A DNA stretch of 64,000 bases from Gallaecimonas mangrovi (GTDB lineage: Bacteria > Pseudomonadota > Gammaproteobacteria > Enterobacterales > Gallaecimonadaceae), in contig NZ_CP031416.1 in assembly GCF_003367375.1 (NCBI RefSeq), forward strand, positions 3,479,501 to 3,543,500, read 5' to 3'. The position numbers and the translations under genes were made by a program. Shown piece after piece: positions 1 through 64,000 of the stretch (the first letter of the stretch is position 1; each line of letters opens with the position of its first letter). Below the pieces are notes generated by a model, which was not told the DNA's origin, searched no databases, and saw only the letters and a program-made list of their open reading frames with translations.

Positions 1-981
1 CAGTACAATACCGGCGGCAATTTGTTCTTCAAGGCCGCTTTTGCGAAGCTCTTCTTGAACTAATTCAAAGAGTTCCTGATAACGCGGTTCTACCACTTCC
101 GCCAAGGTATGACGGCTCATGGTGCGAGAAGGCCGACCACCTACGGACGGCACTTCAATATTCTCTTCCTTGCTCACCAAGTTCTTGATGGCACAGGCGT
201 AACGGGTTTTGATTTCTTCGGCGTGGCTCAGCGGCGTGCGGAAGATTTTGGCAATATCGGAGGTCACCTGATTGCCGGCCGCCGGAATCACCGCGGTGTG
301 GCGAATAGCGCCGTTGGTGTACACCACCATATCCATGGTGCCCGCGCCCATATCGACCACGCACACACCCAGTTCTTTTTCGTCATCGGTCAGCACCGCG
401 TAGCTTGAGGCCAGCGCCGAGAAGATCAATTGGTCAGCCCGCAAGTCGCAGCGCTCCACGCATTTAATGATGTTGCGCGCCATATCGTTGGCGCAGGTCA
501 CCAAATGCACACTGGCCGTTAACCGCACACCACTCATGCCAATCGGGCTTTTAATGCCTTCTTGGGTGTCGATGCTAAATTCCTGCGGCAAAACGTGCAG
601 AATGCGCCGCCCTTCCGGAATTTGTACCGACTTAGCGGTGTGAATAACGGCGTCCACATCGTCTTGCGACACTTCAGCGTCGTTGATGGGCACCATCCCC
701 GATTCGTTACGGCAATCGACATGGCGGCCAGAAATTGCCAGGTAGACGGCACTAACTTGACAGTCAGCCATCATTTCCGCTTCATCAACGGCGCGCTGCA
801 CCGATTGGGCCACCGAATCGAGATCGTTGACGCCACCCTTATCCATACCGCGGGAAGCATGATTACCTACCCCCAGTACATTGATGTCGCCATCAGGCAA
901 GGCTTCCCCTACCACGGCAACAATCTTGGATGTGCCGATATCCAGTCCGACGATCAACTTTCTGTCCAATGCCTTGGTCAT
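1..981 (-). CDS. ftsA: Cell division protein FtsA (3' part beyond the window edge)
   Basis: Actin-like ATPase that tethers FtsZ to the inner membrane and recruits later division proteins. I read 327 codons from the ATG at 981; the frame stays open to base 1, so roughly the last 90 residues of a protein usually near 415 are missing. The N-terminus has the phosphate-1 motif GLDIGTSK (residues 12-19), followed by the SHS2-like insertion. Later the second phosphate motif VVDMGAGTMD is visible. The ATG overlaps the ftsQ stop as ATGA, as expected for translational coupling in the dcw operon. ftsZ would be expected just beyond the left edge. Identification is firm; only truncation by the window limits it. 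Confidence 0.95.
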   Translation of the reverse strand, partial: MTKALDRKLIVGLDIGTSKIVAVVGEALPDGDINVLGVGNHASRGMDKGGVNDLDSVAQSVQRAVDEAEMMADCQVSAVYLAISGRHVDCRNESGMVPINDAEVSQDDVDAVIHTAKSVQIPEGRRILHVLPQEFSIDTQEGIKSPIGMSGVRLTASVHLVTCANDMARNIIKCVERCDLRADQLIFSALASSYAVLTDDEKELGVCVVDMGAGTMDMVVYTNGAIRHTAVIPAAGNQVTSDIAKIFRTPLSHAEEIKTRYACAIKNLVSKEENIEVPSVGGRPSRTMSRHTLAEVVEPRYQELFELVQEELRKSGLEEQIAAGIVL

Positions 982-1700
982 GGCGTCTCTTTCTTTTCCT
1001 CGTCCTTCCAGCCCACGGCAAAGCCGATGTCATACCGCATGTCCAGGTAGGCTGGTTTTTTGTCGCTGCCCTGCAAGTAAGGGAAGCAATCGATAAAACG
1101 TTGCACCCTTCGAAGGGTGTCTTCTCTGCCCAAAATGATTTTCAAACCACTTTTGAGCTGCAAATCCCAGCTGTTACGGTCTGAAAGCCAGGCCGCCGCC
1201 AGGTGAAAACCACTGCCCTTAAGCAGCGTATCCAGGCGCTTGAAGCCGCTCAGTGCATCCGCACTGTTGCCATCTTTGCCGTAGAGCTTTGGCAAGTCGG
1301 CTTCTTGCTTGGTGGGCTTGGCGTTAAACACCTGGCCCTGGTCATTCAAAAACGCCTTGTCGTTCCAAATCGCCACCGGTTGCTGCTCCACCAAAAACAC
1401 TTGCAGCTTGCGGGGCCAGGCTTTGCGTACCGAAGCCTGATAAATCCAGGGCAGCGCCTCCAGCCGTTTTTGCACGTCATTGACGTTGACCGTGAAAAAA
1501 CTGCCAAGGGGCTTAGCATTCAATGCCGCCTTAATCTCGGCTGCCGGTACATGGGGGTGCGCCCCTTTTACCTCTATTTCGGTTACCGGCTGCTGGCCTT
1601 CGTCTTTCATGGTTCCCCACAGCGAAAAGCCTGTGGCGATAAAGCCAATCAACACCAGCGAAAAAAAACTCACCCCTAACCAGAACCGCCAACCTCTCAC
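978..1700 (-). CDS. ftsQ: Cell division protein FtsQ
   Basis: Bitopic divisome protein that binds FtsL and FtsB and links early and late division proteins. The 240-residue product has a short cytoplasmic start, one membrane helix at about residues 6-28, then a periplasmic POTRA domain starting near VTEIEVKGAH, and a beta domain containing the typical LPWIYQASVRKAWP stretch. The start is GTG at 1700, with GAGG eight bases upstream. No better in-frame start lies between it and the ddl stop at 1713. The protein is somewhat shorter than the E. coli one (276 residues), mainly in the cytoplasmic tail. It sits between ddl and ftsA in the usual order. Confidence 0.93.
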   Translation of the reverse strand: MRGWRFWLGVSFFSLVLIGFIATGFSLWGTMKDEGQQPVTEIEVKGAHPHVPAAEIKAALNAKPLGSFFTVNVNDVQKRLEALPWIYQASVRKAWPRKLQVFLVEQQPVAIWNDKAFLNDQGQVFNAKPTKQEADLPKLYGKDGNSADALSGFKRLDTLLKGSGFHLAAAWLSDRNSWDLQLKSGLKIILGREDTLRRVQRFIDCFPYLQGSDKKPAYLDMRYDIGFAVGWKDEEKKETP

Positions 1701-1712
1701 TACCCGGCCTCG

Positions 1713-2612
1713 TTACCTGGCCGCAGCCAGGATGCGACAAACCAAACTTGAGAAGTCCATTCCCATGGCTTTAGCCGCTTTCGGTACCAGGCTCTTTTCC
1801 GTCATGCCCGGTACCGTGTTGACTTCAAGCAACTGGAAGTTGCCGGCGTTATCGAGCATGGCGTCCACCCGGCCCCAGCCTTCAGCGCCGACAGCGCTAA
1901 ACGCTTTCATCGCCAGCGCTTTTAGCGCTTCTTCTTGCTCGCTTGGCAAACCACAAGGAATTAAATATTCCGTGGTATTGGACTGATACTTGGCCTCGTA
2001 GTCGTAAAAGCCATTCGGGGTTTTCATTTGGATAACCGGCAATGGCTGGTTGTCCAAAATACCGATGGTAAATTCCGGCCCGCTTATCCAGCGCTCCACC
2101 AGCACAACGCTGTCTAACGCCAGCGCTTCGGCCACAGCCTCTTTTAGCTCGGCGACAGTGGTCGCCTTTTTCATGCCAAGGCTGGAGCCTTCCCGCGAGG
2201 GTTTAACCATGACCGCATCGGTCATGATGCTGGCCGCCAATGGGTCATCAAGGCCGTTGCCTTCAATGATCCAAAAGTCGGCGGTGGGCAGCCCCAGGCT
2301 TTGCCAAATCTGTTTGGTACGTACCTTGTCCATAGCCAGCGCCGAGCCCAGCACCCGTGAACCGGTATAAGGAATACCCAGCCATTCCAGGGCGCCTTGT
2401 ACGGTCCCGTCTTCACCACCGCGGCCATGTAAGGCAATAAAGACCTTGTCGAAACCTTCGCGGTGCAAATCTTCCAGCGGTTTTTCGGCCGGGTCGAAGG
2501 CATGAGCATCAACACCACCGGCTATCAGGCCACGCAGCACCGCCTGCCCTGAAAGCAGTGAGATATTCCGTTCTGCCGAATGGCCACCAAGCAGCACAGC
2601 CACTTTGCTCAT
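1713..2612 (-). CDS. ddlB: D-alanine--D-alanine ligase
   Basis: ATP-grasp ligase that joins two D-alanines for the UDP-MurNAc-pentapeptide, in the cytoplasm. Visible motifs are HSAERNISL near the N-terminus (the D-Ala binding Glu), [11 protein letters not shown] near residue 63, [12 protein letters not shown] in the central ATP-grasp domain, and [15 protein letters not shown] near the C-terminus (metal and second D-Ala site). At 299 residues it matches the short DdlB type of the dcw cluster rather than the longer DdlA type. The ATG overlaps the murC stop by 4 bp. Confidence 0.95.
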
Positions 2613-4024
2613 GCTTTGATCTCCAAACCGGCCTGGGCCAAGCCCCGCGCCAGCGAACCGACATTACCGGCGCCTTGGGTTATCACCAGGTCGCCCTCTT
2701 TCATTAAGTCAAACAGTGCCTTAGGCACATCATCGATGCTGGATACAAACACCGGTTCAAGCTTTGAGCGTGAACGAATGGTGCGGCACAACGAGCGGCT
2801 GTCGGCACCAGCGATAGGTGTTTCACCGGCGCTATACACATCCAGCATGATCAATACGTCGACCTGGCTCAGTACCTCGGCAAAATCCTCATAAAGGTCG
2901 CGGGTACGGGTGTAGCGGTGCGGCTGGAACACCATCACTAGCCGCTTGTCAGGCCAACCGGCCCGGGCGGCCTGAATAGTGACATCCACTTCCGAAGGGT
3001 GATGGCCGTAGTCGTCTACCAGCATCACCTTGCCTTTGCTGGTGGCAAACTCGCCGTAATGCTGAAAGCGCCGGCCAATACCCTGGAATTTGGCCAAAGC
3101 TGCCTGGATAGCGGCGTCGCTAATACCCAGGTCGGTGGCAATGGCAATGGCGGCCAGCGCATTTTGGGCGTTGTGCTTGCCTGGCAAATTCAAGGTGACC
3201 TTCAAGGGCTCGTGGCCGCTACGCTCCACCACAAACCGGCTTTGGTTAGCGCTTTGGGTAAAGTCGTGGCCGCGCACGTCGGCATCTTCATGAAAGCCGT
3301 AAGTGAGGTACTGGCGGCCCAGCACCGGCGCCGCCAGTTCACGCACCACGTCGTTGTCGATACAAAGCACCGCCAAGCCGTAGAACGGCAAGTTATGCAG
3401 GAAGTCGACAAAGGTGGACTTGAGCTTTTCAAAGTCGCCACCGTAGGTGTCCATGTGGTCTGGCTCGATGTTAGTGACCACTGACATCAACGGCTGCAGA
3501 TGCAAGAAGGAGGCGTCCGACTCGTCGGCTTCCGCCACCAAGTAGGTACCCGTGCCCAAACGGGCATTGGTGCCATGGGAATTAAGCAGACCACCAATCA
3601 CAAAGGTCGGGTCCAGGCCGCCTTCAAACAGCAGGCTGGAAACCAAGCTGGTGGTGGTGGTTTTGCCATGGGTACCGGCCACGGCGATACCTTGGCGAAA
3701 ACGCATTAGCTCAGCCAGCATCTCGGCGCGGCGCACTACCGGAATGCGGCGCTCGCGGGCTTCTGCGACTTCGGGGTTGTCGCCTTTAATGGCACTGGAT
3801 ACCACCACCACCGAGGCACCCTGCACGTTTTCGGCTTTGTGCTCGGTGAAAATGGTTGCGCCCAGGCCGCTTAGCCGCTCAGTAACGGCATTGCGGCTAA
3901 GGTCAGAACCAGTGATGTGGTAGCCTTCGCCCAGCAACACTTCGGCAATACCGCCCATGCCGGCACCACCGATGCCAACAAAGTGGATTTGCTCAACGCG
4001 GCGCATAGGGCCTGTTCTGGTCAT
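2609..4024 (-). CDS. murC: UDP-N-acetylmuramate--L-alanine ligase
   Basis: First amino-acid ligase of the peptidoglycan precursor pathway; it adds L-Ala to UDP-MurNAc using ATP. The N-terminal Rossmann part shows [12 protein letters not shown] (residues 14-25), the P-loop GTHGKTTT is at 117-124, and the central domain has [14 protein letters not shown] and the Mur-ligase NIEPDHMD region. The length of 471 fits the family. The chosen ATG at 4024 overlaps the murG stop as ATGA; a second ATG at residue 7 (MRRVEQIHF) also aligns with homologues and cannot be excluded. Confidence 0.95.
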
Positions 4025-5085
4025 ACTTGGTCACTCTTTTCTACGCCGGCTAATTGCCGACACACCGAAGCTACCGCCTCGGTTGCATTGGGTTGTGCTT
4101 GGCGATGGGCGGCTTTGCCCATTTCCAGCAGCTGTGCGGGGTCGTCGTGCCACTCTTTTAATAAGGACGCTACGCGCTGGGCGTTTAGCTCCGGTTGTGG
4201 CAATAACACGGCCCCATGATGTTCAGTAAGAAAGCGGGCATTCTGGGTCTGGTGGTCATCCACTGCAATAGGTAGCGGCACCAAAATTGACGGCAAACCC
4301 ACCGCCGCTAATTCCGACACAGTAAGCGCCCCGGCGCGGCAAACCATCACGTCTGCCCAGCCATAAGCCGATGCCATGTCATCAACAAAGTCTGCCACCT
4401 GGGCATTAAACCCAAGCTGGTCGTAGCGCGCTTGTACGGCCTGGCTGCGACCTTTGCCGGTCTGGTGAAACACATCCAGCGGCATGCCCGCCTTCGCAAA
4501 AGCTTCTGGCAGCACGTCGTTAAAAACTTGCGCCCCCAGGCTGCCACCAATAACCAACACCCGAAGCGGCCCTTGGTGACTTTCGCGCTTGATATGAAAC
4601 AGCCGCTCACGAATGGGGTTGCCCACCACTGGCGCACCAGCAAAAGCACCGGGGAAGGCTTGCATCACTTGGCTTGCAAATTTGGCTAGGTAGCGATTGG
4701 TTACGCCGCTGACGGCATTTTGTTCATGCAGCACCAGCGGAATACCACGCAACTTGGCGGCAATACCGCCAGGGCCTGAGGCAAAACCGCCCATGCCCAG
4801 CACCACATCCGGCTTTAACTGGCCAAAGAGCCGCCAGGCATCCCAAATGGCTTTCGCCAATTTGAAGGGAGTAACCAATAAACGTTTGATGCCGTTGCCA
4901 CGCACACCCTGGATATTGATGAAATGCAGCGGAATATCGTACTTAGGCACAATATCGGCTTCCATCCGGGTGGGGGTGCCGAGCCAATCAATCAACCAGC
5001 CTTCTTTTTGCAGGTGCTGCGCCACCGCCAGGGCCGGGAAGATGTGCCCGCCGGTGCCACCCGCCATGACCATTAATCGCTTCAT
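4021..5085 (-). CDS. murG: UDP-GlcNAc--lipid I GlcNAc transferase MurG
   Basis: GT28-family transferase that adds GlcNAc to lipid I to make lipid II on the inner face of the cytoplasmic membrane. The N-terminal G-loop [14 protein letters not shown] follows the start directly. The second G-loop [10 protein letters not shown] opens the C-terminal UDP-GlcNAc-binding domain, and the HQTGKG and [19 protein letters not shown] motifs are present. The length of 354 is typical. It overlaps both neighbours by 4 bp and sits between ftsW and murC. Confidence 0.96.
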
Positions 5086-6254
5086 GAACGGCCTCCGGTA
5101 GCATGCATGTCCGCCACGCGCCCTTCATGGTCGATGCGCACCAACACCATTAGTGCAATGGTCATTATCCAAAGGCTGGAGCCGCCGTAGGAAACCAGCG
5201 GCATGGTAAGGCCCTTGGTTGGGAAAGCGCCAGCAGCCACCCCGAGGTTAACCGCCGCTTGAAAGGCCACCCAAATGGCAATCGAATAAGCGAAGAAACC
5301 TTCAAAGAAACGTTCATTGGCCATGGCATGGCGGCCAATTTTCAAGGCTCGAAGCACTATCCAAAACACCACCACCATCACCAACGCCACGGCAATAAAG
5401 CCTAGCTCTTCAGCGATAATGGCCATGATGAAGTCGGTATGCGCCTCGGGCAGGTATTCAAGTTTCAAAATCGAGTTGCCCAAGCCCTGGCCGGTTAAAC
5501 CGCCACGGCCAAAAGCCATTAATGACTGGGTTAGCTGGTAACCGGTGCCAAAAGGGTCGGCCCAAGGGTCCAAGAAGCCGGTCACCCGTTTCATCCGGTA
5601 AGGCTCTGTCACCACCAGCAGCACCAGCGCCGCTACCCCCATGATGATCATGCCAATAAACTGCCAAACCCGAGCGCCGGCCAAAAACAACAGGCCAAGG
5701 GTCGTTACCAGCATTACCACCACGGTGCCAAGGTCGGGCTGAGCCAGCAGCATCAGCGCCATCAAAAAGAACACCCCCAGCGGCTTAATAAAGCCCACCA
5801 GGTTTTCCCGCACTTCCTGGTGACGGCGCACCAGATAGCCAGACAAATACGCAAACAAGAACAATTTGGCGGGCTCTGCTGCCTGCACGTTGATGGGGCC
5901 CAAGCGGAACCAGCGGGTGGCGCCGTTAACGTTATGGCCAACAACCAACACCGCCAGCAATAATAACAGCGCCAACAGCAGCAAATAGCCGTTGTATTTC
6001 GCCCAGACACTAATGGGTGTTTGCAGCGTTACCACGGCAAGAATGAGCGCACCGACAATAAAGAAGCTTTCTTTATCGAGGATGTAGAAGGGGTTACCGG
6101 TCAGCCGGTTTGCCTCTGGCATTGAGGCAGAGGCAATCATCACCCAGCCAAAACCCATCAGGCCAAGGATGACCGCAATCAAGGTGCGGTCATACAAGGC
6201 CGTATCGGCTTGGCGGGTGAAAAAGCGCTCTTTAAGGCTGACCAGGGTTATCAT
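5082..6254 (-). CDS. ftsW: SEDS-family septal peptidoglycan polymerase FtsW
   Basis: Integral membrane glycosyltransferase that polymerises lipid II at the septum with FtsI (PBP3). The 390-residue protein has about ten hydrophobic segments. The large periplasmic loop holds the SEDS motifs around GTGYQLTQSLMAFGRGGLTGQGLG and EAHTDFIMAIIAEELG, and the C-terminal motif GLTMPLVSYGGSS is present. The gene starts at an ATG that overlaps the murD stop by 4 bp. Its position in the dcw cluster identifies it as FtsW rather than RodA. Confidence 0.95.
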   Translation of the reverse strand: MITLVSLKERFFTRQADTALYDRTLIAVILGLMGFGWVMIASASMPEANRLTGNPFYILDKESFFIVGALILAVVTLQTPISVWAKYNGYLLLLALLLLLAVLVVGHNVNGATRWFRLGPINVQAAEPAKLFLFAYLSGYLVRRHQEVRENLVGFIKPLGVFFLMALMLLAQPDLGTVVVMLVTTLGLLFLAGARVWQFIGMIIMGVAALVLLVVTEPYRMKRVTGFLDPWADPFGTGYQLTQSLMAFGRGGLTGQGLGNSILKLEYLPEAHTDFIMAIIAEELGFIAVALVMVVVFWIVLRALKIGRHAMANERFFEGFFAYSIAIWVAFQAAVNLGVAAGAFPTKGLTMPLVSYGGSSLWIMTIALMVLVRIDHEGRVADMHATGGRS

Positions 6255-7537
6255 TTCAGCCCCTTAACCAACAGCCGGAAACGCTCACCGCGCTCTTCGA
6301 AGTTCTTGAACTGATCCAGGCTGGCACAAGCCGGTGATAACAACACCAAGTCCCCCGGTTTTGCCAAGGAAGCGGCCAGTTTTACGGCATCATCCAAAGT
6401 TTCAACCCGGTGTGGGTTGTCTTTCATCACCGCCACCTGCTCGGCGTCACGACCAAAGCAAATCAGTTCACGCACTTTTGCCATCTTGGCTTTTAGCGGC
6501 GTAAATTCGGCGCCTTTAGCGTCGCCGCCAGCCAGCAAGATGATGTCGCCTTCGATATCGGCAAAGCCGTCGAGCGCCGCCTCAAGCGAACCAAGGTTGG
6601 TGGCTTTGGAATCATTGATGTAGCGCACGCCGTCTTTCTCGGCAATGACTTCGCAGCGATGCTCCAAGCCGCCAAAGCTTTTTAGGCTTTTTATCATGCC
6701 ATCAAGTGGCAATCCGGCCGCATCGCCTAACGCCAAGGCCGCCAAGGCATTGAGATGGTTATGGCGGCCGATAAGCTTGACGTCTTTGGTGGCGATGATG
6801 GGCTCTTCACCCTTCATCAAAAAGCCGTCGCTGATGTGATAATCACCAGTGCTGCCAAAGCTGACGACTGCGTCGTCGTCTTCATCTTCATCTTTGCGGT
6901 CTGCATTGGGCGGCCGTGTTGCCGGGTCATCAATGTTGTAGATGCAATGCTTGGCACCTTGATAAACCCGCTGCTTGGCGGCGGTGTATTCAGCCATGCT
7001 GGCGTACCGGTCGAGGTGATCCGGCGTCACATTGAGAATGGTGGCCGCCACCGGTTTGAGGCTGGAGGTGGTTTCCAGTTGGAAACTGGACAACTCCAGC
7101 ACAAACAGCTTGGCGTCGGGCGCTAAGGCCAATACCGGCACACCGATATTGCCGCCAACAGCCACTCGTTTGCCGGACTTCTTTGCCATGTCGCCCACCA
7201 GGCTGGTGACGGTGCTTTTGCCGTTCGAGCCGGTGATAGCAATGACAGGCGCCCGGTAGTTACGGGCAAAAAGCTCCACATCACCAATGACTTCAATACC
7301 GGCTTTAACAATCGCCGGGTCGTCTTTGGGAATGCCGGGGCTGACCACCAGATACAAACATTGCGACAGCTCCATGGGGTCTAGCGGCCCCAGGCTAACA
7401 TCAACCCCAGCTGGGATCTCATCAAGCCCCGGTGGCGCTTTGCGGGTGTCAAAGCCATGCACGGCGACACCCCGGTCCATCAGCCAGTTAATAGTGGCAA
7501 TGCCACTGATACCTAATCCCACTACGCCGATCATCAC
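6251..7537 (-). CDS. murD: UDP-MurNAc-L-alanine--D-glutamate ligase
   Basis: Adds D-glutamate to UDP-MurNAc-L-Ala in the cytoplasm. The Rossmann domain starts [11 protein letters not shown], the P-loop [10 protein letters not shown] covers residues 103-112, and the Mur-ligase signature [10 protein letters not shown] and the DSKATN motif of the C-terminal domain are present. The length of 428 is normal. One oddity is a strongly acidic run, DEDEDDD, near residue 220 in the loop after [10 protein letters not shown], where homologues usually have a short spacer. A second methionine follows the first directly, so the start could be one codon later. 4-bp overlaps join it to mraY and ftsW. Confidence 0.95.
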
Positions 7538-8613
7538 CGCACCTTTAAGGTTGCCAGGCCAACCAGCACCAGGATCAGCGAGATTATCCAGAAACGGACA
7601 ATAACCCGCGGCTCAGGCCAGCCTTTGAGTTCATAGTGATGGTGAATGGGCGCCATTCTGAAAATGCGCTGTCCGCGCAATTTGTAGGAGCCGACTTGCA
7701 GGATCACTGACACCGTTTCCATCACAAAAACGCCGCCCATGATCACCAGCAAGATCTCCTGACGCACCAATACCGCGATAATACCCAGGGTTCCCCCCAG
7801 GGCCAGCGAACCTACATCACCCATAAACACCTGAGCCGGATAGGTGTTAAACCATAAAAAGCCCAGCCCCGCGCCGACCAGCGCAGTGCAGAGGATCACC
7901 AGCTCAGAGGCGTGACGAACGTAGGGAATATGCAGGTATTCGGCAAACTTAACGTTGCCGGTCAGGTAGGCAATTAAGGCAAAGGCCGCCGCGACCATCA
8001 CCGTTGGCATAATGGCCAAGCCATCAAGACCGTCGGTGAGGTTTACGGCATTAGAGGTGCCTACCATAACAAAGTAAGTCAGTAGGATGTAAAACAGCCC
8101 TAATTGCGGCATCACATCCTTCAAGAACGGCAGTACCAGCTGCGTTTCTTCTGGTTTGGCCTGCCAATACAGGAACACCGCAACCACCAAGGCAATTACC
8201 GATTGCCAAAAGTATTTCCAGCGGGCAATAAGGCCTTTGGGATCTTTACGCACCACCTTGCGGTAATCATCCACAAAGCCAATGGCGCCATAAGACAACA
8301 GCACAAACAGCACCACCCACACATAGGGGTTACTGAGGTTAGCCCACAACAAGGTGGCCACCGAGACCGACAGCAAAATCATGATGCCGCCCATGGTAGG
8401 GGTGCCAGATTTAGACAAGTGACTTTGCGGGCCATCGTCACGCACGGTTTGCCCAACTTGCAGGCGCACCAGCGCTTTAATCAGCCGCGGCCCCATGTAA
8501 ACCGACATAATCAGTGCCGTCAGGGAACTCAAAATGGCCCTGAAGGTAAGGTAAGAAAACACATGAAACCCATTAATGTAATGGGTTAGGTATTCCGCCA
8601 GCCAAACTAACAT
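7534..8613 (-). CDS. mraY: Phospho-MurNAc-pentapeptide transferase MraY
   Basis: Membrane enzyme that moves phospho-MurNAc-pentapeptide onto undecaprenyl phosphate, making lipid I. The 359-residue protein has about ten membrane helices. The conserved cytoplasmic loops are visible: GTPTMGG near the N-terminus, VDDYRKV with the catalytic Asp pair, [22 protein letters not shown], and the histidine motif [11 protein letters not shown] near the C-terminus. It overlaps murF by 7 bp and murD by 4 bp. Length and motif order are those of E. coli MraY. Confidence 0.96.
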
Positions 8614-9986
8614 GCGGCCTCCTTTGAGGCCGCTAGGCGGCTTGCTGCAATTAATTCAACAACCAATTCCATACGAGAACTTCGCGCTCCCTTCACAAGG
8701 ATGCTGATGTCGGCTTGTTCGTCCGCCAACGCCAACACGAGGCTGTCTACCAGCCCTTCTTTGTTATCAAAATGCCTGGCACCAAGGCCAAAAGCGTCCG
8801 TTGCCGCTTGGCTGAGTACGCCCAGAGTAAAGAGGTTGTCGATACCCGCCGCTTTGGCATATTGGCCAAGTTCGGCATGGTAATGACGCGCCTTTTCACC
8901 CAACTCACCCAAATCTCCAAGCACCAACACCCGCCGGCCGGAGAAATTCTTCAGGGTGTCTATTGCGGCACGAACTGCACCTACTGAGGCGTTGTAGGTA
9001 TCGTCGATAAGGCGGCCGCGCGTACCAAGGGCACGGATATTCAGGCGACCCGGAACCGGCTGGACCTGAGCGAGCCCCTTCGCAACCAGACTAAGGTCTA
9101 CCCCGAGCGCGATAGCGCAGGCCGCTGCGGCCATGGCATTAGCGACGTTATGGCGCCCTGGCAGCGGCATTTGCACGGCCACCTTTTCTTCCCCAACACC
9201 AAGGGTGAAGCGGCAGCCGGCTTCTAAACTGTCCACCACGTCGGTAGCGGTGATATCAGCCCCGGCCTGGTAACCAAAGGTCAGGGTTTTCTGATTTTTA
9301 AGTTGTGCTAGCCAGTCAGGGGCAAAGTCGTCATCAAGGTTGACCACGGCGGTGCCACCGGCTTTAAGGCCACCGTAAATTTCGCCCTTAGCACGCGCGA
9401 TACCTTCCAAGGTGCCAAAGCCCGCCAAATGTGTCGGCGCAACATTGTTGATAAGTGCTACATCCGGCTCGACCAACGAGACGGTATAGGCAATTTCACC
9501 TTCGTGGTTGGCACCCAGTTCAAAGACACCGAACTGTTCATCACCTTCAAGGCGCAGCAGCGTCAACGGCACGCCAATGTCGTTGTTAAAGTTGCCTTTT
9601 GTCGCCAGCACTTTGCCGCTTTCGGCCAAGATACAGCTGAGCATTTCCTTGACCGTGGTTTTGCCGCATGAGCCGGTTAACGCCGCGCTAAGGGGCGCCA
9701 CTTTCGCTTTCACATAACGGCCCAATTGGCCAAGCGCCAAACGGGTGTCTTCAACCAACAGCTGTGGCTGCAGGCTATCGACCTTTCGGCTTACGACCAA
9801 GGCCGCAGCCTTGGCAGCATTTTCAATAAAATCATGAGCATCGAAATGTTCGCCTTTTAAGGCGATAAAAAGCTCACCGCCACTTAAGGAACGGGTATCG
9901 GTGCTCACCGCCTTAATGCTGATGTCATCGCCCAACAGCTCGGCATCAATGGCCTTGGCGATTTCAGATAAGGTCATATTCAGCAT
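8607..9986 (-). CDS. murF: UDP-MurNAc-tripeptide--D-Ala-D-Ala ligase
   Basis: Last cytoplasmic Mur ligase; it adds the D-Ala-D-Ala dipeptide made by Ddl. The P-loop [12 protein letters not shown] lies at residues 105-116, the Asn/His metal region [12 protein letters not shown] follows, and the C-terminal domain has [15 protein letters not shown] and LGDLGELG. The length of 459 is usual. The start ATG overlaps murE by 7 bp and the end overlaps mraY by 7 bp. An ATG three codons downstream is a possible alternative start. Confidence 0.95.
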
Positions 9987-11461
9987 GACGGCTCCTGGTC
10001 CAGCGCCTGCTGGACTTCCTCAATGTCACTAAAGTGCAAGCGTTGCCCGTTGATTTCTTGGTAGTCCTCATGGCCTTTACCGGCGATAAGCACGACATCA
10101 AGAGGGCTTGCCTGAGAGATGGCATGGAAAATGGCTTCTTTGCGGTTAGCCACTACCTGCATGGCGTCACCATAAGAGTTACCAGCCAACATCTGCTGAA
10201 TAATGTCCATTACCTTTTCGCTGCGCGGGTTATCAGCGGTAACGATGCCGATGTCGGCACATTTGGCTACCGCCGCAGTCATTAACGGGCGCTTACCGGG
10301 GTCACGGTCGCCACCGCAACCAAAGACACACCACAGCTTGCCTTTGGTATGAGGGCGAAGCGCCGTTAACGCCGCTTCCAACGCATCTGGCGTGTGGGCG
10401 TAATCCACTACCACTTGCGGTTTGCCAGCCCGTTCAAAGGCCTGCATCCGCCCTGCCACTGGCTGCACACTGCTGGCCGCAGCGCACAGCGCGTTAAGGT
10501 CAAAACCAAGGGCCAGGCCACCGGCGATGGCGGCTAATAAGTTAGAGAGGTTGAAAATACCCAGCAGCGGCGACGACAACTCCGCCTCACCAAAGCTGCC
10601 GGTGACTTTGGCGCGAACGCCAGCTAAATGCGGGCGCACGTCAGTGACATACAGCACCTGCGAGGCAAGGCCGCTATCAATGGGCTCCAGACCATAGGCA
10701 ATGGTGTGTTGGCGCTCAAAACGATCACGCAGCCACGATTCGCCAAGGGGGTCATCGGCATTAATGATGCTGGCCTCAAGGCTAGGCCAGTCAAAAAGCT
10801 GGGCCTTGGCGGCCGCATAGGCGCCAAGGGTGCCGTGGTAATCTAGGTGGTCGCGGCTGAGATTGGTAAAAATGGCCACCTTAAATGGCACTGCGCTCAC
10901 CCGCCCCTGACTTAAGGCATGGCTGGACACTTCCATAGCCGCGATTTTGCAGCCCGACGCGTCAAGGCCCGCTAAGGTGCGTGCCACAGTGATCGCATCA
11001 GGGGTGGTATTAATGGCAGGTACCAGCTCACCGAAACGCCCGGCCCCCAAGGTGCCGACAATACCGGCGTTGGTACCTAACTTATCGCAAAGCTGCGCCA
11101 ACAGCTGCGAGGTGGTGGTTTTGCCGTTAGTGCCAGTGATACCGACGGGTACGATGCCCGGCTCGCCATAAAAACGCCAAGCCAGGGCTGACAAGCGGCG
11201 GCGAAGATCAGGAAAGGCCACCAACGGCACCTTGCCACGCAGCTCAATACCGCTTTGCTCGGATTCGACCAATACAGCGCTGGCACCTTGCTCGATGGCC
11301 TCATCAATAAAGTGCCGGCCGTCAACCTTGTGGCCGGGAATGGCCACAAAAAGCCCGCCTTGACGCACTGCTCGGGAGTCCAGCACCAAGGTGTTCACCT
11401 TGGCATCAACGGTCAGTGCCAGCCAAGGCGCTAAAAGCTGTTTAAGATGCCAATCAACCAC
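9980..11461 (-). CDS. murE: UDP-MurNAc-L-Ala-D-Glu--meso-DAP ligase
   Basis: Adds meso-diaminopimelate to the peptidoglycan stem. I place the start at GTG 11461 because a strong AAGGAGGT sequence lies just upstream and the protein then begins VVDWHLKQLLAPW, aligning with known MurE N-termini. An upstream ATG at 11524 would add 21 unlikely residues and overlap ftsI by 71 bp. With this start the P-loop GTNGKTTT is at residues 110-117. The DNPRSE motif in the C-terminal domain is diagnostic of meso-DAP rather than lysine specificity. The product is 493 residues. The overlap with ftsI is 8 bp. Confidence 0.94.
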   Translation of the reverse strand: MVDWHLKQLLAPWLALTVDAKVNTLVLDSRAVRQGGLFVAIPGHKVDGRHFIDEAIEQGASAVLVESEQSGIELRGKVPLVAFPDLRRRLSALAWRFYGEPGIVPVGITGTNGKTTTSQLLAQLCDKLGTNAGIVGTLGAGRFGELVPAINTTPDAITVARTLAGLDASGCKIAAMEVSSHALSQGRVSAVPFKVAIFTNLSRDHLDYHGTLGAYAAAKAQLFDWPSLEASIINADDPLGESWLRDRFERQHTIAYGLEPIDSGLASQVLYVTDVRPHLAGVRAKVTGSFGEAELSSPLLGIFNLSNLLAAIAGGLALGFDLNALCAAASSVQPVAGRMQAFERAGKPQVVVDYAHTPDALEAALTALRPHTKGKLWCVFGCGGDRDPGKRPLMTAAVAKCADIGIVTADNPRSEKVMDIIQQMLAGNSYGDAMQVVANRKEAIFHAISQASPLDVVLIAGKGHEDYQEINGQRLHFSDIEEVQQALDQEPSC

Positions 11462-13199
11462 GCGGCACCTCCTTGTCAACTGCTGCCACGCGCATATCAG
11501 GGGTGATTGCGTCAGGCATGACATTCAAAAGTGACAGCGCCCCGCCCATCACCGACGAAAACACCGGTGCGGCAACTTGCGAACCATAATACTGGTCGCC
11601 TTGGGGCTCGTTAATCATCACCACCACCGCCAGTTGCGGGTTGGATACCGGCGCAACCCCGGCAAAACTGGCGACATATTGGTTACCGTAACCACCAGCA
11701 ACCGCCTTACGAGCGGTACCTGTTTTACCGGCAACGCGGTAACCCGGCACTGCCGCCCTAACCCCGGTACCACCGGGCGCCACCACAGACTCCATCATGT
11801 GCAGTACTTCACGGGCGGTTTTGGGCTTAATAATTTGCTCGGCCGGCAGGTGCGGCATGCCTTTAATGATGGTCAGCGGGTTAGCCAGGCCATCATTGCC
11901 CAAGGTGGCATAAGCCCTGGCGAGCTGCGCTGGTGTCACGCTAATGGAATAACCAAAGGCCAGTGTTGCCAGCTCAAAGTCGGACCAACGCGGGCGGTCG
12001 TAATGGAAAATGCCGTCGGACTCACCGACTAAATCAATGCCGGTAGGTGAGCCAAAGCCAAACTTGGTGTAAGTCCCCAACAGCTGCTCTTTAGAGATAG
12101 ACAGCGCCAGTTTAGCGATGCCCATGTTGGAGGACTTTTGCAAGATGGTGGACAGCGGAATAATGCCCAAGTCATGCTCGTCAGAGACCAAACGACCACC
12201 CAAGCGCATCCAGCCCGGATTGGTATCTACCTTATCGCCCGGCTTAACAATGCCAGCTTCCAGCGCTGCCACCATAGCCAGCGGCTTACAGGTTGAGCCC
12301 GGCTCGAACACGTCAGTAATGGCGCGGTTACGAAGCTCGTAGGGTTTCAGGGTGGCTCTGTTGTTCGGGTTGTAAGACGGGACGCTGGCCATGGCCAGCA
12401 CCTCGCCGCTATGCACATCAACCACCACCACCGAGCCGCTGGTAGCGTCGAAGTAGTCCACCGCCTTTTTCAGTTCGCGATAGGCAAGGGACTGCACGCG
12501 CTGGTCAATGGTTAGCTGAATATTCTTGGGCTTTTCAGCCACTTGCAGTGTGCCTAACGACTCAACCACCCGACCAAGGCCGTCTTTACGTACCCGCCGC
12601 TTACCGGGCTGGCCGGTCAGCAAGTCATCATAAGTGCGCTCAATGCCTTCCAGGCCATGGTCATCAATGCTGGTAAAACCAATAAGGTGCGCGTCCACTT
12701 CGCCGGTGGGGTAATAACGTTTGGACTCACGCCGCAGCCCAATGCCGGGGATTTTTAACTCTTTTACATAGTGCGCCATGGCCGGTGTCACTTGCCGCTG
12801 CAAGTACACAAAGCGGCGCGTTGGGTCAGAACTGATTTTGTTCATCAGCTCTTTTTCATTGGCGCCAAGTACTTGCGCCAATGCCTGCCAACGGCGTTTA
12901 TCGGCAAGGCCGCCTTTTTCCAACACCACTTTCGGGTCGGCAAAGATGGCGTCCACCGGCACTGATATTGCCAATTCCTCGCCATTGCGGTCGGTGATTT
13001 CACCGCGCGGCATCTGGGTGGACGTGACCCGCAGCGAGCGCAGGTCGCCTTGTTGGCGCAGACGATCAGGGGAAATAACCTGAATGTAGGCAGCACGCAG
13101 CACCAGCGCCGCAAAAACGGCACCCATCAAGGCGATGGCAAACAAGTGGCGCCAATTAATCACGCCAGGCTTGATGCGGTTGCGAGCATGCTTGCTCAT
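11454..13199 (-). CDS. ftsI: Septal transpeptidase FtsI (penicillin-binding protein 3)
   Basis: Class B penicillin-binding protein that cross-links septal peptidoglycan made by FtsW. A basic N-terminus is followed by one membrane anchor at about residues 19-40, the pedestal domain with PRGEITDRNG (64-73), and the transpeptidase domain. The three active-site motifs are present: STCK at 302-305 with the nucleophilic Ser, SSN at 356-358, and KTGT at 492-495. The length of 581 is typical. The gene overlaps ftsL by 4 bp and murE by 8 bp. Confidence 0.96.
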   Translation of the reverse strand: MSKHARNRIKPGVINWRHLFAIALMGAVFAALVLRAAYIQVISPDRLRQQGDLRSLRVTSTQMPRGEITDRNGEELAISVPVDAIFADPKVVLEKGGLADKRRWQALAQVLGANEKELMNKISSDPTRRFVYLQRQVTPAMAHYVKELKIPGIGLRRESKRYYPTGEVDAHLIGFTSIDDHGLEGIERTYDDLLTGQPGKRRVRKDGLGRVVESLGTLQVAEKPKNIQLTIDQRVQSLAYRELKKAVDYFDATSGSVVVVDVHSGEVLAMASVPSYNPNNRATLKPYELRNRAITDVFEPGSTCKPLAMVAALEAGIVKPGDKVDTNPGWMRLGGRLVSDEHDLGIIPLSTILQKSSNMGIAKLALSISKEQLLGTYTKFGFGSPTGIDLVGESDGIFHYDRPRWSDFELATLAFGYSISVTPAQLARAYATLGNDGLANPLTIIKGMPHLPAEQIIKPKTAREVLHMMESVVAPGGTGVRAAVPGYRVAGKTGTARKAVAGGYGNQYVASFAGVAPVSNPQLAVVVMINEPQGDQYYGSQVAAPVFSSVMGGALSLLNVMPDAITPDMRVAAVDKEVPRG

Positions 13200-13510
13200 T
13201 TCAGTTCAATAACCTTTTCGTCTTCGCGGGAAACCCGCTTCATGTGCAATTGTTTTCTGGCGATACGGTCAACCCGGCTATCCTCACCCAGAGTGCTTTC
13301 TTCCAAATTCAGATGTCGCCATTCCACGTCGAGGTTTTCGCGCTCTTGCATCAGCTTTTCTTTGTTGGCGGTCAACAATCGATTGCTCTGGGCCAGATAA
13401 ACCACAGCAAACGCCGAACCTATCACCAGAAAAGACAGTAAAAGCAGCCACTTGGACTGCCATAAATCTTCACCAATCAGTGCGGCTAACTTCGGCTGCC
13501 TGTCAGCCAT
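13196..13510 (-). CDS. ftsL: Cell division protein FtsL
   Basis: Small bitopic divisome protein that forms the FtsQLB complex. The start is ATG 13510 ([17 protein letters not shown]), with GGAGG eight bases upstream. A start at 13585 would add 25 residues that look like read-through of the other frame of rsmH. The 104-residue protein has one membrane helix at about residues 21-40, followed by a leucine-zipper-like coiled coil and a short C-terminal tail with [12 protein letters not shown]. It overlaps rsmH by 8 bp and ftsI by 4 bp. Sequence conservation of FtsL is low, so the call leans on topology and position. Confidence 0.9.
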
Positions 13511-14441
13511 AAGCGGCCTCCGTTCTGACAGCAACCCGCAGTACGGAACTGCGGGCGCGGGGGTTAGCCTGAGTTTCCTCTTCACTGGGGAAAATGGGTT
13601 TACCCAAACTTTTCAGCTTCATGTGGTGCTTAAGCTGGTCTTGGGTAACCGGTAATCCCGGTGGTAATTCCGGGCCTTTTTCCTGGACACGGATAAACTG
13701 CTTCACCAACCGGTCTTCCAGGCTGTGAAAGCTAATCACCGCTAAATGGCCACCAGGAGCCAGTGCTTTTAAGGCGCCATCAAGGGCCTGTTTGACCTCA
13801 TCCAGTTCACTGTTGATATAAATGCGCACCGCTTGAAAAGAACGGGTGGCTGGATGTTTGTGTTTTTCTTTTACCGGTACCGCTTTGGCAATCAAGTCAG
13901 CCAGTTCGCCAGTACGGCTAAGGGGGGCCTGCTCGCGGCGCTCAACGATGGCCCGCGCAATACGTTTGGCGAAACGCTCTTCGCCAAAGGTTTTCAGCAC
14001 AAAAGCAATATCGTTAGCGTCGGCGCGGTTCAGCCAATCTGCGGCACTTTGACCGGAGGTAGGGTCCATGCGCATATCCAGCGGGCCGTCGCGCATAAAG
14101 CTAAAGCCGCGCTCGGCATCATCCAGTTGCGGCGAGGAAACCCCTAAATCGAGCAGCAAGCCGTCCACTTTGCCCGCCAGTCCCAGCTCAGTTAAATACT
14201 CGGCCAGGCCGGAAAATGGCCCCTGCACAATGGAAAAACGCGGATCGGTAATGGTTTTTGCTTCGGCAATAGCCGCCGGATCCCGGTCAATGGCTACCAA
14301 GCGGCCATTAGGGCCGAGCTGCTCGAGGATGGCTCTGGAATGGCCACCGCGGCCAAAGGTGCCGTCCACGTACAGGCCGTCCGGCGCTATGGCCAGGGCC
14401 TTAATACTCTCGTTTAGCAGTACGCTGACGTGCACGGTCAC
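13503..14441 (-). CDS. rsmH: 16S rRNA (cytosine1402-N4)-methyltransferase RsmH
   Basis: S-adenosylmethionine-dependent methyltransferase acting on C1402 of 16S rRNA (formerly MraW). I choose GTG 14441, which overlaps the mraZ stop as GTGA. The protein then begins [13 protein letters not shown], matching family N-termini; the upstream ATG at 14537 would add 32 residues inside mraZ. Motif [11 protein letters not shown], is at residues 26-35. [12 protein letters not shown], the family signature [16 protein letters not shown] and the C-terminal ISFHSLEDR are all present. The product is 312 residues. Confidence 0.95.
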
Positions 14442-14893
14442 AATGAAAAATCCTTTAACGCATCGGTCAGTTCTAGGTCTTGGCTTACCGCTTCCATATC
14501 CACGGCAATTTGAGTTTGCCAAGCCACGTCTGACCAAATTTCAAATTTATTGAATTGCCCAACCAGCATCACCTTGCCTTCAAGGCCAGCGTGGTTGCGC
14601 AAAGGCCCGGCGAGTAACACCCGGCCCTGATTATCCAATTCCAACTCGGTGGCATGCCCCAGCAGCATTCGCTGCATACGCCTCTCGGCAGGCTTCATCG
14701 AGGAAAGGCGGCTGAGCTTGCGCTCAATGACTTCCCATTCCGCCAAGGGATAAAGCAACAGACAGGGCTGATGAATATCAATGGTGCAAACCAATTGGCC
14801 GTCGCAGTCAGCAACGAGCCGATCACGATACCGCTTCGGTATCGCGAGCCGACCTTTGCTGTCGAGACTGACCTCGTTTGCACCACGAAACAT
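14438..14893 (-). CDS. mraZ: Transcriptional regulator MraZ
   Basis: First gene of the dcw operon. MraZ is a ring-forming DNA-binding protein with two SpoVT/AbrB-like domains; in E. coli it represses its own operon. The two repeats are visible: [19 protein letters not shown] at the N-terminus and the second copy around [19 protein letters not shown], each with the (D)xKGR or (D)NQGR turn. The length of 151 is normal. Its target repeats lie just upstream at 14921-14950. Confidence 0.95.
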
Positions 14894-14920
14894 CGCTATT
14901 TGCCCCTTCGGTTAGCAAAT

Positions 14921-14950
14921 TAACCACAATTTCCCACAATTCCCCACGAT
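14921..14950 (-). promoter_or_regulatory. MraZ-binding repeats (three 10-bp direct repeats)
   Basis: Read on the minus strand, three consecutive 10-bp units carry GTGGGGAATT, GTGGGAAATT and GTGGTTAATT. They lie between the promoter at 14955-14984 and the mraZ start codon. MraZ is known to bind GTGG-type direct repeats with a 10-bp period upstream of its own gene, so these are very probably the autoregulatory operator. The third unit, nearest the gene, is the weakest match. Confidence 0.85.
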
Positions 14951-14954
14951 GCCA

Positions 14955-14984
14955 AGTCTAGGGGTTCGCATTCAACCTTGTCAA
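14955..14984 (-). promoter_or_regulatory. Promoter of the dcw operon (mraZ promoter)
   Basis: On the minus strand there is a perfect -35 TTGACA (14979-14984), an 18-bp spacer and a -10 TAGACT (14955-14960). Transcription would start close to the MraZ repeats, so bound MraZ would block initiation or early elongation. This is the only strong sigma-70 promoter I see driving the 14-gene cluster. Confidence 0.75.
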
Positions 14985-15454
14985 GAATGGTAAAAGTCAG
15001 TTGTGACGGGGGCTACAGCGACATCGTAACTGGCGCAGATGTAGGTGAGAAAAGGGCTGCAGAGACTTTCGCTAGCTGCCTGAAAAGACAGGAAAAATGA
15101 ACAATACTCCAACACAGTGGCAAAAAGTGGGGGCGAACCACGAAGCCAAAGCACAGCTTTGGCGCTGGTTCGCGCGAGCCCCAGGATGGGCGAAGCCCGA
15201 AGTCCAAGCGGTGCTTGGACGCGGCTGAGCGCCGGTACAAAGGATGTACCGGCCGGGTGCCTTGCCAGGGATGGCTTCTCAACACCTCGGCCAAACCAGT
15301 CTCGAAGACAATATATTCGTTGCCGGTAACCTTCACGCGCTAGAGAGAAAGCAACTCACACTCAAAGACCTGAGCCTCGGCCACTAACGCGGTTAAATAT
15401 TTGCCGCCATGGCCAGCGGCGCGATAAAGAGCCCGCTCATTCATCCCAGCCAAT
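14985..15454. other. Non-coding interval between dcw operon and rnpB
   Basis: This interval of about 470 bp has no credible gene. A 107-codon frame on the minus strand (13 bp inside either border of 15000-15340) has no recognisable domain, no good ribosome binding site, and runs straight through the palindromes at 15131-15275. The interval separates the mraZ promoter from the rnpB terminator. Apart from the hairpin cluster annotated separately I see no promoter or conserved motif here; 15276-15454 appears featureless. Confidence 0.6.
15131..15275. repeat. Cluster of strong hairpins with AGGA-type loops
   Basis: Several inverted repeats follow each other. (1) A nested stem: outer arms GCGAACCA (15133-15140) and TGGTTCGC (15166-15173), inner arms GCCAAAGC (15145-15152) and GCTTTGGC (15156-15163). 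(2) GCCC-CAGGAT-GGGC (15178-15191). (3) GTCCAAGC (15202-15209) with GCTTGGAC (15213-15220). (4) GCCGGTACA (15231-15239), loop AAGGA, TGTACCGGC (15245-15253). (5) GCCA-GGGA-TGGC (15264-15275). Three of the loops contain (A)GGA. This may be a dispersed palindromic repeat of the REP/MITE kind, or part of a structured RNA on the plus strand. I cannot tell which from one copy. Confidence 0.7.
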
Positions 15455-15482
15455 AAAAAAGCCGCCCAAAGGCGGCTTTTTT
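15455..15482 (-). terminator. Rho-independent terminator of rnpB (T-rich on both sides)
   Basis: The stem GCCGCC (15461-15466), loop CAAA and GGCGGC (15471-15476) is flanked by A6 on one side and T6 on the other, so it can work in both directions. It lies 13 bases past the RNase P RNA 3' end on the minus strand. Confidence 0.85.
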
Positions 15483-15495
15483 ATTTTTAAATTAA

Positions 15496-15853
<358 letters not shown>

Positions 15854-15857
15854 GCGC

Positions 15858-15863
15858 AGTATA
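15858..15863 (-). promoter_or_regulatory. -10 element of rnpB
   Basis: TATACT lies on the minus strand, ending four bases before the RNase P RNA 5' end at 15853, so spacing to the start point is right. I see no good -35. The region where it should be runs into the last codons of rsmI, whose stop is at 15876. Confidence 0.6.
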
Positions 15864-15875
15864 CCTGCGCCGGGC

Positions 15876-16709
15876 TCAGCCCTCCAGTCCTAGGTTATAA
15901 AGGGCGTTTTTCTTTATGCCAAAAGCATCGGCAACCAGGCTTGCGGCCTTTTTACGGGGCAAATCTTCAGCCAACGCCAAAAACAAGGTAACGGCCGCCT
16001 TGGGTAGGGCATCCGTTTTCGGTGCGGGTGCCACCATCAACACCATTTCCCCTCGTTGCCGATCGCTATCTTCTTTCAGCCAAGTAATGAGGTCGGCCAC
16101 CGGCGCACCATGAATGGTTTCAAAGGTTTTGGTGAGTTCCTTGGCCAGCACCACTTGCCGGTCGGGCCCGAAAACCGCCTGCATGTCATCCAGGGTATCC
16201 AGCACCCGCCGCGGCGCTTCATAAAACACCAAGGTGCGAGGCTCTTCGCTTAGTGCTTCAAGGCTACTGAGCCTGGCACTTTGCTTGGCGGGCAAAAAGC
16301 CTTCGAAAGCAAACCGGTCGGTGGCTAAACCAGAAGCACTTAACGCGGTAATAGCCGCGCAGGGGCCTGGCAGGGGAACCACTTTAATGCCGGACTGGCG
16401 GCAAAGGTTTACCAAGCTGTAGCCGGGGTCAGAGATAAGCGGCGTGCCCGCATCTGAAACCAACGCAATATCAGTACCCGCTGCTAATTTGCTGACAATA
16501 AAAGCCGCCTTTTGCTTTTCGTTATGGTCATGCAGCGACTGGGTGGGCGTGCGAATAGAAAAATGGTGCAACAGCTGGCCGGTGTGACGGGTATCTTCAG
16601 CGCAAATCAATGAAACTTCTGCCAAAACGTTCAGGGCGCGTTGGCTGATATCCCCCAAATTACCTAATGGGGTTGGTACGATATATAAAGTGCCGTGATT
16701 TTCATTCAT
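15876..16709 (-). CDS. rsmI: 16S rRNA (cytidine1402-2'-O)-methyltransferase RsmI
   Basis: Tetrapyrrole-methylase-fold enzyme that methylates the 2'-O of C1402 in 16S rRNA, the same nucleotide that RsmH modifies on the base. The protein starts [21 protein letters not shown] choose ATG 16709 because the 15 residues upstream of it do not fit the family. Other motifs are [23 protein letters not shown] and EGFLPAK. The product is 277 residues, near the E. coli length of 286. It diverges from lpoA and ends only 22 bp before rnpB. Confidence 0.94.
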
Positions 16710-16726
16710 GAGAGTGGGCCCTCTGT

Positions 16727-16755
16727 TTGTGTCGCTATGGCCCCTCGCATACACT
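16727..16755 (+). promoter_or_regulatory. Probable lpoA operon promoter
   Basis: In the short rsmI-lpoA gap there is a -35 TTGTGT (16727-16732), a 17-bp spacer and a -10 TACACT (16750-16755), about 30 bp before the lpoA start. Both boxes are partial matches to sigma-70 consensus. Confidence 0.5.
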
Positions 16756-16786
16756 AGGCACAGTTTCAGCGAGGACTAGACGGTAA

Positions 16787-18607
16787 ATGACCAGGATTCT
16801 ATCACGGAGCGCAGGCCTGCTGTGCTTGGCGTTGTTGCTAAGTAGTTGTGCAACAACCGCTCAGAAAGACAATTGGACAGCGCGTTTAACTAGCCCAGTT
16901 TCCCTAAAAGCCAATCAATACCTGGACAAAGCCCGTCAGTCTGAAGGTGAAGACAAACTACTGTGGCAACTACAAGCTGCGCGGGCCTACGCCCAGGCCG
17001 GTGATTGGGCCCGCACTAACGATGTGTTGCAAGCCCTCAAAGGGCAGCTAACCTCGCCTGCGGCCCAGCACGCTTACACGCTGTTAGCCGCCGAGTCGGC
17101 GCTGGCCCATGAAAACTACGACAAAGCCGCTGCCCTACTTAAAACGCCAATGACCGGCCGCTTTGAAATTCAGCGTTTACGCCTTGCCGCTCAGCTTGCC
17201 GAACTGGCAGGCAATACCGAAGATGAGCTCAACGCCTTAGCGAAATTGGCGGCGTTAACCGACGACCAAACCTTAAAAGCGCGTACCTCCGACCGTATTT
17301 GGGCGCTTTTAGCACAGGCCGACACCGACAACTTGGGCCCAGATTGGGCGCCTTGGGTAACACTGCAACAATTGGCCCGTGAAAAACGCGGCCCGGCCCT
17401 TGAAACCGCCATCGGTAATTGGCGCGAGCTCTATCCGCAATCGCTACCGGCCCAATATTTGCCGCAATCCTTGGAAAAACTCACCAAGGTTGTGGACTAC
17501 ACACCAACCAAAGTGGCCTTGCTGTTACCACTAACCGGTGATTATTCCGCCCAAGGCCGAGCCATTCGCGACGGTTTTGTTTCGGCCTGGGTTGCCAGTG
17601 GCCAAAGCGCGCAGTTGGTGGTGCTCGACAGTGCCAAGGGCGCCGTCGCCGCATGGCAGCAGGCACAAGCGCAGGGCGCCGATATGTTGGTAGGCCCACT
17701 GCTGCGCCCACAGATAGAAGCGCTACAGCAAGCCAACAGTGTAAAAGTGCCCTGGCTGGCGTTAAACCGCGTTTACCGGCCCGGCTTTGGCGACGATTAT
17801 TTCTTTGCCCTGGCCCCGGAAGATGAAGCTGCACAAGCGGCAGAAGAAGCCGTTGACCGCCACGCCCGCCACCCGATGTTGCTGGGCCTTGATACCAACA
17901 CCAACAACCGCCAGGCCCAGGCCTTTATTCAGCGTTGGCGCCAATACGGCCACGATGAACCGGTAGACATGCGGCTATTTGCCAATCAGCAGCAACTGGA
18001 AGCCGGCATTCGCAGCCAACTGCAAATTGATGACTCCAAAGCCCGCATTCGCCAGGTGGAAGCCGTGCTGGGCCGCAAAGTGGTGGCCGAAGCCCGTTCC
18101 CGCCGTGACGTCGACTTTATGTACCTGATGGGTGACCGTGAAGAAGTGGGCCTGATGAAGGCGTTTATCGACGTAACCATCAGCCCCTTTGCCGACCCCA
18201 TTGCCTCTTTTACCTCTTCTCGCGGCCATCCTGATTTGGATAGCCCGGCAGGCCTTCGCGACTTTAACGGCCTGAGTTTCAGCGAGATGCCCTATTTTGT
18301 GAGCAAACATGGCCAAGCGGCGATGATGCGCAACTTAATGACCAAACTACGCCCACAATGGCCAGCCGCCTTGGAGCGTCTCTTTGCCATGGGCTATGAT
18401 GCAGCCGACTTGTTGCCGCATATGGCAACACTGAGGGTTGCCAGTACCGAGCCACTGCAAGGGCTCTCCGGCAATATTGGCGTTGATGCCAATGGCGTGA
18501 TTTACCGACGTCTGAAGTGGGTCAGCATAAAAGGTGACAAAACTCAGGTGAAGGACCATGTCATTCCGCCTCTTCCCGAACAAGACGGCCAAGGGCAGAC
18601 ATTTTGA
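16787..18607 (+). CDS. lpoA: Outer-membrane lipoprotein LpoA, activator of PBP1a
   Basis: Lipoprotein that reaches from the outer membrane to stimulate the peptidoglycan synthase PBP1a (MrcA). The lipoprotein signal peptide ends in the lipobox LLSSC, with the lipidated Cys at residue 21. The N-terminal half is rich in alanine helices (TPR-like); the C-terminal half, from about residue 235 (TKVALLLPLTGDYSAQGRAI), has the periplasmic-binding-protein fold of the LppC family. The length of 606 is close to E. coli LpoA (678). GAGGA precedes the start. The end overlaps yraN by 50 bp, and the lpoA-yraN-diaA-dolP order is as in E. coli. Confidence 0.93.
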   Translation: MTRILSRSAGLLCLALLLSSCATTAQKDNWTARLTSPVSLKANQYLDKARQSEGEDKLLWQLQAARAYAQAGDWARTNDVLQALKGQLTSPAAQHAYTLLAAESALAHENYDKAAALLKTPMTGRFEIQRLRLAAQLAELAGNTEDELNALAKLAALTDDQTLKARTSDRIWALLAQADTDNLGPDWAPWVTLQQLAREKRGPALETAIGNWRELYPQSLPAQYLPQSLEKLTKVVDYTPTKVALLLPLTGDYSAQGRAIRDGFVSAWVASGQSAQLVVLDSAKGAVAAWQQAQAQGADMLVGPLLRPQIEALQQANSVKVPWLALNRVYRPGFGDDYFFALAPEDEAAQAAEEAVDRHARHPMLLGLDTNTNNRQAQAFIQRWRQYGHDEPVDMRLFANQQQLEAGIRSQLQIDDSKARIRQVEAVLGRKVVAEARSRRDVDFMYLMGDREEVGLMKAFIDVTISPFADPIASFTSSRGHPDLDSPAGLRDFNGLSFSEMPYFVSKHGQAAMMRNLMTKLRPQWPAALERLFAMGYDAADLLPHMATLRVASTEPLQGLSGNIGVDANGVIYRRLKWVSIKGDKTQVKDHVIPPLPEQDGQGQTF

Positions 18608-18929
18608 GAAAAATGCCGAGACTTGGCTAAAACATCAAGGCCTTAAAGCCGTTGCACACAATGTCCGTTACCGTGGAGGTGAACTGGATTTAGTGATGCG
18701 CGACGGCGCCTTATGGGTCTTTGTGGAAGTAAAATACCGCCAACACCAAGGCTTTGGTGGCGCCAGCTACGCCATCAGCCACGCCCAACAACAACGCCTT
18801 TGGCGATGCGCTCGGCGCTTTCTGGCAGAACAAGGTCTTAATGAATGGGACTGCCAGTGTCGCTTTGACGTAATGATTTATGAAGGTGATCAAGCGCCCT
18901 TATGGATAAAGGGTGCCTTTGTCACTTAG
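18558..18929 (+). CDS. yraN: UPF0102 family protein YraN (putative endonuclease-like)
   Basis: Small protein of the YraN/UPF0102 family with a restriction-endonuclease-like fold; its true function is not established. The 123-residue product shows [12 protein letters not shown] near the N-terminus, then [14 protein letters not shown] and FVEVKYR, which carry the acidic and lysine residues expected of a PD-(D/E)XK-type core, and ends with a WIKGAF motif. It starts inside the 3' end of lpoA (50-bp overlap). A later start would remove conserved residues, so the overlap is probably real. It lies directly upstream of diaA. Confidence 0.88.
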
Positions 18930-18939
18930 CGGAGCATCC

Positions 18940-19527
18940 ATGCTGGACAGGATCAAAGACAGTTTTACCGAAAGTATCCAAACCAAAATCGTTGCCAGTG
19001 AAGCCTTACCAGACAATATCGTCCAAGGCGCAATGATGCTGGTTAACTGCCTGCTCTCAGGTAATAAAATTCTGGCTTGTGGCAACGGCGGCAGCGCTTT
19101 ACAAGCCCAGCATTTCGTTAACTTGCTGATCCATCGCTTCGAAACCGAAAGGCCCAGTTTACCGGCGCTGGTTTTAGGTAATACCGCTGGCATGTTAACG
19201 GCGGTGAGCAACGACGACAGTTTCGCTGAGGTATTTAGCAAGGAAGTGAGGGCCTTGGGCCAGGCAGGAGATGTGCTGCTCGTCATCTCTACGTCAGGCA
19301 ATTCCCGTAACCTCATTAAGACCATGGAAGCGGCCTTGTCCAGAGACATGACCATTCTCGCCCTTACCGGTATGGACGGTGGCGAAATGGCGGGCCTGTT
19401 AGGACCAGGAGATGTGGAAGTTCGCGTGCCAGGCTACCGGCCAGCCAGAACCCACGAAGTACATCTGTTGGTATTACATGCCTTATGTGATGCCATCGAT
19501 TCCACCCTTTTTAGCCAGGAAGACTGA
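18940..19527 (+). CDS. diaA: DnaA initiator-associating protein DiaA
   Basis: SIS-domain protein that binds DnaA and promotes ordered assembly at the replication origin in E. coli. I start at ATG 18940, with GGAG seven bases upstream; the product [17 protein letters not shown] matches DiaA N-termini and is 195 residues (E. coli 196). SIS-domain motifs are [23 protein letters not shown] and a C-terminal HALCDAID. GmhA, the sedoheptulose-7-phosphate isomerase, is a close relative, but the yraN-dolP context supports DiaA. Confidence 0.92.
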
Positions 19528-19529
19528 GC

Positions 19530-20099
19530 ATGAAAGCAACAATCAAAATCGCCAGCCTAATGGCCGCCCTTCTTATGCTGCAGGGCTGTGTCGCAGCTGT
19601 TGTTGCCGGCGCTGCCGGTACTGCCGTGGTGGCGAATGATAGGCGTACCTTAGGCGCTTATATTGACGACCAAAGTATTGAACTGAAGATCACCGGCTTT
19701 ATCAGCAGTGATGAAGAGCTGCGAACCAAAACCCATATCAGCGCCGTGTCGGTGAACGGCAATGTGCTGCTGGTAGGCCAAGCCCCAAGCGAAGAAATGC
19801 GCGACAAGGTGGTTGATGCCGCCCAGAAAGTGCCTGGTGTACAGAAGATAAACAACCAGATTCGCCTGATGAACCCCACCAGCCTTTCAACCCGTACCCA
19901 CGACAGCTGGCTGACCTCGGTTATCAAAGGCAAACTGCTGACCTCGGACGTTGATTCTTCGGCCATCAAAGTCACCACCGAGAATTCGGAGGTGTTTTTA
20001 ATGGGTTTGGTGAGCCATAAAGAAGGCAATGAAGCGGCAGAAGTGGCCCGCAACGTCGCCGGCGTAACCCGGGTGATAAAAGTCTTTCAGTACGAATAA
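19530..20099 (+). CDS. dolP: Outer-membrane lipoprotein DolP (YraP), two BON domains
   Basis: Outer-membrane-anchored lipoprotein that supports outer-membrane integrity and BAM function in E. coli. The signal peptide ends with LMLQGC, giving the lipidated Cys. Two BON domains follow: the first covers about residues 45-115 (ITGFISSDEELRTKTHISAV, VLLVGQAPS) and the second 123-189 (LLTSDVDSSAIKVTTENSEV, VFLMGLV). The length of 189 is as expected. It is last in the lpoA operon and is followed by a strong bidirectional terminator. Confidence 0.93.
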   Translation: MKATIKIASLMAALLMLQGCVAAVVAGAAGTAVVANDRRTLGAYIDDQSIELKITGFISSDEELRTKTHISAVSVNGNVLLVGQAPSEEMRDKVVDAAQKVPGVQKINNQIRLMNPTSLSTRTHDSWLTSVIKGKLLTSDVDSSAIKVTTENSEVFLMGLVSHKEGNEAAEVARNVAGVTRVIKVFQYE

Positions 20100-20105
20100 A
20101 CCAAT

Positions 20106-20132
20106 AAAAAAACCGGCCTAGGCCGGTTTTTT
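20106..20132. terminator. Bidirectional terminator between dolP and sspB
   Basis: The inverted repeat AACCGGCC-TA-GGCCGGTT (20111-20128) is bordered by A and T runs on both sides, between the convergent genes dolP and sspB. The T run reaches the sspB stop codon. Confidence 0.9.
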
Positions 20133-20578
20133 TATTTCACCACTTTCAGGAAAGGTGCCTTGCGGCCACCGCCTGGTTTCGGTGGTTCCGGATCGTCATC
20201 CGGGCCTTCACCTTCCAAAGCGATTTTCCCTTCCCGAAGCGCCTCATAATAAGGCTCATCTTCAAAGACGGTACCGGCGCCGTTTTCACGGGCATAAATA
20301 GCAACCAAGGCTGCCATGGGTGCCACAATGCGCCGAGGCACACCGCCAAAACGGGCACTAAAGACAACGTCTTCACTGCCCAGTGCCAGGTTACCTACGG
20401 CACTTGGGCCAATGTTCAGCACAATCTGCCCGTCCCGAACATGCTCCTGAGGCACTTCTACACCGTCCTGGGTTGCATCAACAACCAGGTGCGGAGTGAG
20501 GTCATTTTCCAACAGCCACTCATAAAAGGCGCGCAGTAAATGCGGCCGGTGGGGTGTTAGTAGGCGCTCAGGCGCCAT
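20132..20578 (-). CDS. sspB: ClpXP adaptor SspB
   Basis: Adaptor that binds ssrA-tagged and other substrates and delivers them to ClpXP. The N-terminal domain shows RPHLLRAFYEWLLEND, HLVVDAT, VEVPQEHVRDGQIVLNI, and RFGGVPR. A flexible acidic, proline-rich linker follows. The C-terminal peptide FLKVVK resembles the ClpX-binding tail of E. coli SspB (LRVVK). The linker is shorter than in E. coli (148 versus 165 residues). It overlaps sspA by 11 bp, as an operon. Confidence 0.94.
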   Translation of the reverse strand: MAPERLLTPHRPHLLRAFYEWLLENDLTPHLVVDATQDGVEVPQEHVRDGQIVLNIGPSAVGNLALGSEDVVFSARFGGVPRRIVAPMAALVAIYARENGAGTVFEDEPYYEALREGKIALEGEGPDDDPEPPKPGGGRKAPFLKVVK

Positions 20579-21197
20579 GACTCATCTCCCGCTCGGCGTC
20601 AGACAGGGAAGCCTGGAATGATTCGCGCTCAAAGATACGTGCCATATAGGTACGGATCTCTTTGGAACCACGGCCACTGATCTCGATGCCAAGGTGGTTT
20701 AAACGCCACAGCAATGGCGCTAAAACGCAGTCAACCAAACCAAATTCCTCACTCATAAAGTAAGGGGTGTCGGCAAACAGCGGTGCCAAGGCCAGCAAAC
20801 CTTCGCGCAGTTCTTGACGCGCTTCGCTAACTTTTTCGCCCTTCTCAATGCGTTCGGCCAGCACATACCAGTCACGCTGAATGCGGTACATGGTTTGGCG
20901 AGCATTACCACGCATAACGGGGTAAACAGGCATCAGAGGCGGGTGAGGGAAACGCTCGTCTAAGTACTCGTTGATGATATCAGCGCGGTACAGGGTAACC
21001 TCGCGGTCAACCAAAGTGGGCACGCTGACATAGGGATTCAGCTCGACCAAATCTTCAGGTGGGTTGCTCAGTTCCACTTCAACGATATCGTATGTCACAC
21101 CTTTTTCGGCCAGTACAATACGGACCTGGTGGCTGTACATATCAGAACCGCCACAAAAAAGTGTCATCACAGAGCGTTTGTTGGCTGCCAAAGCCAT
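20568..21197 (-). CDS. sspA: Stringent starvation protein A
   Basis: Glutathione-S-transferase-fold protein that binds RNA polymerase and affects stress and stationary-phase transcription. The thioredoxin-like N-terminal domain begins with SVMTLFCGGSDMYSHQVRIVL and has NPYVSVPTLVDREVTLY. The C-terminal helical domain carries the family PHPPLMPVYPVMRG stretch. The length of 209 matches the family. GGAGG lies six bases before the ATG. No clear terminator separates it from petC 69 bp upstream, so the pet and ssp genes may be partly co-transcribed. Confidence 0.94.
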   Translation of the reverse strand: MALAANKRSVMTLFCGGSDMYSHQVRIVLAEKGVTYDIVEVELSNPPEDLVELNPYVSVPTLVDREVTLYRADIINEYLDERFPHPPLMPVYPVMRGNARQTMYRIQRDWYVLAERIEKGEKVSEARQELREGLLALAPLFADTPYFMSEEFGLVDCVLAPLLWRLNHLGIEISGRGSKEIRTYMARIFERESFQASLSDAEREMSHGA

Positions 21198-21266
21198 CTT
21201 AAGCCTCCAGAAAAAAACGCAAAAACAACAACGGAGGCCAGCGCCCCCATTTGCTGCGATAAGTCT

Positions 21267-22004
21267 TTAGTGGACGTCACGCCAAAATTCTCTTTTCAAG
21301 AGATAGGCGCAGCCAAAGAAGATGGCCAGGAAAACCAGTACCTTCCAACCAAGGCTTTGAGCCTTAAGGCGTGTCGGTTCCCCGGCGTAAACGAGGAAGT
21401 TGACCAAATCCAGCACGGCCTTGTTGTATTCTTCTTCGTTCATTTCACCGGTGCCGTCGGTCTTTATACCGGCGTAAACCTGCTTTTCTTCGCCGTCCAC
21501 CAGACGGGTTTCATAGGTTTTGCGTGGCATGCCCTGCAATGGTTGCAGAACATCCGGCATACCTACATCTTTAAACACCTCGTTGTTGACCCCCCAAGGA
21601 CGAGAATCGTCCTCATAGAAAGACCGCAGAAAGGTGTAGATCCAATCCGCACCTCGTACACGGGCTACCAGAGTCAAATCTGGAGGTATTTTACCAAACC
21701 ATGCCGCTGCTTGCTCGGCTGGCATTGCATTGTTCATATGATCGCCGATCTTAGCACCGGTGAAAATCAGATTTTTCACCATCAAGTCGGGCGGAATGCC
21801 CAGATCGTCAGCGGTGCGACTATAGCGTTGATACTGCATTTGGTGGCAACCAGCGCAGTAATTCATAAAAAGCTTAGCACCCCGCTGCAGTGAGGCTTGG
21901 TCTTGGAGGTTGTAATTCGCCTTATCAAGCTGCACCGCATCACTGGCGATAGCAAAACCGGAAAAAGCCGACAGAAATAGCGCCAACAGCAAGCTTTTCA
22001 TCAC
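21267..22004 (-). CDS. petC: Cytochrome c1 of the bc1 complex
   Basis: Haem-bearing subunit of ubiquinol:cytochrome c oxidoreductase (complex III) that passes electrons to soluble cytochrome c. A signal peptide of about 20 residues is followed by the haem c motif CAGCH (50-54), the long periplasmic domain, and a C-terminal membrane anchor at about residues 220-238. The length of 245 is typical of proteobacterial c1. It overlaps petB by 4 bp. Confidence 0.95.
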   Translation of the reverse strand: MMKSLLLALFLSAFSGFAIASDAVQLDKANYNLQDQASLQRGAKLFMNYCAGCHQMQYQRYSRTADDLGIPPDLMVKNLIFTGAKIGDHMNNAMPAEQAAAWFGKIPPDLTLVARVRGADWIYTFLRSFYEDDSRPWGVNNEVFKDVGMPDVLQPLQGMPRKTYETRLVDGEEKQVYAGIKTDGTGEMNEEEYNKAVLDLVNFLVYAGEPTRLKAQSLGWKVLVFLAIFFGCAYLLKREFWRDVH

Positions 22005-23212
22005 TTACCCACCCTTTCAGGCAGCGGTTGGGTCCGCTCATTTTTGCTGTAAAGCCAAAGCAGCACGAAATAGCCAAAGTAGGTAAAAGCAAAGATGCGT
22101 GCCAACAAGGTGTATAGGTCACTGGCAGGTTGCGTACCCAGGTATAACAACACTAAAAATGACAGCGCAAACTGGCCCAAATTGAGACGATGCAGGGTGC
22201 TGCGATACCGAACTGAGCGCACCTTGCAGCGGTCTAGCCACGGCAGTAAGAACAAGCAACCGATAGACGCAAACATGAACACAATGCCCGCCAATTTGTT
22301 GGGGATCGCCCGCAAAATGGCGTAATAGGGCGCAAAATACCAAACCGGCGCGATATGTTCCGGGGTATTTAGCGGGTCTGCGGGCTGAAAGTTTGGCGCC
22401 TCCAAGAAAAAGCCACCGCCGGTAGGCATGAAAAACACCACATACGCAAAGATAAACAAAAATGCGGCCGCGCCCATGATGTCTTTAACGGTGTAGTAAG
22501 GATGAAAAGGAATGGCGTCCCGAGGCCAGCCGTTTTCATCTTTATGTTTTTTGATATCAATGCCGTCAGGATTATTAGAACCGACGTGATGCAGCGCAAC
22601 GATATGAAGATACACCAGCACTAACAGCACCAACGGCAAACCAATTACATGCAGGGCAAAGAAGCGGTTAAGGGTAGCCCCGCTTATCACGTAGTCACCG
22701 CGCAGCCATAGGGTGATGTCGTCACCGACAAAAGGAATGGCGCCAAACAGTGAAATAATCACCTGCGCTCCCCAGTACGACATTTGCCCCCACGGCAGCA
22801 GGTAGCCCATAAAAGCCTCGGCCATCAGCGCCAGGAACAACAACATTCCTAGCAGCCAAACCAGCTCTCTTGGCTTTTGGTAGGAGCCATAAATAAGCCC
22901 GCGATACATGTGCAGATAAATAATGATGAAAAACGCTGAAGCGCCGGTTGAATGTAAATACTGCAGCAGCCAGCCGTAGCTCACGTCACGGCGGATATAT
23001 TCAACCGACGCAAAAGCGCCTTCGGCGCTGGGGGTGTAGTACATGGTCAGCCAAAGACCGGTCACAATCTGGTTAGCAAGCACCAACATTGCCAGCGAAC
23101 CAAAGAAATACCACAGGTTGAAATTTTTAGGGGTGGGATAGCGGCCAATATGCTTTTGCCAGGTTTGGCTAAGAGGAATACGTTCATCAAGCCAGTTAAG
23201 TAGCCGACTCAT
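22001..23212 (-). CDS. petB: Cytochrome b of the bc1 complex
   Basis: Membrane subunit of complex III with two b haems and the quinol oxidation and reduction sites. About eight membrane helices can be traced. The N-terminal part has the glycine and histidine positions of helices B and D (LHSTGASAFFIIIYLHMYRG; HVIGLPLVLLVLVYLHIVALH), and the C-terminal part has the Qo-site PEHIAPVWYF region (PEWY in many homologues). The length of 403 is normal. It overlaps both neighbours by 4 bp. Confidence 0.96.
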   Translation of the reverse strand: MSRLLNWLDERIPLSQTWQKHIGRYPTPKNFNLWYFFGSLAMLVLANQIVTGLWLTMYYTPSAEGAFASVEYIRRDVSYGWLLQYLHSTGASAFFIIIYLHMYRGLIYGSYQKPRELVWLLGMLLFLALMAEAFMGYLLPWGQMSYWGAQVIISLFGAIPFVGDDITLWLRGDYVISGATLNRFFALHVIGLPLVLLVLVYLHIVALHHVGSNNPDGIDIKKHKDENGWPRDAIPFHPYYTVKDIMGAAAFLFIFAYVVFFMPTGGGFFLEAPNFQPADPLNTPEHIAPVWYFAPYYAILRAIPNKLAGIVFMFASIGCLFLLPWLDRCKVRSVRYRSTLHRLNLGQFALSFLVLLYLGTQPASDLYTLLARIFAFTYFGYFVLLWLYSKNERTQPLPERVGK

Positions 23213-23805
23213 GATGCTTGCTCCTCTTTACTCACTCCTACCAGCAAGGTGTGCTCATCTTGGTAATAATGCGGCGGCACCACCAAATTTAAAGGCGCTG
23301 GCACATCTTTGAATACACGCCCGGCCATATCGAATTTAGAGCCATGACAGGGACAGAAAAAACCAAAATCGACGCCTTTGGCATGCTCGGCAAAATTACC
23401 ATTGAGGTAAGTTGGCGAGCAGCCCAAATGGGTGCAGATACCAATAGCGACAAAGAGGTCAGGTTTAATAGAACGGGTCAGATTGTTGGCATAAGCCGGC
23501 TGCTGCGGCTCTTTTGAATCGGGGTCGCGAAGTCTGCCGTCGAGGCTGGGTAATTGTGCCAGCACCTTCTCGCTGCGCTTAACCAGCCACACCGGCTTAC
23601 CCCGCCATTTTACCAGCAGTAATTGCCCGGTTTGCAGCTTGGAAATATCGACGGTAACGGGGGCACCGGCGACCCGCGCCTTAGCACTGGGGTTCCATGA
23701 CGCCACAAAAGGCACCGCTGAAAAGCCTACGCCCACAGCTCCTACTACCGCCGTGGTCCATGTCAGAAAACGGCGACGCCCTTCATCGACAGGCGCATTG
23801 CTCAT
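23209..23805 (-). CDS. petA: Rieske iron-sulfur subunit of the bc1 complex
   Basis: Iron-sulfur protein that takes electrons from quinol and passes them to cytochrome c1. I start at ATG 23805 (MSNAPVDEG), with GGGAG eight bases upstream; the upstream ATG at 23835 lacks support. The twin-arginine-like RRRFLTW (residues 10-16) precedes the N-terminal membrane anchor. The [2Fe-2S] ligands lie in CTHLGC (124-129) and CPCHGS (151-156). The product is 198 residues. It is the first gene of petABC. Confidence 0.95.
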   Translation of the reverse strand: MSNAPVDEGRRRFLTWTTAVVGAVGVGFSAVPFVASWNPSAKARVAGAPVTVDISKLQTGQLLLVKWRGKPVWLVKRSEKVLAQLPSLDGRLRDPDSKEPQQPAYANNLTRSIKPDLFVAIGICTHLGCSPTYLNGNFAEHAKGVDFGFFCPCHGSKFDMAGRVFKDVPAPLNLVVPPHYYQDEHTLLVGVSKEEQAS

Positions 23806-23936
23806 CCATTGTTCTCCCGTCCTGGAACCCACCACCGCTTGGCTATCTTCTGCGGCGTTACTGGCTCACAGTCCCCTTTTTATCGGTGTAGCTTTTATTG
23901 GTGTGGGTGACCTGGAAAAGCGTTGAAAGTCTCACC

Positions 23937-23965
23937 AGAATAAAAAGAACCCCTAGAAAAAACAA
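23937..23965 (-). promoter_or_regulatory. Candidate petABC promoter
   Basis: On the minus strand: -35 TTGTTT (23960-23965), 17-bp spacer, -10 TATTCT (23937-23942), about 130 bp before the petA start. Box quality is moderate and no operator is apparent. Confidence 0.45.
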
Positions 23966-24000
23966 GGACAAGGAGCACAGTTCAGGGGAGTAACAGCCAT

Positions 24001-24028
24001 AAAAAAGCCCGGCGTAAAGCCGGGCTTT
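24001..24028 (-). terminator. Terminator of the rplM-rpsI operon
   Basis: The stem of AGCCCGGC with GCCGGGCT, loop TTTA on the minus strand, is followed by a T6 run. It lies 24 bp past the rpsI stop. On the plus strand only four T follow, so it mainly serves the ribosomal genes. Confidence 0.88.
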
Positions 24029-24051
24029 TGCATCTTGCCGATGAGGCCAGA

Positions 24052-24444
24052 TTAACGTTTGGAGAACTGAGGACGACGGCGTGCTTTACGCAGACCGACT
24101 TTCTTACGTTCAACCTTACGAGCGTCACGGGTAACGAAGCCTGCTTTACGCAGAGCCGGACGCAGAGACTCATCGTACTCCATCAGAGCGCGAGTGATGC
24201 CGTGGCGAATAGCGCCAGCTTGGCCAGAGATACCACCGCCAGAAACGGTGATGTGCAGGTCAAGCTTTTCGATCATCTCAACCAGCTCCAGCGGCTGACG
24301 AACTACCATGCGGGCAGTTTCGCGGCCGAAGTACTCTTCAAGAGTGCGCTTGTTGATGGTGATAGCACCAGTGCCTTGCTTGATGAAGACACGAGCAGTG
24401 GAGCTTTTGCGACGGCCAGTGCCGTAGTATTGATTGTCTGCCAT
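24052..24444 (-). CDS. rpsI: 30S ribosomal protein S9
   Basis: Small-subunit ribosomal protein whose C-terminal tail reaches the P-site tRNA. The 130-residue sequence starts [20 protein letters not shown] and ends with the conserved RRRPQFSKR tail. The [16 protein letters not shown] motif is in the centre. It follows rplM by 15 bp, the universal operon order. Confidence 0.98.
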
Positions 24445-24459
24445 TTCTTCAATTCCGTA

Positions 24460-24888
24460 TTAGATGTCGAGGACCTGAGGTTGTTGTGCAGCGTGCTTGT
24501 GTTCAGCACCGGCATAAACCTTCAGCTTACGGAACATGGCGCGACCAAGGGGACCACGCGGAAGCATGCCTTTAACAGCAGCTTCAATGATCATTTCCGG
24601 CTTCTTGGCTTGCAGCTTTTCGAAGCTGATGGACTTCAGACCACCCGGAAAACCGGAGTGAGCATGATACATTTTGTCCTTGCTCTTGGCACCAGTCACA
24701 ACCACTTTCTCAGCGTTGATAACAACGATGTAATCACCGGTGTCAACGTGAGGAGTGTATTCAGGCTTGTGCTTGCCGCGCAGACGCGTGGCAATTTCGG
24801 TGGCGATACGACCCAAGGTTTTTCCTTCGGCGTCAACCACATACCAGTCACGTTTTACGGTTTCTGGTTTAGCTACGAAAGTTTTCAT
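24460..24888 (-). CDS. rplM: 50S ribosomal protein L13
   Basis: Early-assembling large-subunit protein. I start at the second of two adjacent ATG codons (24888), giving [20 protein letters not shown] and 142 residues, the E. coli length. Conserved motifs are [34 protein letters not shown] and the [11 protein letters not shown] end. The upstream leader contains a stable hairpin (24922-24946). L13 is known to autoregulate this operon in E. coli. Confidence 0.98.
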
Positions 24889-24921
24889 CAAATCAACCCA
24901 AAATCAATTTGTTACATACCC

Positions 24922-24946
24922 GTGCGGGCTAGTTTAACGCCCGCAC
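24922..24946 (-). promoter_or_regulatory. Hairpin in the rplM leader, possible L13 autoregulatory element
   Basis: Perfect 8-bp arms GTGCGGGC and GCCCGCAC enclose a 9-base loop about 34 bp before the rplM start. No T run follows, so it is not a simple terminator. Leader RNA structures are known to mediate L13 feedback in E. coli; that this hairpin does so here is inference. Confidence 0.5.
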
Positions 24947-25040
24947 AATGTGCAAAAACCTACCAACGTATCCCTTCGAATACTGGTAAGTGACATATGC
25001 GCTGCCCCTGTTGGGCAGGTTGTAACGTGGGGCTGCGCGG

Positions 25041-25046
25041 ATTATA
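25041..25046 (-). promoter_or_regulatory. -10 element of the rplM promoter
   Basis: A perfect TATAAT on the minus strand, about 150 bp before rplM. I see no good -35 at 16-18 bp (TTGGCA is only 11 bp away). The implied leader includes the hairpin at 24922-24946. Confidence 0.55.
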
Positions 25047-25087
25047 CGCATGTCTTTTGCCAAGATCACGCCCAAATTTCACTCATT

Positions 25088-26191
25088 TTACGGTTTATGG
25101 GGGCGAGCAAGGTATTCTTTGGACTGCATTTCCTGCAGGCGGGACAAACAGCGCTGAAATTCGAACTGCAAACGCTCACCGCCGTAGAGGCTAAACATGT
25201 CCACCTCGGCCAGCATAATGAGTTTAACGCCGCGTTCGTAGAACTCGTCCACCATAGCAATAAAACGCCTGGCTACGTCTTCTTGGTTGGCGCTCATCTG
25301 AAACACGTCACTGACCAAAACCGAATGGTAAAGACGTGCCAGCTCCATGTAGTCGGCTTGGCTACGGGGGCCGTCACACAGCACCTTAAAGTCTATTAGC
25401 AGCACACCGTCGGCTTCGGCAATAGCGTGAATGGGGCGGCCTTCAATTTCCAAGGTCACATCTTCACGGGTTGCTTCAGAGGTGAGCTGCGTAAAATAGT
25501 CACGCAGTTGGCTACGGCCTTCATCGTCGCAAGGGAAATGAAAGAGTCTGGCTTGCTCAAGGGTTCGTAGCCGGTAGTCAACGCCGGAATCCACATTAAC
25601 CACATCGCAGTTTTCTTTAATTAAGGCAATGGCCGGTAAAAAACGGGCCCGCTGCAAGCCATTACGGTAAAGCTCGTCCGGCACAATATTGGAGGTAGCA
25701 ACCAGCACAATGCCCCTGGCAAAGAGCGCTTCAAACAAGGTACCGAGCAACATGGCGTCGGTAATGTCAGACACAAAGAACTCATCAAAACAGATGATGT
25801 CGGTTTCCGAGGCGATTTTATCGGCCACCTTTTCCAAGGGGTCGACTTGGCCTTTGAATACTTTCAGTTCTTGATGCACCCGATGCATAAAGCGGTGAAA
25901 ATGCGCGCGCATTTTGCGCTCGGTCGGCAAACACTCAAAAAAAGTGTCAACCAGGTACGTTTTTCCCCGGCCTACGCCGCCCCAGAAATAAAGCCCCTTG
26001 ACTTGATTTTTGCTCTCGCTGGCACCACTAAGCTTTTGCCAGAGTTTCTTCAGGCCGGATGATTTATGCTGATCCCTAGCGCAGAAGTCATCAAACAGGC
26101 GCTGCAGGTGCTTCACCGCATTTTCCTGTGCCTTATCGTGTATGAATTCCGGGCGGCTCAAATCCGCCTGATAGCGCTGCCAGGGAGTCAT
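25088..26191 (-). CDS. zapE: AFG1-like ATPase ZapE
   Basis: ATPase associated with the division ring, thought to influence FtsZ stability under stress. The Walker A motif GGVGRGKT is at residues 71-78 and Walker B IICFDEFF at 132-139, followed by the sensor region VLVATSNIVPDELYRNGLQR. The length of 367 is typical for YhcM/ZapE. It diverges from zapG. The neighbouring rplM-rpsI, zapG and degQS genes are in the same arrangement as in many gammaproteobacteria. Confidence 0.94.
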   Translation of the reverse strand: MTPWQRYQADLSRPEFIHDKAQENAVKHLQRLFDDFCARDQHKSSGLKKLWQKLSGASESKNQVKGLYFWGGVGRGKTYLVDTFFECLPTERKMRAHFHRFMHRVHQELKVFKGQVDPLEKVADKIASETDIICFDEFFVSDITDAMLLGTLFEALFARGIVLVATSNIVPDELYRNGLQRARFLPAIALIKENCDVVNVDSGVDYRLRTLEQARLFHFPCDDEGRSQLRDYFTQLTSEATREDVTLEIEGRPIHAIAEADGVLLIDFKVLCDGPRSQADYMELARLYHSVLVSDVFQMSANQEDVARRFIAMVDEFYERGVKLIMLAEVDMFSLYGGERLQFEFQRCLSRLQEMQSKEYLARPHKP

Positions 26192-26297
26192 TAATTCTGG
26201 TTCTCATCGGGTAAATTGAAGGCGGGCATGGTACCACGGCCCTTGGGTTGCAGGTATATTGTTCGCTATAGACAGCAGGACAGGAGTGACATCGTCC

Positions 26298-26675
26298 ATG
26301 ATTAATATCGCAATTGGTTTGGTAGTAGGTATCGTGATCGGCCTGCTGATCAGCAGGGTTCGTGGTACTACCCCAGTGGGCGAAGACAACCTGCGCCAGC
26401 AATTGGAGCAGGCGCAGCTGGACCTGGATCAGTATAAAGAAGAAGTAAAAGATTACTTCGAAGAAAGCACCGAAATGATGAAACAGCTGGCCAAAAACTA
26501 TGACCGTTTGGCTCGTCACGTTAATACCGGCGCCGGCACCCTGCTTGGCCTGGACACCGAAGATTTGACCTTAAAATTGGCAGAAGACGAAACCGAGTCT
26601 GACGCTGATCCTGAGCTGTTGACCGAACCGCCTCGGGATTATTCTCAAGAGCGCCACGGCCTTTTGAAAAAATAA
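26298..26675 (+). CDS. zapG: Envelope protein ZapG (YhcB, DUF1043)
   Basis: Small inner-membrane protein linked to envelope growth and division (YhcB in E. coli). I start at ATG 26298 because the product then begins with the membrane helix INIAIGLVVGIVIGLLIS; the 13 residues upstream do not fit. After the helix comes a charged coiled coil (LRQQLEQAQLDLDQYKEEV), then a flexible acidic tail ending with PRDYSQERHGLLKK, a stretch conserved in the family. The product is 125 residues. AGGAG is 11 bases upstream, slightly far. Confidence 0.9.
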   Translation: MINIAIGLVVGIVIGLLISRVRGTTPVGEDNLRQQLEQAQLDLDQYKEEVKDYFEESTEMMKQLAKNYDRLARHVNTGAGTLLGLDTEDLTLKLAEDETESDADPELLTEPPRDYSQERHGLLKK

Positions 26676-26680
26676 AATCT

Positions 26681-26709
26681 GGAACTTTTTAACATTTCCC
26701 AGAGTCTGT
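26681..26709 (+). promoter_or_regulatory. Probable sigma-E promoter of degQ
   Basis: GGAACTT (26681-26687) is an exact match to the sigma-E -35 consensus. After a 16-bp spacer comes GTCTGT (26704-26709), close to the -10 consensus GTCTAA or TCTGA. The start point would be about 45 bp before degQ. E. coli degP is controlled by sigma-E, which makes this plausible. Confidence 0.6.
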
Positions 26710-26760
26710 GATTGAGCCAAGACTGAAACAGCCTTTGTATTTTTAGGAGATTCAGTAACA

Positions 26761-28113
26761 ATGAAGCCTTTCTCAATCCTTGTATCTGCAGTCCTTCTCG
26801 GTTCTGCTAGCCTTGTAAGTCTCCCGGCGACCGCTGCTTTACCAAACAGCGTAGCGGGAGAGGAAATGCCTAGCCTGGCCCCGATGCTGGAAAAAGTCAC
26901 CCCAGCCGTGGTCAGTATCAACGTTGCCGGCACTCATATTTCCAAGCAACGTATCCCCGATGCTTTTCGTTTCTTCTTTGGCCCCAACATGCCATCAGAG
27001 CAAACCAGCAAACAGCCGTTTGAAGGTTTAGGCTCTGGCGTCATTATTGATGCGAAGAAAGGCTACATCGTGACCAACAACCATGTTGTCGATGAAGCTG
27101 ACAAAATCGAAGTAACCTTAACCGACGGCCGTACCTTCAAAGCGAAGAAAATCGGTGTCGACAAAGATGTCGATATTGCCCTTTTGCAAATCGACGCCAA
27201 AGATCTTACCCAAATCCAACTGGGTGATTCTGACCAGTTACGCGTAGGCGATTTTGCCGTCGCTATTGGTAACCCTCTGGGTCTTGGCCAAACCGTTACC
27301 TCCGGTATTGTTTCAGCCCTGGGGCGCAGCGGTTTGCAAGTTGAAAAACTGGAAAACTTCATCCAAACCGACGCGGCGATTAACCGTGGTAACTCCGGTG
27401 GTGCCCTGGTCAACTTAAAAGGCCAACTGATCGGCATTAACACCGCCATTATCGGCCCTGACGGTGGCAACATCGGTATTGGCTTTGCTATCCCCGTTAA
27501 TATGATGAAAAACCTGGTTCACCAGATCATCAAACACGGCAAAGTGAGCCACGGTTACTTAGGGATCATGGGCGGGCAGTTGACTAGCCAACTGGCACAA
27601 GCCATGGGTTATCACTCTAATCACGGTGCTTTTGTCTCCCAAGTTGAAGACGGTTCTGCCGCTGCTAAAGCGGGCATTAAAGCCGGTGACATCATTACCA
27701 GCCTGAATGGCAAACCTATTCAAACCTTCGGCGAGTTACGCGCGAAAGTCGGCACCTTAGGGGCCGGCACTGAAATCGAGCTTGGCATAGTGCGTGACGG
27801 CAAAGACAAAACCGTGAAGGTAAAACTGGAAGGCCGTAGTGCTGCCAAAGAAGCCAGTGGTGAAGCCATTCATCCTCGCCTTGACGGCGCCGAGTTTGAA
27901 AACGACGGTGGCAAGGTCAAGGTAGCAAAAGTAGCTCAAGGTTCCCCTGCCGATGCCATTGGCCTGGAAGAAGGTGATGTCATCGTCGCGGTTAACCGTC
28001 AGCGGGTGAAATCGGTTAAGGATCTTGAGAACGTGATGTCGAAAGACAAACAAGGCGTTCTGGCCCTTAACATCTTGCGTGGCCACACCAGCCTGTACTT
28101 GGTACTGCAGTAA
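26761..28113 (+). CDS. degQ: Periplasmic serine protease DegQ/DegP (HtrA family)
   Basis: Periplasmic protease and chaperone that degrades misfolded envelope proteins. A Sec signal peptide of about 25 residues precedes the trypsin-like domain, with the catalytic triad at His108 (NNHVV), Asp138 (DVDIALLQ) and Ser212 (GNSGGALV). Two PDZ domains follow (about residues 260-350 and 370-450). The 450-residue length, with a short LA loop, fits DegQ better than DegP (474). A sigma-E-like promoter lies upstream and a terminator follows directly. degS comes next. Confidence 0.94.
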   Translation: MKPFSILVSAVLLGSASLVSLPATAALPNSVAGEEMPSLAPMLEKVTPAVVSINVAGTHISKQRIPDAFRFFFGPNMPSEQTSKQPFEGLGSGVIIDAKKGYIVTNNHVVDEADKIEVTLTDGRTFKAKKIGVDKDVDIALLQIDAKDLTQIQLGDSDQLRVGDFAVAIGNPLGLGQTVTSGIVSALGRSGLQVEKLENFIQTDAAINRGNSGGALVNLKGQLIGINTAIIGPDGGNIGIGFAIPVNMMKNLVHQIIKHGKVSHGYLGIMGGQLTSQLAQAMGYHSNHGAFVSQVEDGSAAAKAGIKAGDIITSLNGKPIQTFGELRAKVGTLGAGTEIELGIVRDGKDKTVKVKLEGRSAAKEASGEAIHPRLDGAEFENDGGKVKVAKVAQGSPADAIGLEEGDVIVAVNRQRVKSVKDLENVMSKDKQGVLALNILRGHTSLYLVLQ

Positions 28114-28137
28114 CACTGCACCAGTGTTTAGCAACGT

Positions 28138-28161
28138 AAAGGGGCCCTCGGGCCCCTTTTT
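28138..28161 (+). terminator. Terminator after degQ
   Basis: The stem GGGGCCC (28141-28147), loop TC, GGGCCCC (28150-28156) is followed by T5, 25 bp past the degQ stop. It separates degQ from degS, so degS probably has its own promoter in the gap of about 55 bp. Confidence 0.85.
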
Positions 28162-28217
28162 GCTATGGCTGAAAACCTGCTATGCTCTGCCCTTCACTCA
28201 CGGCAGGGCATTCATTA

Positions 28218-29282
28218 ATGGCACGCCTTTTCAAAGACTTGGCCAAAGCCATTCTGTTGGGATTAATACTGGCAGCGGTTGCGCTTAGCCTGTTCCCGAG
28301 CCTGCGTAAAGGCGACCAAGAAAGCCAGGGGCTCTTTCGCAAGGAAGATAACTACCCCTCCATTATGTCTTTCTCTGCTGCCGTACGCCGCGCAGCGCCT
28401 GCTGTTGTTAATATCTATACCGTCAGTAACGTCGGTAGCCTCTCCGAGCAACGTGGCACCATCAAGGGCCTGGGCTCAGGCGTTATCATGAGCGCCAAAG
28501 GCTACATTCTCACTAACGTGCATGTTATTGCTGGCGCCGACCAAATTGTGGTTGCCCTGCAAGATGGCCGCATCTCTTATGCCGACCTCGTGGGGACCGA
28601 CCCCCTGACCGATTTGGCCGTATTGCAGGTAGATTTAGACAACCTGCCGGTTATCCCGCAAGACTCTCACAACAAAACCCAGGTTGGCGACGTGGTGCTG
28701 GCCATTGGTAACCCTTACAACATTGGCCAAACCATTACCCAGGGCATTATTTCCGCCACCGGCCGCAGCGGCATGAGTTCAAGCGGGCTGCAGGACTTTT
28801 TACAGACCGATGCTGCCATTAACGCCGGTAACTCGGGGGGCGCCTTGGTCAATACCAATGGCGTGTTAGTGGGTATTAACACCGCTCTGCTGAATGTGTC
28901 GCGCCGCGTTGATGTGCCTGGAATTGGCTTTGCCATTCCCTACAATCTGGCTTCAAAAATCATGAAAGAGCTCATCGAAAACGGCCGGGTGATCCGCGGC
29001 TACTTCGGTGTGGACTACGCCCCGCCCAGAGTGCCTATCATGAGCCAGCCGCCACTGATCACCGCAGTTGACAGCAATTCGCCGGCAGCCAAGGGCGGCA
29101 TAAAGGTAGGTGACCTTATCGTTGGTATTAATGGCCGCTCCATTCATAACGGCCTGGAAGCAAAAGACGTGGTGGCAGAAACCAAACCGGGCACCACGGT
29201 CGAAGTTACCGTGATGCGTCAGAAAAAGCAGCTCAACTTAAAAGTCACGGTAGGGGAACGGCCACCAGAGCCATCCTATTGA
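28218..29282 (+). CDS. degS: Site-1 protease DegS
   Basis: Membrane-anchored serine protease that senses unfolded outer-membrane proteins through its PDZ domain and cuts the anti-sigma factor RseA, releasing sigma-E. I start at ATG 28218 (MARLFKDLAKAILLG); the product is 354 residues (E. coli 355). An N-terminal membrane anchor spans residues 9-28. The triad is His102 (TNVHVI), Asp132 (LTDLAVLQ) and Ser206 (GNSGGALV). A single PDZ domain covers about residues 255-350. The single PDZ and the uncleaved anchor distinguish it from DegQ next door. Confidence 0.95.
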   Translation: MARLFKDLAKAILLGLILAAVALSLFPSLRKGDQESQGLFRKEDNYPSIMSFSAAVRRAAPAVVNIYTVSNVGSLSEQRGTIKGLGSGVIMSAKGYILTNVHVIAGADQIVVALQDGRISYADLVGTDPLTDLAVLQVDLDNLPVIPQDSHNKTQVGDVVLAIGNPYNIGQTITQGIISATGRSGMSSSGLQDFLQTDAAINAGNSGGALVNTNGVLVGINTALLNVSRRVDVPGIGFAIPYNLASKIMKELIENGRVIRGYFGVDYAPPRVPIMSQPPLITAVDSNSPAAKGGIKVGDLIVGINGRSIHNGLEAKDVVAETKPGTTVEVTVMRQKKQLNLKVTVGERPPEPSY

Positions 29283-29288
29283 GGCAAT

Positions 29289-29316
29289 AAAAAAGGCACC
29301 TTATGGTGCCTTTTTT
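29289..29316. terminator. Bidirectional terminator between degS and murA
   Basis: The stem GGCACC-TTAT-GGTGCC (29295-29310) with A6 before and T6 after lies between the convergent genes degS and murA, and ends just before the murA stop. Confidence 0.9.
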
Positions 29317-29317
29317 A

Positions 29318-30592
<1,275 letters not shown>

Positions 30593-30856
30593 TTACTGTC
30601 CTAGCATGAGCAGCTTTTTATCGCGTGCCCAATCGGCGGGAGTGTAGGTTTTGATGGAAACAGCATGCATGGCGTTAGAGGCAATTGCCTCCATCAACGG
30701 CCCATAGACCAGCTGTTGGCATTTCACTGACCGCAGGCCCTCAAAGCAGGCGCCTACGGCAATGATATTAAAGTGGCTGCCGTCGTCACTTTTAACGATC
30801 ACTTCGTCAAGTGAGAGGCTGTCGCGCAGTAGTTGTTCAATTTCTTGATTGGTCAT
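30593..30856 (-). CDS. ibaG: BolA-family protein IbaG
   Basis: BolA-like protein (YrbA in E. coli), linked to acid response and to iron-sulfur cluster handling with monothiol glutaredoxins. The 87-residue sequence has the class II KH-like fold pattern: [20 protein letters not shown] followed by the conserved [17 protein letters not shown] and a C-terminal [10 protein letters not shown]. It lies 12 bp before murA and overlaps mlaB by 4 bp. Confidence 0.93.
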
Positions 30857-31131
30857 GCTTGCTCAATGGGCAGAATGGCATCCAGATCGCCCAATTGTGC
30901 CAGCTTTTTGAGTCGTTCAGAAGCCCCAACCACTTTGGTACCGGGATAACGTTCACATAGCGCCAGCAAAACTGCCAGGCCTGCTGTATCCACTTTATCC
31001 AAGCCAGAGACAGAAACCGTCTCCAGCCCAGACCAGCTACCCCGGCGCTGCCAGAGCGTCGGGGTAGTGTTGCGGTCCAAGGTGCCAGCCAGACTTAGAA
31101 CCGGCTTTTGCCATTGGATATCAAGGCTCAT
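30853..31131 (-). CDS. mlaB: Phospholipid transport protein MlaB (STAS domain)
   Basis: Cytoplasmic STAS-domain subunit that binds the ATPase MlaF and supports assembly of the MlaFEDB complex. The 92-residue protein shows the STAS core [23 protein letters not shown], with the conserved Asp-Thr-Ala-Gly loop. mlaB starts on the last base of the mlaC stop (TAATG). Conservation of MlaB is low, so the call depends partly on position. Confidence 0.9.
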
Positions 31132-31796
31132 TATTTGCTTCCGTCAGCCGATTTGTTGGTAATGCTTTCGTTGGCTTTTTCTTTCAGTGTTTCGATAACA
31201 CTGTCGATGCCTTTTTGACGGATAAGGCCTTCAAGCTCAGCCTGTTTGGATGACAGCAAGCTAATGCCTTCTGCCACCATGTCGTAAACACCCCACTCAC
31301 CGGTTTTGCTGTTCAGGCGCGCCTTGAAGATGATGCTGATATCTTGGCCACCGGGCTGAATGATACGGGCTTTCACCGAAGCAATGCGCTGCGGGCGGCC
31401 ATTGTCATCCAGGCTGTCACGTTCAAAAGCCACTTTTTGGTCTTTGTACTGGGTAAAGGCCTGGGCGTAAGTGGTCACCAGGTAGTTTTTAAAGGCTTCA
31501 ACAAAGCGGTTACGCTGGTCAGCGGTGGTTTTTGGCAAGTTACGGCCAATCACTTTGTAAGAGGCGTAACGGTAATCGACATAGGGCAGCAAATCTTTGC
31601 GCACGATGTCTTTCAAAATATTCGGGTTTTTCTGGATTTGCGGCTGCTGGGCCTTGAGGTCGTCAAAGGCCAATTGCGCGGCTTTTTCCACCATGACATA
31701 AGGATCTTTGCGGTTCACTGCCTGCTCATCGGCAGCATGGGCCAATGAGCTCAGGCCCATTACCATTACCGCAGCAGCTACGACTTGTTTAAACAT
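31131..31796 (-). CDS. mlaC: Periplasmic phospholipid-binding protein MlaC
   Basis: Soluble carrier that moves phospholipid between MlaA at the outer membrane and MlaFEDB at the inner membrane. I choose ATG 31796 (MFKQVVAAAVMVMGLSSLAHA), which has AAGGAG seven bases upstream and begins directly with a Sec signal peptide. An earlier ATG at 31844 would add 16 residues before it. The mature part has the Tol-Tol-Ttg2 (MlaC) pattern around LLPYVDYRYASYKVIGRN. The product is 221 residues, as usual. Confidence 0.94.
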   Translation of the reverse strand: MFKQVVAAAVMVMGLSSLAHAADEQAVNRKDPYVMVEKAAQLAFDDLKAQQPQIQKNPNILKDIVRKDLLPYVDYRYASYKVIGRNLPKTTADQRNRFVEAFKNYLVTTYAQAFTQYKDQKVAFERDSLDDNGRPQRIASVKARIIQPGGQDISIIFKARLNSKTGEWGVYDMVAEGISLLSSKQAELEGLIRQKGIDSVIETLKEKANESITNKSADGSK

Positions 31797-31806
31797 GGAA
31801 AACTCC

Positions 31807-32283
31807 TTACTCATCATGTGATTTGCCAAACAGGAATTGGCCAATCAATTCTTCAAGCACCAAGGCAGACTTGGTGTCTTCAATGTAATCACCGTCTTTT
31901 AGCATCGATACACTATCATCCTTAAAGCCAGGATGAAGGCCAATGTATTGTTCGCCTAAAAGACCGGAGGTGAGGATAGACGCCGAGCTGGTTTCCGGAA
32001 ATTTGTTCTGGTACTCAGCATCAATGTCCATTTTGACAACGGCGGTAAAGTCAGAGTGGTCTAGCTTAATGCTTTCCACCCGGCCAACCACAACGCCACC
32101 CACCTTCACCGGTGAGCGCACTTTAAGGCCGCCGACGTTGTCGAATTTTGCGAAAAGGGTGTAGGTTTTTCCGTCACCGGCCAAGCCGCCATTGGCAACT
32201 TTCAGCGCCAGCACCAACATGGCAGCAATTCCAATCAGAATGAAAAAGCCTACCAACAATTCAATTTTGCGACTGTTTTGCAT
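31807..32283 (-). CDS. mlaD: MCE-domain protein MlaD
   Basis: Inner-membrane-anchored MCE protein; it forms a hexameric ring on MlaFE through which lipids pass. One N-terminal membrane helix (residues 8-28, VGFFILIGIAAMLVLALKV) precedes the single MCE domain with FDNVGGLKVRSPVKVGGVVVG, and GLLGEQYIGLHPG follows. The length of 158 is slightly short compared with E. coli (183), mainly at the C-terminal tail. Confidence 0.94.
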   Translation of the reverse strand: MQNSRKIELLVGFFILIGIAAMLVLALKVANGGLAGDGKTYTLFAKFDNVGGLKVRSPVKVGGVVVGRVESIKLDHSDFTAVVKMDIDAEYQNKFPETSSASILTSGLLGEQYIGLHPGFKDDSVSMLKDGDYIEDTKSALVLEELIGQFLFGKSHDE

Positions 32284-32285
32284 AA

Positions 32286-33062
32286 TTAGTTTCCAAACAT
32301 CAGTGCTGTCAGAATGAAGTCAAGGCCCAGTATCGCCAGTGATGAATGCACCACTGTCTGGGTTGTCGCCTTGCTGATCCCTTCTGAATTCGGCATGGCG
32401 TTATAACCGTTAAATACTGCGATCCAAGTGGCTACCAGGGCAAACACCAAGCTTTTGATAAAGCCGTTGAGGATGTCATCAATGAAATCCACAGAGGAAT
32501 GCATCACTGACCAATAGGTGCCGTTATCCAGCCCCAGCCAGTTAACCCCGACGATTTTTCCGCCCCAAATACCAATCAGGCAGAAAATGGCAGAGAGCAG
32601 TGGCATGGCAATCACACCGGCCCAAAAACGTGGTGCTATAACCCGCTTAAGGGGATCGACGGCCATCATTTCCATGCTCGATAGCTGTTCGGTGGCTTTC
32701 ATCAAACCAATTTCGGCGGTCAGCGCCGAGCCGGCACGCCCCGCAAACAGCAGCCCCGTCACCACCGGCCCCAGCTCACGCAGAATACTCAGCGCAACCA
32801 TTGGCCCAAGAGACGCTTCGGCACCGTAGTTTTGTAAAATGGTGTATCCCTGCAACCCCAGCACCATGCCGATAAAAAGGCCGGAAACCAGGATAATCAA
32901 CAGCGATTGCACACCCACGACATAAAGCTGTTTGACCAGCAAACGCAAGCTGCGCAGCCTCGGCCAGCAAGAGACCGCTGACAGTATCATCAGCAGTGCT
33001 CGGCCCATGCCCGAGGTAAAGGCCAGCCCGGTTCGCCCCAGGTTGGCAATAGCATCAAACAT
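32286..33062 (-). CDS. mlaE: Phospholipid ABC transporter permease MlaE
   Basis: Permease of the MlaFEDB complex in the inner membrane. The 258-residue protein has five to six membrane segments and the MlaE-family motifs [31 protein letters not shown] and [18 protein letters not shown], the last being the coupling helix region to MlaF. It overlaps mlaF by 8 bp. Confidence 0.95.
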
Positions 33063-33870
33063 CGACGGCCTCTCCTTTTAGGTCCTGGCGATAATCAGGC
33101 GCAGGATAATGGAAACGCACAGGACCGTCAGGTTCGCCATTGAGGAATTGCTTAAGCTGGTCAGACGGATTTTCTTTCAGTTCTGCAGGGGTGCCGTGGC
33201 CTATGACCTTTTTGTCAGCAACAACATAGACGTAATCGGCAATAGAAAGCACTTCTTCGACGTCGTGAGAAACCACCACCGACGTTAGCCCCAGGGCATC
33301 GTTTAAACGGCGAATCAAGTTGACGATAACCCCCATGGAAATAGGGTCTTGGCCAGCAAAGGGTTCGTCATACATGATCATGTCGGGGTCAAGCGCAATG
33401 GCCCTTGCCAGCGCTGCGCGCCGGGCCATGCCCCCAGACAATTCGCTTGGCATCAAACCATGGGCACCGCGCAAACCGACGGCCTCAAGCTTCATCAACA
33501 CCACTTTGCGGATAAGGGCTTCAGGCAAGTTGGTATGTTCACGCAGCGGAAATGCAACGTTATCGAACACCGTCATGTCGGTGAACATCGCGCCGCTTTG
33601 AAACAGCATGCTCATCCGTTTACGGGTTTGAAATAACTGCTTTCGTGACAACAAAGGAATATCTTCGCCGTCAAAAAGAATTTGGCCGCTGTCGGGCCTT
33701 AACTGACCACCAATCAAGCGCAGCAGTGTGGTTTTACCGATACCACTGGGCCCCATAATGGCAGTGACTTTGCCTACCGGGATAGTCAAACTGATATCGT
33801 CATAGATGATCCGATCACCTCGACGAAAGGTCATGTTTTTGATATCCACTAACGGGCGTTCAACACTCAT
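33055..33870 (-). CDS. mlaF: Phospholipid ABC transporter ATPase MlaF
   Basis: ATPase driving MlaFEDB lipid transport at the inner membrane. I start at the ATG at 33870 ([13 protein letters not shown]), with AGGA eight bases upstream; another ATG lies two codons earlier. Walker A GPSGIGKT is at residues 40-47, the signature LSGGMARR near 142, and Walker B DMIMYDEP. The product is 271 residues. Its C-terminal extension of about 25 residues past the ABC core is typical of MlaF. Confidence 0.95.
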
Positions 33871-33900
33871 CAGCATTGTCCTGATCTTATTGGCGCGGGC

Positions 33901-33909
33901 ATTGTAGCA
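33901..33909 (-). promoter_or_regulatory. Extended -10 promoter of the mla-ibaG-murA operon
   Basis: On the minus strand TGCTACAAT forms an extended -10 (TACAAT at 33901-33906), about 30 bp before mlaF. A TTGCTT at 19-bp spacing is a weak -35. The rest of the 33877-34115 gap shows no other strong element. Confidence 0.55.
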
Positions 33910-34115
33910 AGGGGTGAGGAAGGCAAAGCAATGCCAATAAATGCAACAAAACGTTCGGAAAGGGTAATAAGCGATGTCTGAATTGACGGTGAACCCCAGC
34001 CACTATGGGCTCTCGCACCATGTTAAAGGTCCCTAAAACACCATTCATCATGGTCTCATTCCTGTTTTAATAATGTCATTTTTTAGCGAACTTTGCGCCA
34101 TTGCCTTGCTTTTAT

Positions 34116-34143
34116 CGCTATCGGCGGCCGCCTTTTTTATAAT
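34116..34143 (+). promoter_or_regulatory. Promoter of the kds-lpt-rpoN gene string
   Basis: -35 TTGCTT (34116-34121), 16-bp spacer, perfect -10 TATAAT (34138-34143), 29 bp before the kdsD GTG. It diverges from the mlaF promoter. Confidence 0.6.
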
Positions 34144-34172
34144 CTCGCCATCTTGCCCCAAGGAGTTCCCAA

Positions 34173-35141
34173 GTGAAACGCGATTTTTCCCGGTTTGGCC
34201 ACGATGTCCTCGAAGTCGAAAAACAGGCCATTGAAGGGCTTCATCAGTTCCTGGGTGATGATTTTGACCAGGCTTGCCAAACATTGTTCGATTGTAAGGG
34301 CAAGGTAATAGTGACAGGAATGGGGAAATCCGGTCACATTGGTCGAAAAATAGCCGCCACCCTTGCCTCAACCGGTACACCAGCCTTTTTTGTACATCCT
34401 GGTGAAGCGTCCCATGGCGACCTTGGCATGATCACCAATAAAGATGTGGTGCTGGCAATTTCCAATTCCGGTGAAACCCAAGAGGTCACCACCCTGTTCC
34501 CGGTATTAAAGCGCATGGGTGTCAAACTTATTGCGATGACCGGCAAACCGGGTTCTACCATGGCCAACCACGCAGACACCCATCTTTGTGTCGCCGTTGA
34601 AAAAGAAGCCTGCCCACTGAATTTAGCCCCTACCGCCTCTACCACCGCCACCTTGGTTATGGGCGATGCTTTAGCGGTCGCGCTATTAAAGGCCCGTGGC
34701 TTTACCGCCGATGACTTTGCCCTGTCTCACCCTGGCGGTAGTCTCGGTAAAAGACTGCTGCTACGCATTGAAGACGTTATGCACAGTGGCGACGAGGTGC
34801 CGGTTGTTGCTCAAAACATTCTGCTTAAAGACGCCCTGCTGGAAATGACCCACAAAGGGCTTGGCATGACTGCAGTGGTAGACGAGCAAGGCAAGCTGGT
34901 TGGCCTGTTCACCGATGGTGACTTACGCCGGGTGCTCGATGCCGGAAAAGACGTACGTACCGCCGTTATCAGTGATGTAATGACCAAAGGCGGTATCACG
35001 GTTGAACCAGACCTTTTAGCCGCCGAAGCGCTGCATCTGATGGAAGAGCGTAAAATTAATGGCCTCTTTGTTGTGGATGCCAACCACTGCCCGGTGGGGG
35101 CGTTTAACACACAAGATCTGATGCGCGCAGGAGTTCTATGA
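34173..35141 (+). CDS. kdsD: D-arabinose 5-phosphate isomerase KdsD
   Basis: Converts ribulose 5-phosphate to arabinose 5-phosphate, the first step of Kdo synthesis for LPS. The start is GTG 34173, with AAGGAG eight bases upstream. The SIS domain (about residues 35-170) shows GMGKSGHIGRKIAATLASTG, HGDLGMI and ISNSGETQEV. Two CBS domains follow (about 205-265 and 270-322). The length of 322 is close to E. coli KdsD (328). It overlaps kdsC by 4 bp. Confidence 0.95.
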   Translation: MKRDFSRFGHDVLEVEKQAIEGLHQFLGDDFDQACQTLFDCKGKVIVTGMGKSGHIGRKIAATLASTGTPAFFVHPGEASHGDLGMITNKDVVLAISNSGETQEVTTLFPVLKRMGVKLIAMTGKPGSTMANHADTHLCVAVEKEACPLNLAPTASTTATLVMGDALAVALLKARGFTADDFALSHPGGSLGKRLLLRIEDVMHSGDEVPVVAQNILLKDALLEMTHKGLGMTAVVDEQGKLVGLFTDGDLRRVLDAGKDVRTAVISDVMTKGGITVEPDLLAAEALHLMEERKINGLFVVDANHCPVGAFNTQDLMRAGVL

Positions 35142-35689
35142 TGGAAAATTCCCTCTACGGCCAAATTGACAGTGCCACTTGGCAGCAACTGAGTCAGGTA
35201 AAGCTCCTCATCTGCGACGTAGATGGCGTGTTCTCCGATGGTCGTATTTATCTGGGTAACAACGGTGAAGAACTCAAAGCCTTTCACACCCGCGATGGCT
35301 TTGGCGTCAAGGCGCTATTGCAGGCGGGCATTGACGTGGCGGTGATCACCGGCCGCAATAGCCGCATCGTTGAAAATCGCTTTAATGCCCTGGGTGTGCC
35401 ACATATTTATCAAGGCCAGGAAAACAAACGGCTCGCTTTTGATGCGCTGTTAGGTAAGCTTGGCCTTAACCCTGAAAACGTGGCCTATATAGGTGACGAC
35501 ATTCCTGACTTAGCCTTAATTGAACATGTTGGCTTAGGTGTGGCAGTAGCCGATGCCCACCCCTTGGTTACCCAGGCCGCCCGCTACACCACCTGCCTAC
35601 CAGGGGGCTACGGCGCGGTGCGAGAACTGTGTGACCTTATCCTGCAAAGCCAAGGCAAAAACCTTAGGCCGCAAGGAGCCAGCCTGTGA
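35138..35689 (+). CDS. kdsC: Kdo-8-phosphate phosphatase KdsC
   Basis: HAD-family phosphatase that dephosphorylates Kdo-8-phosphate. The catalytic motif ICDVDGVFSDG holds the nucleophile Asp27 and the acid Asp29; ITGRNS is motif II and GDDIPDL motif IV. The length of 183 fits the capless KdsC tetramer type. Two adjacent ATG codons are possible starts (35138 or 35141); the second has the better spacing from AGGAG. Confidence 0.95.
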   Translation: MMENSLYGQIDSATWQQLSQVKLLICDVDGVFSDGRIYLGNNGEELKAFHTRDGFGVKALLQAGIDVAVITGRNSRIVENRFNALGVPHIYQGQENKRLAFDALLGKLGLNPENVAYIGDDIPDLALIEHVGLGVAVADAHPLVTQAARYTTCLPGGYGAVRELCDLILQSQGKNLRPQGASL

Positions 35690-36255
35690 GCCGTGCCGTT
35701 ATTTTTGTGCTGCTGCTCTTTGCCGCGGCTTCGGCATTAATGTTGTGGCCGTCAGCAAAAGACGACCAGGATGCCGCCCAGCAAGCACTGCTTGTCGAAC
35801 AGCCCGATGGCATCGCCGACAATTTGCAAGTGCGTCAGTTTGATGAAAACGGCAAATTGAGCATGCAGGTCAATGCCAAATCCATGACCCATTACAACCT
35901 GCGCCAAGAGACTTGGTTAGTAGCACCACGTTTCATCACCTACAACAACGAGCAACACAGCCCTTGGCGCATCACTGCCGAAAAAGCAAAAGTCACGGGT
36001 CAGCGGCTGGTGGACCTGCAAAACAATGTTATTATCCAGAGTCTTATCGACGATGGGCCGATAAAACAGATTAATACCGACGCACTTGAGCTCAATCTGG
36101 TGAAAAAAACCATGAATACCGATGACCCTGTTGTTATCGTCGGGCCGGGTTATACCACCAAGGGTGTAGGGCTCAACGCCAAACTCGACGAACAACAGGT
36201 TCGCCTAAAAAGTCAGGTCAGTACCGAATATGAACAGCTTAAAGATACTCAGTAA
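35686..36255 (+). CDS. lptC: LPS export protein LptC
   Basis: Bitopic protein of the LPS transport bridge; it receives LPS from LptB2FG and passes it to LptA. The start is GTG 35686, overlapping the kdsC stop by 4 bp. A membrane helix at residues 3-20 is followed by a beta-jellyroll periplasmic domain with the repeated strand pattern WRITAEKAKVTGQRLVDLQNNV. The length of 189 equals the usual size. The end overlaps lptA by 26 bp. Confidence 0.92.
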   Translation: MSRAVIFVLLLFAAASALMLWPSAKDDQDAAQQALLVEQPDGIADNLQVRQFDENGKLSMQVNAKSMTHYNLRQETWLVAPRFITYNNEQHSPWRITAEKAKVTGQRLVDLQNNVIIQSLIDDGPIKQINTDALELNLVKKTMNTDDPVVIVGPGYTTKGVGLNAKLDEQQVRLKSQVSTEYEQLKDTQ

Positions 36256-36790
36256 TGCCTTGCTGCTTCTGTGCCTGCCATTCGTGGCGACGGCCGCAGA
36301 TGGCGATTTCGACAAGAAAATTTCGGTCACTGCCAGTAGAAACTACGCCGACGGCATAAAGAAAATCCTGGTCTACGAAAGGGATGTGCAAATATCCCAG
36401 GGCACCTTGTCACTTTCTGCTGACCGCGTAGAAATTAATGCCTCTCAAAATGAACGGGTTTTTACCGCCACCGGCCACCCTGTTCAGCTTAGGCAAAAAC
36501 TGAACGATGGCACCTGGATAAAAGCGCAAGCAAACGAAATAAAATATTTTGAAAACAAACGTTTGGTGATAATGAAGGGCGATGCTCAGATTGAGCAAAA
36601 TGGCAGTATCGCCAAAGGCGACACCATTCAGTATGACCTTCAAGCGCAACGTCTGATGGCAACCGCTAAAGACAGCAACGGCCGTGTCACCACCATTTTT
36701 GAGCCCAGCAAAATCAAAGATGAGGCCAAAAAGCCGACAGACAGTCAGCCGACCCCCAGTGAAGGTAAAAAAGACAAAGGGGGTAACTGA
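36230..36790 (+). CDS. lptA: Periplasmic LPS-binding protein LptA
   Basis: Forms the periplasmic beta-jellyroll bridge carrying LPS from LptC to LptD. A signal peptide, [19 protein letters not shown], ends near residue 22. The mature part has the OstA repeat pattern [32 protein letters not shown] and [13 protein letters not shown]. The C-terminal tail is lysine-rich and looks disordered. The start lies 26 bp inside lptC, so its ribosome binding site is within lptC coding sequence. It touches lptB by one base. Confidence 0.93.
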
Positions 36791-37515
36791 TGGCTGTACT
36801 GCAAGCGCAGCATCTTGCCAAAAGTTATAAGCGCCGCCAGGTCGTTAAAGACGTTAGCCTGACGGTCAATACCGGCCAAATTGTCGGCCTTTTGGGTCCC
36901 AACGGGGCTGGCAAAACCACCACCTTTTACATGGTGGTCGGGCTGGTTCTGGCCGATAAAGGCCGCGTTGTTATTGACGAGCGCGACTTATCACTAGAAC
37001 CCATGCACGTCAGGGCCCGCGCCGGCATCGGCTATTTGCCGCAGGAAGCCAGTATTTTTCGCAAGCTCAGCGTGCGCGATAACATTATGGCGGTGCTAGA
37101 GCGGCGAAAAGAGTTAAACCGCGACGGCCGTGAAGACGCTTTAGAGTCGTTGCTTGATGAATTTCATATTGGCCATCTACGCGACAGCCTCGGTGCAAGC
37201 TTGTCTGGTGGTGAACGCCGCCGGGTGGAAATAGCCCGCGCCTTGGCCGCCGACCCGGCCTTTATTCTGCTCGACGAACCCTTTGCCGGTGTTGACCCAA
37301 TTTCGGTTATCGACATCAAGAAAATCATCGAACACCTGCGTGACAGGGGCCTTGGGGTATTGATCACTGACCATAATGTGCGGGAAACGCTCTCGGTTTG
37401 TGAACACGCCTATATTGTTAGCCATGGCGAGCTTATCGCCAGCGGCACACCAAAGGCTATCCTGGCCAACAAGCAGGTACGGGACGTCTATCTGGGCGAA
37501 CAGTTCCAACTTTAG
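36790..37515 (+). CDS. lptB: LPS export ABC transporter ATPase LptB
   Basis: ATPase of LptB2FG, powering LPS extraction from the inner membrane. Walker A GPNGAGKT is at residues 36-43, the signature [15 protein letters not shown] near 137, and Walker [14 protein letters not shown]. It ends with the family tail [17 protein letters not shown]. The length of 241 is identical to E. coli. lptF and lptG are not in this window, as expected, since they lie elsewhere. Confidence 0.97.
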
Positions 37516-37566
37516 TGAAACAGAGGTGGCGCCAGGTACGCCGCCCGGAGGAATGTCACTCTCGTG

Positions 37567-39060
37567 ATGAAGCCGAGCCTGCAATTACGCATTGGACAGC
37601 AACTGACCATGACGCCTCAGTTGCAGCAAGCTATTCGCTTGCTGCAACTGTCGTCGTTGGAACTGCAGCAAGAAATTCAGGCCGCACTGGATGCCAACCC
37701 CTTGCTCGAAGAAGGGCAAGAGGACGATTTTGACGAGCCGCAGTCCCAAGGCAACAGTGACGACGGTGACAATGATAGCGACACGGCGACGGCCGATAGC
37801 AGCGATGATTACGACGATGCTGCCGCCGAACCCGATACCTCTGATGTCATGGAAGAGCGCAAACTGGACGAAGATCTGCCGGTCGATGCCAGTTGGGACG
37901 AAGTATATTCCGCCAGTACCAGCAGCGGCCCGGCCGTTAGCAGCGACGACGACAGCCTTTATCAAGGGGAAACCGTCGAAGACATTCAGCAGCACTTGTT
38001 ATGGCAAATGCGCCTCACCCCCTTTAGCGAAACCGACCAAGCCGTGGCATTGGCCATTATTGATGCCATTGACCCTGACGGTTACCTGCGGCAAAGCTGC
38101 GAAGAAATTCTCGAAGGCTTGGCTATTGAGGATTTAGAACTGGATGAAGTGCAGGCGGTATTGAAGCGTATTCAGCACTTTGACCCGGTTGGCGTGGCTG
38201 CCCGCAGCCTGCAAGAGTGTTTACTGATACAGCTCGCCCAGTTTACCCCCGATACACCTTGGCTTAGTGAAGCGCGAATGCTGATCCAAGAGCACATCGA
38301 CCTTTTGGGCAACCGTGACTACCGCACGCTGATGCGGGTCACTAAGCTAAAGGAAGACGAGCTTCGAGAAGCACTCAGAGTGATCCAGGGGTTGAACCCT
38401 AGGCCCGGGTCTGTGGTCTCAAGTGAAGAGCCACAATATGTTATTCCCGATTTATCGGTAACCAAACGCAGTGGCCGCTGGGTGGTGGAGCTTAATCCCG
38501 ATGCGATGCCGAAGGTGCGCATTAACCAGCAATACGCTGCCATGAGCCGCCACGCCCGTAACCCGTCTGATGGGCAATTTATTCGCTCCCACCTGCAAGA
38601 AGCCAAATGGTTCTTAAAGAGTTTGGAGTCTAGAAACGAGACTTTGTTGAAAGTGGCCCGCTGCATAGTACAGTTTCAACAAGGGTTCTTTGAATATGGC
38701 GAAGAGTACATGAAACCAATGGTACTCAACGACATCGCTGAAGCGGTGGATATGCACGAATCCACCATATCCCGGGTAACTACCCAGAAGTACTTGCATA
38801 CGCCAAGAGGGATTTTTGAGCTCAAGTATTTCTTCTCCAGCCACGTTGCTACAGACGATGGTGGAGAATGTTCTTCCACGGCTATCCGCGCTTTTATCAA
38901 GAAGCTGGTCGCTGAGGAAAACACTGCAAAACCATTGAGCGACAGCAAAATGGTGGAGCTGTTGGCCGAGCAGGGCATACAGGTTGCAAGGCGCACTATC
39001 GCCAAATATCGCGAAGCGCTGAACATACCGCCCTCGAATCAACGAAAAAGCCTGTTATAA
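37567..39060 (+). CDS. rpoN: RNA polymerase sigma-54 factor
   Basis: Sigma-54 directs transcription from -24/-12 promoters with enhancer-binding activators. I start at ATG 37567 ([20 protein letters not shown]); a GTG one codon earlier is possible. The glutamine- and leucine-rich region I is clear at residues 1-48. A long, very acidic region II covers about 55-140. The core-binding domain, helix-turn-helix and the C-terminal RpoN box ([16 protein letters not shown]) follow. The product is 497 residues. It sits between lptB and hpf, the classic arrangement. Confidence 0.96.
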
Positions 39061-39084
39061 GGCTGGGCATATAAGGATGAGACT

Positions 39085-39372
39085 ATGCAAATCAATCTTA
39101 CTGGCCACCATATTGAGATAACAGAGCCACTACGCAGTTACGTATCAGAGAAGTTTGCCAAGTTAGAAAGGCATTTTGAGCACATTAGTAACGTGCATGT
39201 TGTGCTCAATGTTGAGAAGATCCGGCAAACCGCTGAGGCAAAATTACATATCAGTGGCGGCGAATTACACGCATCCTGTGAGCAGGACAACATGTATGCT
39301 GCCATTGATGGCTTGATCGACAAGCTCGATCGGCAGATCATTAAGCACAAAGAAAAACTCAACCAACACTAA
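39085..39372 (+). CDS. hpf: Ribosome hibernation promoting factor HPF (short form)
   Basis: Binds the 30S decoding centre and favours 100S ribosome dimers in stationary phase. The 95-residue protein starts MQINLTGHHIEITEPLRSYV and has ERHFEHISNVHVVLNVEK and the C-terminal AIDGLIDKLDRQIIKHKEKL. The short form works with RMF in gammaproteobacteria. AAGGA precedes the ATG. It abuts ptsN with no gap. Confidence 0.96.
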   Translation: MQINLTGHHIEITEPLRSYVSEKFAKLERHFEHISNVHVVLNVEKIRQTAEAKLHISGGELHASCEQDNMYAAIDGLIDKLDRQIIKHKEKLNQH

Positions 39373-39828
39373 ATGGATCTGAATAATTTGCTACGCCCGG
39401 ACGCCGTGGTCACACTGGCTCCGGGCTTATCTAAAAAGAAGGTACTGGAGATGATCGGCGAAATCGCCGCTCGCCAGTGTCCCCAGATCAACGCCCACGC
39501 GGCCTTTGACGCCATGTTGGCACGGGAAAGGCTGGGCTCAACCGGTATTGGTAATGGTATTGCCCTGCCCCACGGCCGCATGCAAGACACCGACAGGGTG
39601 GTAGCGGTAGTGGCGCGGCTTAGCCAACCCATCGACTTTGATGCCATCGACAACCAGCCGGTCGACCTTTTGTTTGCGCTGCTGGTGCCGAGCGACCAAT
39701 GCCAAGCTCACCTGTCGACTTTAGCGGCCATTGCCAAGCGCTTGTCTGATAAAGACACGCTGAAGAAATTACGTGGCGCCAGTGACGACAGCGAGGTTTA
39801 CCAAATTCTGATTGAAAACGCCGCATGA
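39373..39828 (+). CDS. ptsN: Nitrogen PTS enzyme IIA (IIANtr)
   Basis: Phosphocarrier of the regulatory nitrogen PTS; it receives phosphate from NPr and affects potassium transport and stress responses. The phosphorylated His is His67 in [13 protein letters not shown]. The fold pattern of the mannitol/fructose EIIA family follows ([21 protein letters not shown]). The length of 151 is normal. It starts directly after the hpf stop and overlaps rapZ by 4 bp. Confidence 0.95.
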
Positions 39829-40679
39829 ACTTAGTCATTGTCAGTGGCACCTCAGGTGCAGGCAAATCGGTTGCGCTAAAGGTCCTTGAAGACCTCGGTT
39901 ATTACTGCGTTGATAACCTGCCACTGAACCTGCTGCCGGCCCTGTTAGAGACACTGCGCAGTGACGTACAAAAGGTGGCAGTGAGCGTCGATATCCGTAA
40001 CCTGCCAGAGGATAAAGGCGACGATGCTCCGGCAGAACTTGAACAGCTAGCCAGTGGTATCCACCGCACCCTGCTGTATCTGGATGCCGACCAAAGCATC
40101 CTTTTACGCCGCTTTTCAGAAACCCGCCGCTTGCATCCCCTTTCCCGGCACCAAAACCGCAGCCTTGAAGACGCTTTAGAGTTAGAAAGAAAACGCCTCA
40201 CCCCGTTAGCCGATATGGCTGACTTGCGTATCGATACCTCAGAGATGTCGATTCATCAGCTGTCAGACATGGTGCGCGAGCGAATTTTAGGTAAGAAGGA
40301 AGGGCCGTTAATGCTGGTGTTTGAATCCTTTGGTTTCAAACATGGCCTGCCCAAAGATGCCGACTACGTTTTCGATGTGCGTTTTCTGCCCAACCCCCAC
40401 TGGATCCCCGAGCTAAAACCCCTAACCGGGCTCGACCAGCCAGTAAAAGATTTTTTTGCCAGCGAGCCGGATGTAGCAAGGCTTATCATGCAAATCGATA
40501 ACCTCCTGGAAAGTTGGCTGCCACAACTGGAGCGCAATAACCGGGCTTATGTCACCGTCGCGGTAGGTTGTACCGGTGGTCAGCATCGCTCGGTATTTAT
40601 CACCGAGCAACTGGCGGAGCGCTTTGCCGGTCGTGGCCGTGATGTGCAGCGTAAGCACCGGGATATGAAAGGCGCATGA
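39825..40679 (+). CDS. rapZ: RNase adapter protein RapZ
   Basis: Nucleotide-binding protein that in E. coli brings the sRNA GlmZ to RNase E and so tunes glucosamine-6-phosphate synthesis. Walker A GTSGAGKS is at residues 8-15. The C-terminal RNA- and metabolite-binding domain has [23 protein letters not shown] and [11 protein letters not shown]. The length of 284 is the family length. Overlaps of 4 bp join it to ptsN and npr. Confidence 0.96.
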
Positions 40680-40954
40680 GTAACCGCCTAAGCCGCACCC
40701 TTATCCTCAAAAACAAGCTGGGGCTTCATGCCCGCGCCGCTACCCAACTGGTTAAACTCAGTCAGCAATTTGATGCCAGCATCCTGCTGGAAGCCAAAGG
40801 CCGCGAGGCCAGTGCTGACTCGGTACTGGGCCTACTGCTGCTTGAAGGCCACCAAGGCCAACCGGTAACACTGCACTGTGAAGGCCCAGACGCCGAAGCC
40901 GCCCTTAATGCCGCCAGCGCCTTAATTGACGCCGGTTTCGACGAAGAGCAATAA
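40676..40954 (+). CDS. ptsO: Phosphocarrier protein NPr
   Basis: HPr-like phosphocarrier of the nitrogen PTS, passing phosphate from EINtr (PtsP) to PtsN. The active His18 lies in [10 protein letters not shown], and the regulatory Ser region reads [15 protein letters not shown]. The product is 92 residues. It ends the rpoN cluster; ptsP is not in the window. Confidence 0.95.
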
Positions 40955-41042
40955 AGTCACCTAAGCACCTCATTCTCATCAAAAATTCACAGCAACTGGG
41001 TTACACTGAAAGCCAAATCCCGCCTGGCACAGATAACACCCT

Positions 41043-42389
41043 ATGAGCGAAGAGCAATCCCAACCCGGTTTCGAACAAATCAGCACCTTGCTTGCCAAGG
41101 GCCGGTTTGTGCGTGCCAGGGAATTGCTGCACGCCATGGATCCGGCCGATGTGGCGCACCTTTTAGAATCGAGCCCGCAAAAGGCCCGTTTGTCGCTGTG
41201 GCAACTGGTAGACCCCGACCAGGAAGGGGATATCCTCGACGAGCTGTCTGAAGACGTACAACGCGGCATCTTAAAATTGATGGATGCCGATAAACTGGCG
41301 GCAGCCACCGAGGGCATGGAAACCGACGACCTGGCTTATGTACTGCGCGGCCTGCCCGATGAGGTATACCGCAAGGTTTTAAAAGCCATGGACGCCCAAG
41401 ACCGCTCGCGCCTGGAGCAGGTTTTGTCTTACGCCGACGATACCGCCGGCGCCATCATGAACACCGACACCATCACCTTGCGCCCCGACGTCACCATCGA
41501 TGTGGTAATGCGTTATTTGCGCCGCAAAGGCGAATTACCGCAAGGCACCGACAGCCTCTATGTGGTTAACAAGGCCGATAAATTGGTGGGGGAAGTGCCG
41601 TTATCCATATTGGTTACCGCCAACCCGACGCAGAAAGTCAAAGAGGTAATGGACGCCGAGCCCGAACCGGTGCACTACACCTTGCCGGAAACCGAAGTCG
41701 CCAAGCTATTTGAACGCTATGACTGGTACTCGGCACCGGTGGTTGACGACGACGGCCACCTGTTAGGCCGGATCACCGTCGATGACGTGGTGGATATCAT
41801 CCGGGAAGAAGGTAGCCACACCATGATGAGCATGGCGGGTTTGGATGACGAAGAAGACACCTTTGCACCGGTGCTAAAATCCACGCCGCGCCGTACGCTG
41901 TGGCTCGGTATTAACCTGCTCACTGCGCTACTAGCAGCTGCGGTTTCCAACCTTTTTGAAGATACCCTGGCCAAACTGGCCACCCTGGCGGTGCTGATGA
42001 CCATAGTGCCGTCCATGGGCGGCATTGCTGGCTCGCAAACCCTGACCCTGGTTATCCGCGGCATGGCTCTTGGCCATGTTGGCAGTCAGAATGCCCGGTT
42101 TTTGTTCTCCAAGGAAATGGCGATTGGGGTATTAAACGGCCTTATTTGGGCGGCGCTTATTGCCGTGGTGGTGGGTGTCTGGAAGCAAGATTGGGAACTG
42201 TCGGGCATTATTGCCTTTGCCATGGCAATTAACCTGTTGGCAGCCGCTGCCGCCGGGGTTGCGGTGCCCTTGGTGATGAAGAAATTTAAAATTGACCCGG
42301 CCCTTGCCGGCGGCGTGGTACTTACCACCGTTACCGATGTGGTGGGGCTCTTTGCCTTTTTAGGCTCGGCAAGCTTGCTGATGAATTAA
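41043..42389 (+). CDS. mgtE: Magnesium transporter MgtE
   Basis: Mg2+ channel of the inner membrane, gated by intracellular Mg2+ through its cytoplasmic domains. Order of parts: MgtE N domain (residues 20-125, with HLLESSPQKARLSLWQL), two CBS domains (about 130-255, with DDTAGAIMNTD), then five membrane helices with the selectivity-filter region GGIAGSQTLTLVIRGMALG and ending near residue 448. A possible -10 TACACT lies at 41002-41007 in the 88-bp gap after npr. No magnesium riboswitch is visible. A terminator follows directly. Confidence 0.95.
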   Translation: MSEEQSQPGFEQISTLLAKGRFVRARELLHAMDPADVAHLLESSPQKARLSLWQLVDPDQEGDILDELSEDVQRGILKLMDADKLAAATEGMETDDLAYVLRGLPDEVYRKVLKAMDAQDRSRLEQVLSYADDTAGAIMNTDTITLRPDVTIDVVMRYLRRKGELPQGTDSLYVVNKADKLVGEVPLSILVTANPTQKVKEVMDAEPEPVHYTLPETEVAKLFERYDWYSAPVVDDDGHLLGRITVDDVVDIIREEGSHTMMSMAGLDDEEDTFAPVLKSTPRRTLWLGINLLTALLAAAVSNLFEDTLAKLATLAVLMTIVPSMGGIAGSQTLTLVIRGMALGHVGSQNARFLFSKEMAIGVLNGLIWAALIAVVVGVWKQDWELSGIIAFAMAINLLAAAAAGVAVPLVMKKFKIDPALAGGVVLTTVTDVVGLFAFLGSASLLMN

Positions 42390-42415
42390 AAAACCCGGCC
42401 TTGGCCGGGTTTTTA
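42388..42415. terminator. Bidirectional terminator between mgtE and pmbA
   Basis: The stem ACCCGGC-CTTG-GCCGGGT (42393-42410) is bordered by A6 and T5 and fits exactly between the two convergent stop codons. Confidence 0.9.
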
Positions 42416-43750
42416 TTAATTACCCGCTATCGTCATGCGGTCAATCAGCACCGAGCCGGTGTGAATGCCGCCACGGCGCTCCACATCAGAACCAATGGCC
42501 GCAATGCCCATCAGCATGTCTTTTAAATTACCGGCAATGGTAATTTCAGACACCGGATACTGAATTTTACCGTTTTCAACCCAGAAGCCACCGGCACCGC
42601 GCGAATAGTCACCGGTGACCATATTAATGCCCTGGCCCATCAATTCGGTCACAATAAGGCCACGGTCCAAGCGTTTGACCATAGCGTCAAAATCGTCGCC
42701 GTTACCCTTCACAAACCAGTTATGAATACCGCCAGCATGGCCGGTGGTTTTCATGCCCATGCGGCGGCCGGAATAACTGGTGAGCAAATAGGTTTGCAGC
42801 ACCCCCGACTCAATAATGTTGCGCTTAACCGTTTGCACCCCTTCGCTATCAAAAGGGGTGGAGGCCAGCGCCCCTATCACATGCGGGTCTTCCAAAATTT
42901 CCACAAAATCGGGCAGTACTTGCGTGCCAAGGCTGTCGAGCAAAAAGCTTGAACGCCGGTACAAGCTGCCACCACTAATAGCTGCCACCAGATGTCCCCA
43001 GAGCCCAGATGCCACATCGGCCTGGAACAATACCGGCACCTGCATGGTGCCAAGCTTCTGGGCGCCAAGACGGGCCAAGGTATGTTTGGCAGCGCTGCGG
43101 CCAAGGGCGGCGGCATCGTCTAAATCGCCAATACGCCGGGCAATGGAGTAGTCATAGTCGCGCTCCATCTGTTCACCTTCCTTGGCGATCACCACACAAG
43201 ACAAGCTATGGCGACTGCTGGGGTAACTGCCAATCATGCCGTGGGTGTTGCCATAAACCTTAAAACCGGCATGGCTAGCAAAGCTGGCACCGTCGGAATT
43301 AACAATGCGCTTGTCGCTGGCAAGGGCGGCGTTTTCGCAGTCTTTGGCCATGGCAATGGCCTGCTCAGGGTCTAAGTCGGCAGGATGGAATAAGTCGAGC
43401 TCTGGGTAATCAAAGGCCAGGGTGTCGGCATCAGCCATGCCGTTGGCCTCGTCTTCAGAGGTGAGCTTGGCAATACGGTCCGCGGCGGCAACGGCCTCAC
43501 GAATGGCCTCTGGGCGCAGGTCAGAGGTGGAAGCCGAACCTTTGGCCTTACCACGAAAAACGGTTACCCCAAGGGCGCCGTCTTTATTGAATTCAATGTT
43601 TTCTACTTCGCCCAAACGGGTGGAAACGCTGATCCCCGCCTGGCGGCTGATGGCCATTTCGGCGCCGCTAACGCCGATTTTTTGGGCGTACTCCAGCCCT
43701 TCGGCAACTAGGGATTCAACGGCCTTCATGTCTTGAATAATGTCGCTCAC
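42416..43750 (-). CDS. pmbA: Metalloprotease subunit PmbA/TldE
   Basis: Non-metal partner of the heterodimeric TldD/TldE protease, which in E. coli matures microcin B17 and degrades CcdA. The 444-residue protein has the family motifs SVSTRLGEVENIEFNKDGALGV near the N-terminus and VTGDYSRGAGGFWVENG near the C-terminus. It lacks the HExxxH metal site, as expected for TldE. Its partner tldD is about 8 kb away in this window. It diverges from darP. Confidence 0.95.
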   Translation of the reverse strand: MSDIIQDMKAVESLVAEGLEYAQKIGVSGAEMAISRQAGISVSTRLGEVENIEFNKDGALGVTVFRGKAKGSASTSDLRPEAIREAVAAADRIAKLTSEDEANGMADADTLAFDYPELDLFHPADLDPEQAIAMAKDCENAALASDKRIVNSDGASFASHAGFKVYGNTHGMIGSYPSSRHSLSCVVIAKEGEQMERDYDYSIARRIGDLDDAAALGRSAAKHTLARLGAQKLGTMQVPVLFQADVASGLWGHLVAAISGGSLYRRSSFLLDSLGTQVLPDFVEILEDPHVIGALASTPFDSEGVQTVKRNIIESGVLQTYLLTSYSGRRMGMKTTGHAGGIHNWFVKGNGDDFDAMVKRLDRGLIVTELMGQGINMVTGDYSRGAGGFWVENGKIQYPVSEITIAGNLKDMLMGIAAIGSDVERRGGIHTGSVLIDRMTIAGN

Positions 43751-43861
43751 CGCAACCTCAACTGTTATCGGCTAGTGATGCCGAGCATAACACAGACAAG
43801 CCGCTACGGAGGCGGCCAGCAAACTGCTATCATAGAGGAAATTTGCTAATGCCCTTGAGTC

Positions 43862-44374
43862 ATGCATCCCCAAGACGACGACGAAGAAATCATTTACGTC
43901 AGTAAATCTGAGCTCAAACGCGACGCCAATGAAGCGGCCGACCTCGGTAAAGAACTGATGGACCTAGACCCAGGCCAGTTGGATAAAATTCCACTGGACG
44001 ACGACCTGCGCGCCGCCATCACCCTGGCCAACCGCATTCGCAACAAGCATGAAGGCTTTCGTCGCCAGCGCCAGTACGTGGCGAAACTGATGCGTCAAGT
44101 CGACCACCAGCCCATTGTTGAGGCACTGAATAAGCTTAAAAACCTGCACGCCCAAGAAACGGTTAAGCTGCACCAAGCCGAGCAGTGGCGTGACCGCTTT
44201 TTAAAAGACGGCAACGATGCCGTACAGGCCTTTATTGAGCAATATCCTGGGGTAGATATTCAGCGCCTGCGCCAGGCACTGCGCTTAGCCCTTAAAGAAA
44301 AAGCCGCCAACAAGCCGCCTAAGTACTTTCGTGAGTTATTCCAAATCGTTAAAGAGCAGCTCACCCATCAATAA
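43862..44374 (+). CDS. darP: Ribosome biogenesis protein DarP (YjgA, DUF615)
   Basis: 50S assembly-associated protein. The 170-residue sequence begins DDDEEIIYVSKSELKRDANE and has LDDDLRAAITLANRI, RRQRQYVAKLMR and a C-terminal KYFRELFQIVKE, all typical of YjgA. It is rich in charged residues and predicted helical. Adjacency to pmbA is conserved in gammaproteobacteria. A terminator begins at the stop codon. Confidence 0.94.
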   Translation: MHPQDDDEEIIYVSKSELKRDANEAADLGKELMDLDPGQLDKIPLDDDLRAAITLANRIRNKHEGFRRQRQYVAKLMRQVDHQPIVEALNKLKNLHAQETVKLHQAEQWRDRFLKDGNDAVQAFIEQYPGVDIQRLRQALRLALKEKAANKPPKYFRELFQIVKEQLTHQ

Positions 44375-44395
44375 GCCCCGGCCAGGGGCTTTTTT
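44374..44395 (+). terminator. Terminator after darP
   Basis: The stem AGCCCC (44374-44379), loop GGCCA, GGGGCT (44385-44390) is followed by T5. It starts on the last base of the darP stop codon. Confidence 0.85.
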
Positions 44396-44754
44396 GAATG
44401 AAAAATACAACGCGCTAATAACATTGCACTTTTTGCCAAAAATGACAGATAACAGCATTCCGATAATCAATACGGGCGCCGTTCATAAAGTCCCCTTTAT
44501 GCTTAAAGGCAGCAATCACGCCGTTGGCCACTACCCAGCGGCTTGTTTGTTTAACACCGAGCACAGCTTTTAGCTGCGCCGTTTTTTATCAAAGTACATG
44601 AGGAGATCTGGGAGAAATCAGCTTTACTGTCCTGCAAGGAACAACTCAGCTTTCCCCAACGTCTTATCAACATCGTTGTACTTTATGACCCCGTACACGG
44701 CCTTTGTTAGCCCAAGGCCGGTGTTGCATATCAGCAGCTTTCCAAGGAGGCAGT
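44396..44754 (+). other. Gene-free interval with a possible small transcript
   Basis: This interval of about 360 bp holds no convincing gene. A short frame from ATG 44442 to a TAG at 44571-44573 (43 codons) has no ribosome binding site. Near 44440 there is a weak promoter-like pair, TTGCAC and GATAAC. A terminator-like hairpin follows at 44561-44587. Further down is an inverted repeat GGCCTT/AAGGCC about 44699-44719, and the AAGGAGG of the next gene. Confidence 0.4.
44561..44587 (+). terminator. Terminator-like hairpin inside the intergenic region
   Basis: The arms GCACAGCT (44561-44568) and AGCTGCGC (44572-44579) pair with one mismatch around a TTT loop and are followed by CG and T6. It is too far from darP to be its terminator, which lies at 44374-44395. 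Confidence 0.5.
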
Positions 44755-45786
44755 ATGCGTAAAGCAGCTTTAGGATTCGTCGTCATTGCCCTTTCGGTAT
44801 GGGGTTTTACCCTCAAAGCCGATGCTTGCAACCTGACCGTCGAGCCAGGCCAATCCATTCAAGCGGCAATTAACAACCTGCCTAAAGACAATTCCACCCA
44901 AACCATCTGTTTGGCCGAAGGCGACTTCATGCTCAAACATCTGCTAAGCATCGAGCGCAGTAATGTCATCCTCAAAGGCAAAGGGGATAAAACGCACCTG
45001 CAGCTGCAAGACGGTGTTGAAGAGCCAGTATTGGTGATTGGCGAATACAAAGTGGCGCAACCACGCCATGCCGTTAGCAACATCACCGTAGAAAACCTGC
45101 GTATCACCGGCAATAAGAGCCAGCATGAATTCATGCCCTCAATACCTTATTTGAGCAACAGTGGCGTGGTGGTGCGTAAAGGCGAACACATCGCCTTAAA
45201 AGACCTAACGGTAGCCACCTGCCGTAGCGCCTGCCTGCTGACCGAACAGCACACCAAAGATGTGCTCATCGAGAACAGCCACATTTCGGGTGCACATTGG
45301 GACGGTGTTTCCTTTAACAGCACCGCCCAGGTGACCATGCGCAACAACGTGGTTGAGAACAACGTTGCGGCAGCCATTACCGCCGAAAACGTTGAAGACA
45401 GTAAAATCACCGGTAACCAGCTAAGCAACAACGGCTCGCACGGTGTTTACCTGTCAAACTCCTACCGCAACCTGTTTGCTAACAACAATGTGCGTAACAA
45501 CAAGTTGTCTGGCGTCTTTCTCACCTGCGCTATCCGTACCCGTAACCCGGTGATGTGCTGGGACAACTCAATGAGTGGTGATAACACCTTTAAAAACAAC
45601 CTTTTTAAAGGTAACAGCCACAGCTTTTCCATCGGTGCTGATACCGCGGCTAACTGCGCCAAGCCCGGCTTTAAAGTTAATGTATGGGAAAATAACAGCA
45701 GCGATAGTGCCAGCCAGCCCTACCCGCAAAGCTTTGGCCGCTGCACCACCGGCAAAGACAGCGGCACCCGCACCGCCGAACGTTGA
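44755..45786 (+). CDS. Secreted right-handed parallel beta-helix protein (NosD/pectate-lyase-like fold)
   Basis: Function unknown. I start at ATG 44755, which has a near-perfect AAGGAGG five bases upstream. A signal peptide of about 23 residues ends at ADAC. The 343-residue protein opens with VEPGQSIQAAINNLP, the usual start of NosD-like beta-helix domains. It continues with Asn-rich rungs such as VTMRNNVVENNVAAAITAEN, SKITGNQLSNNGSHGVYLSN and NLFANNNVRNNKLSGVF. Several cysteines (CRSACLL, CAIRTRNPVMC, a late CAKPG) could form disulfides in the periplasm or outside the cell. Related folds include polysaccharide lyases and epimerases, but I see no catalytic motif I can name. It is a single-gene unit between two terminators. 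Confidence 0.8.
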   Translation: MRKAALGFVVIALSVWGFTLKADACNLTVEPGQSIQAAINNLPKDNSTQTICLAEGDFMLKHLLSIERSNVILKGKGDKTHLQLQDGVEEPVLVIGEYKVAQPRHAVSNITVENLRITGNKSQHEFMPSIPYLSNSGVVVRKGEHIALKDLTVATCRSACLLTEQHTKDVLIENSHISGAHWDGVSFNSTAQVTMRNNVVENNVAAAITAENVEDSKITGNQLSNNGSHGVYLSNSYRNLFANNNVRNNKLSGVFLTCAIRTRNPVMCWDNSMSGDNTFKNNLFKGNSHSFSIGADTAANCAKPGFKVNVWENNSSDSASQPYPQSFGRCTTGKDSGTRTAER

Positions 45787-45819
45787 CACAGCGTCCCCCA
45801 ACGCAAACCTATAGCAATA

Positions 45820-45847
45820 AAAAAGCCCGGCTAAGCCGGGCTTTTTT
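45820..45847. terminator. Bidirectional terminator between the beta-helix gene and the ABC permease
   Basis: The stem AGCCCGGC-TAA-GCCGGGCT (45824-45842) has A runs before and T5 after, between convergent genes. Confidence 0.9.
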
Positions 45848-48245
45848 ATAAAAGGTCGCGGATAGGCTTTCGCTGGTATTTTCCCAATATCCAAAGACTG
45901 CAGCAAAGTAGCACTGCGAATAACAAAACAGCCACCATCGCTACAACCGCAGGATTTGCCAAGTCGGTATGCAAACCCCGTTCAACACTGTGGTGCTCAA
46001 GCCCTATCAGCATCGTCAGCAGTAGCCAAACCACTGCTGCAATACTCACCAGCTCAATGCCAATCAATTTGAGCAAATGATAAAACCGGGCTCCCACAGC
46101 CAACATAATGCCGAGCTTACGCTCACGCATCTTCAGTTGTGCTTCCAACTGGTTGTATAAGCTGGAAATACTCAACAGACTCACCAGCCCACCCAGCACC
46201 AACGCCATCAGCACCATTTGGTTCATGGCGCGGTTGAGATGCTCCAGTGCCACTTTAATGTTGCCATCGGCGCTGAAGGTCCAAATGCCGCCATTGTTTT
46301 GGGTAAATTGCGTCATCCGCGCTAACACCGCGGCTTGGCTTGCTGCTGGCACCACAAACGACAAATTGCCAACGGTTTTCAGGTTATCTATCAGCCCATA
46401 GATCATCGGTTGCGCTTTATTGAGCACTCCGTAGTGCGGCAGGTTCTCAACAATACCTTCCACACGGACAGCTTGCTTATCAGCAAAGCCCAGCACCGCG
46501 CCTTTTTTTAAGAACAGCGTCTTACCAATGCTACTGGCATTAGCGGCTAGGCCCAGTGCGCTGGCGGCAGCTTGATTAAGCACCACCCCCTGCCGGGTCA
46601 GGTTGCCTCCGGCTAACATCCGTGCATGCACCACCTTAAAAAAGGACGAAGAAACGGCCAGCGTGCTGATATTGGGCTTGTCATTAAAATCTGGCACCGC
46701 AACTGCGGCTGGCGACGGAAATGAAATAGGAGAGACAAACTGGCCACTGCTGAGTGCCACCGAGTCGGCAAGCGGCCCAAGTGTCGCCTGCACTTGTAAT
46801 GGCGTAACCGGGTTTTTATTGGTGTCCTCGGCGGCCAAATGCCAACTACTAAGCGCAGCGCCAAATTGCTCCTTCTGGCGCACCTGCCATTGACTATTGA
46901 GCATGGCAAAAGCAAAAAGCAAAGCGATACTGGCAAAGCCCAGCTGCGCCCCCAGATTAAGCCAGCTAAGACGGCGAAGCATAGGGGTGGCATCCTGCGC
47001 TTTAGCGCGGCTAAACTGGCTTTTTTTCAACAGACCCAAGAGCGGCAGGCTGGTACTAATAGCCATTGATAGCATCATCGCCAGGGTTACCACCACCATC
47101 GCCAGTAGCATGGCATTCGCACTAACGGGCAGGGTCCAAAGCTGGCTATGTAAGCTGTAATAGCCCGCCATAAAAGCAGCCCCCCACCCCAAAACCAAGG
47201 CCGGTAGCAGTAATGGCAACTGTTCACAAAACACCTGCTTGCAAAGCTGCGCGCTATTGGCACCAACTGCAATGCGGGTAGCAAACTCACCCTGGCGCTT
47301 AAGAAATTGGTTAAGGCCATGACTCAATAAATTAAGAATATTGATAACGCCGAAAATGACACTCAGTGTCCATATTACCCACCATTGCTGGTGCATTTTA
47401 CGGCGCTCGGCCGGGGCAAAATTAATGCCTTCGACAACCTGGTTTTTAAAGTTGTCGAAATTACTGTAGACATTCCCTCCATTCTTATTTTCTAGCTTTC
47501 TTCGTTCACTTTTTTGCAAAAAAGCTTTTAAAGCAGTAGCGTGATAACCTTCTTTAAGCAGGGCAACACCAAAGTAAATCGGCATTTTTTTCGCAATTTC
47601 TTTTTTTATAAGTGATGTCTTCTGGGTAGAAATTGAAGGGGGCAATCCTAAATCAATAAAAGCTGACTGATTATTAGAAGACACCCATACAAGTGACTCC
47701 ATATGAGGCAGTTGTGTCAACACATTCGGGATGTAGCCCACAATATGCAGCGCAAACTTTTGTGGCATTGCGAGCAGTGTTTTCCCCACCAAAGAGCCTA
47801 ATCCTGCCTGGCGCTCAAAAGCATGGCTGATAAAAGCGACCTGATTAAAATCTTCCCTTTTACTAAAGCCTTTAATACCTAAGGCCTGGACAAAATTCGG
47901 GTCAACAAAAGTAATATTTTGATGAAATGTTTTAGCACCAATACGAAATGACGAAGTGTTCTGGCCTATGTGCACCACCTTCACCACACCCGGGGCTTTA
48001 GCGGCTAGGTAGAGCTTGTCCAAACTGGTGCCAACCAAGGTGCCTTTCGGGCTGCCTAGGCCGACGGTGGCATAAGCGTATGCGTTGTTATTCACCCAAC
48101 TTGGCGTAGCGCGAAATAGTGCTGGCGCTGTTGCCAAATTAAGGCTGAGCAGCATCGCAAACAAGGCGAAACCTACCAGTAAAAGCAGGTACTGCTTAAG
48201 GTGACTGCGCCATTGGCGAAAGCCATAACGAATGGCAAATAGCAT
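45846..48245 (-). CDS. ABC transporter permease, duplicated FtsX/MacB type
   Basis: Large inner-membrane permease of a MacB-like efflux system. I start at ATG 48245 (MLFAIRYGFRQWRSHLKQ), with AAGGAG seven bases upstream; an earlier frame start would lie inside the ATPase gene. The 799-residue protein has a first helix at about 20-38, a large periplasmic (MacB_PCD-like) domain, and three helices around residues 310-430. A second helix near 460 follows, then another periplasmic domain, and three helices between 670 and 795. Such a doubled 4+4 layout is the duplicated-permease type, so one chain may serve as a full dimer. The substrate is unknown; related systems export peptides, macrolides or lipids. 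Confidence 0.85.
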   Translation of the reverse strand: MLFAIRYGFRQWRSHLKQYLLLLVGFALFAMLLSLNLATAPALFRATPSWVNNNAYAYATVGLGSPKGTLVGTSLDKLYLAAKAPGVVKVVHIGQNTSSFRIGAKTFHQNITFVDPNFVQALGIKGFSKREDFNQVAFISHAFERQAGLGSLVGKTLLAMPQKFALHIVGYIPNVLTQLPHMESLVWVSSNNQSAFIDLGLPPSISTQKTSLIKKEIAKKMPIYFGVALLKEGYHATALKAFLQKSERRKLENKNGGNVYSNFDNFKNQVVEGINFAPAERRKMHQQWWVIWTLSVIFGVINILNLLSHGLNQFLKRQGEFATRIAVGANSAQLCKQVFCEQLPLLLPALVLGWGAAFMAGYYSLHSQLWTLPVSANAMLLAMVVVTLAMMLSMAISTSLPLLGLLKKSQFSRAKAQDATPMLRRLSWLNLGAQLGFASIALLFAFAMLNSQWQVRQKEQFGAALSSWHLAAEDTNKNPVTPLQVQATLGPLADSVALSSGQFVSPISFPSPAAVAVPDFNDKPNISTLAVSSSFFKVVHARMLAGGNLTRQGVVLNQAAASALGLAANASSIGKTLFLKKGAVLGFADKQAVRVEGIVENLPHYGVLNKAQPMIYGLIDNLKTVGNLSFVVPAASQAAVLARMTQFTQNNGGIWTFSADGNIKVALEHLNRAMNQMVLMALVLGGLVSLLSISSLYNQLEAQLKMRERKLGIMLAVGARFYHLLKLIGIELVSIAAVVWLLLTMLIGLEHHSVERGLHTDLANPAVVAMVAVLLFAVLLCCSLWILGKYQRKPIRDLL

Positions 48246-48256
48246 CGGCTTTCTCC

Positions 48257-48937
48257 TTAATGCGCGACCAGTTCGCCATCTTTCATATGCAGCACTCGAC
48301 TGCATTGCTCGGCAAGCCTGGCTGAGTGGGTAACCAGTAAAATGGTTACCCCTTCAGCATTGAGCTTTTTAAAAAGCTCGAAGATGGCTTGTTCCGAAAC
48401 CGAATCTAAATTACCGGTTGGTTCATCGGCCAGCAGAATATCCGGCTTAGTGATAAGGGCTCGGGCTATGGCTACCCGCTGCTGCTGGCCACCGGACAGT
48501 TGGTCCGGGTAGCTGTCGACTTTGTCGCTCAGCCCCACCTCGGCCAGCACCGTTTCGGCCAAGGAGCGGTATTGAGATTTGGCTATCGCTTTATTGTATT
48601 GCAGTGGTAGAACGATGTTTTCCAACACCGTCATATCACTAATTAAATTAAAATTTTGGAAAACCCAGCCAATATTGCGGTTACGCAGCGCCGCCTTTTG
48701 AAAGGCCGATAAATCGCGGATATGGTGGCCCGATAGCCAGTAATCACCCGCGCTGGCCTCATCCAGCAAGCCAAGAATGGAAAGCAAGGTTGATTTGCCG
48801 CAGCCGGAGTGGCCGGTCAGGGCCACAAACTCCCCCTGCTCAATAGCAAAGGTCAGCGCTTTAAGGGCATGCACCGGCACCTTGTCGGCGTTAAAGGTTT
48901 TGGTCAGTGCTTTGACCGCCAACAGCGCATCTGTCAT
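48257..48937 (-). CDS. ABC transporter ATPase, MacB/LolD type
   Basis: Cytoplasmic ATPase partner of the permease next to it. Walker A GHSGCGKST is near residue 42, the Q-loop reads VFQNFNLISDMTVLENI, the signature LSGGQQQRVAIARAL, and Walker B DILLADEPTGNLDS, the strongly conserved form of the MacB/LolD/FtsE group. The length of 226 is that of a stand-alone MacB-type ATPase domain. The permease starts 11 bp after its stop and the adaptor ends 24 bp before its start, so the three genes form an operon. Confidence 0.92.
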   Translation of the reverse strand: MTDALLAVKALTKTFNADKVPVHALKALTFAIEQGEFVALTGHSGCGKSTLLSILGLLDEASAGDYWLSGHHIRDLSAFQKAALRNRNIGWVFQNFNLISDMTVLENIVLPLQYNKAIAKSQYRSLAETVLAEVGLSDKVDSYPDQLSGGQQQRVAIARALITKPDILLADEPTGNLDSVSEQAIFELFKKLNAEGVTILLVTHSARLAEQCSRVLHMKDGELVAH

Positions 48938-48961
48938 ATCAGGTCCTTTTAATTTTTACCT

Positions 48962-50194
48962 TCAGGGTTGCCAGTGCTTGGGGTCTTTCATCAGCACTTT
49001 GTCGCCGACGTTAAAGCCGCTGGCGACACTCAAATAATCCTGGGAAGCACGAAGCACTGGCACCTTGGACAACACCAACTGGCCGTCTGTGCCTTTTTTG
49101 TAGATGGCCAGTTCCTGGCCATCCTGATAGTAAGCAGGCCGCGGCACCAACAGCTGGTCGGCTTTTTGGTAGCTGGTAATGGTGCCGCGCACATCCATAT
49201 CCGACCTGGCACCCACCGGTAACGCAGCTTTAAAACGCACATCCACCTGCACCTGGCCGTTGCTGGCATTGGGCGCCACTCTGACAACGGTGCCCGCCAC
49301 CAAGCTACCGTTAATATTGACCTCGGCTTGGTCATTGGCTGCTACCTTGGCGGCATCACTGGTACTCACCTGTAGTTGGGCAATCAAGGATGTTGGGTCC
49401 GCCACCACTCCAAGGTTGGCACCTTGCTCAATCCAAGCGCCCAATTCAATGTTGTCCGGCATACTCTGCAAGCGCCCAGCCAAGCCGGGAGTCACCTTGA
49501 GGTTGGCTTGATTCAGGCGGGCCATCGACAGGGCCTCTTGCGCTGTTTGCGCCTTGATGGTTGCTGACGCTAACTTGGCTTTTTCTTCTGCGGCAACCGA
49601 ATCGAGGCGCTTTTTGGCAAGCTGTTCGGCTAATACCGCTTTGTCGTAGGAGGCCTGATACTCCATCAGCTCTAACTTGGAAATGATATTAAGTTTGGCC
49701 AGTTTTACCCGGGCAGTTAGCTGCGCTTTTTCTGCCTTTGCATTAGATTGGGCAATCGCAAAGTTGTTTTCGAGGTCAAGGCGATGCTCGGCAATATCAG
49801 CGCGGGTTTGCGCCAAAGTGGCCTCGGCATCCTTCACATCCAGTTCGGCTTTATTGACTTCCTGATCCAGCTTCGGGTTCGCCAGCCTAACAAGCACATC
49901 TTGGCGGCTTACCGTCGCCCCCGGCTTTTTCACTATTTCGGTAACGGTGCCGGAAACTTTGGCCACCACGCTGCGCCGCACAGCAGATTTCAATGTGCCG
50001 TAGGCAGAAACCTGTTCAGTGAAATCACCACGGATCACCGATTTAAAAATCATGCCGGATGTCTGTTCGCTAAAAAGCGAAGCAAAGGATGAACGGAGGG
50101 AGAGAAGCGCAAAAATAAGGATGATAACAATCAGGGCGGCAAAGCCCAAAATAAGCCATCGACGTTTGGCCAAGTTATCCTGTGGTATGTCCAT
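48962..50194 (-). CDS. Periplasmic adaptor (membrane fusion) protein, HlyD/MacA type
   Basis: Adaptor linking the ABC permease to an outer-membrane channel. A cytoplasmic start is followed by one membrane helix (about residues 12-32), a lipoyl half (AKVSGTVTEIVKKPGATVSRQ), a long coiled-coil hairpin of about 130 residues (about 105-235), the second lipoyl half, and beta-barrel and membrane-proximal domains (RSDMDVRGTITSYQ, LVPRPAYY). The 410-residue length is usual. It is the first gene of the efflux operon. No TolC-like gene is in the window, so the channel is probably encoded elsewhere. Confidence 0.9.
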   Translation of the reverse strand: MDIPQDNLAKRRWLILGFAALIVIILIFALLSLRSSFASLFSEQTSGMIFKSVIRGDFTEQVSAYGTLKSAVRRSVVAKVSGTVTEIVKKPGATVSRQDVLVRLANPKLDQEVNKAELDVKDAEATLAQTRADIAEHRLDLENNFAIAQSNAKAEKAQLTARVKLAKLNIISKLELMEYQASYDKAVLAEQLAKKRLDSVAAEEKAKLASATIKAQTAQEALSMARLNQANLKVTPGLAGRLQSMPDNIELGAWIEQGANLGVVADPTSLIAQLQVSTSDAAKVAANDQAEVNINGSLVAGTVVRVAPNASNGQVQVDVRFKAALPVGARSDMDVRGTITSYQKADQLLVPRPAYYQDGQELAIYKKGTDGQLVLSKVPVLRASQDYLSVASGFNVGDKVLMKDPKHWQP

Positions 50195-50230
50195 TACTTA
50201 TCACAACTTACTATCCATATTTCCTTATAC

Positions 50231-50256
50231 ACTAAATAAAACAAATGTTTAGTCAA
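50231..50256 (-). promoter_or_regulatory. Palindromic operator and -35 upstream of the efflux operon
   Basis: Nested inverted repeats: ACTAAA (50231-50236) with TTTAGT (50248-50253), and AAACA-AA-TGTTT (50239-50250). The minus-strand TTGACT (50251-50256) is a good -35 match overlapping the palindrome edge. A -10 candidate (TATAAG) lies 21 bp away, so promoter geometry is not ideal. The palindrome resembles TetR-family operators, but no regulator gene is adjacent. The remaining 50257-50480 is AT-rich with nothing else I can name. Confidence 0.45.
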
Positions 50257-50480
50257 CTACACCTTAAAGGTATTTACTTGCCTAGGTCATGGTTTAACGC
50301 AAATTCTTATTTTTAGCCAAATGACCGAATTAGCTTAACGTTATCAACCGCTATGATTAACATCTTTCTGGCAACTGATGAAAACTGAGCGTTTCGTTAC
50401 CGGCGTTGGCAATAAAAAACGTCCTACTCCTTGTAAATAACCCCGCACTTGCAGCCAAGAGCTGTTTTTAACGGCTGATA

Positions 50481-50508
50481 AAAAGGCCCGGTATTACCGG
50501 GCTTTTTT
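50481..50508. terminator. Terminator after the GntP-family permease gene
   Basis: The stem GCCCGGT-ATT-ACCGGGC (50486-50502) has A4 before and T6 after. It sits 6 bp past the stop at 50514 on the minus strand, where a T run also follows. Confidence 0.85.
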
Positions 50509-50513
50509 ATTTC

Positions 50514-51884
50514 TCAGGTTAGTATTTGCCATAGCAGCAAGGTGCCGGCTAACCCCACTAAAGAAACAATGGTTTGCAGCACCGACCACACCATCACTGT
50601 TTGTTTGAGTTTTAAGCCAAAAAACTCTTTTACCATCCAAAAGCCTGCGTCATTAACGTGGCAGAAAAACACCGATCCGGCACCAATCACCAAGGCAATC
50701 AATGATGCTTGCGGTACTGTCATAGCCGCCACCAAAGGTGCCAGAATGCCCGCGGTGGTGGTGGTGGCAACAGTGGCAGAGCCGGTAGCTTGGCGCAGCG
50801 CCACGGCAATTAACCATGCCAGCAACAGGTAAGAGATATGGCTGTTATGGGCAACTTTGCTGATAGTGTCGCTAATGCCGGCATTGAGCAGCGTTTCTTT
50901 TAAGCCGCCACCGGCGCCAATGGTTAACATTAAGGCGGCGATGGGGCCAAAGCTTTTGGTGAGCACCGTTTCCACTTTATTGCGGGCCATGCCCTGCCCC
51001 CAGCCCAGCAAAATAACGGCCACCACTACCGCTAGCGACAGCGCCACTAAAGGCTCACCGGTAAATTCCAAGACCTTAGCCAGGGAAGAATCGGCATTAA
51101 GCGCCACTTTGGCTAAGGTGCTGCCGAGCATTAACAACACCGGCAGTAACACCGAGAACAGTGACACCGCAAAAGAGGGTAACTTTTCTTCGGGCACCTG
51201 GCTTTGAAAGAGTTTATCAAGGCCGCTTGGCAGCTCCACCTTGATGTGTTTTGCCAACCATTGGCCGTAAAGCGGCCCCGCCAAAATAACCGCCGGCACG
51301 GCAATAATAAAACCGAGCAACATGGTTAAGCCAAGGTCGGCGTGCAAAGCACTAATGGCAATTAAAGGACCAGGATGGGGCGGCATTAAGGCATGCAATG
51401 TGGTCATCCCTGCCAGCGCCGGTATGGCAATGGTGAGCACGGCCTGTTTGGATTGGCGCGCCATGATAAAGATAATCGGCACCATCAACACCAAACCCAC
51501 TTCAAAAAACAGTGGCAAGCCGATGATAAGAGCCACTATTGCCATCACCCAGGGCAAACGGCGGCCTTTACCAAACCGCAGCAAGGTAGATGCAATGCGG
51601 TCGGCAGCGCCAGATTCGGCCAAAATGGCGCCAAGCATGGCACCTAGCGCAATGATCATACCGGCCCCGCCCAGCAGACTGCCGGCCCCTTTACTGAAGT
51701 CCTTGGCAACATTCACCGCCGGCAAACCGGCACCAATACCCGCAGCAAAGGTGCCGGCCAAAATAGCAAGATAAGGGGGCAGTTTAGCTAGGCTAATCAG
51801 GACAACAATAAGCACAATGGCCAGCAGGCTACAAAGTAGCAAGCGACTGTCGTGAGCCGCCCAGGCCATAGAAGAAAGGTCCAT
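50514..51884 (-). CDS. GntP-family gluconate/organic acid permease
   Basis: Inner-membrane proton symporter of the gluconate:H+ family. I start at ATG 51884 (MDLSSMAWAAHDSRLLLCSL), with AAGGAG six bases upstream. The 456-residue protein has about 12 membrane segments. Family features include GAGSLLGGAGMIIALGAMLGAILAESG, LHALMPPHPGPL, AVALRQATGSATVATTTTAGILAP and VFFCHVNDAGFWMVKEF. The substrate may be gluconate or a related sugar acid; gluconate kinase and other gluconate genes are not in the window, so the exact substrate is open. Confidence 0.9.
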   Translation of the reverse strand: MDLSSMAWAAHDSRLLLCSLLAIVLIVVLISLAKLPPYLAILAGTFAAGIGAGLPAVNVAKDFSKGAGSLLGGAGMIIALGAMLGAILAESGAADRIASTLLRFGKGRRLPWVMAIVALIIGLPLFFEVGLVLMVPIIFIMARQSKQAVLTIAIPALAGMTTLHALMPPHPGPLIAISALHADLGLTMLLGFIIAVPAVILAGPLYGQWLAKHIKVELPSGLDKLFQSQVPEEKLPSFAVSLFSVLLPVLLMLGSTLAKVALNADSSLAKVLEFTGEPLVALSLAVVVAVILLGWGQGMARNKVETVLTKSFGPIAALMLTIGAGGGLKETLLNAGISDTISKVAHNSHISYLLLAWLIAVALRQATGSATVATTTTAGILAPLVAAMTVPQASLIALVIGAGSVFFCHVNDAGFWMVKEFFGLKLKQTVMVWSVLQTIVSLVGLAGTLLLWQILT

Positions 51885-52001
51885 CCAGTACTCCTTGATA
51901 CAGTCCAGCCTGGTCAAAATCCAAGCACAACAGCAACAGCCATAGCGCACCTTACCGAAAAGGCCGCGCCGTTGCCTTTAGACAAAAGATGTATATGAAT
52001 A

Positions 52002-52021
52002 AGCCCGGTGAATACCGGGCT
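52002..52021 (-). terminator. Hairpin after tldD, probable terminator
   Basis: Perfect 8-bp arms AGCCCGGT and ACCGGGCT around a 4-base loop lie 22 bp past the tldD stop. The following T run on the minus strand is short and broken, so termination may be partial and transcription may reach the GntP gene. Confidence 0.6.
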
Positions 52022-52042
52022 CAAGAGGAAACAAACAGCTTG

Positions 52043-53491
52043 TTACTCGGTGCCACCGACGGTGATGCCGTCGATTTTCAGGGTTGGCTGGCCAACCCCC
52101 ACCGGCACCGACTGGCCGTCTTTACCGCAAACACCAACACCGGGATCAAGCTTGGCGTCGTTACCGATCATCGAGATCTTTTGCATGACATCAGGGCCCA
52201 TGCCAATCAGGGTGGCACCGCGAATGGGCCGCGTTACCTTACCGTTTTCAATGAGATAGGCTTCAGAGGCAGAAAACACAAATTTGCCGGAAGTGATATC
52301 CACCTGGCCACCACCAAAGTTTGGGGCGTAAATACCTTTCGCAACCGAAGCGATGATTTCATCAGGTTCATGCTGGCCACCTAACATATAGGTGTTGGTC
52401 ATCCGCGGCATCGGCAAATGTGCGTACGACTCGCGGCGGCCATTACCGGTGGGGGCAACTCCCATCAGCCGGGCGTTGTGCTTGTCTTGCATGTAGCCTT
52501 TGAGAATACCGTCTTCGATCAGGATATTTTCCTGGGTTGGGGTGCCTTCATCGTCGATGGTTAAGGAGCCGCGGCGGTCCTTCATGGCGCCGTTATCCAC
52601 CACGGTCACCCCTTTGGCCGCTACCCGCTGGCCAATGCGGCCACTAAAAGCCGAACTGCCTTTGCGGTTAAAATCCCCCTCCAGACCGTGGCCCACGGCT
52701 TCGTGCAGCAGCACCCCGGGCCAACCGGCGCCCAGCACCACCGTCATTTGCCCGGCCGGTGCTGGCGTGGCTTCAAGGTTAGTTAGCGCCATGCGCACCG
52801 CTTCGCGAGCATAACCTAAAGCCCGCTTTTCATTACCGTCGTGTTGTAGGAAATAGTCATAACCAAAGCGGCCACCGCCGCCGGCGCTGCCGCGCTCGCG
52901 GCGACCGTCTTTTTCCACCAATACCGAGCAGTTAAAGCGCACCAGTGGCCGAATATCTGCCGCCAAAGTGCCGTCTGTACCCGCCACCAATATTTCTTCG
53001 TAAACACCCGCCATAGAGACAATGACTTGGCTAACGTGGCTGTCAAGCTTACGGGCAAACTGGTCAACTTCTCGCAGCAATGCCAATTTGTCGGCCTGGC
53101 CAAGGCTATCAAGGGGGTTAAGGTTGCCATAAAGGGCGCGGGTTTCTACCGGTGTGGCAATTTTCACTTGGGTATTGCCGCCACTGTTGGCAATAGAACG
53201 CGCGGCCAGGGCTGCATCTTTTAAGGTGGCAGGGCCTAAATCTTCGGCATAGGCAAAACCGGTTTTCTCACCGCTGATGGCTCTTACCCCAACGCCACGT
53301 TCGATGTTAAAGCTGCCGTCTTTAACGATACCGTCTTCCAACACCCATGATTCGTGGGCGGCGCCTTGAAAATAAAGGTCGGCATAATCCACCTGATGTT
53401 GGTGAATAAGGGCCAGGGTTTGCTCTAAGCGGGCACTGTCCAGGCCCGCAGGGGCTAACAGGCGCTCGGCAACAGTTGAATAAAGGCTCAT
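52043..53491 (-). CDS. tldD: Metalloprotease subunit TldD
   Basis: Zinc-bearing subunit of the TldD/TldE (PmbA) protease. The metal site [11 protein letters not shown] is at residues 263-273 when counted from ATG 53491, with His263, Glu264 and His268 of the HExxxH motif. The N-terminal part has [27 protein letters not shown]. The product is 482 residues (E. coli 481). AGGAG lies five bases upstream. The start overlaps the nitrilase-like gene stop by one base. Confidence 0.96.
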
Positions 53492-54318
53492 CAAGACTCC
53501 TTGGGCGGCACTATGGCAAAACGGCGATGTTTGTCCAACGGCATTCGCGCACGCACCGCTTCGGTAAATTTGTGATCAAGTGTGGCACTGACACTGCCTT
53601 CACCCAAGGCCATTTCTTCAAGGATTTGGCCCCAAGGGTCAATGACCATCGACCGGCCCCAGGTTTCACGGCCATTGGCATGCACGCCACCTTGGTTAGC
53701 CGTCACCAAGTAACACTGGCCTTCAATGGCACGGGCTCGGCACAGCACTTCCCAATGGGCTTCGCCAGTGCGGGCGGTAAAAGCGGCGGGCAACACAATA
53801 ATGTTAACTTGCTGCTGGCGATACCACGCAAAAAGCTCGGCAAAACGCACATCATAACAAACGGCAATACCAATACGGCCAAAGGGCGTGTCTACCACGG
53901 TAGGGCCGGGGCCGCCAACGGTGGTGGCCGACTCTAAATAGGTGCCGGTGCTATCGGCCACTTGCACATCAAACATATGCATTTTGTCGTAGCGGCCACG
54001 TACTTTGCCTTCGTCGTCAATCAGCAGTGAGGCAGCGCCAAAACGTGCGTTATTGTCACTTAAAATAGGAAAGGTGCCGGTGACCATCCATACCCCGTAT
54101 TTTTGGCACATTGCCTTAAGGGCATCTTGAATGGGGCCAGCTCCAAAAGATTCGGCTACCGCCAGCTGCTCGCGGTCTTTACCGCCAAAAAAAGCAAAAC
54201 ATTCTGGCAGTACCACCAGCCGTTCAGCCGGTGCCAGGTCTGCCAACTGGCGTTCAACCGCCGCCAGGTTTTCAGCGACATCAGGTACAGACACCATTTG
54301 CAAGGCGGTGAGGATCAT
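53491..54318 (-). CDS. Carbon-nitrogen hydrolase, Nit/omega-amidase type
   Basis: Nitrilase-superfamily amidase of the Nit1/Nit2 branch. Members hydrolyse omega-amides or repair deaminated glutathione. The catalytic triad is visible: Glu39 ([10 protein letters not shown]), Lys112 (RYDKMHMFD) and Cys154 (AVCYDVRF). The length of 275 matches. A gene of this type commonly lies between yhdP and tldD in gammaproteobacteria. The exact substrate cannot be assigned from sequence alone. Confidence 0.9.
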
Positions 54319-57300
54319 GACTTGGACTCCTTAGGAACGCTGAGTGTTGGCGCACTTTTGGCGGCGGTAGCGGTGGTGGGCTTGGCAGCGGGGCTTGCGG
54401 CTTTGCCGGTGTTACTCGCGGCCTTGGTTGCCGCCTTTGCCGAGCCTTTATTGTCAGTTTTGCCATTGTTATCCGACTCTGGGGCCTTGGGCAAGGTAAC
54501 AGAGCCTTTGGACCGGGACACTTCTTCAAGGTGCGGCTTATCAATGGTGCCGGTGAGGTTAAAGCGAATTTCGGTAATAACGTCGATAACCGGCCCAAAG
54601 ATCTTGGTAAGCGCATATACCGCCACCCCGGTTACCGGCGTTACCGCAAAGGCCGCCAATACCGGCAAGTTACCGGTTACATTGGGCTTAAAGGAGATGT
54701 CGTAAGCAAGCTTACTGCTTACCAAATCAGTCCAGCCTTCGGCGCTCATGTCGCCTACTACGCCGTCCATTTTGATTTTATTGGAGCGCAGCACGCCGTT
54801 TTTAATTTCGCCTGAGGCATGAATGCTGTCGAAATAAAGGCCTTTGTCGAACAGGTCTCTAAAATCCAGAGCCAGTTTTCGCCGCAGCGAGTCAAAACTA
54901 AATACGGTCAGTAAACGCGCACCTTTGTCTGATACATCAGCCACATAGCCTTGGCCCAAAGACGAATCGACCTTACCGTTGAGTTTGGCAAGGGCAAAAT
55001 CTTGCGGCCCACCCGGCCAGGTGAGTTGTAGCTGCGCTTTTGCCGGTGCGTCTCGCAAGCTCGAGGCGATACCAAGGGCATCAACGTATTTACCAACATC
55101 GTCAATTTTGGCCTGCATGTCCACGTCGGTAACATTGTCTTTGGCAAGCCAGGTACCGGAGCCAGAAACACTGCCGTGCGGGTTTTGCTGTTTAATCACC
55201 GGCAGCAATAAATCGCTGCCCTGCAAGCGCCCTTCAACGCGAATTTGCCCGAGTTTAATGCCCAAAATATTGCAGCTGGCACAATAGAACTGGAACGGGG
55301 GAATATCAGACGGCTTAAGGCCTGCGCCCAATCCGCCTTTGCCGCTGCCTTTGTTCCAGGTTTGAATATCGACTCGGTCCAGGTTCACCAGTAATGGGTC
55401 AACGCCCCAATTAACCGGCAGCCACATGGAACCTTCCACTTCCTTACTGGCGAGTTTCACCCGCCAACTGTTATTTTCCAGCTTGGCATGGGCACTGATG
55501 CTATCGAGGTTTTGATCAAAGGCGAGCAGCTTGCCAATGTTGGCGTCAATCTGCGTAAGCGGCGCCATAAAGTCGCTACCACCGCCACCACTGCTATGAA
55601 AACCCGCCAGCGCCTTACTCCAGGCACCACTGTCCAGGGCGCTGACGCCCACACTTAGGCTGCCCGCACCTTTGACTTGTTCTGGCATCGGCGCATAGCC
55701 CACACCGAGCTGCCAACTTTGCACCTTGTTTTTGACAAAAAGAGCATGGCCCATGGCGCGCTTGCCTAAGCTGGCGTTGATATCCACGCCATTTTCATCG
55801 CCCTTCGCCGTTACCAGCAAGGGCCAGGCTTCATTGGCCGTTTTATTGGCCGGGAATGGATAAGGGCTGGAGATACCTTTGAGGTCACTTTCGCCATTGG
55901 CGGTGAGGTTAAAACCGCCTTGGTGGATCAGCAGGCCCAGCTTACCGCGCCAATGGCTTTGCCCCTTGAGTTTAAGGCCGTCAACATCATTAAAATCATC
56001 GGCGCTAAAGCGGCCACCCAGTCCCAAGTTAACCTGATAGCCCTTAGTTTGTTCTTTACCGTCGAGCTTAACCGATACCGGCTGACCATAGAGCTTGCCC
56101 TCTAGTGAGGTGGCGCTGATATGGTCGTTGGCAAAATCCAGCTGACCACTGACAGCGGTTAAATCAAAAGCGTCCAGCACCCGTACCTGATTATCCGCAA
56201 AATCAACCTTACCTTTGGCCAGGACTTCACCACCGGTGAGGGGAATATCCAGCGACAACTGCCCTTTAACGTCACCACTTACCACTAAACTGTCGAGCGC
56301 CGCCCCCACCGAATCGGCCAGGGGCGAGGCTTTCATCAAGTCATGTACCGGTTTCGCGCCAGATTTGGCGTGGCCTTCAATATGCAGTTTGGGTTGATGC
56401 CCAAGGTTGGGAATGGCCGCGGTGAGATTGGCTACCGGCACCGCCGCCAGCGTTGATTTAGGCGCCGACAGCAGCATGCCGGCGTCTTCAAAGCGCACCT
56501 GGGTGCTGGGACTTAACAAATCAGGCCAGTGGTCGTCGAAGTTAAAGTCCAAATCGCTGACATCGGCGGTGGCCAAAAAGGTGCCGGCATTGTCGCTAAA
56601 GGGGAAGCTGTGCAGCGGGCCCTGCCAAAGCACTACCCCCTTGCCAGTACCGCCTTTAAGGGCGGCGGTGAGGTAGTCAGAAACCTTGGTTGGCATCACG
56701 GTAAGTGGCAGATAATTCCCCACCTTGCCCACATTGACCTTGCTAACATCCACCTTCAACGCCAGGCTCGGGTTATCACCAAAGTCCATTTTGCCGCGGG
56801 CAGCAAAGGCCAAATCTTCGGTTTTTGCCTGGAACTGGCCGGTTCGCATTTGCCAGGTATGGTTGTCGTAGAGCAGCCAAATATCGCCTTGCAGACGGCT
56901 AATGGTGAAAGGCGCTCGAAAATGCGGGCCCGGGTCGATGGTGACATCGCTATCGTCAAAGCGGGCAATACCCTGGGTGCCGGCCCATGACAACTTCACC
57001 TTGAGATTTTTCATCCCCGGCAGTTTGTCTTTGGCACTCCAGTTCATATCCACCGTGGCATTACCCGACAGTTCCCAATGGTGGTTTGCCGCTAGGTACA
57101 GGTCGCGAATTTCGCCGTTGGGGCGGGCCACCGCCAACCAGCCTTTGATCGGCGGCGGCAAGCTGCGCCACAGATTTAAAAGCGGCGTCAGTGGCGCTAA
57201 ACGCAGGCGCTGGGCATACAAAAGGTGGTCGTGGCGCTGCTGGCGAAACTGCAGCTGGCCCAGTTCCCAAGGCTTACCGTCGGTACTGACATCGGCATCG

Positions 57301-58250
57301 CGGCTATCAAGTTGCCAACCGCCGTCGGTGGCGTTAAAGCTAAGAGCCCAGTGGTTTACCTTGATTTGGTGATGGTCAAAAGACAGGGCGCTGTCTTTTA
57401 GCAGCATTTCGCCGCCAACCGCTTTGCCCTTGGAAAAATCCAGCCACAGCTGTGAATTAAGCGTGCCCTTGTCAATGGTGAGCGAATCGCCCAAAAAGGT
57501 ATTTACCCAAGGGTCCAAGTGCAAATCTTGTGCGTCAACATAAAGGCGGGCATCCAGGTCTTTCACCCGCGACGCCAGGCCATAGAGGTCGAGAATAAAA
57601 CGCACCTGCTGGTCGCCATACTCGCGAATACTGGCATAACCCACCGCTTGGTGCCGGTAACGGCCACCCAGCCAGGACATTTTGCTAATTTCGATGGTGC
57701 GGTAGCCGTATCGTGACGGCAGCTCTATTTCAGAGTTGGTAAGCTTGGCCGTGGAAAGCTGCCGCAAAAACAGCAGCTCCAATTGGTGGCGGCCATGGCG
57801 GTGGGACGGCGATTCTTTGTCGCCACTGCTGGCGTTATCGGTGCTGTCATCGTCATCGCTTTTTGGCCAGCGCTCAACATTGAGCTTCATGCCATCGGCG
57901 TTCAAAAAGGCGAGTTTTGGCTCCATCGAAAACAGGCTTGCCCAAAACCGCAGCCCCACCGATAACTCTTTGACATGCAACTTGATATTGCCATCGGGGT
58001 CGGTCAGGGAAACCCCTTCAAAATCGAACTTGGGCCCCAGACCTTGCCAGTCGCCCTTCGCCTGGTCGATAACTAGGTGCAGCCCCCACTGGCTGTTGGC
58101 TTTATCCACCAAATAAGGGCGCACATCGTCCAGGCGGTGCACCAGCAGCCGGGCAGCCGACACCAGTAAAGCGGCCAGCAACAAGATAATTGCCAGTAAC
58201 AGCCAAGCTTTACGTGCTAGCCAACCCAATACTGCATGCAGCCTGCCCAC
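54315..58250 (-). CDS. yhdP: Giant AsmA-like envelope protein YhdP
   Basis: AsmA-like protein of the bridge type that in E. coli, with TamB and YdbH, moves phospholipid from the inner to the outer membrane. The start is GTG 58250, overlapping the rng stop TAG by one base. One N-terminal membrane helix (residues 14-33) is followed by a very long beta-rich periplasmic part containing the DUF3971 and AsmA-like C-terminal regions (RLLTVFSFDSLRRKLALDFRD). The length of 1311 is close to E. coli YhdP (1266). The last 60 or so residues are a low-complexity Ala/Lys/Thr/Pro tail, not typical of the family. Confidence 0.92.
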   Translation of the reverse strand: MGRLHAVLGWLARKAWLLLAIILLLAALLVSAARLLVHRLDDVRPYLVDKANSQWGLHLVIDQAKGDWQGLGPKFDFEGVSLTDPDGNIKLHVKELSVGLRFWASLFSMEPKLAFLNADGMKLNVERWPKSDDDDSTDNASSGDKESPSHRHGRHQLELLFLRQLSTAKLTNSEIELPSRYGYRTIEISKMSWLGGRYRHQAVGYASIREYGDQQVRFILDLYGLASRVKDLDARLYVDAQDLHLDPWVNTFLGDSLTIDKGTLNSQLWLDFSKGKAVGGEMLLKDSALSFDHHQIKVNHWALSFNATDGGWQLDSRDADVSTDGKPWELGQLQFRQQRHDHLLYAQRLRLAPLTPLLNLWRSLPPPIKGWLAVARPNGEIRDLYLAANHHWELSGNATVDMNWSAKDKLPGMKNLKVKLSWAGTQGIARFDDSDVTIDPGPHFRAPFTISRLQGDIWLLYDNHTWQMRTGQFQAKTEDLAFAARGKMDFGDNPSLALKVDVSKVNVGKVGNYLPLTVMPTKVSDYLTAALKGGTGKGVVLWQGPLHSFPFSDNAGTFLATADVSDLDFNFDDHWPDLLSPSTQVRFEDAGMLLSAPKSTLAAVPVANLTAAIPNLGHQPKLHIEGHAKSGAKPVHDLMKASPLADSVGAALDSLVVSGDVKGQLSLDIPLTGGEVLAKGKVDFADNQVRVLDAFDLTAVSGQLDFANDHISATSLEGKLYGQPVSVKLDGKEQTKGYQVNLGLGGRFSADDFNDVDGLKLKGQSHWRGKLGLLIHQGGFNLTANGESDLKGISSPYPFPANKTANEAWPLLVTAKGDENGVDINASLGKRAMGHALFVKNKVQSWQLGVGYAPMPEQVKGAGSLSVGVSALDSGAWSKALAGFHSSGGGGSDFMAPLTQIDANIGKLLAFDQNLDSISAHAKLENNSWRVKLASKEVEGSMWLPVNWGVDPLLVNLDRVDIQTWNKGSGKGGLGAGLKPSDIPPFQFYCASCNILGIKLGQIRVEGRLQGSDLLLPVIKQQNPHGSVSGSGTWLAKDNVTDVDMQAKIDDVGKYVDALGIASSLRDAPAKAQLQLTWPGGPQDFALAKLNGKVDSSLGQGYVADVSDKGARLLTVFSFDSLRRKLALDFRDLFDKGLYFDSIHASGEIKNGVLRSNKIKMDGVVGDMSAEGWTDLVSSKLAYDISFKPNVTGNLPVLAAFAVTPVTGVAVYALTKIFGPVIDVITEIRFNLTGTIDKPHLEEVSRSKGSVTLPKAPESDNNGKTDNKGSAKAATKAASNTGKAASPAAKPTTATAAKSAPTLSVPKESKS

Positions 58251-59719
58251 TACATCATCACCACATCAAACTGGTCTTGGTTGTAGAGCGGCTCGGCCTG
58301 AATTTTCACCTGTTTGCCCATAAAGACTTCCAGCTCCGCCAGCGCATGGGACTCATCGTCGGTCAGTGCTTCAGCAACCTGTGGCGAGGCATAGACCACA
58401 AATTTGTCGGCATCATAGGCGCGGTGTACCCGCAAAATTTCCCGCAGAATTTCAAAGCACACCGTTTCAACGGTTTTAACCCGGCCACGGCCACGGCATA
58501 CCGGGCATTCGCCGCAGAGAATATGTTCAAGGCTTTCACGGGTGCGCTTACGGGTCATTTCCACCAAGCCAAGGGCAGAGAACCCATTAACCGAGGTTTT
58601 GGCGCGGTCTTTGACCAAGGCCTGTTCCAGGCTTTGTAGCACCCGGCGGCGGTGGTCTTCATCAAGCATGTCGATAAAATCAATGATGATAATGCCGCCC
58701 AAATTACGCAGCCGCAGTTGCCGGGCGATGGCCTGGGTAGCCTCAACGTTGGTGTTGAAGATGGTTTCTTCTAAATTGCGCCTGCCGACAAAGGCACCGG
58801 TATTGATGTCGATGGTGGTCATGGCCTCGGTTTGATCGATGATCAGGTAGCCGCCAGATTTTAGCTCTACCTTACGGTCCAGCGCCCGCTGCACTTCGTT
58901 CTCGACATCGAACAAATCAAAAATGGGCCTGTCCCCAGAGTAATACTCCAACACCTTGCAAAGTTCTGGGACAAACTCTTCGCAAAAGTCGCACAGGCTT
59001 TCATAGGTGAGTTTTGAATCCACCCGGATACGGTCTAAATCGGTACCGACAAAATCGCGCAAAATGCGGTGCGCCAAGCTCAGCTCTTCATAGAGCATGC
59101 TACGGGTGGTATTGCGGGCACGGCGCTCTTCTATTTTTTTCCACAGCCGGCGCAAAAAAGCCGCGTCTTCTTTAAATTCGCGCTCCCCTACCCCTTCGGC
59201 GGCGGTACGCACAATAAAGCCGCCAGCGTCATCACTGAAAGGCTCAACCAAGTCTTTAAGGCGCGCTCTTTCTTCTTCGTTTTCAATGCGCTGAGACACC
59301 CCTACATGGGTAGCCCCTGGCATAAACACCAAATAGCGCGACGGCAGGGTGATATCGGTGGTCAAGCGGGCGCCCTTGGTACCCAGCGGATCTTTTACCA
59401 CCTGCACCACAATATCTTGGCCTTCATGCACCAGCCTGGCGATATCACCGGTTTGAAAGGGGCGAAGGTCATCGTCGTCTAACCCTTCACCGGGAGGAAT
59501 AATGTCAGAGGCGTGCAAAAACGCGGCTTTATCCAGGCCGATATCAACAAAGGCGGCCTGCATACCCGGCAGTACCCGGCTAACCCGGCCTTTATAGATA
59601 TTGCCCACCAAGCCGCGCTTGGCCGACCGTTCGATATGCAATTCTTGCAAAATGCCCGTTTCCACCAGGGCAACCCGGGTTTCAGACGGGGTAGTGTTGA
59701 TCAGTAACTCGGCACTCAT
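58250..59719 (-). CDS. rng: Ribonuclease G
   Basis: Single-strand-specific endoribonuclease that matures 16S rRNA 5' ends and processes some mRNAs. The N-terminal S1 domain begins LINTTPSETRVALVETG and includes NIYKGRVSRVLPGMQAAFVDIG. The catalytic RNase E/G core has GGYLIIDQTEAMTTIDINTG, IIIDFIDM and the Zn-link CGECPVCRGRGRV. The length of 489 equals E. coli RNase G. There is no long C-terminal scaffold, so it is RNase G and not RNase E. It overlaps maf by 4 bp. Confidence 0.96.
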   Translation of the reverse strand: MSAELLINTTPSETRVALVETGILQELHIERSAKRGLVGNIYKGRVSRVLPGMQAAFVDIGLDKAAFLHASDIIPPGEGLDDDDLRPFQTGDIARLVHEGQDIVVQVVKDPLGTKGARLTTDITLPSRYLVFMPGATHVGVSQRIENEEERARLKDLVEPFSDDAGGFIVRTAAEGVGEREFKEDAAFLRRLWKKIEERRARNTTRSMLYEELSLAHRILRDFVGTDLDRIRVDSKLTYESLCDFCEEFVPELCKVLEYYSGDRPIFDLFDVENEVQRALDRKVELKSGGYLIIDQTEAMTTIDINTGAFVGRRNLEETIFNTNVEATQAIARQLRLRNLGGIIIIDFIDMLDEDHRRRVLQSLEQALVKDRAKTSVNGFSALGLVEMTRKRTRESLEHILCGECPVCRGRGRVKTVETVCFEILREILRVHRAYDADKFVVYASPQVAEALTDDESHALAELEVFMGKQVKIQAEPLYNQDQFDVVMM

Positions 59720-60297
59720 TCATGCTCCTTGGCCAGAAACCGATTGAGCAGACGTTCTGTCTCCATCAAGGGTAAGCCTACCACGGCAAAATAACTGCCC
59801 GACAAATGACTGACAAATCGGCCACCGCGGCCCTGAATGCCATAACCACCGGCTTTATCCGCCGGTTCGCCAGTATGCCAATAGGCGGTAATTTCGGCGT
59901 CTGTGAGGTGGGTAAAGGTCACGGTGCTGGTGACCACCTCACTTAATGTACGACCGCCAGCACTGACAGCAATGGCGGTATGAATTTGATGACTGCGCCC
60001 CGACATGGCGCGCAGCATCTTGGCTGCATCGCTTTGGTTTAAGGGTTTGACCAGTATTTGCCCGTCCAATTCCCCAAGGGTGTCAGAACCTAAAACCGGC
60101 AACGGCTCAGGCGCCATCGCCGCCCCCGCCTCGGCTTTTTGCCGGGCCAGGCGCTCCACTAACGCCCGCGGCGTTTCACCAGGCTGTGGGCTCTCGTCAA
60201 TATCCGGGTTGAGTAGCGCAAAGGGACGGTCAAGCAGTTGCAGTAACTGGCGGCGCCTTGGCGAGGTAGACGCCAAGTAAAAAACTGGCGCCACCAC
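59716..60297 (-). CDS. yhdE: Nucleoside triphosphate pyrophosphatase, Maf family (YhdE)
   Basis: Maf-family pyrophosphatase that removes dTTP/UTP and modified nucleotides. I start at GTG 60297 (VVAPVFYLASTSPRRRQLL), sharing one base with the mreD stop as TAGTG; a longer frame from 60381 would put 28 unlikely residues inside mreD. Maf motifs are ASTSPRR, DESPQPGETP, GSDTL and a GGYGIQGRGG end region. The product is 193 residues. The mreBCD-maf-rng order is conserved. Confidence 0.92.
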   Translation of the reverse strand: MVAPVFYLASTSPRRRQLLQLLDRPFALLNPDIDESPQPGETPRALVERLARQKAEAGAAMAPEPLPVLGSDTLGELDGQILVKPLNQSDAAKMLRAMSGRSHQIHTAIAVSAGGRTLSEVVTSTVTFTHLTDAEITAYWHTGEPADKAGGYGIQGRGGRFVSHLSGSYFAVVGLPLMETERLLNRFLAKEHE

Positions 60298-60767
60298 TAG
60301 CGCACCCGAAACCGGCGCCGCATTCGGCGCAGTAGCGGGAATAACCACAACCACATGGCGGCACTGGTGAGCACCGGCCAAAAATAATGGGCGGTCACCA
60401 CCACGTTATGGGTGAGATGCTCAAGCCAGAACACCAGCAATAACTTAGCCGCCACCAACAAGGCAGCCACGCCGGCTTGTTGCCAAACCGGGAAGTTGCG
60501 CACCCGCTGAAAATTCATGCCAGCGACATAAATCACCAGGGTCAGCGCTAAGGCATGTACGCCCAAGGTGGTACCCAGCATGATGTCAATCAGCAGGCCG
60601 CAGCACCACGCCACCCCTACACTGACCCGATGCGGCAAGGCCAGGGTCCAGTACAGCAGCACCAGTAATACCCAGTCAGGGCGAAAGACATCGATAGCCA
60701 AGGGTAATGGGATTATTGCCATCACCAAGGCCAGCAGCAGTGACAAGCCAATCACAATCACGTTCAT
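60297..60767 (-). CDS. mreD: Rod shape-determining protein MreD
   Basis: Small integral membrane protein of the elongasome, with MreB and MreC. The 156-residue product has five to six hydrophobic segments and the family motif PLAIDVFRPDWVLLVLLYW near the N-terminus. It overlaps mreC by 4 bp and maf by 1 bp. Confidence 0.94.
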   Translation of the reverse strand: MNVIVIGLSLLLALVMAIIPLPLAIDVFRPDWVLLVLLYWTLALPHRVSVGVAWCCGLLIDIMLGTTLGVHALALTLVIYVAGMNFQRVRNFPVWQQAGVAALLVAAKLLLVFWLEHLTHNVVVTAHYFWPVLTSAAMWLWLFPLLRRMRRRFRVR

Positions 60768-61636
60768 GGCTTTTGCCCTTTACTGGCATGGGGATCGGGC
60801 GGCGGCGCAGCGGCTCTTTCGTTTGGCCAAATCAGCAACAGGTAACGCAGCCTATCAAGCTGTGCCAAGGGTTTGGCCAGCACCCGCGCAAAGGGCTTGC
60901 CTTCGTCAGAGAACACCGAAGTGACCTTGGCCACCGGGTAACCTTCAGGGAAACGGCCACCCAAGCCCGACGACAGCAGTAAATCACCAACCTTGATATC
61001 CGAGCGGTGCGGCACATGGCTAAGGCTTAGCTCGTCAATTTGGCCAGTGCCTGAGGCAATGGCGCGAATACCGTTACGCGCCACCCGCACCGGCACCGCG
61101 TGGGTGGCGTCGGTTATCAGCAGCACCCGCGCGGAGCTGGGGCCAACGCTGATGACCTGGCCGATAAGCCCTTGTGCATCCAGTACCGGTTGACCTTCAT
61201 AAACACCGCTGTTGCGGCCCTTGTTGATCATGATTTGCAAGGTGAAGGGGTCGGAGTCAACCGTCATCACCTCGGCCACCATTTTGCGCGGGTCGGTGCG
61301 AGGCTGAGAGCCCAACAAGGCTCGCAGTTGGTTATTTTCTTGCTCTAGAAAGGTCAGGTGTTGCAGGCGCTCAGACATTTCCAGCAACTGGTTTTTCAGC
61401 TGGGCGTTTTGCTCTTTCAAGCGCGAACGGGTGGTTAATTCCCCGGAACTCCAGCTCAGCAACCGTGTTGGCGCATCGGCAAGATACTGAATGGGGGTCA
61501 CTAACGAATTTAAGTAAAACCGAGCCGCATCGAAACGATGTTGCCAATGGTCCAGAAAAATAATCACAAAGGACACCACCACCAGCAGCAATAAACGCCA
61601 CTGAAGCGAGGGGCCTCTCGAAAAAATCGGCTTCAT
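60764..61636 (-). CDS. mreC: Rod shape-determining protein MreC
   Basis: Bitopic elongasome protein that activates PBP2/RodA. It starts MKPIFSRGPSLQWRLLLLVV, with one membrane helix at about residues 13-31. A periplasmic coiled coil follows at about 70-105 (LKEQNAQLKNQLLEMSERLQ), then the beta domains with INKGRNSGVYEGQPVLDAQG and SSGLGGRFPEGYPVAKV. The length of 290 is usual. It follows mreB by 36 bp, a gap that contains a strong hairpin. Confidence 0.95.
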   Translation of the reverse strand: MKPIFSRGPSLQWRLLLLVVVSFVIIFLDHWQHRFDAARFYLNSLVTPIQYLADAPTRLLSWSSGELTTRSRLKEQNAQLKNQLLEMSERLQHLTFLEQENNQLRALLGSQPRTDPRKMVAEVMTVDSDPFTLQIMINKGRNSGVYEGQPVLDAQGLIGQVISVGPSSARVLLITDATHAVPVRVARNGIRAIASGTGQIDELSLSHVPHRSDIKVGDLLLSSGLGGRFPEGYPVAKVTSVFSDEGKPFARVLAKPLAQLDRLRYLLLIWPNERAAAPPPDPHASKGQKP

Positions 61637-61646
61637 AAGGTAAGTC

Positions 61647-61665
61647 GGGCGCCCAATGGGCGCCC
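61647..61665 (-). promoter_or_regulatory. Intercistronic hairpin between mreB and mreC
   Basis: Two GGGCGCCC arms (61647-61654 and 61658-61665) with a 3-base loop fill the mreB-mreC gap, without a T run. It is more likely an mRNA-stability or processing element than a terminator. Confidence 0.6.
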
Positions 61666-61672
61666 TTAATCA

Positions 61673-62764
<1,092 letters not shown>

Positions 62765-62872
62765 CTAACTTTACCAACGGCACTGGTCATCCACAAGCAA
62801 GGGAATGCCCTGGTCAGCCGACGACGCGTATTTATTTGTTCTGTTCAGATTTCTAAGGCCCGTTAAAAGCCC

Positions 62873-64000
62873 TTATGGCGGGTTGGTTCCCCAAATTTCC
62901 TGCCAGTAAATCTGCTTGTCATTACCATGGTAGCGACCAAAATAACCGGTGGCCTGAGGGTTTTGGTCACCATTTGCGGTGCCTTGCCAGGCATATTTGA
63001 GCCAATCGGCCACCGCAGCCTGAACTGTTACCTGTGCTGGCGCGCCAGCAGCGCCCAGGTAAATGGCCTGATATGGCAGTACACCCGATGCCGCTGTGCC
63101 GCCACTGCCATTGGCCAAAGATTGCGGGTTAGCGCTGTAATAATCCCCATTACTGCTATTAACCGACACCGTGAGACTGCTTGTACCTTGGGCCACCACG
63201 GTGCAGCTGTCGTCGTTACTGGCGGTAAAGTAATTACCGTTCCAGTACTGGGTGTGCAGCACCAGTGGCAGCGCTTCGTCTTCCGGGCCACTGGCATCGT
63301 CCAGCAGCGCCCGGCCATAACGTAGCGAACTCAAACTTCCCCAAAGGTTAGCGCTGGTCAAGGTCATGGTGCTGTCACTCATGGTAGTGGCGCGATTGGC
63401 ATCGTTTTCACCATCGTCGTAGCTCACCCCCACTTCGACATTGCTAAAGGGACCGTCTGGCGAACTTAACCGGTTGATTAAAATACTGTTATTGACAAAG
63501 CTGGCGATTTGCCCCTGGCTCCAACTCAGCGCAGGCGCGCTACCACCAAGGCGGCTTGATTGGTCACTGCCGTCAAACTCGGTCTGGTAGTTAAGGCTGC
63601 CTTTGGCAAAATCGCCAAAGTAGTTGTAGGTGCGGTCGCCCACGTAATTGATGGCGGTGAGGGTGCCGCTCAGGGTGAATGGTTGCCCCATATAGGTAAA
63701 GGCGGAGCACCCCTCGGTGATAGTGGCGTTCGACAAGCTGATGTAACGCGGTACAAATTTGCCAATCGCCAGGCTGGTAGAGGTGCCAATACTGCTACCA
63801 AAGTAGCTGGGTGGGGTGGCGGTAAATTTAAAGACGCCAACCTCACTGATGGTTTGGCTAAGGGTGGTCAGGGCGCTACTCGACATGGCGTGGTCGTAAC
63901 TGCTGTTGCCTAGGGTACCAGCCACACCGCCACTCGGCGCCACCAGGGTTGACGCCAGGCTGATACCGGTTTGCTGATAACTGGGCGTGGTAATGGCATT
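62873..64000 (-). CDS. mshQ: MSHA biogenesis MshQ-like protein, C-terminal part (5' end outside window)
   Basis: The frame is open to the window edge, so only the last 375 residues are seen. No signal peptide or start is visible. The sequence is Gly/Ser/Asn-rich and beta-rich, and it has the pattern of the DUF6701 C-terminal domain found in MshQ: FKFTATPPSYFGSSIGT, RYISLSNATITEGCSAFTYMG, the late LHTQYWNGNYFTASNDDSC and LPYQAIYLG. Two cysteines could pair. MshQ belongs to the mannose-sensitive haemagglutinin type IV pilus operon, which in many marine gammaproteobacteria lies directly upstream of mreB. The rest of the msh genes would be expected beyond the right edge. Confidence 0.75.
   Translation of the reverse strand, partial: NAITTPSYQQTGISLASTLVAPSGGVAGTLGNSSYDHAMSSSALTTLSQTISEVGVFKFTATPPSYFGSSIGTSTSLAIGKFVPRYISLSNATITEGCSAFTYMGQPFTLSGTLTAINYVGDRTYNYFGDFAKGSLNYQTEFDGSDQSSRLGGSAPALSWSQGQIASFVNNSILINRLSSPDGPFSNVEVGVSYDDGENDANRATTMSDSTMTLTSANLWGSLSSLRYGRALLDDASGPEDEALPLVLHTQYWNGNYFTASNDDSCTVVAQGTSSLTVSVNSSNGDYYSANPQSLANGSGGTAASGVLPYQAIYLGAAGAPAQVTVQAAVADWLKYAWQGTANGDQNPQATGYFGRYHGNDKQIYWQEIWGTNPP

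Follow-up and report, generated by a model that had tools for sequence, protein, structure and literature searches.

The tRNA-linked repeats (TLRs) of E. coli, known since 1978, had no assigned function (PMC8144298). The last 18-19 bp of such a TLR, at its 3′ end, repeat the 3′ terminus of the tRNA or 5S gene next to it, and CsrA interacts with three TLRs, which lie between the two terminators of the rrnA, rrnB and rrnD operons (PMC8144298). Transcription and CsrA interaction have been published for rrA, rrB and rrF, with binding assays for rrB, whose binding of CsrA in vitro depends on its GGA sites; these three are called unique among E. coli TLRs in their CsrA affinity, their deletion or overexpression had modest effects only, and relatives of rrB were found in 31 species from 12 genera of Enterobacteriales (PMC8144298). 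By the same account, scores for likeness to CsrB stay below 0.01 for the 19 E. coli TLRs found in tRNA operons. Within the literature searched, which lay outside subscription journals, the term “tRNA-linked repeats” occurred in PMC8144298 and in an editorial, and among the articles listed by wider searches no other was recognised.

We analysed a window of 64,000 nucleotides from Gallaecimonas mangrovi (contig G000:C1, positions 3479501-3543500; the G000 genome is a single contig of 4.07 Mb), in which a 150-nt hairpin array lies between mraZ and rnpB. The repeat family of this array resembles the E. coli TLRs in consisting of short repeats of several hairpins that stand at stable RNA genes and come with a duplicated gene end, in carrying GGA loops such as those of rrB, which bind CsrA in vitro (PMC8144298), and in having a companion module homologous to TLRs. 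The window units differ from TLRs in being another module without a direct match to them, located beyond the rnpB terminator on the opposite strand with no duplicated end detected, and copies elsewhere in the genus differ in that they also occur at tRNA 5′ ends and in that one of them adjoins rnpB with the rnpB end duplicated. With the CsrB, CsrC and RsmZ RNAs (RF00018) the array shares several GGA-loop hairpins in the same CAGGAYG context, whereas it is not a free-standing many-site RNA and RF00018 had no match at its gathering score in the window, where the RNase P RNA alone reaches such a score.

Three other described elements were also considered. The TwoAYGGAY RNA motif, listed for human gut, gammaproteobacteria and Clostridiales in Weinberg 2010 (PMC2864571), records in its name two AYGGAY loops such as those of hairpins C and D described below, and was absent among the matches to E 5 in 14890-15500. 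The Beggiatoaceae TAACTGA repeats, reported in their own source paper to have no GGA motif, and the Alcanivorax CsrR1/R2 RNAs, described as single RNAs and not as repeats, were rejected.

Organisation of the array between mraZ and rnpB

The array is flanked by mraZ, the first gene of the dcw cluster (14438-14893, minus strand; Pfam MraZ, 137 bits), and by rnpB, encoding the class A RNase P RNA (15498-15847, minus strand; Rfam RF00010, 321 bits). A terminator-like element, formed by a perfect inverted repeat of 15 bp together with T and A tracts (15452-15485), lies just past the rnpB 3′ end and, judging from this position, would serve rnpB on the minus strand. The original prediction had placed the array between the dcw operon and rnpB, which is confirmed, and had described five successive hairpins, three with GGA in the loop, as either a dispersed repeat, which it preferred, or part of a plus-strand RNA ending at this terminator.

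The five inverted repeats are real, and the folded sequence 15120-15282 reached -83 kcal/mol, with z-scores against shuffled sequences of -4.8 on the plus strand and -5.2 on the minus strand, and none of 200 shuffles equalled it on either strand. They are more ordered than a succession of five hairpins: the array is a direct repeat of two diverged tandem units (spacing 57 bases, 71% identity over 45 nt) with a common plan of an outer helix, a short-loop hairpin with an AAGC-NNN-GCTT core and a GGA-loop hairpin, C, to which unit 2 alone adds a hairpin D.

All elements were read from the plus strand. Unit 1 (15130-15196) comprises the outer helix GCGAACCA/TGGTTCGC (15133-15140/15166-15173), the inner hairpin GCCAAAGC-ACA-GCTTTGGC within it (15145-15163) and hairpin C, GCCC-CAGGAT-GGGC with loop CAGGAT (15178-15191). 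Unit 2 (15187-15281) comprises an outer helix with a tandem G-A mismatch (15190-15197/15223-15230), the short-loop hairpin GTCCAAGC-GGT-GCTTGGAC (15202-15220), hairpin C, GCCGGTACA-AAGGA-TGTACCGGC (15231-15253), and hairpin D, GCC-AGGGAT-GGC (15264-15275), which has a hexaloop of the ANGGAN type. Both units were matched by the R1 model described below (G000:C1:3494630-3494696, 58.1 bits, E 3.9e-10, and G000:C1:3494687-3494781, 75.6 bits, E 3.2e-14), and both are among the 12 sequences from which that model was built.

As had been noticed from the letters, GGA is found in three loops; all three stand in a CsrA context of the kind seen in CsrB and RsmZ RNAs (CAGGATG, AAGGATG and AGGGATG). The CsrB repeat CAGGA(U/A/C)G and the CsrA SELEX consensus RUACARGGAUGU were both taken as quoted in PMC7652899; the loop of hairpin C in unit 1 fits the former, and hairpin C of unit 2 (the fourth hairpin, for which a likeness to the CsrA consensus had been proposed) carries GTACAAAGGATGT, which is near the latter with one A extra. 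Allowing at most one mismatch, GCCAGGGATGGC from hairpin D occurred 58 times in the genome versus 14 times for the reversed control pattern.

The sole sigma-70-like promoter detected in 14850-15900 was a consensus match ahead of mraZ on the minus strand (TTGACA-18-TAGACT, 14955-14984), which points away from the array. This agrees with the earlier remark that a clear promoter was lacking, inasmuch as no sigma-70-like promoter was found on the plus strand of that interval, sigma-70-like sites being the type covered by the scan. Upstream of the array, a block at 15079-15129 (CCTGAAAAGACAGG..AAATGAACAA..CTCCAACA..GTGGCAAAAAGTGG) is well kept between G000 and the congeneric genome G002, with G001 and G004 retaining it in part; a promoter that escaped recognition, or a sequence involved in controlling mraZ, could lie here.

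Detection of a dispersed repeat family

A blastn search with 15100-15300 returned the query itself and two weak relatives (E 0.0013), all other hits having E values of at least 0.1, so the copy search proposed in the original prediction would have come close to failing. One of the blastn relatives, used in turn as a query, hit ten other places at E 2e-4 or better. We built a covariance model, R1, from 12 units of the window's own genome, and this model gave 21 matches there at E 0.01 or better (its 12 sources, one identical copy and eight further matches), from which we conclude that blastn is insensitive as a copy-number test. The window array thus has several related genomic copies beyond chance, and across five genomes of the genus (G000 to G004) R1 gave 135 matches, with 21, 37, 23, 46 and 8 in the respective genomes. 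The preference for a dispersed repeat is therefore supported.

Searching the order with R1 at E 0.001 and strict filters yielded matches in 14 of 295 genomes, of which nine belonged to other genera and had one or two matches apiece, and by eye GGA-loop hairpins with other stems are kept at 10 out-of-genus loci of the order. R1 matched nothing in 200 kb of E. coli. Using a home-made gene finder, which at its first threshold missed mraZ, 103 of 104 clusters were intergenic.

Among the 12 own-genome copies, 86% of stem cells were paired versus 75% in shuffles and 25-48% in slid controls, with 33 double changes in stems versus 11.4 in shuffles; these R1 statistics are partly circular because the model was built on the genome's own copies, a limit of which the R3 search of E. 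coli described below is free. Read from the alignment, window unit 1 and two other copies (L025a and L030) form the full 8-bp outer helix with largely different sequences, and in several other copies a tandem G-A mismatch recurs at one fixed pair of positions in that helix. Truncated and hybrid copies also occur in the family. One locus of G003 (L218, 6229-6706) has four tandem units, three of them with the first half swapped for another palindrome (GGTGGGTTACGCTTCGCTAACCCACC), an instance of module swapping.

REP and BIME elements, which RAYT transposases mobilise, are intergenic palindromic repeats favouring gene 3′ ends, and in this the window's family is similar to them. It differs in its conserved GGA loops and duplicated RNA-gene ends, which to our knowledge are not features of REP. 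A REP/RAYT system was rejected after a search for the Y1 transposase family PF01797, which had no match in the window's own genome, in G001 (37 R1 matches) or in G004, and had three matches in G002 and two in G003, none of them at a listed R1 match.

Conservation of GGA loops

To count loops, the 133 units were reduced to 118 unique units by removing those with an identical 50-base core. Hairpins in the unique units with arms of at least 5 nt and loops of 5-6 nt carried GGA in 30 of 55 cases and TCC in one of 55, versus 46 and 34 of 804 hairpins of the same class in control stretches taken at those loci. Two or more GGA hairpins were present in 84 of the 118 unique units, versus 11% of mononucleotide shuffles. 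The commonest loop contexts over all 133 units were CAGGACG, AGGGATG, CAGGATG, AGGGACG, ATGGATG and ATGGACG, which are near the CsrB repeat and the SELEX consensus given above. Thus the stems vary and covary while the loops keep GGA on one strand.

The G000 genome has one CsrA gene. Three tandem sub-threshold matches to RF00018 were seen at G000:C1:1200899-1202128, possibly a tandem set of CsrB-type genes, and each other genome of the genus has two or three such matches.

Detection of a companion module homologous to E. coli TLRs

A second GGA-hairpin module lies within 300 bp of 60 of the 133 window-type units, on the same strand in 52 cases and on the opposite strand in 8. To model it, 34 copies were collected with a regular expression demanding GG in the first loop and 27, all from the genus, were aligned to give the model R3, the seven omitted being three long variants, one degenerate copy, one copy cut short and two near-duplicates. 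The GGA of hairpin 1 is invariant in all 27 source copies, at a position where the collecting expression itself demanded GG. The best-scoring R3 copy, itself a model source, stands between mraZ and rnpB in G001, the place taken in the window by the two units, and R1 and R3 matches overlap in a few cases.

Although built from genus copies only, R3 recovered rrA, rrB and rrF in E. coli at 63.7 bits (E 7.8e-15) and four tyrT-operon units at E 1.6e-5 to 8.8e-4. These were its seven best matches in 200 kb of E. coli, the next having E 0.64, a specificity that refers to the four 50-kb regions picked around known TLR loci that make up the 200 kb. The Rfam family RtT (RF00391) matched the tyrT units and not the rrnB one, and over an R3 match in another family (L243) it barely reached its cut-off (45.5 versus 45 bits). 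On the strength of these matches, the companion module is homologous to E. coli TLRs. Since R3 had no match to the window copy and R1 none in the 200 kb of E. coli, the link of the window array to TLRs goes through mixed arrays and not through direct homology.

Matches to R3 were found in 10 of 14 genomes searched, numbering 32, 40, 22, 17 and 9 in the five genomes of the genus; a genome from another family of the order had 44. In the genus, 10 of 14 TLR-like modules near stable RNA genes are antisense to them. Sense modules downstream of tRNA-Ala or tRNA-Ser, the classical placement of a TLR, were seen in L172 (2793-2853 and 3229-3289), L146 (4604-4677) and L208 (4869-4943).

Genomic location of the copies in the genus

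Within 400 bp of a tRNA, 5S or rnpB gene we found 38 of the 133 units, 27 antisense and 11 sense, a raw share of the units. For 34 of the 133 units, a flank ending at or near the unit's first bases recurred beyond the unit with a score of at least 30, versus 2.2% of mispaired controls. By our reading, 17 of these 34 duplicated flanks include the end of an RNA gene, and some of the rest are plain tandem amplifications or copies of terminators; the association with RNA-gene ends thus holds for part of the copies. The duplicated 5′ ends are those of tRNA-Lys (in G000, in G002 and four times in G003) and of tRNA-Ala (in G003), the duplicated 3′ ends in the genus are those of tRNA-Ala, tRNA-Arg and tRNA-Ser, and at the window's own site G004 has a 28-base copy of the rnpB end. 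In another family the tmRNA 5′ end is likewise duplicated.

In L146 (2501-2682) and L192 (2398-2579), a tRNA-Lys gene is preceded in sense by a copied tRNA 5′ fragment and a GGA-hairpin unit, and in L208 of G003 (2009-3212) this pair is present in sense four times over. Such an arrangement before tRNA-Lys would place the hairpins in the tRNA leader, whereas E. coli TLRs are described as 3′-linked.

We then considered clusters of R1 and R3 matches taken together. The 116 clusters included 27 at the edge of a locus, 17 in gaps longer than 1500 bp, 3 over a predicted gene and 33 with an RNA gene as neighbour. The other 36 stood between coding genes, 17 of them between convergent, 19 between co-directional and none between divergent genes, versus 3, 23 and 25 of 51 control intergenic regions. 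An earlier count on R1 alone gave 28, 35 and 4; it treated the two strands jointly and may have divided a few clusters wrongly, whereas the combined count was made strand by strand. Between co-directional genes the GGA strand was sense in 9 clusters and antisense in 10 (14 and 21 in the R1-only count). Several copies adjoin terminator hairpins.

History of the mraZ-rnpB site

Units or modules of the family occupy the mraZ-rnpB site in the same orientation in four of the five genus genomes; in G003 there was no R1 match at mraZ and no rnpB within the 1.5 kb examined. Unit 1 is common to G000 and G002, with a compensatory A-T to G-C change in a stem, as are hairpins C and D of unit 2. G001 has a TLR module with hairpins C and D at this site, and G004 a degenerate unit behind the duplicated rnpB end. 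The sequence after the array aligns poorly between species. We therefore regard the site as one long occupied by the family but with a changing set of modules.

The window copy is separated from rnpB by 217 nt and by the terminator, is antisense to it and so lies outside any tRNA or rRNA operon; no duplicated RNA-gene end was found at it at a score of 26 or more, and R3 did not match it at E 1. On these three grounds we did not file it as a TLR and treat it as a sister module travelling with TLRs. A 12-of-16 match between the two flanks of the array (15110-15125 versus 15280-15295) was too weak to count as a flank duplication. With neither a detectable promoter for the GGA strand, nor a duplicated end, nor a direct TLR match, the window copy is probably a little-expressed relative and not a free CsrB-like RNA.

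Survey of Gammaproteobacteria

At E 1e-4 or better, R3 matched 158 of 369 gammaproteobacterial genomes, representing 126 of 272 sampled genera with the window's own included. For an out-of-genus sample, we took one copy each from 50 further genomes in the best-scoring part of this list and added 19 out-of-genus loci, yielding 69 loci with 84 matches, or 77 unique copies after dropping identical ones; the orientation and loop figures that follow describe best-scoring copies and not weaker ones.

A tRNA or tmRNA gene lay within 300 nt of 47 of the 77 copies, which were sense to it in 46 cases and antisense in one, 35 being downstream of the RNA gene and 12 upstream; the remaining 30 had no tRNA, tmRNA, 5S or rnpB gene within 300 nt. 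The end of the RNA gene was duplicated (score of at least 30) for 26 of the 47 copies, versus none of 47 with shuffled flanks. Scored within loops, 67 of the 77 copies had GGA in loop 1 and 70 had it in loop 4, shares that are biased upward because R3 rewards GGA and the collecting expression asked for GG, a bias that leaves the sense orientation unaffected. The sampled out-of-genus copies, largely sense-strand, tRNA-linked and with GGA loops, fit a role as RNA. With copies so widely spread, a single protein and a single binding assay allow the question of what TLRs are for to be tested across many species, and a physical connection between the making of stable RNA and the Csr system suggests itself.

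Interpretation and alternative explanations

The computation established many copies, covarying stems, GGA loops on one strand, a neighbourhood of TLR modules, duplicated flanks and rarity between divergent genes. We consider it probable that the array consists of two tandem units of a dispersed GGA-hairpin repeat travelling with TLRs, that sense copies of this repeat would titrate CsrA and that the window copy is a passenger. Being a repeat and binding CsrA, which had been put forward as competing ideas, are not rivals here, for the repeat itself is made of GGA-loop hairpins that adjoin a TLR-homologous module.

Copies would originate at the borders of structured RNA genes or terminators, through insertion or duplication with the boundary after GGG, and the duplicated end would keep the host RNA gene whole. 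The loops would bind CsrA wherever the GGA strand is transcribed, as published in vitro for E. coli rrB, and sense copies transcribed together with tRNA or rRNA may then titrate CsrA to a degree that follows the synthesis of stable RNA. The window copy has its GGA strand opposite to both rnpB and mraZ, shows no promoter, and is most likely a passenger member of the family whose GGA strand is transcribed little or not at all. Against this explanation speak the 27 of 38 units and 10 of 14 TLR-like modules that are antisense to stable RNA in the genus, the lack of a sense bias between co-directional genes, and the modest phenotypes described for E. coli (PMC8144298).

A tentative extension, which we would not expect to hold as it stands, is that TLR-type repeats form a class-wide layer of CsrA control. 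They would be inserted at the ends of tRNA, tmRNA, 5S and RNase P genes with duplication of the host end, the GGA hairpins in primary transcripts of stable RNAs would lower free CsrA as tRNA and rRNA synthesis rises, and the window array would belong to a branch that has spread away from sense positions.

The alternative that survives best, which we nevertheless hold to be rather unlikely, is a selfish or neutral palindromic repeat without RNA function, whose GGA was inherited from a founder and whose quasi-palindromes are perfected by template switching. This would account for copies that show no strand preference between co-directional genes and are mostly antisense to stable RNA in the genus, for the truncated and hybrid copies, and for the lineage-specific turnover of modules at the mraZ-rnpB site. 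Template switching should, however, invert loops as well, yet TCC was found in one hairpin loop of 55 and GGA in 30; 46 of the 47 RNA-adjacent copies sampled outside the genus are sense, and GGA is kept per loop in about nine tenths of the 77 copies, though by a model that favours it.

An sRNA dedicated to sequestering CsrA, about 350 nt long, transcribed from the plus strand with a start between mraZ and the array and an end at 15452-15485, appears improbable. The units or modules in the same orientation at the site in four of five genomes, the block at about 15079-15129 kept just upstream between G000 and G002 and the compensatory change in the stem of unit 1 are in keeping with it. The stand-alone plus-strand RNA of the original prediction is nevertheless not supported: no sigma-70-like promoter was seen on that strand in 14850-15900, nothing in the window reached the gathering score for CsrB, and the terminator assigned to it stands where it would serve rnpB on the minus strand and so provides no evidence for it. 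The GGA loops moreover number only three, the sequence after the array aligns poorly across species, the modules at the site differ by species with no R1 match at mraZ in G003, and sub-threshold CsrB candidates exist elsewhere in the genome.

A structural element at gene 3′ ends (an RNA 3′ stabiliser, a processing site or a back-up terminator) with incidental GGA loops is very improbable: both counts of gene orientation and the copies adjoining terminator hairpins agree with it, while the window units have no U tract, structure alone does not require a GGA loop and the sense strand is not preferred.

Additional observations at repeat copies

At one TLR-like copy (L286, 1557-1636) the first hairpin appears inverted, with GCTCCCGGC replacing the GGGA loop, possibly a loop inversion by template switching. 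JUMPstart RNA elements were found near two copies (L026, 1907-1944, and L133, 1046-1083).
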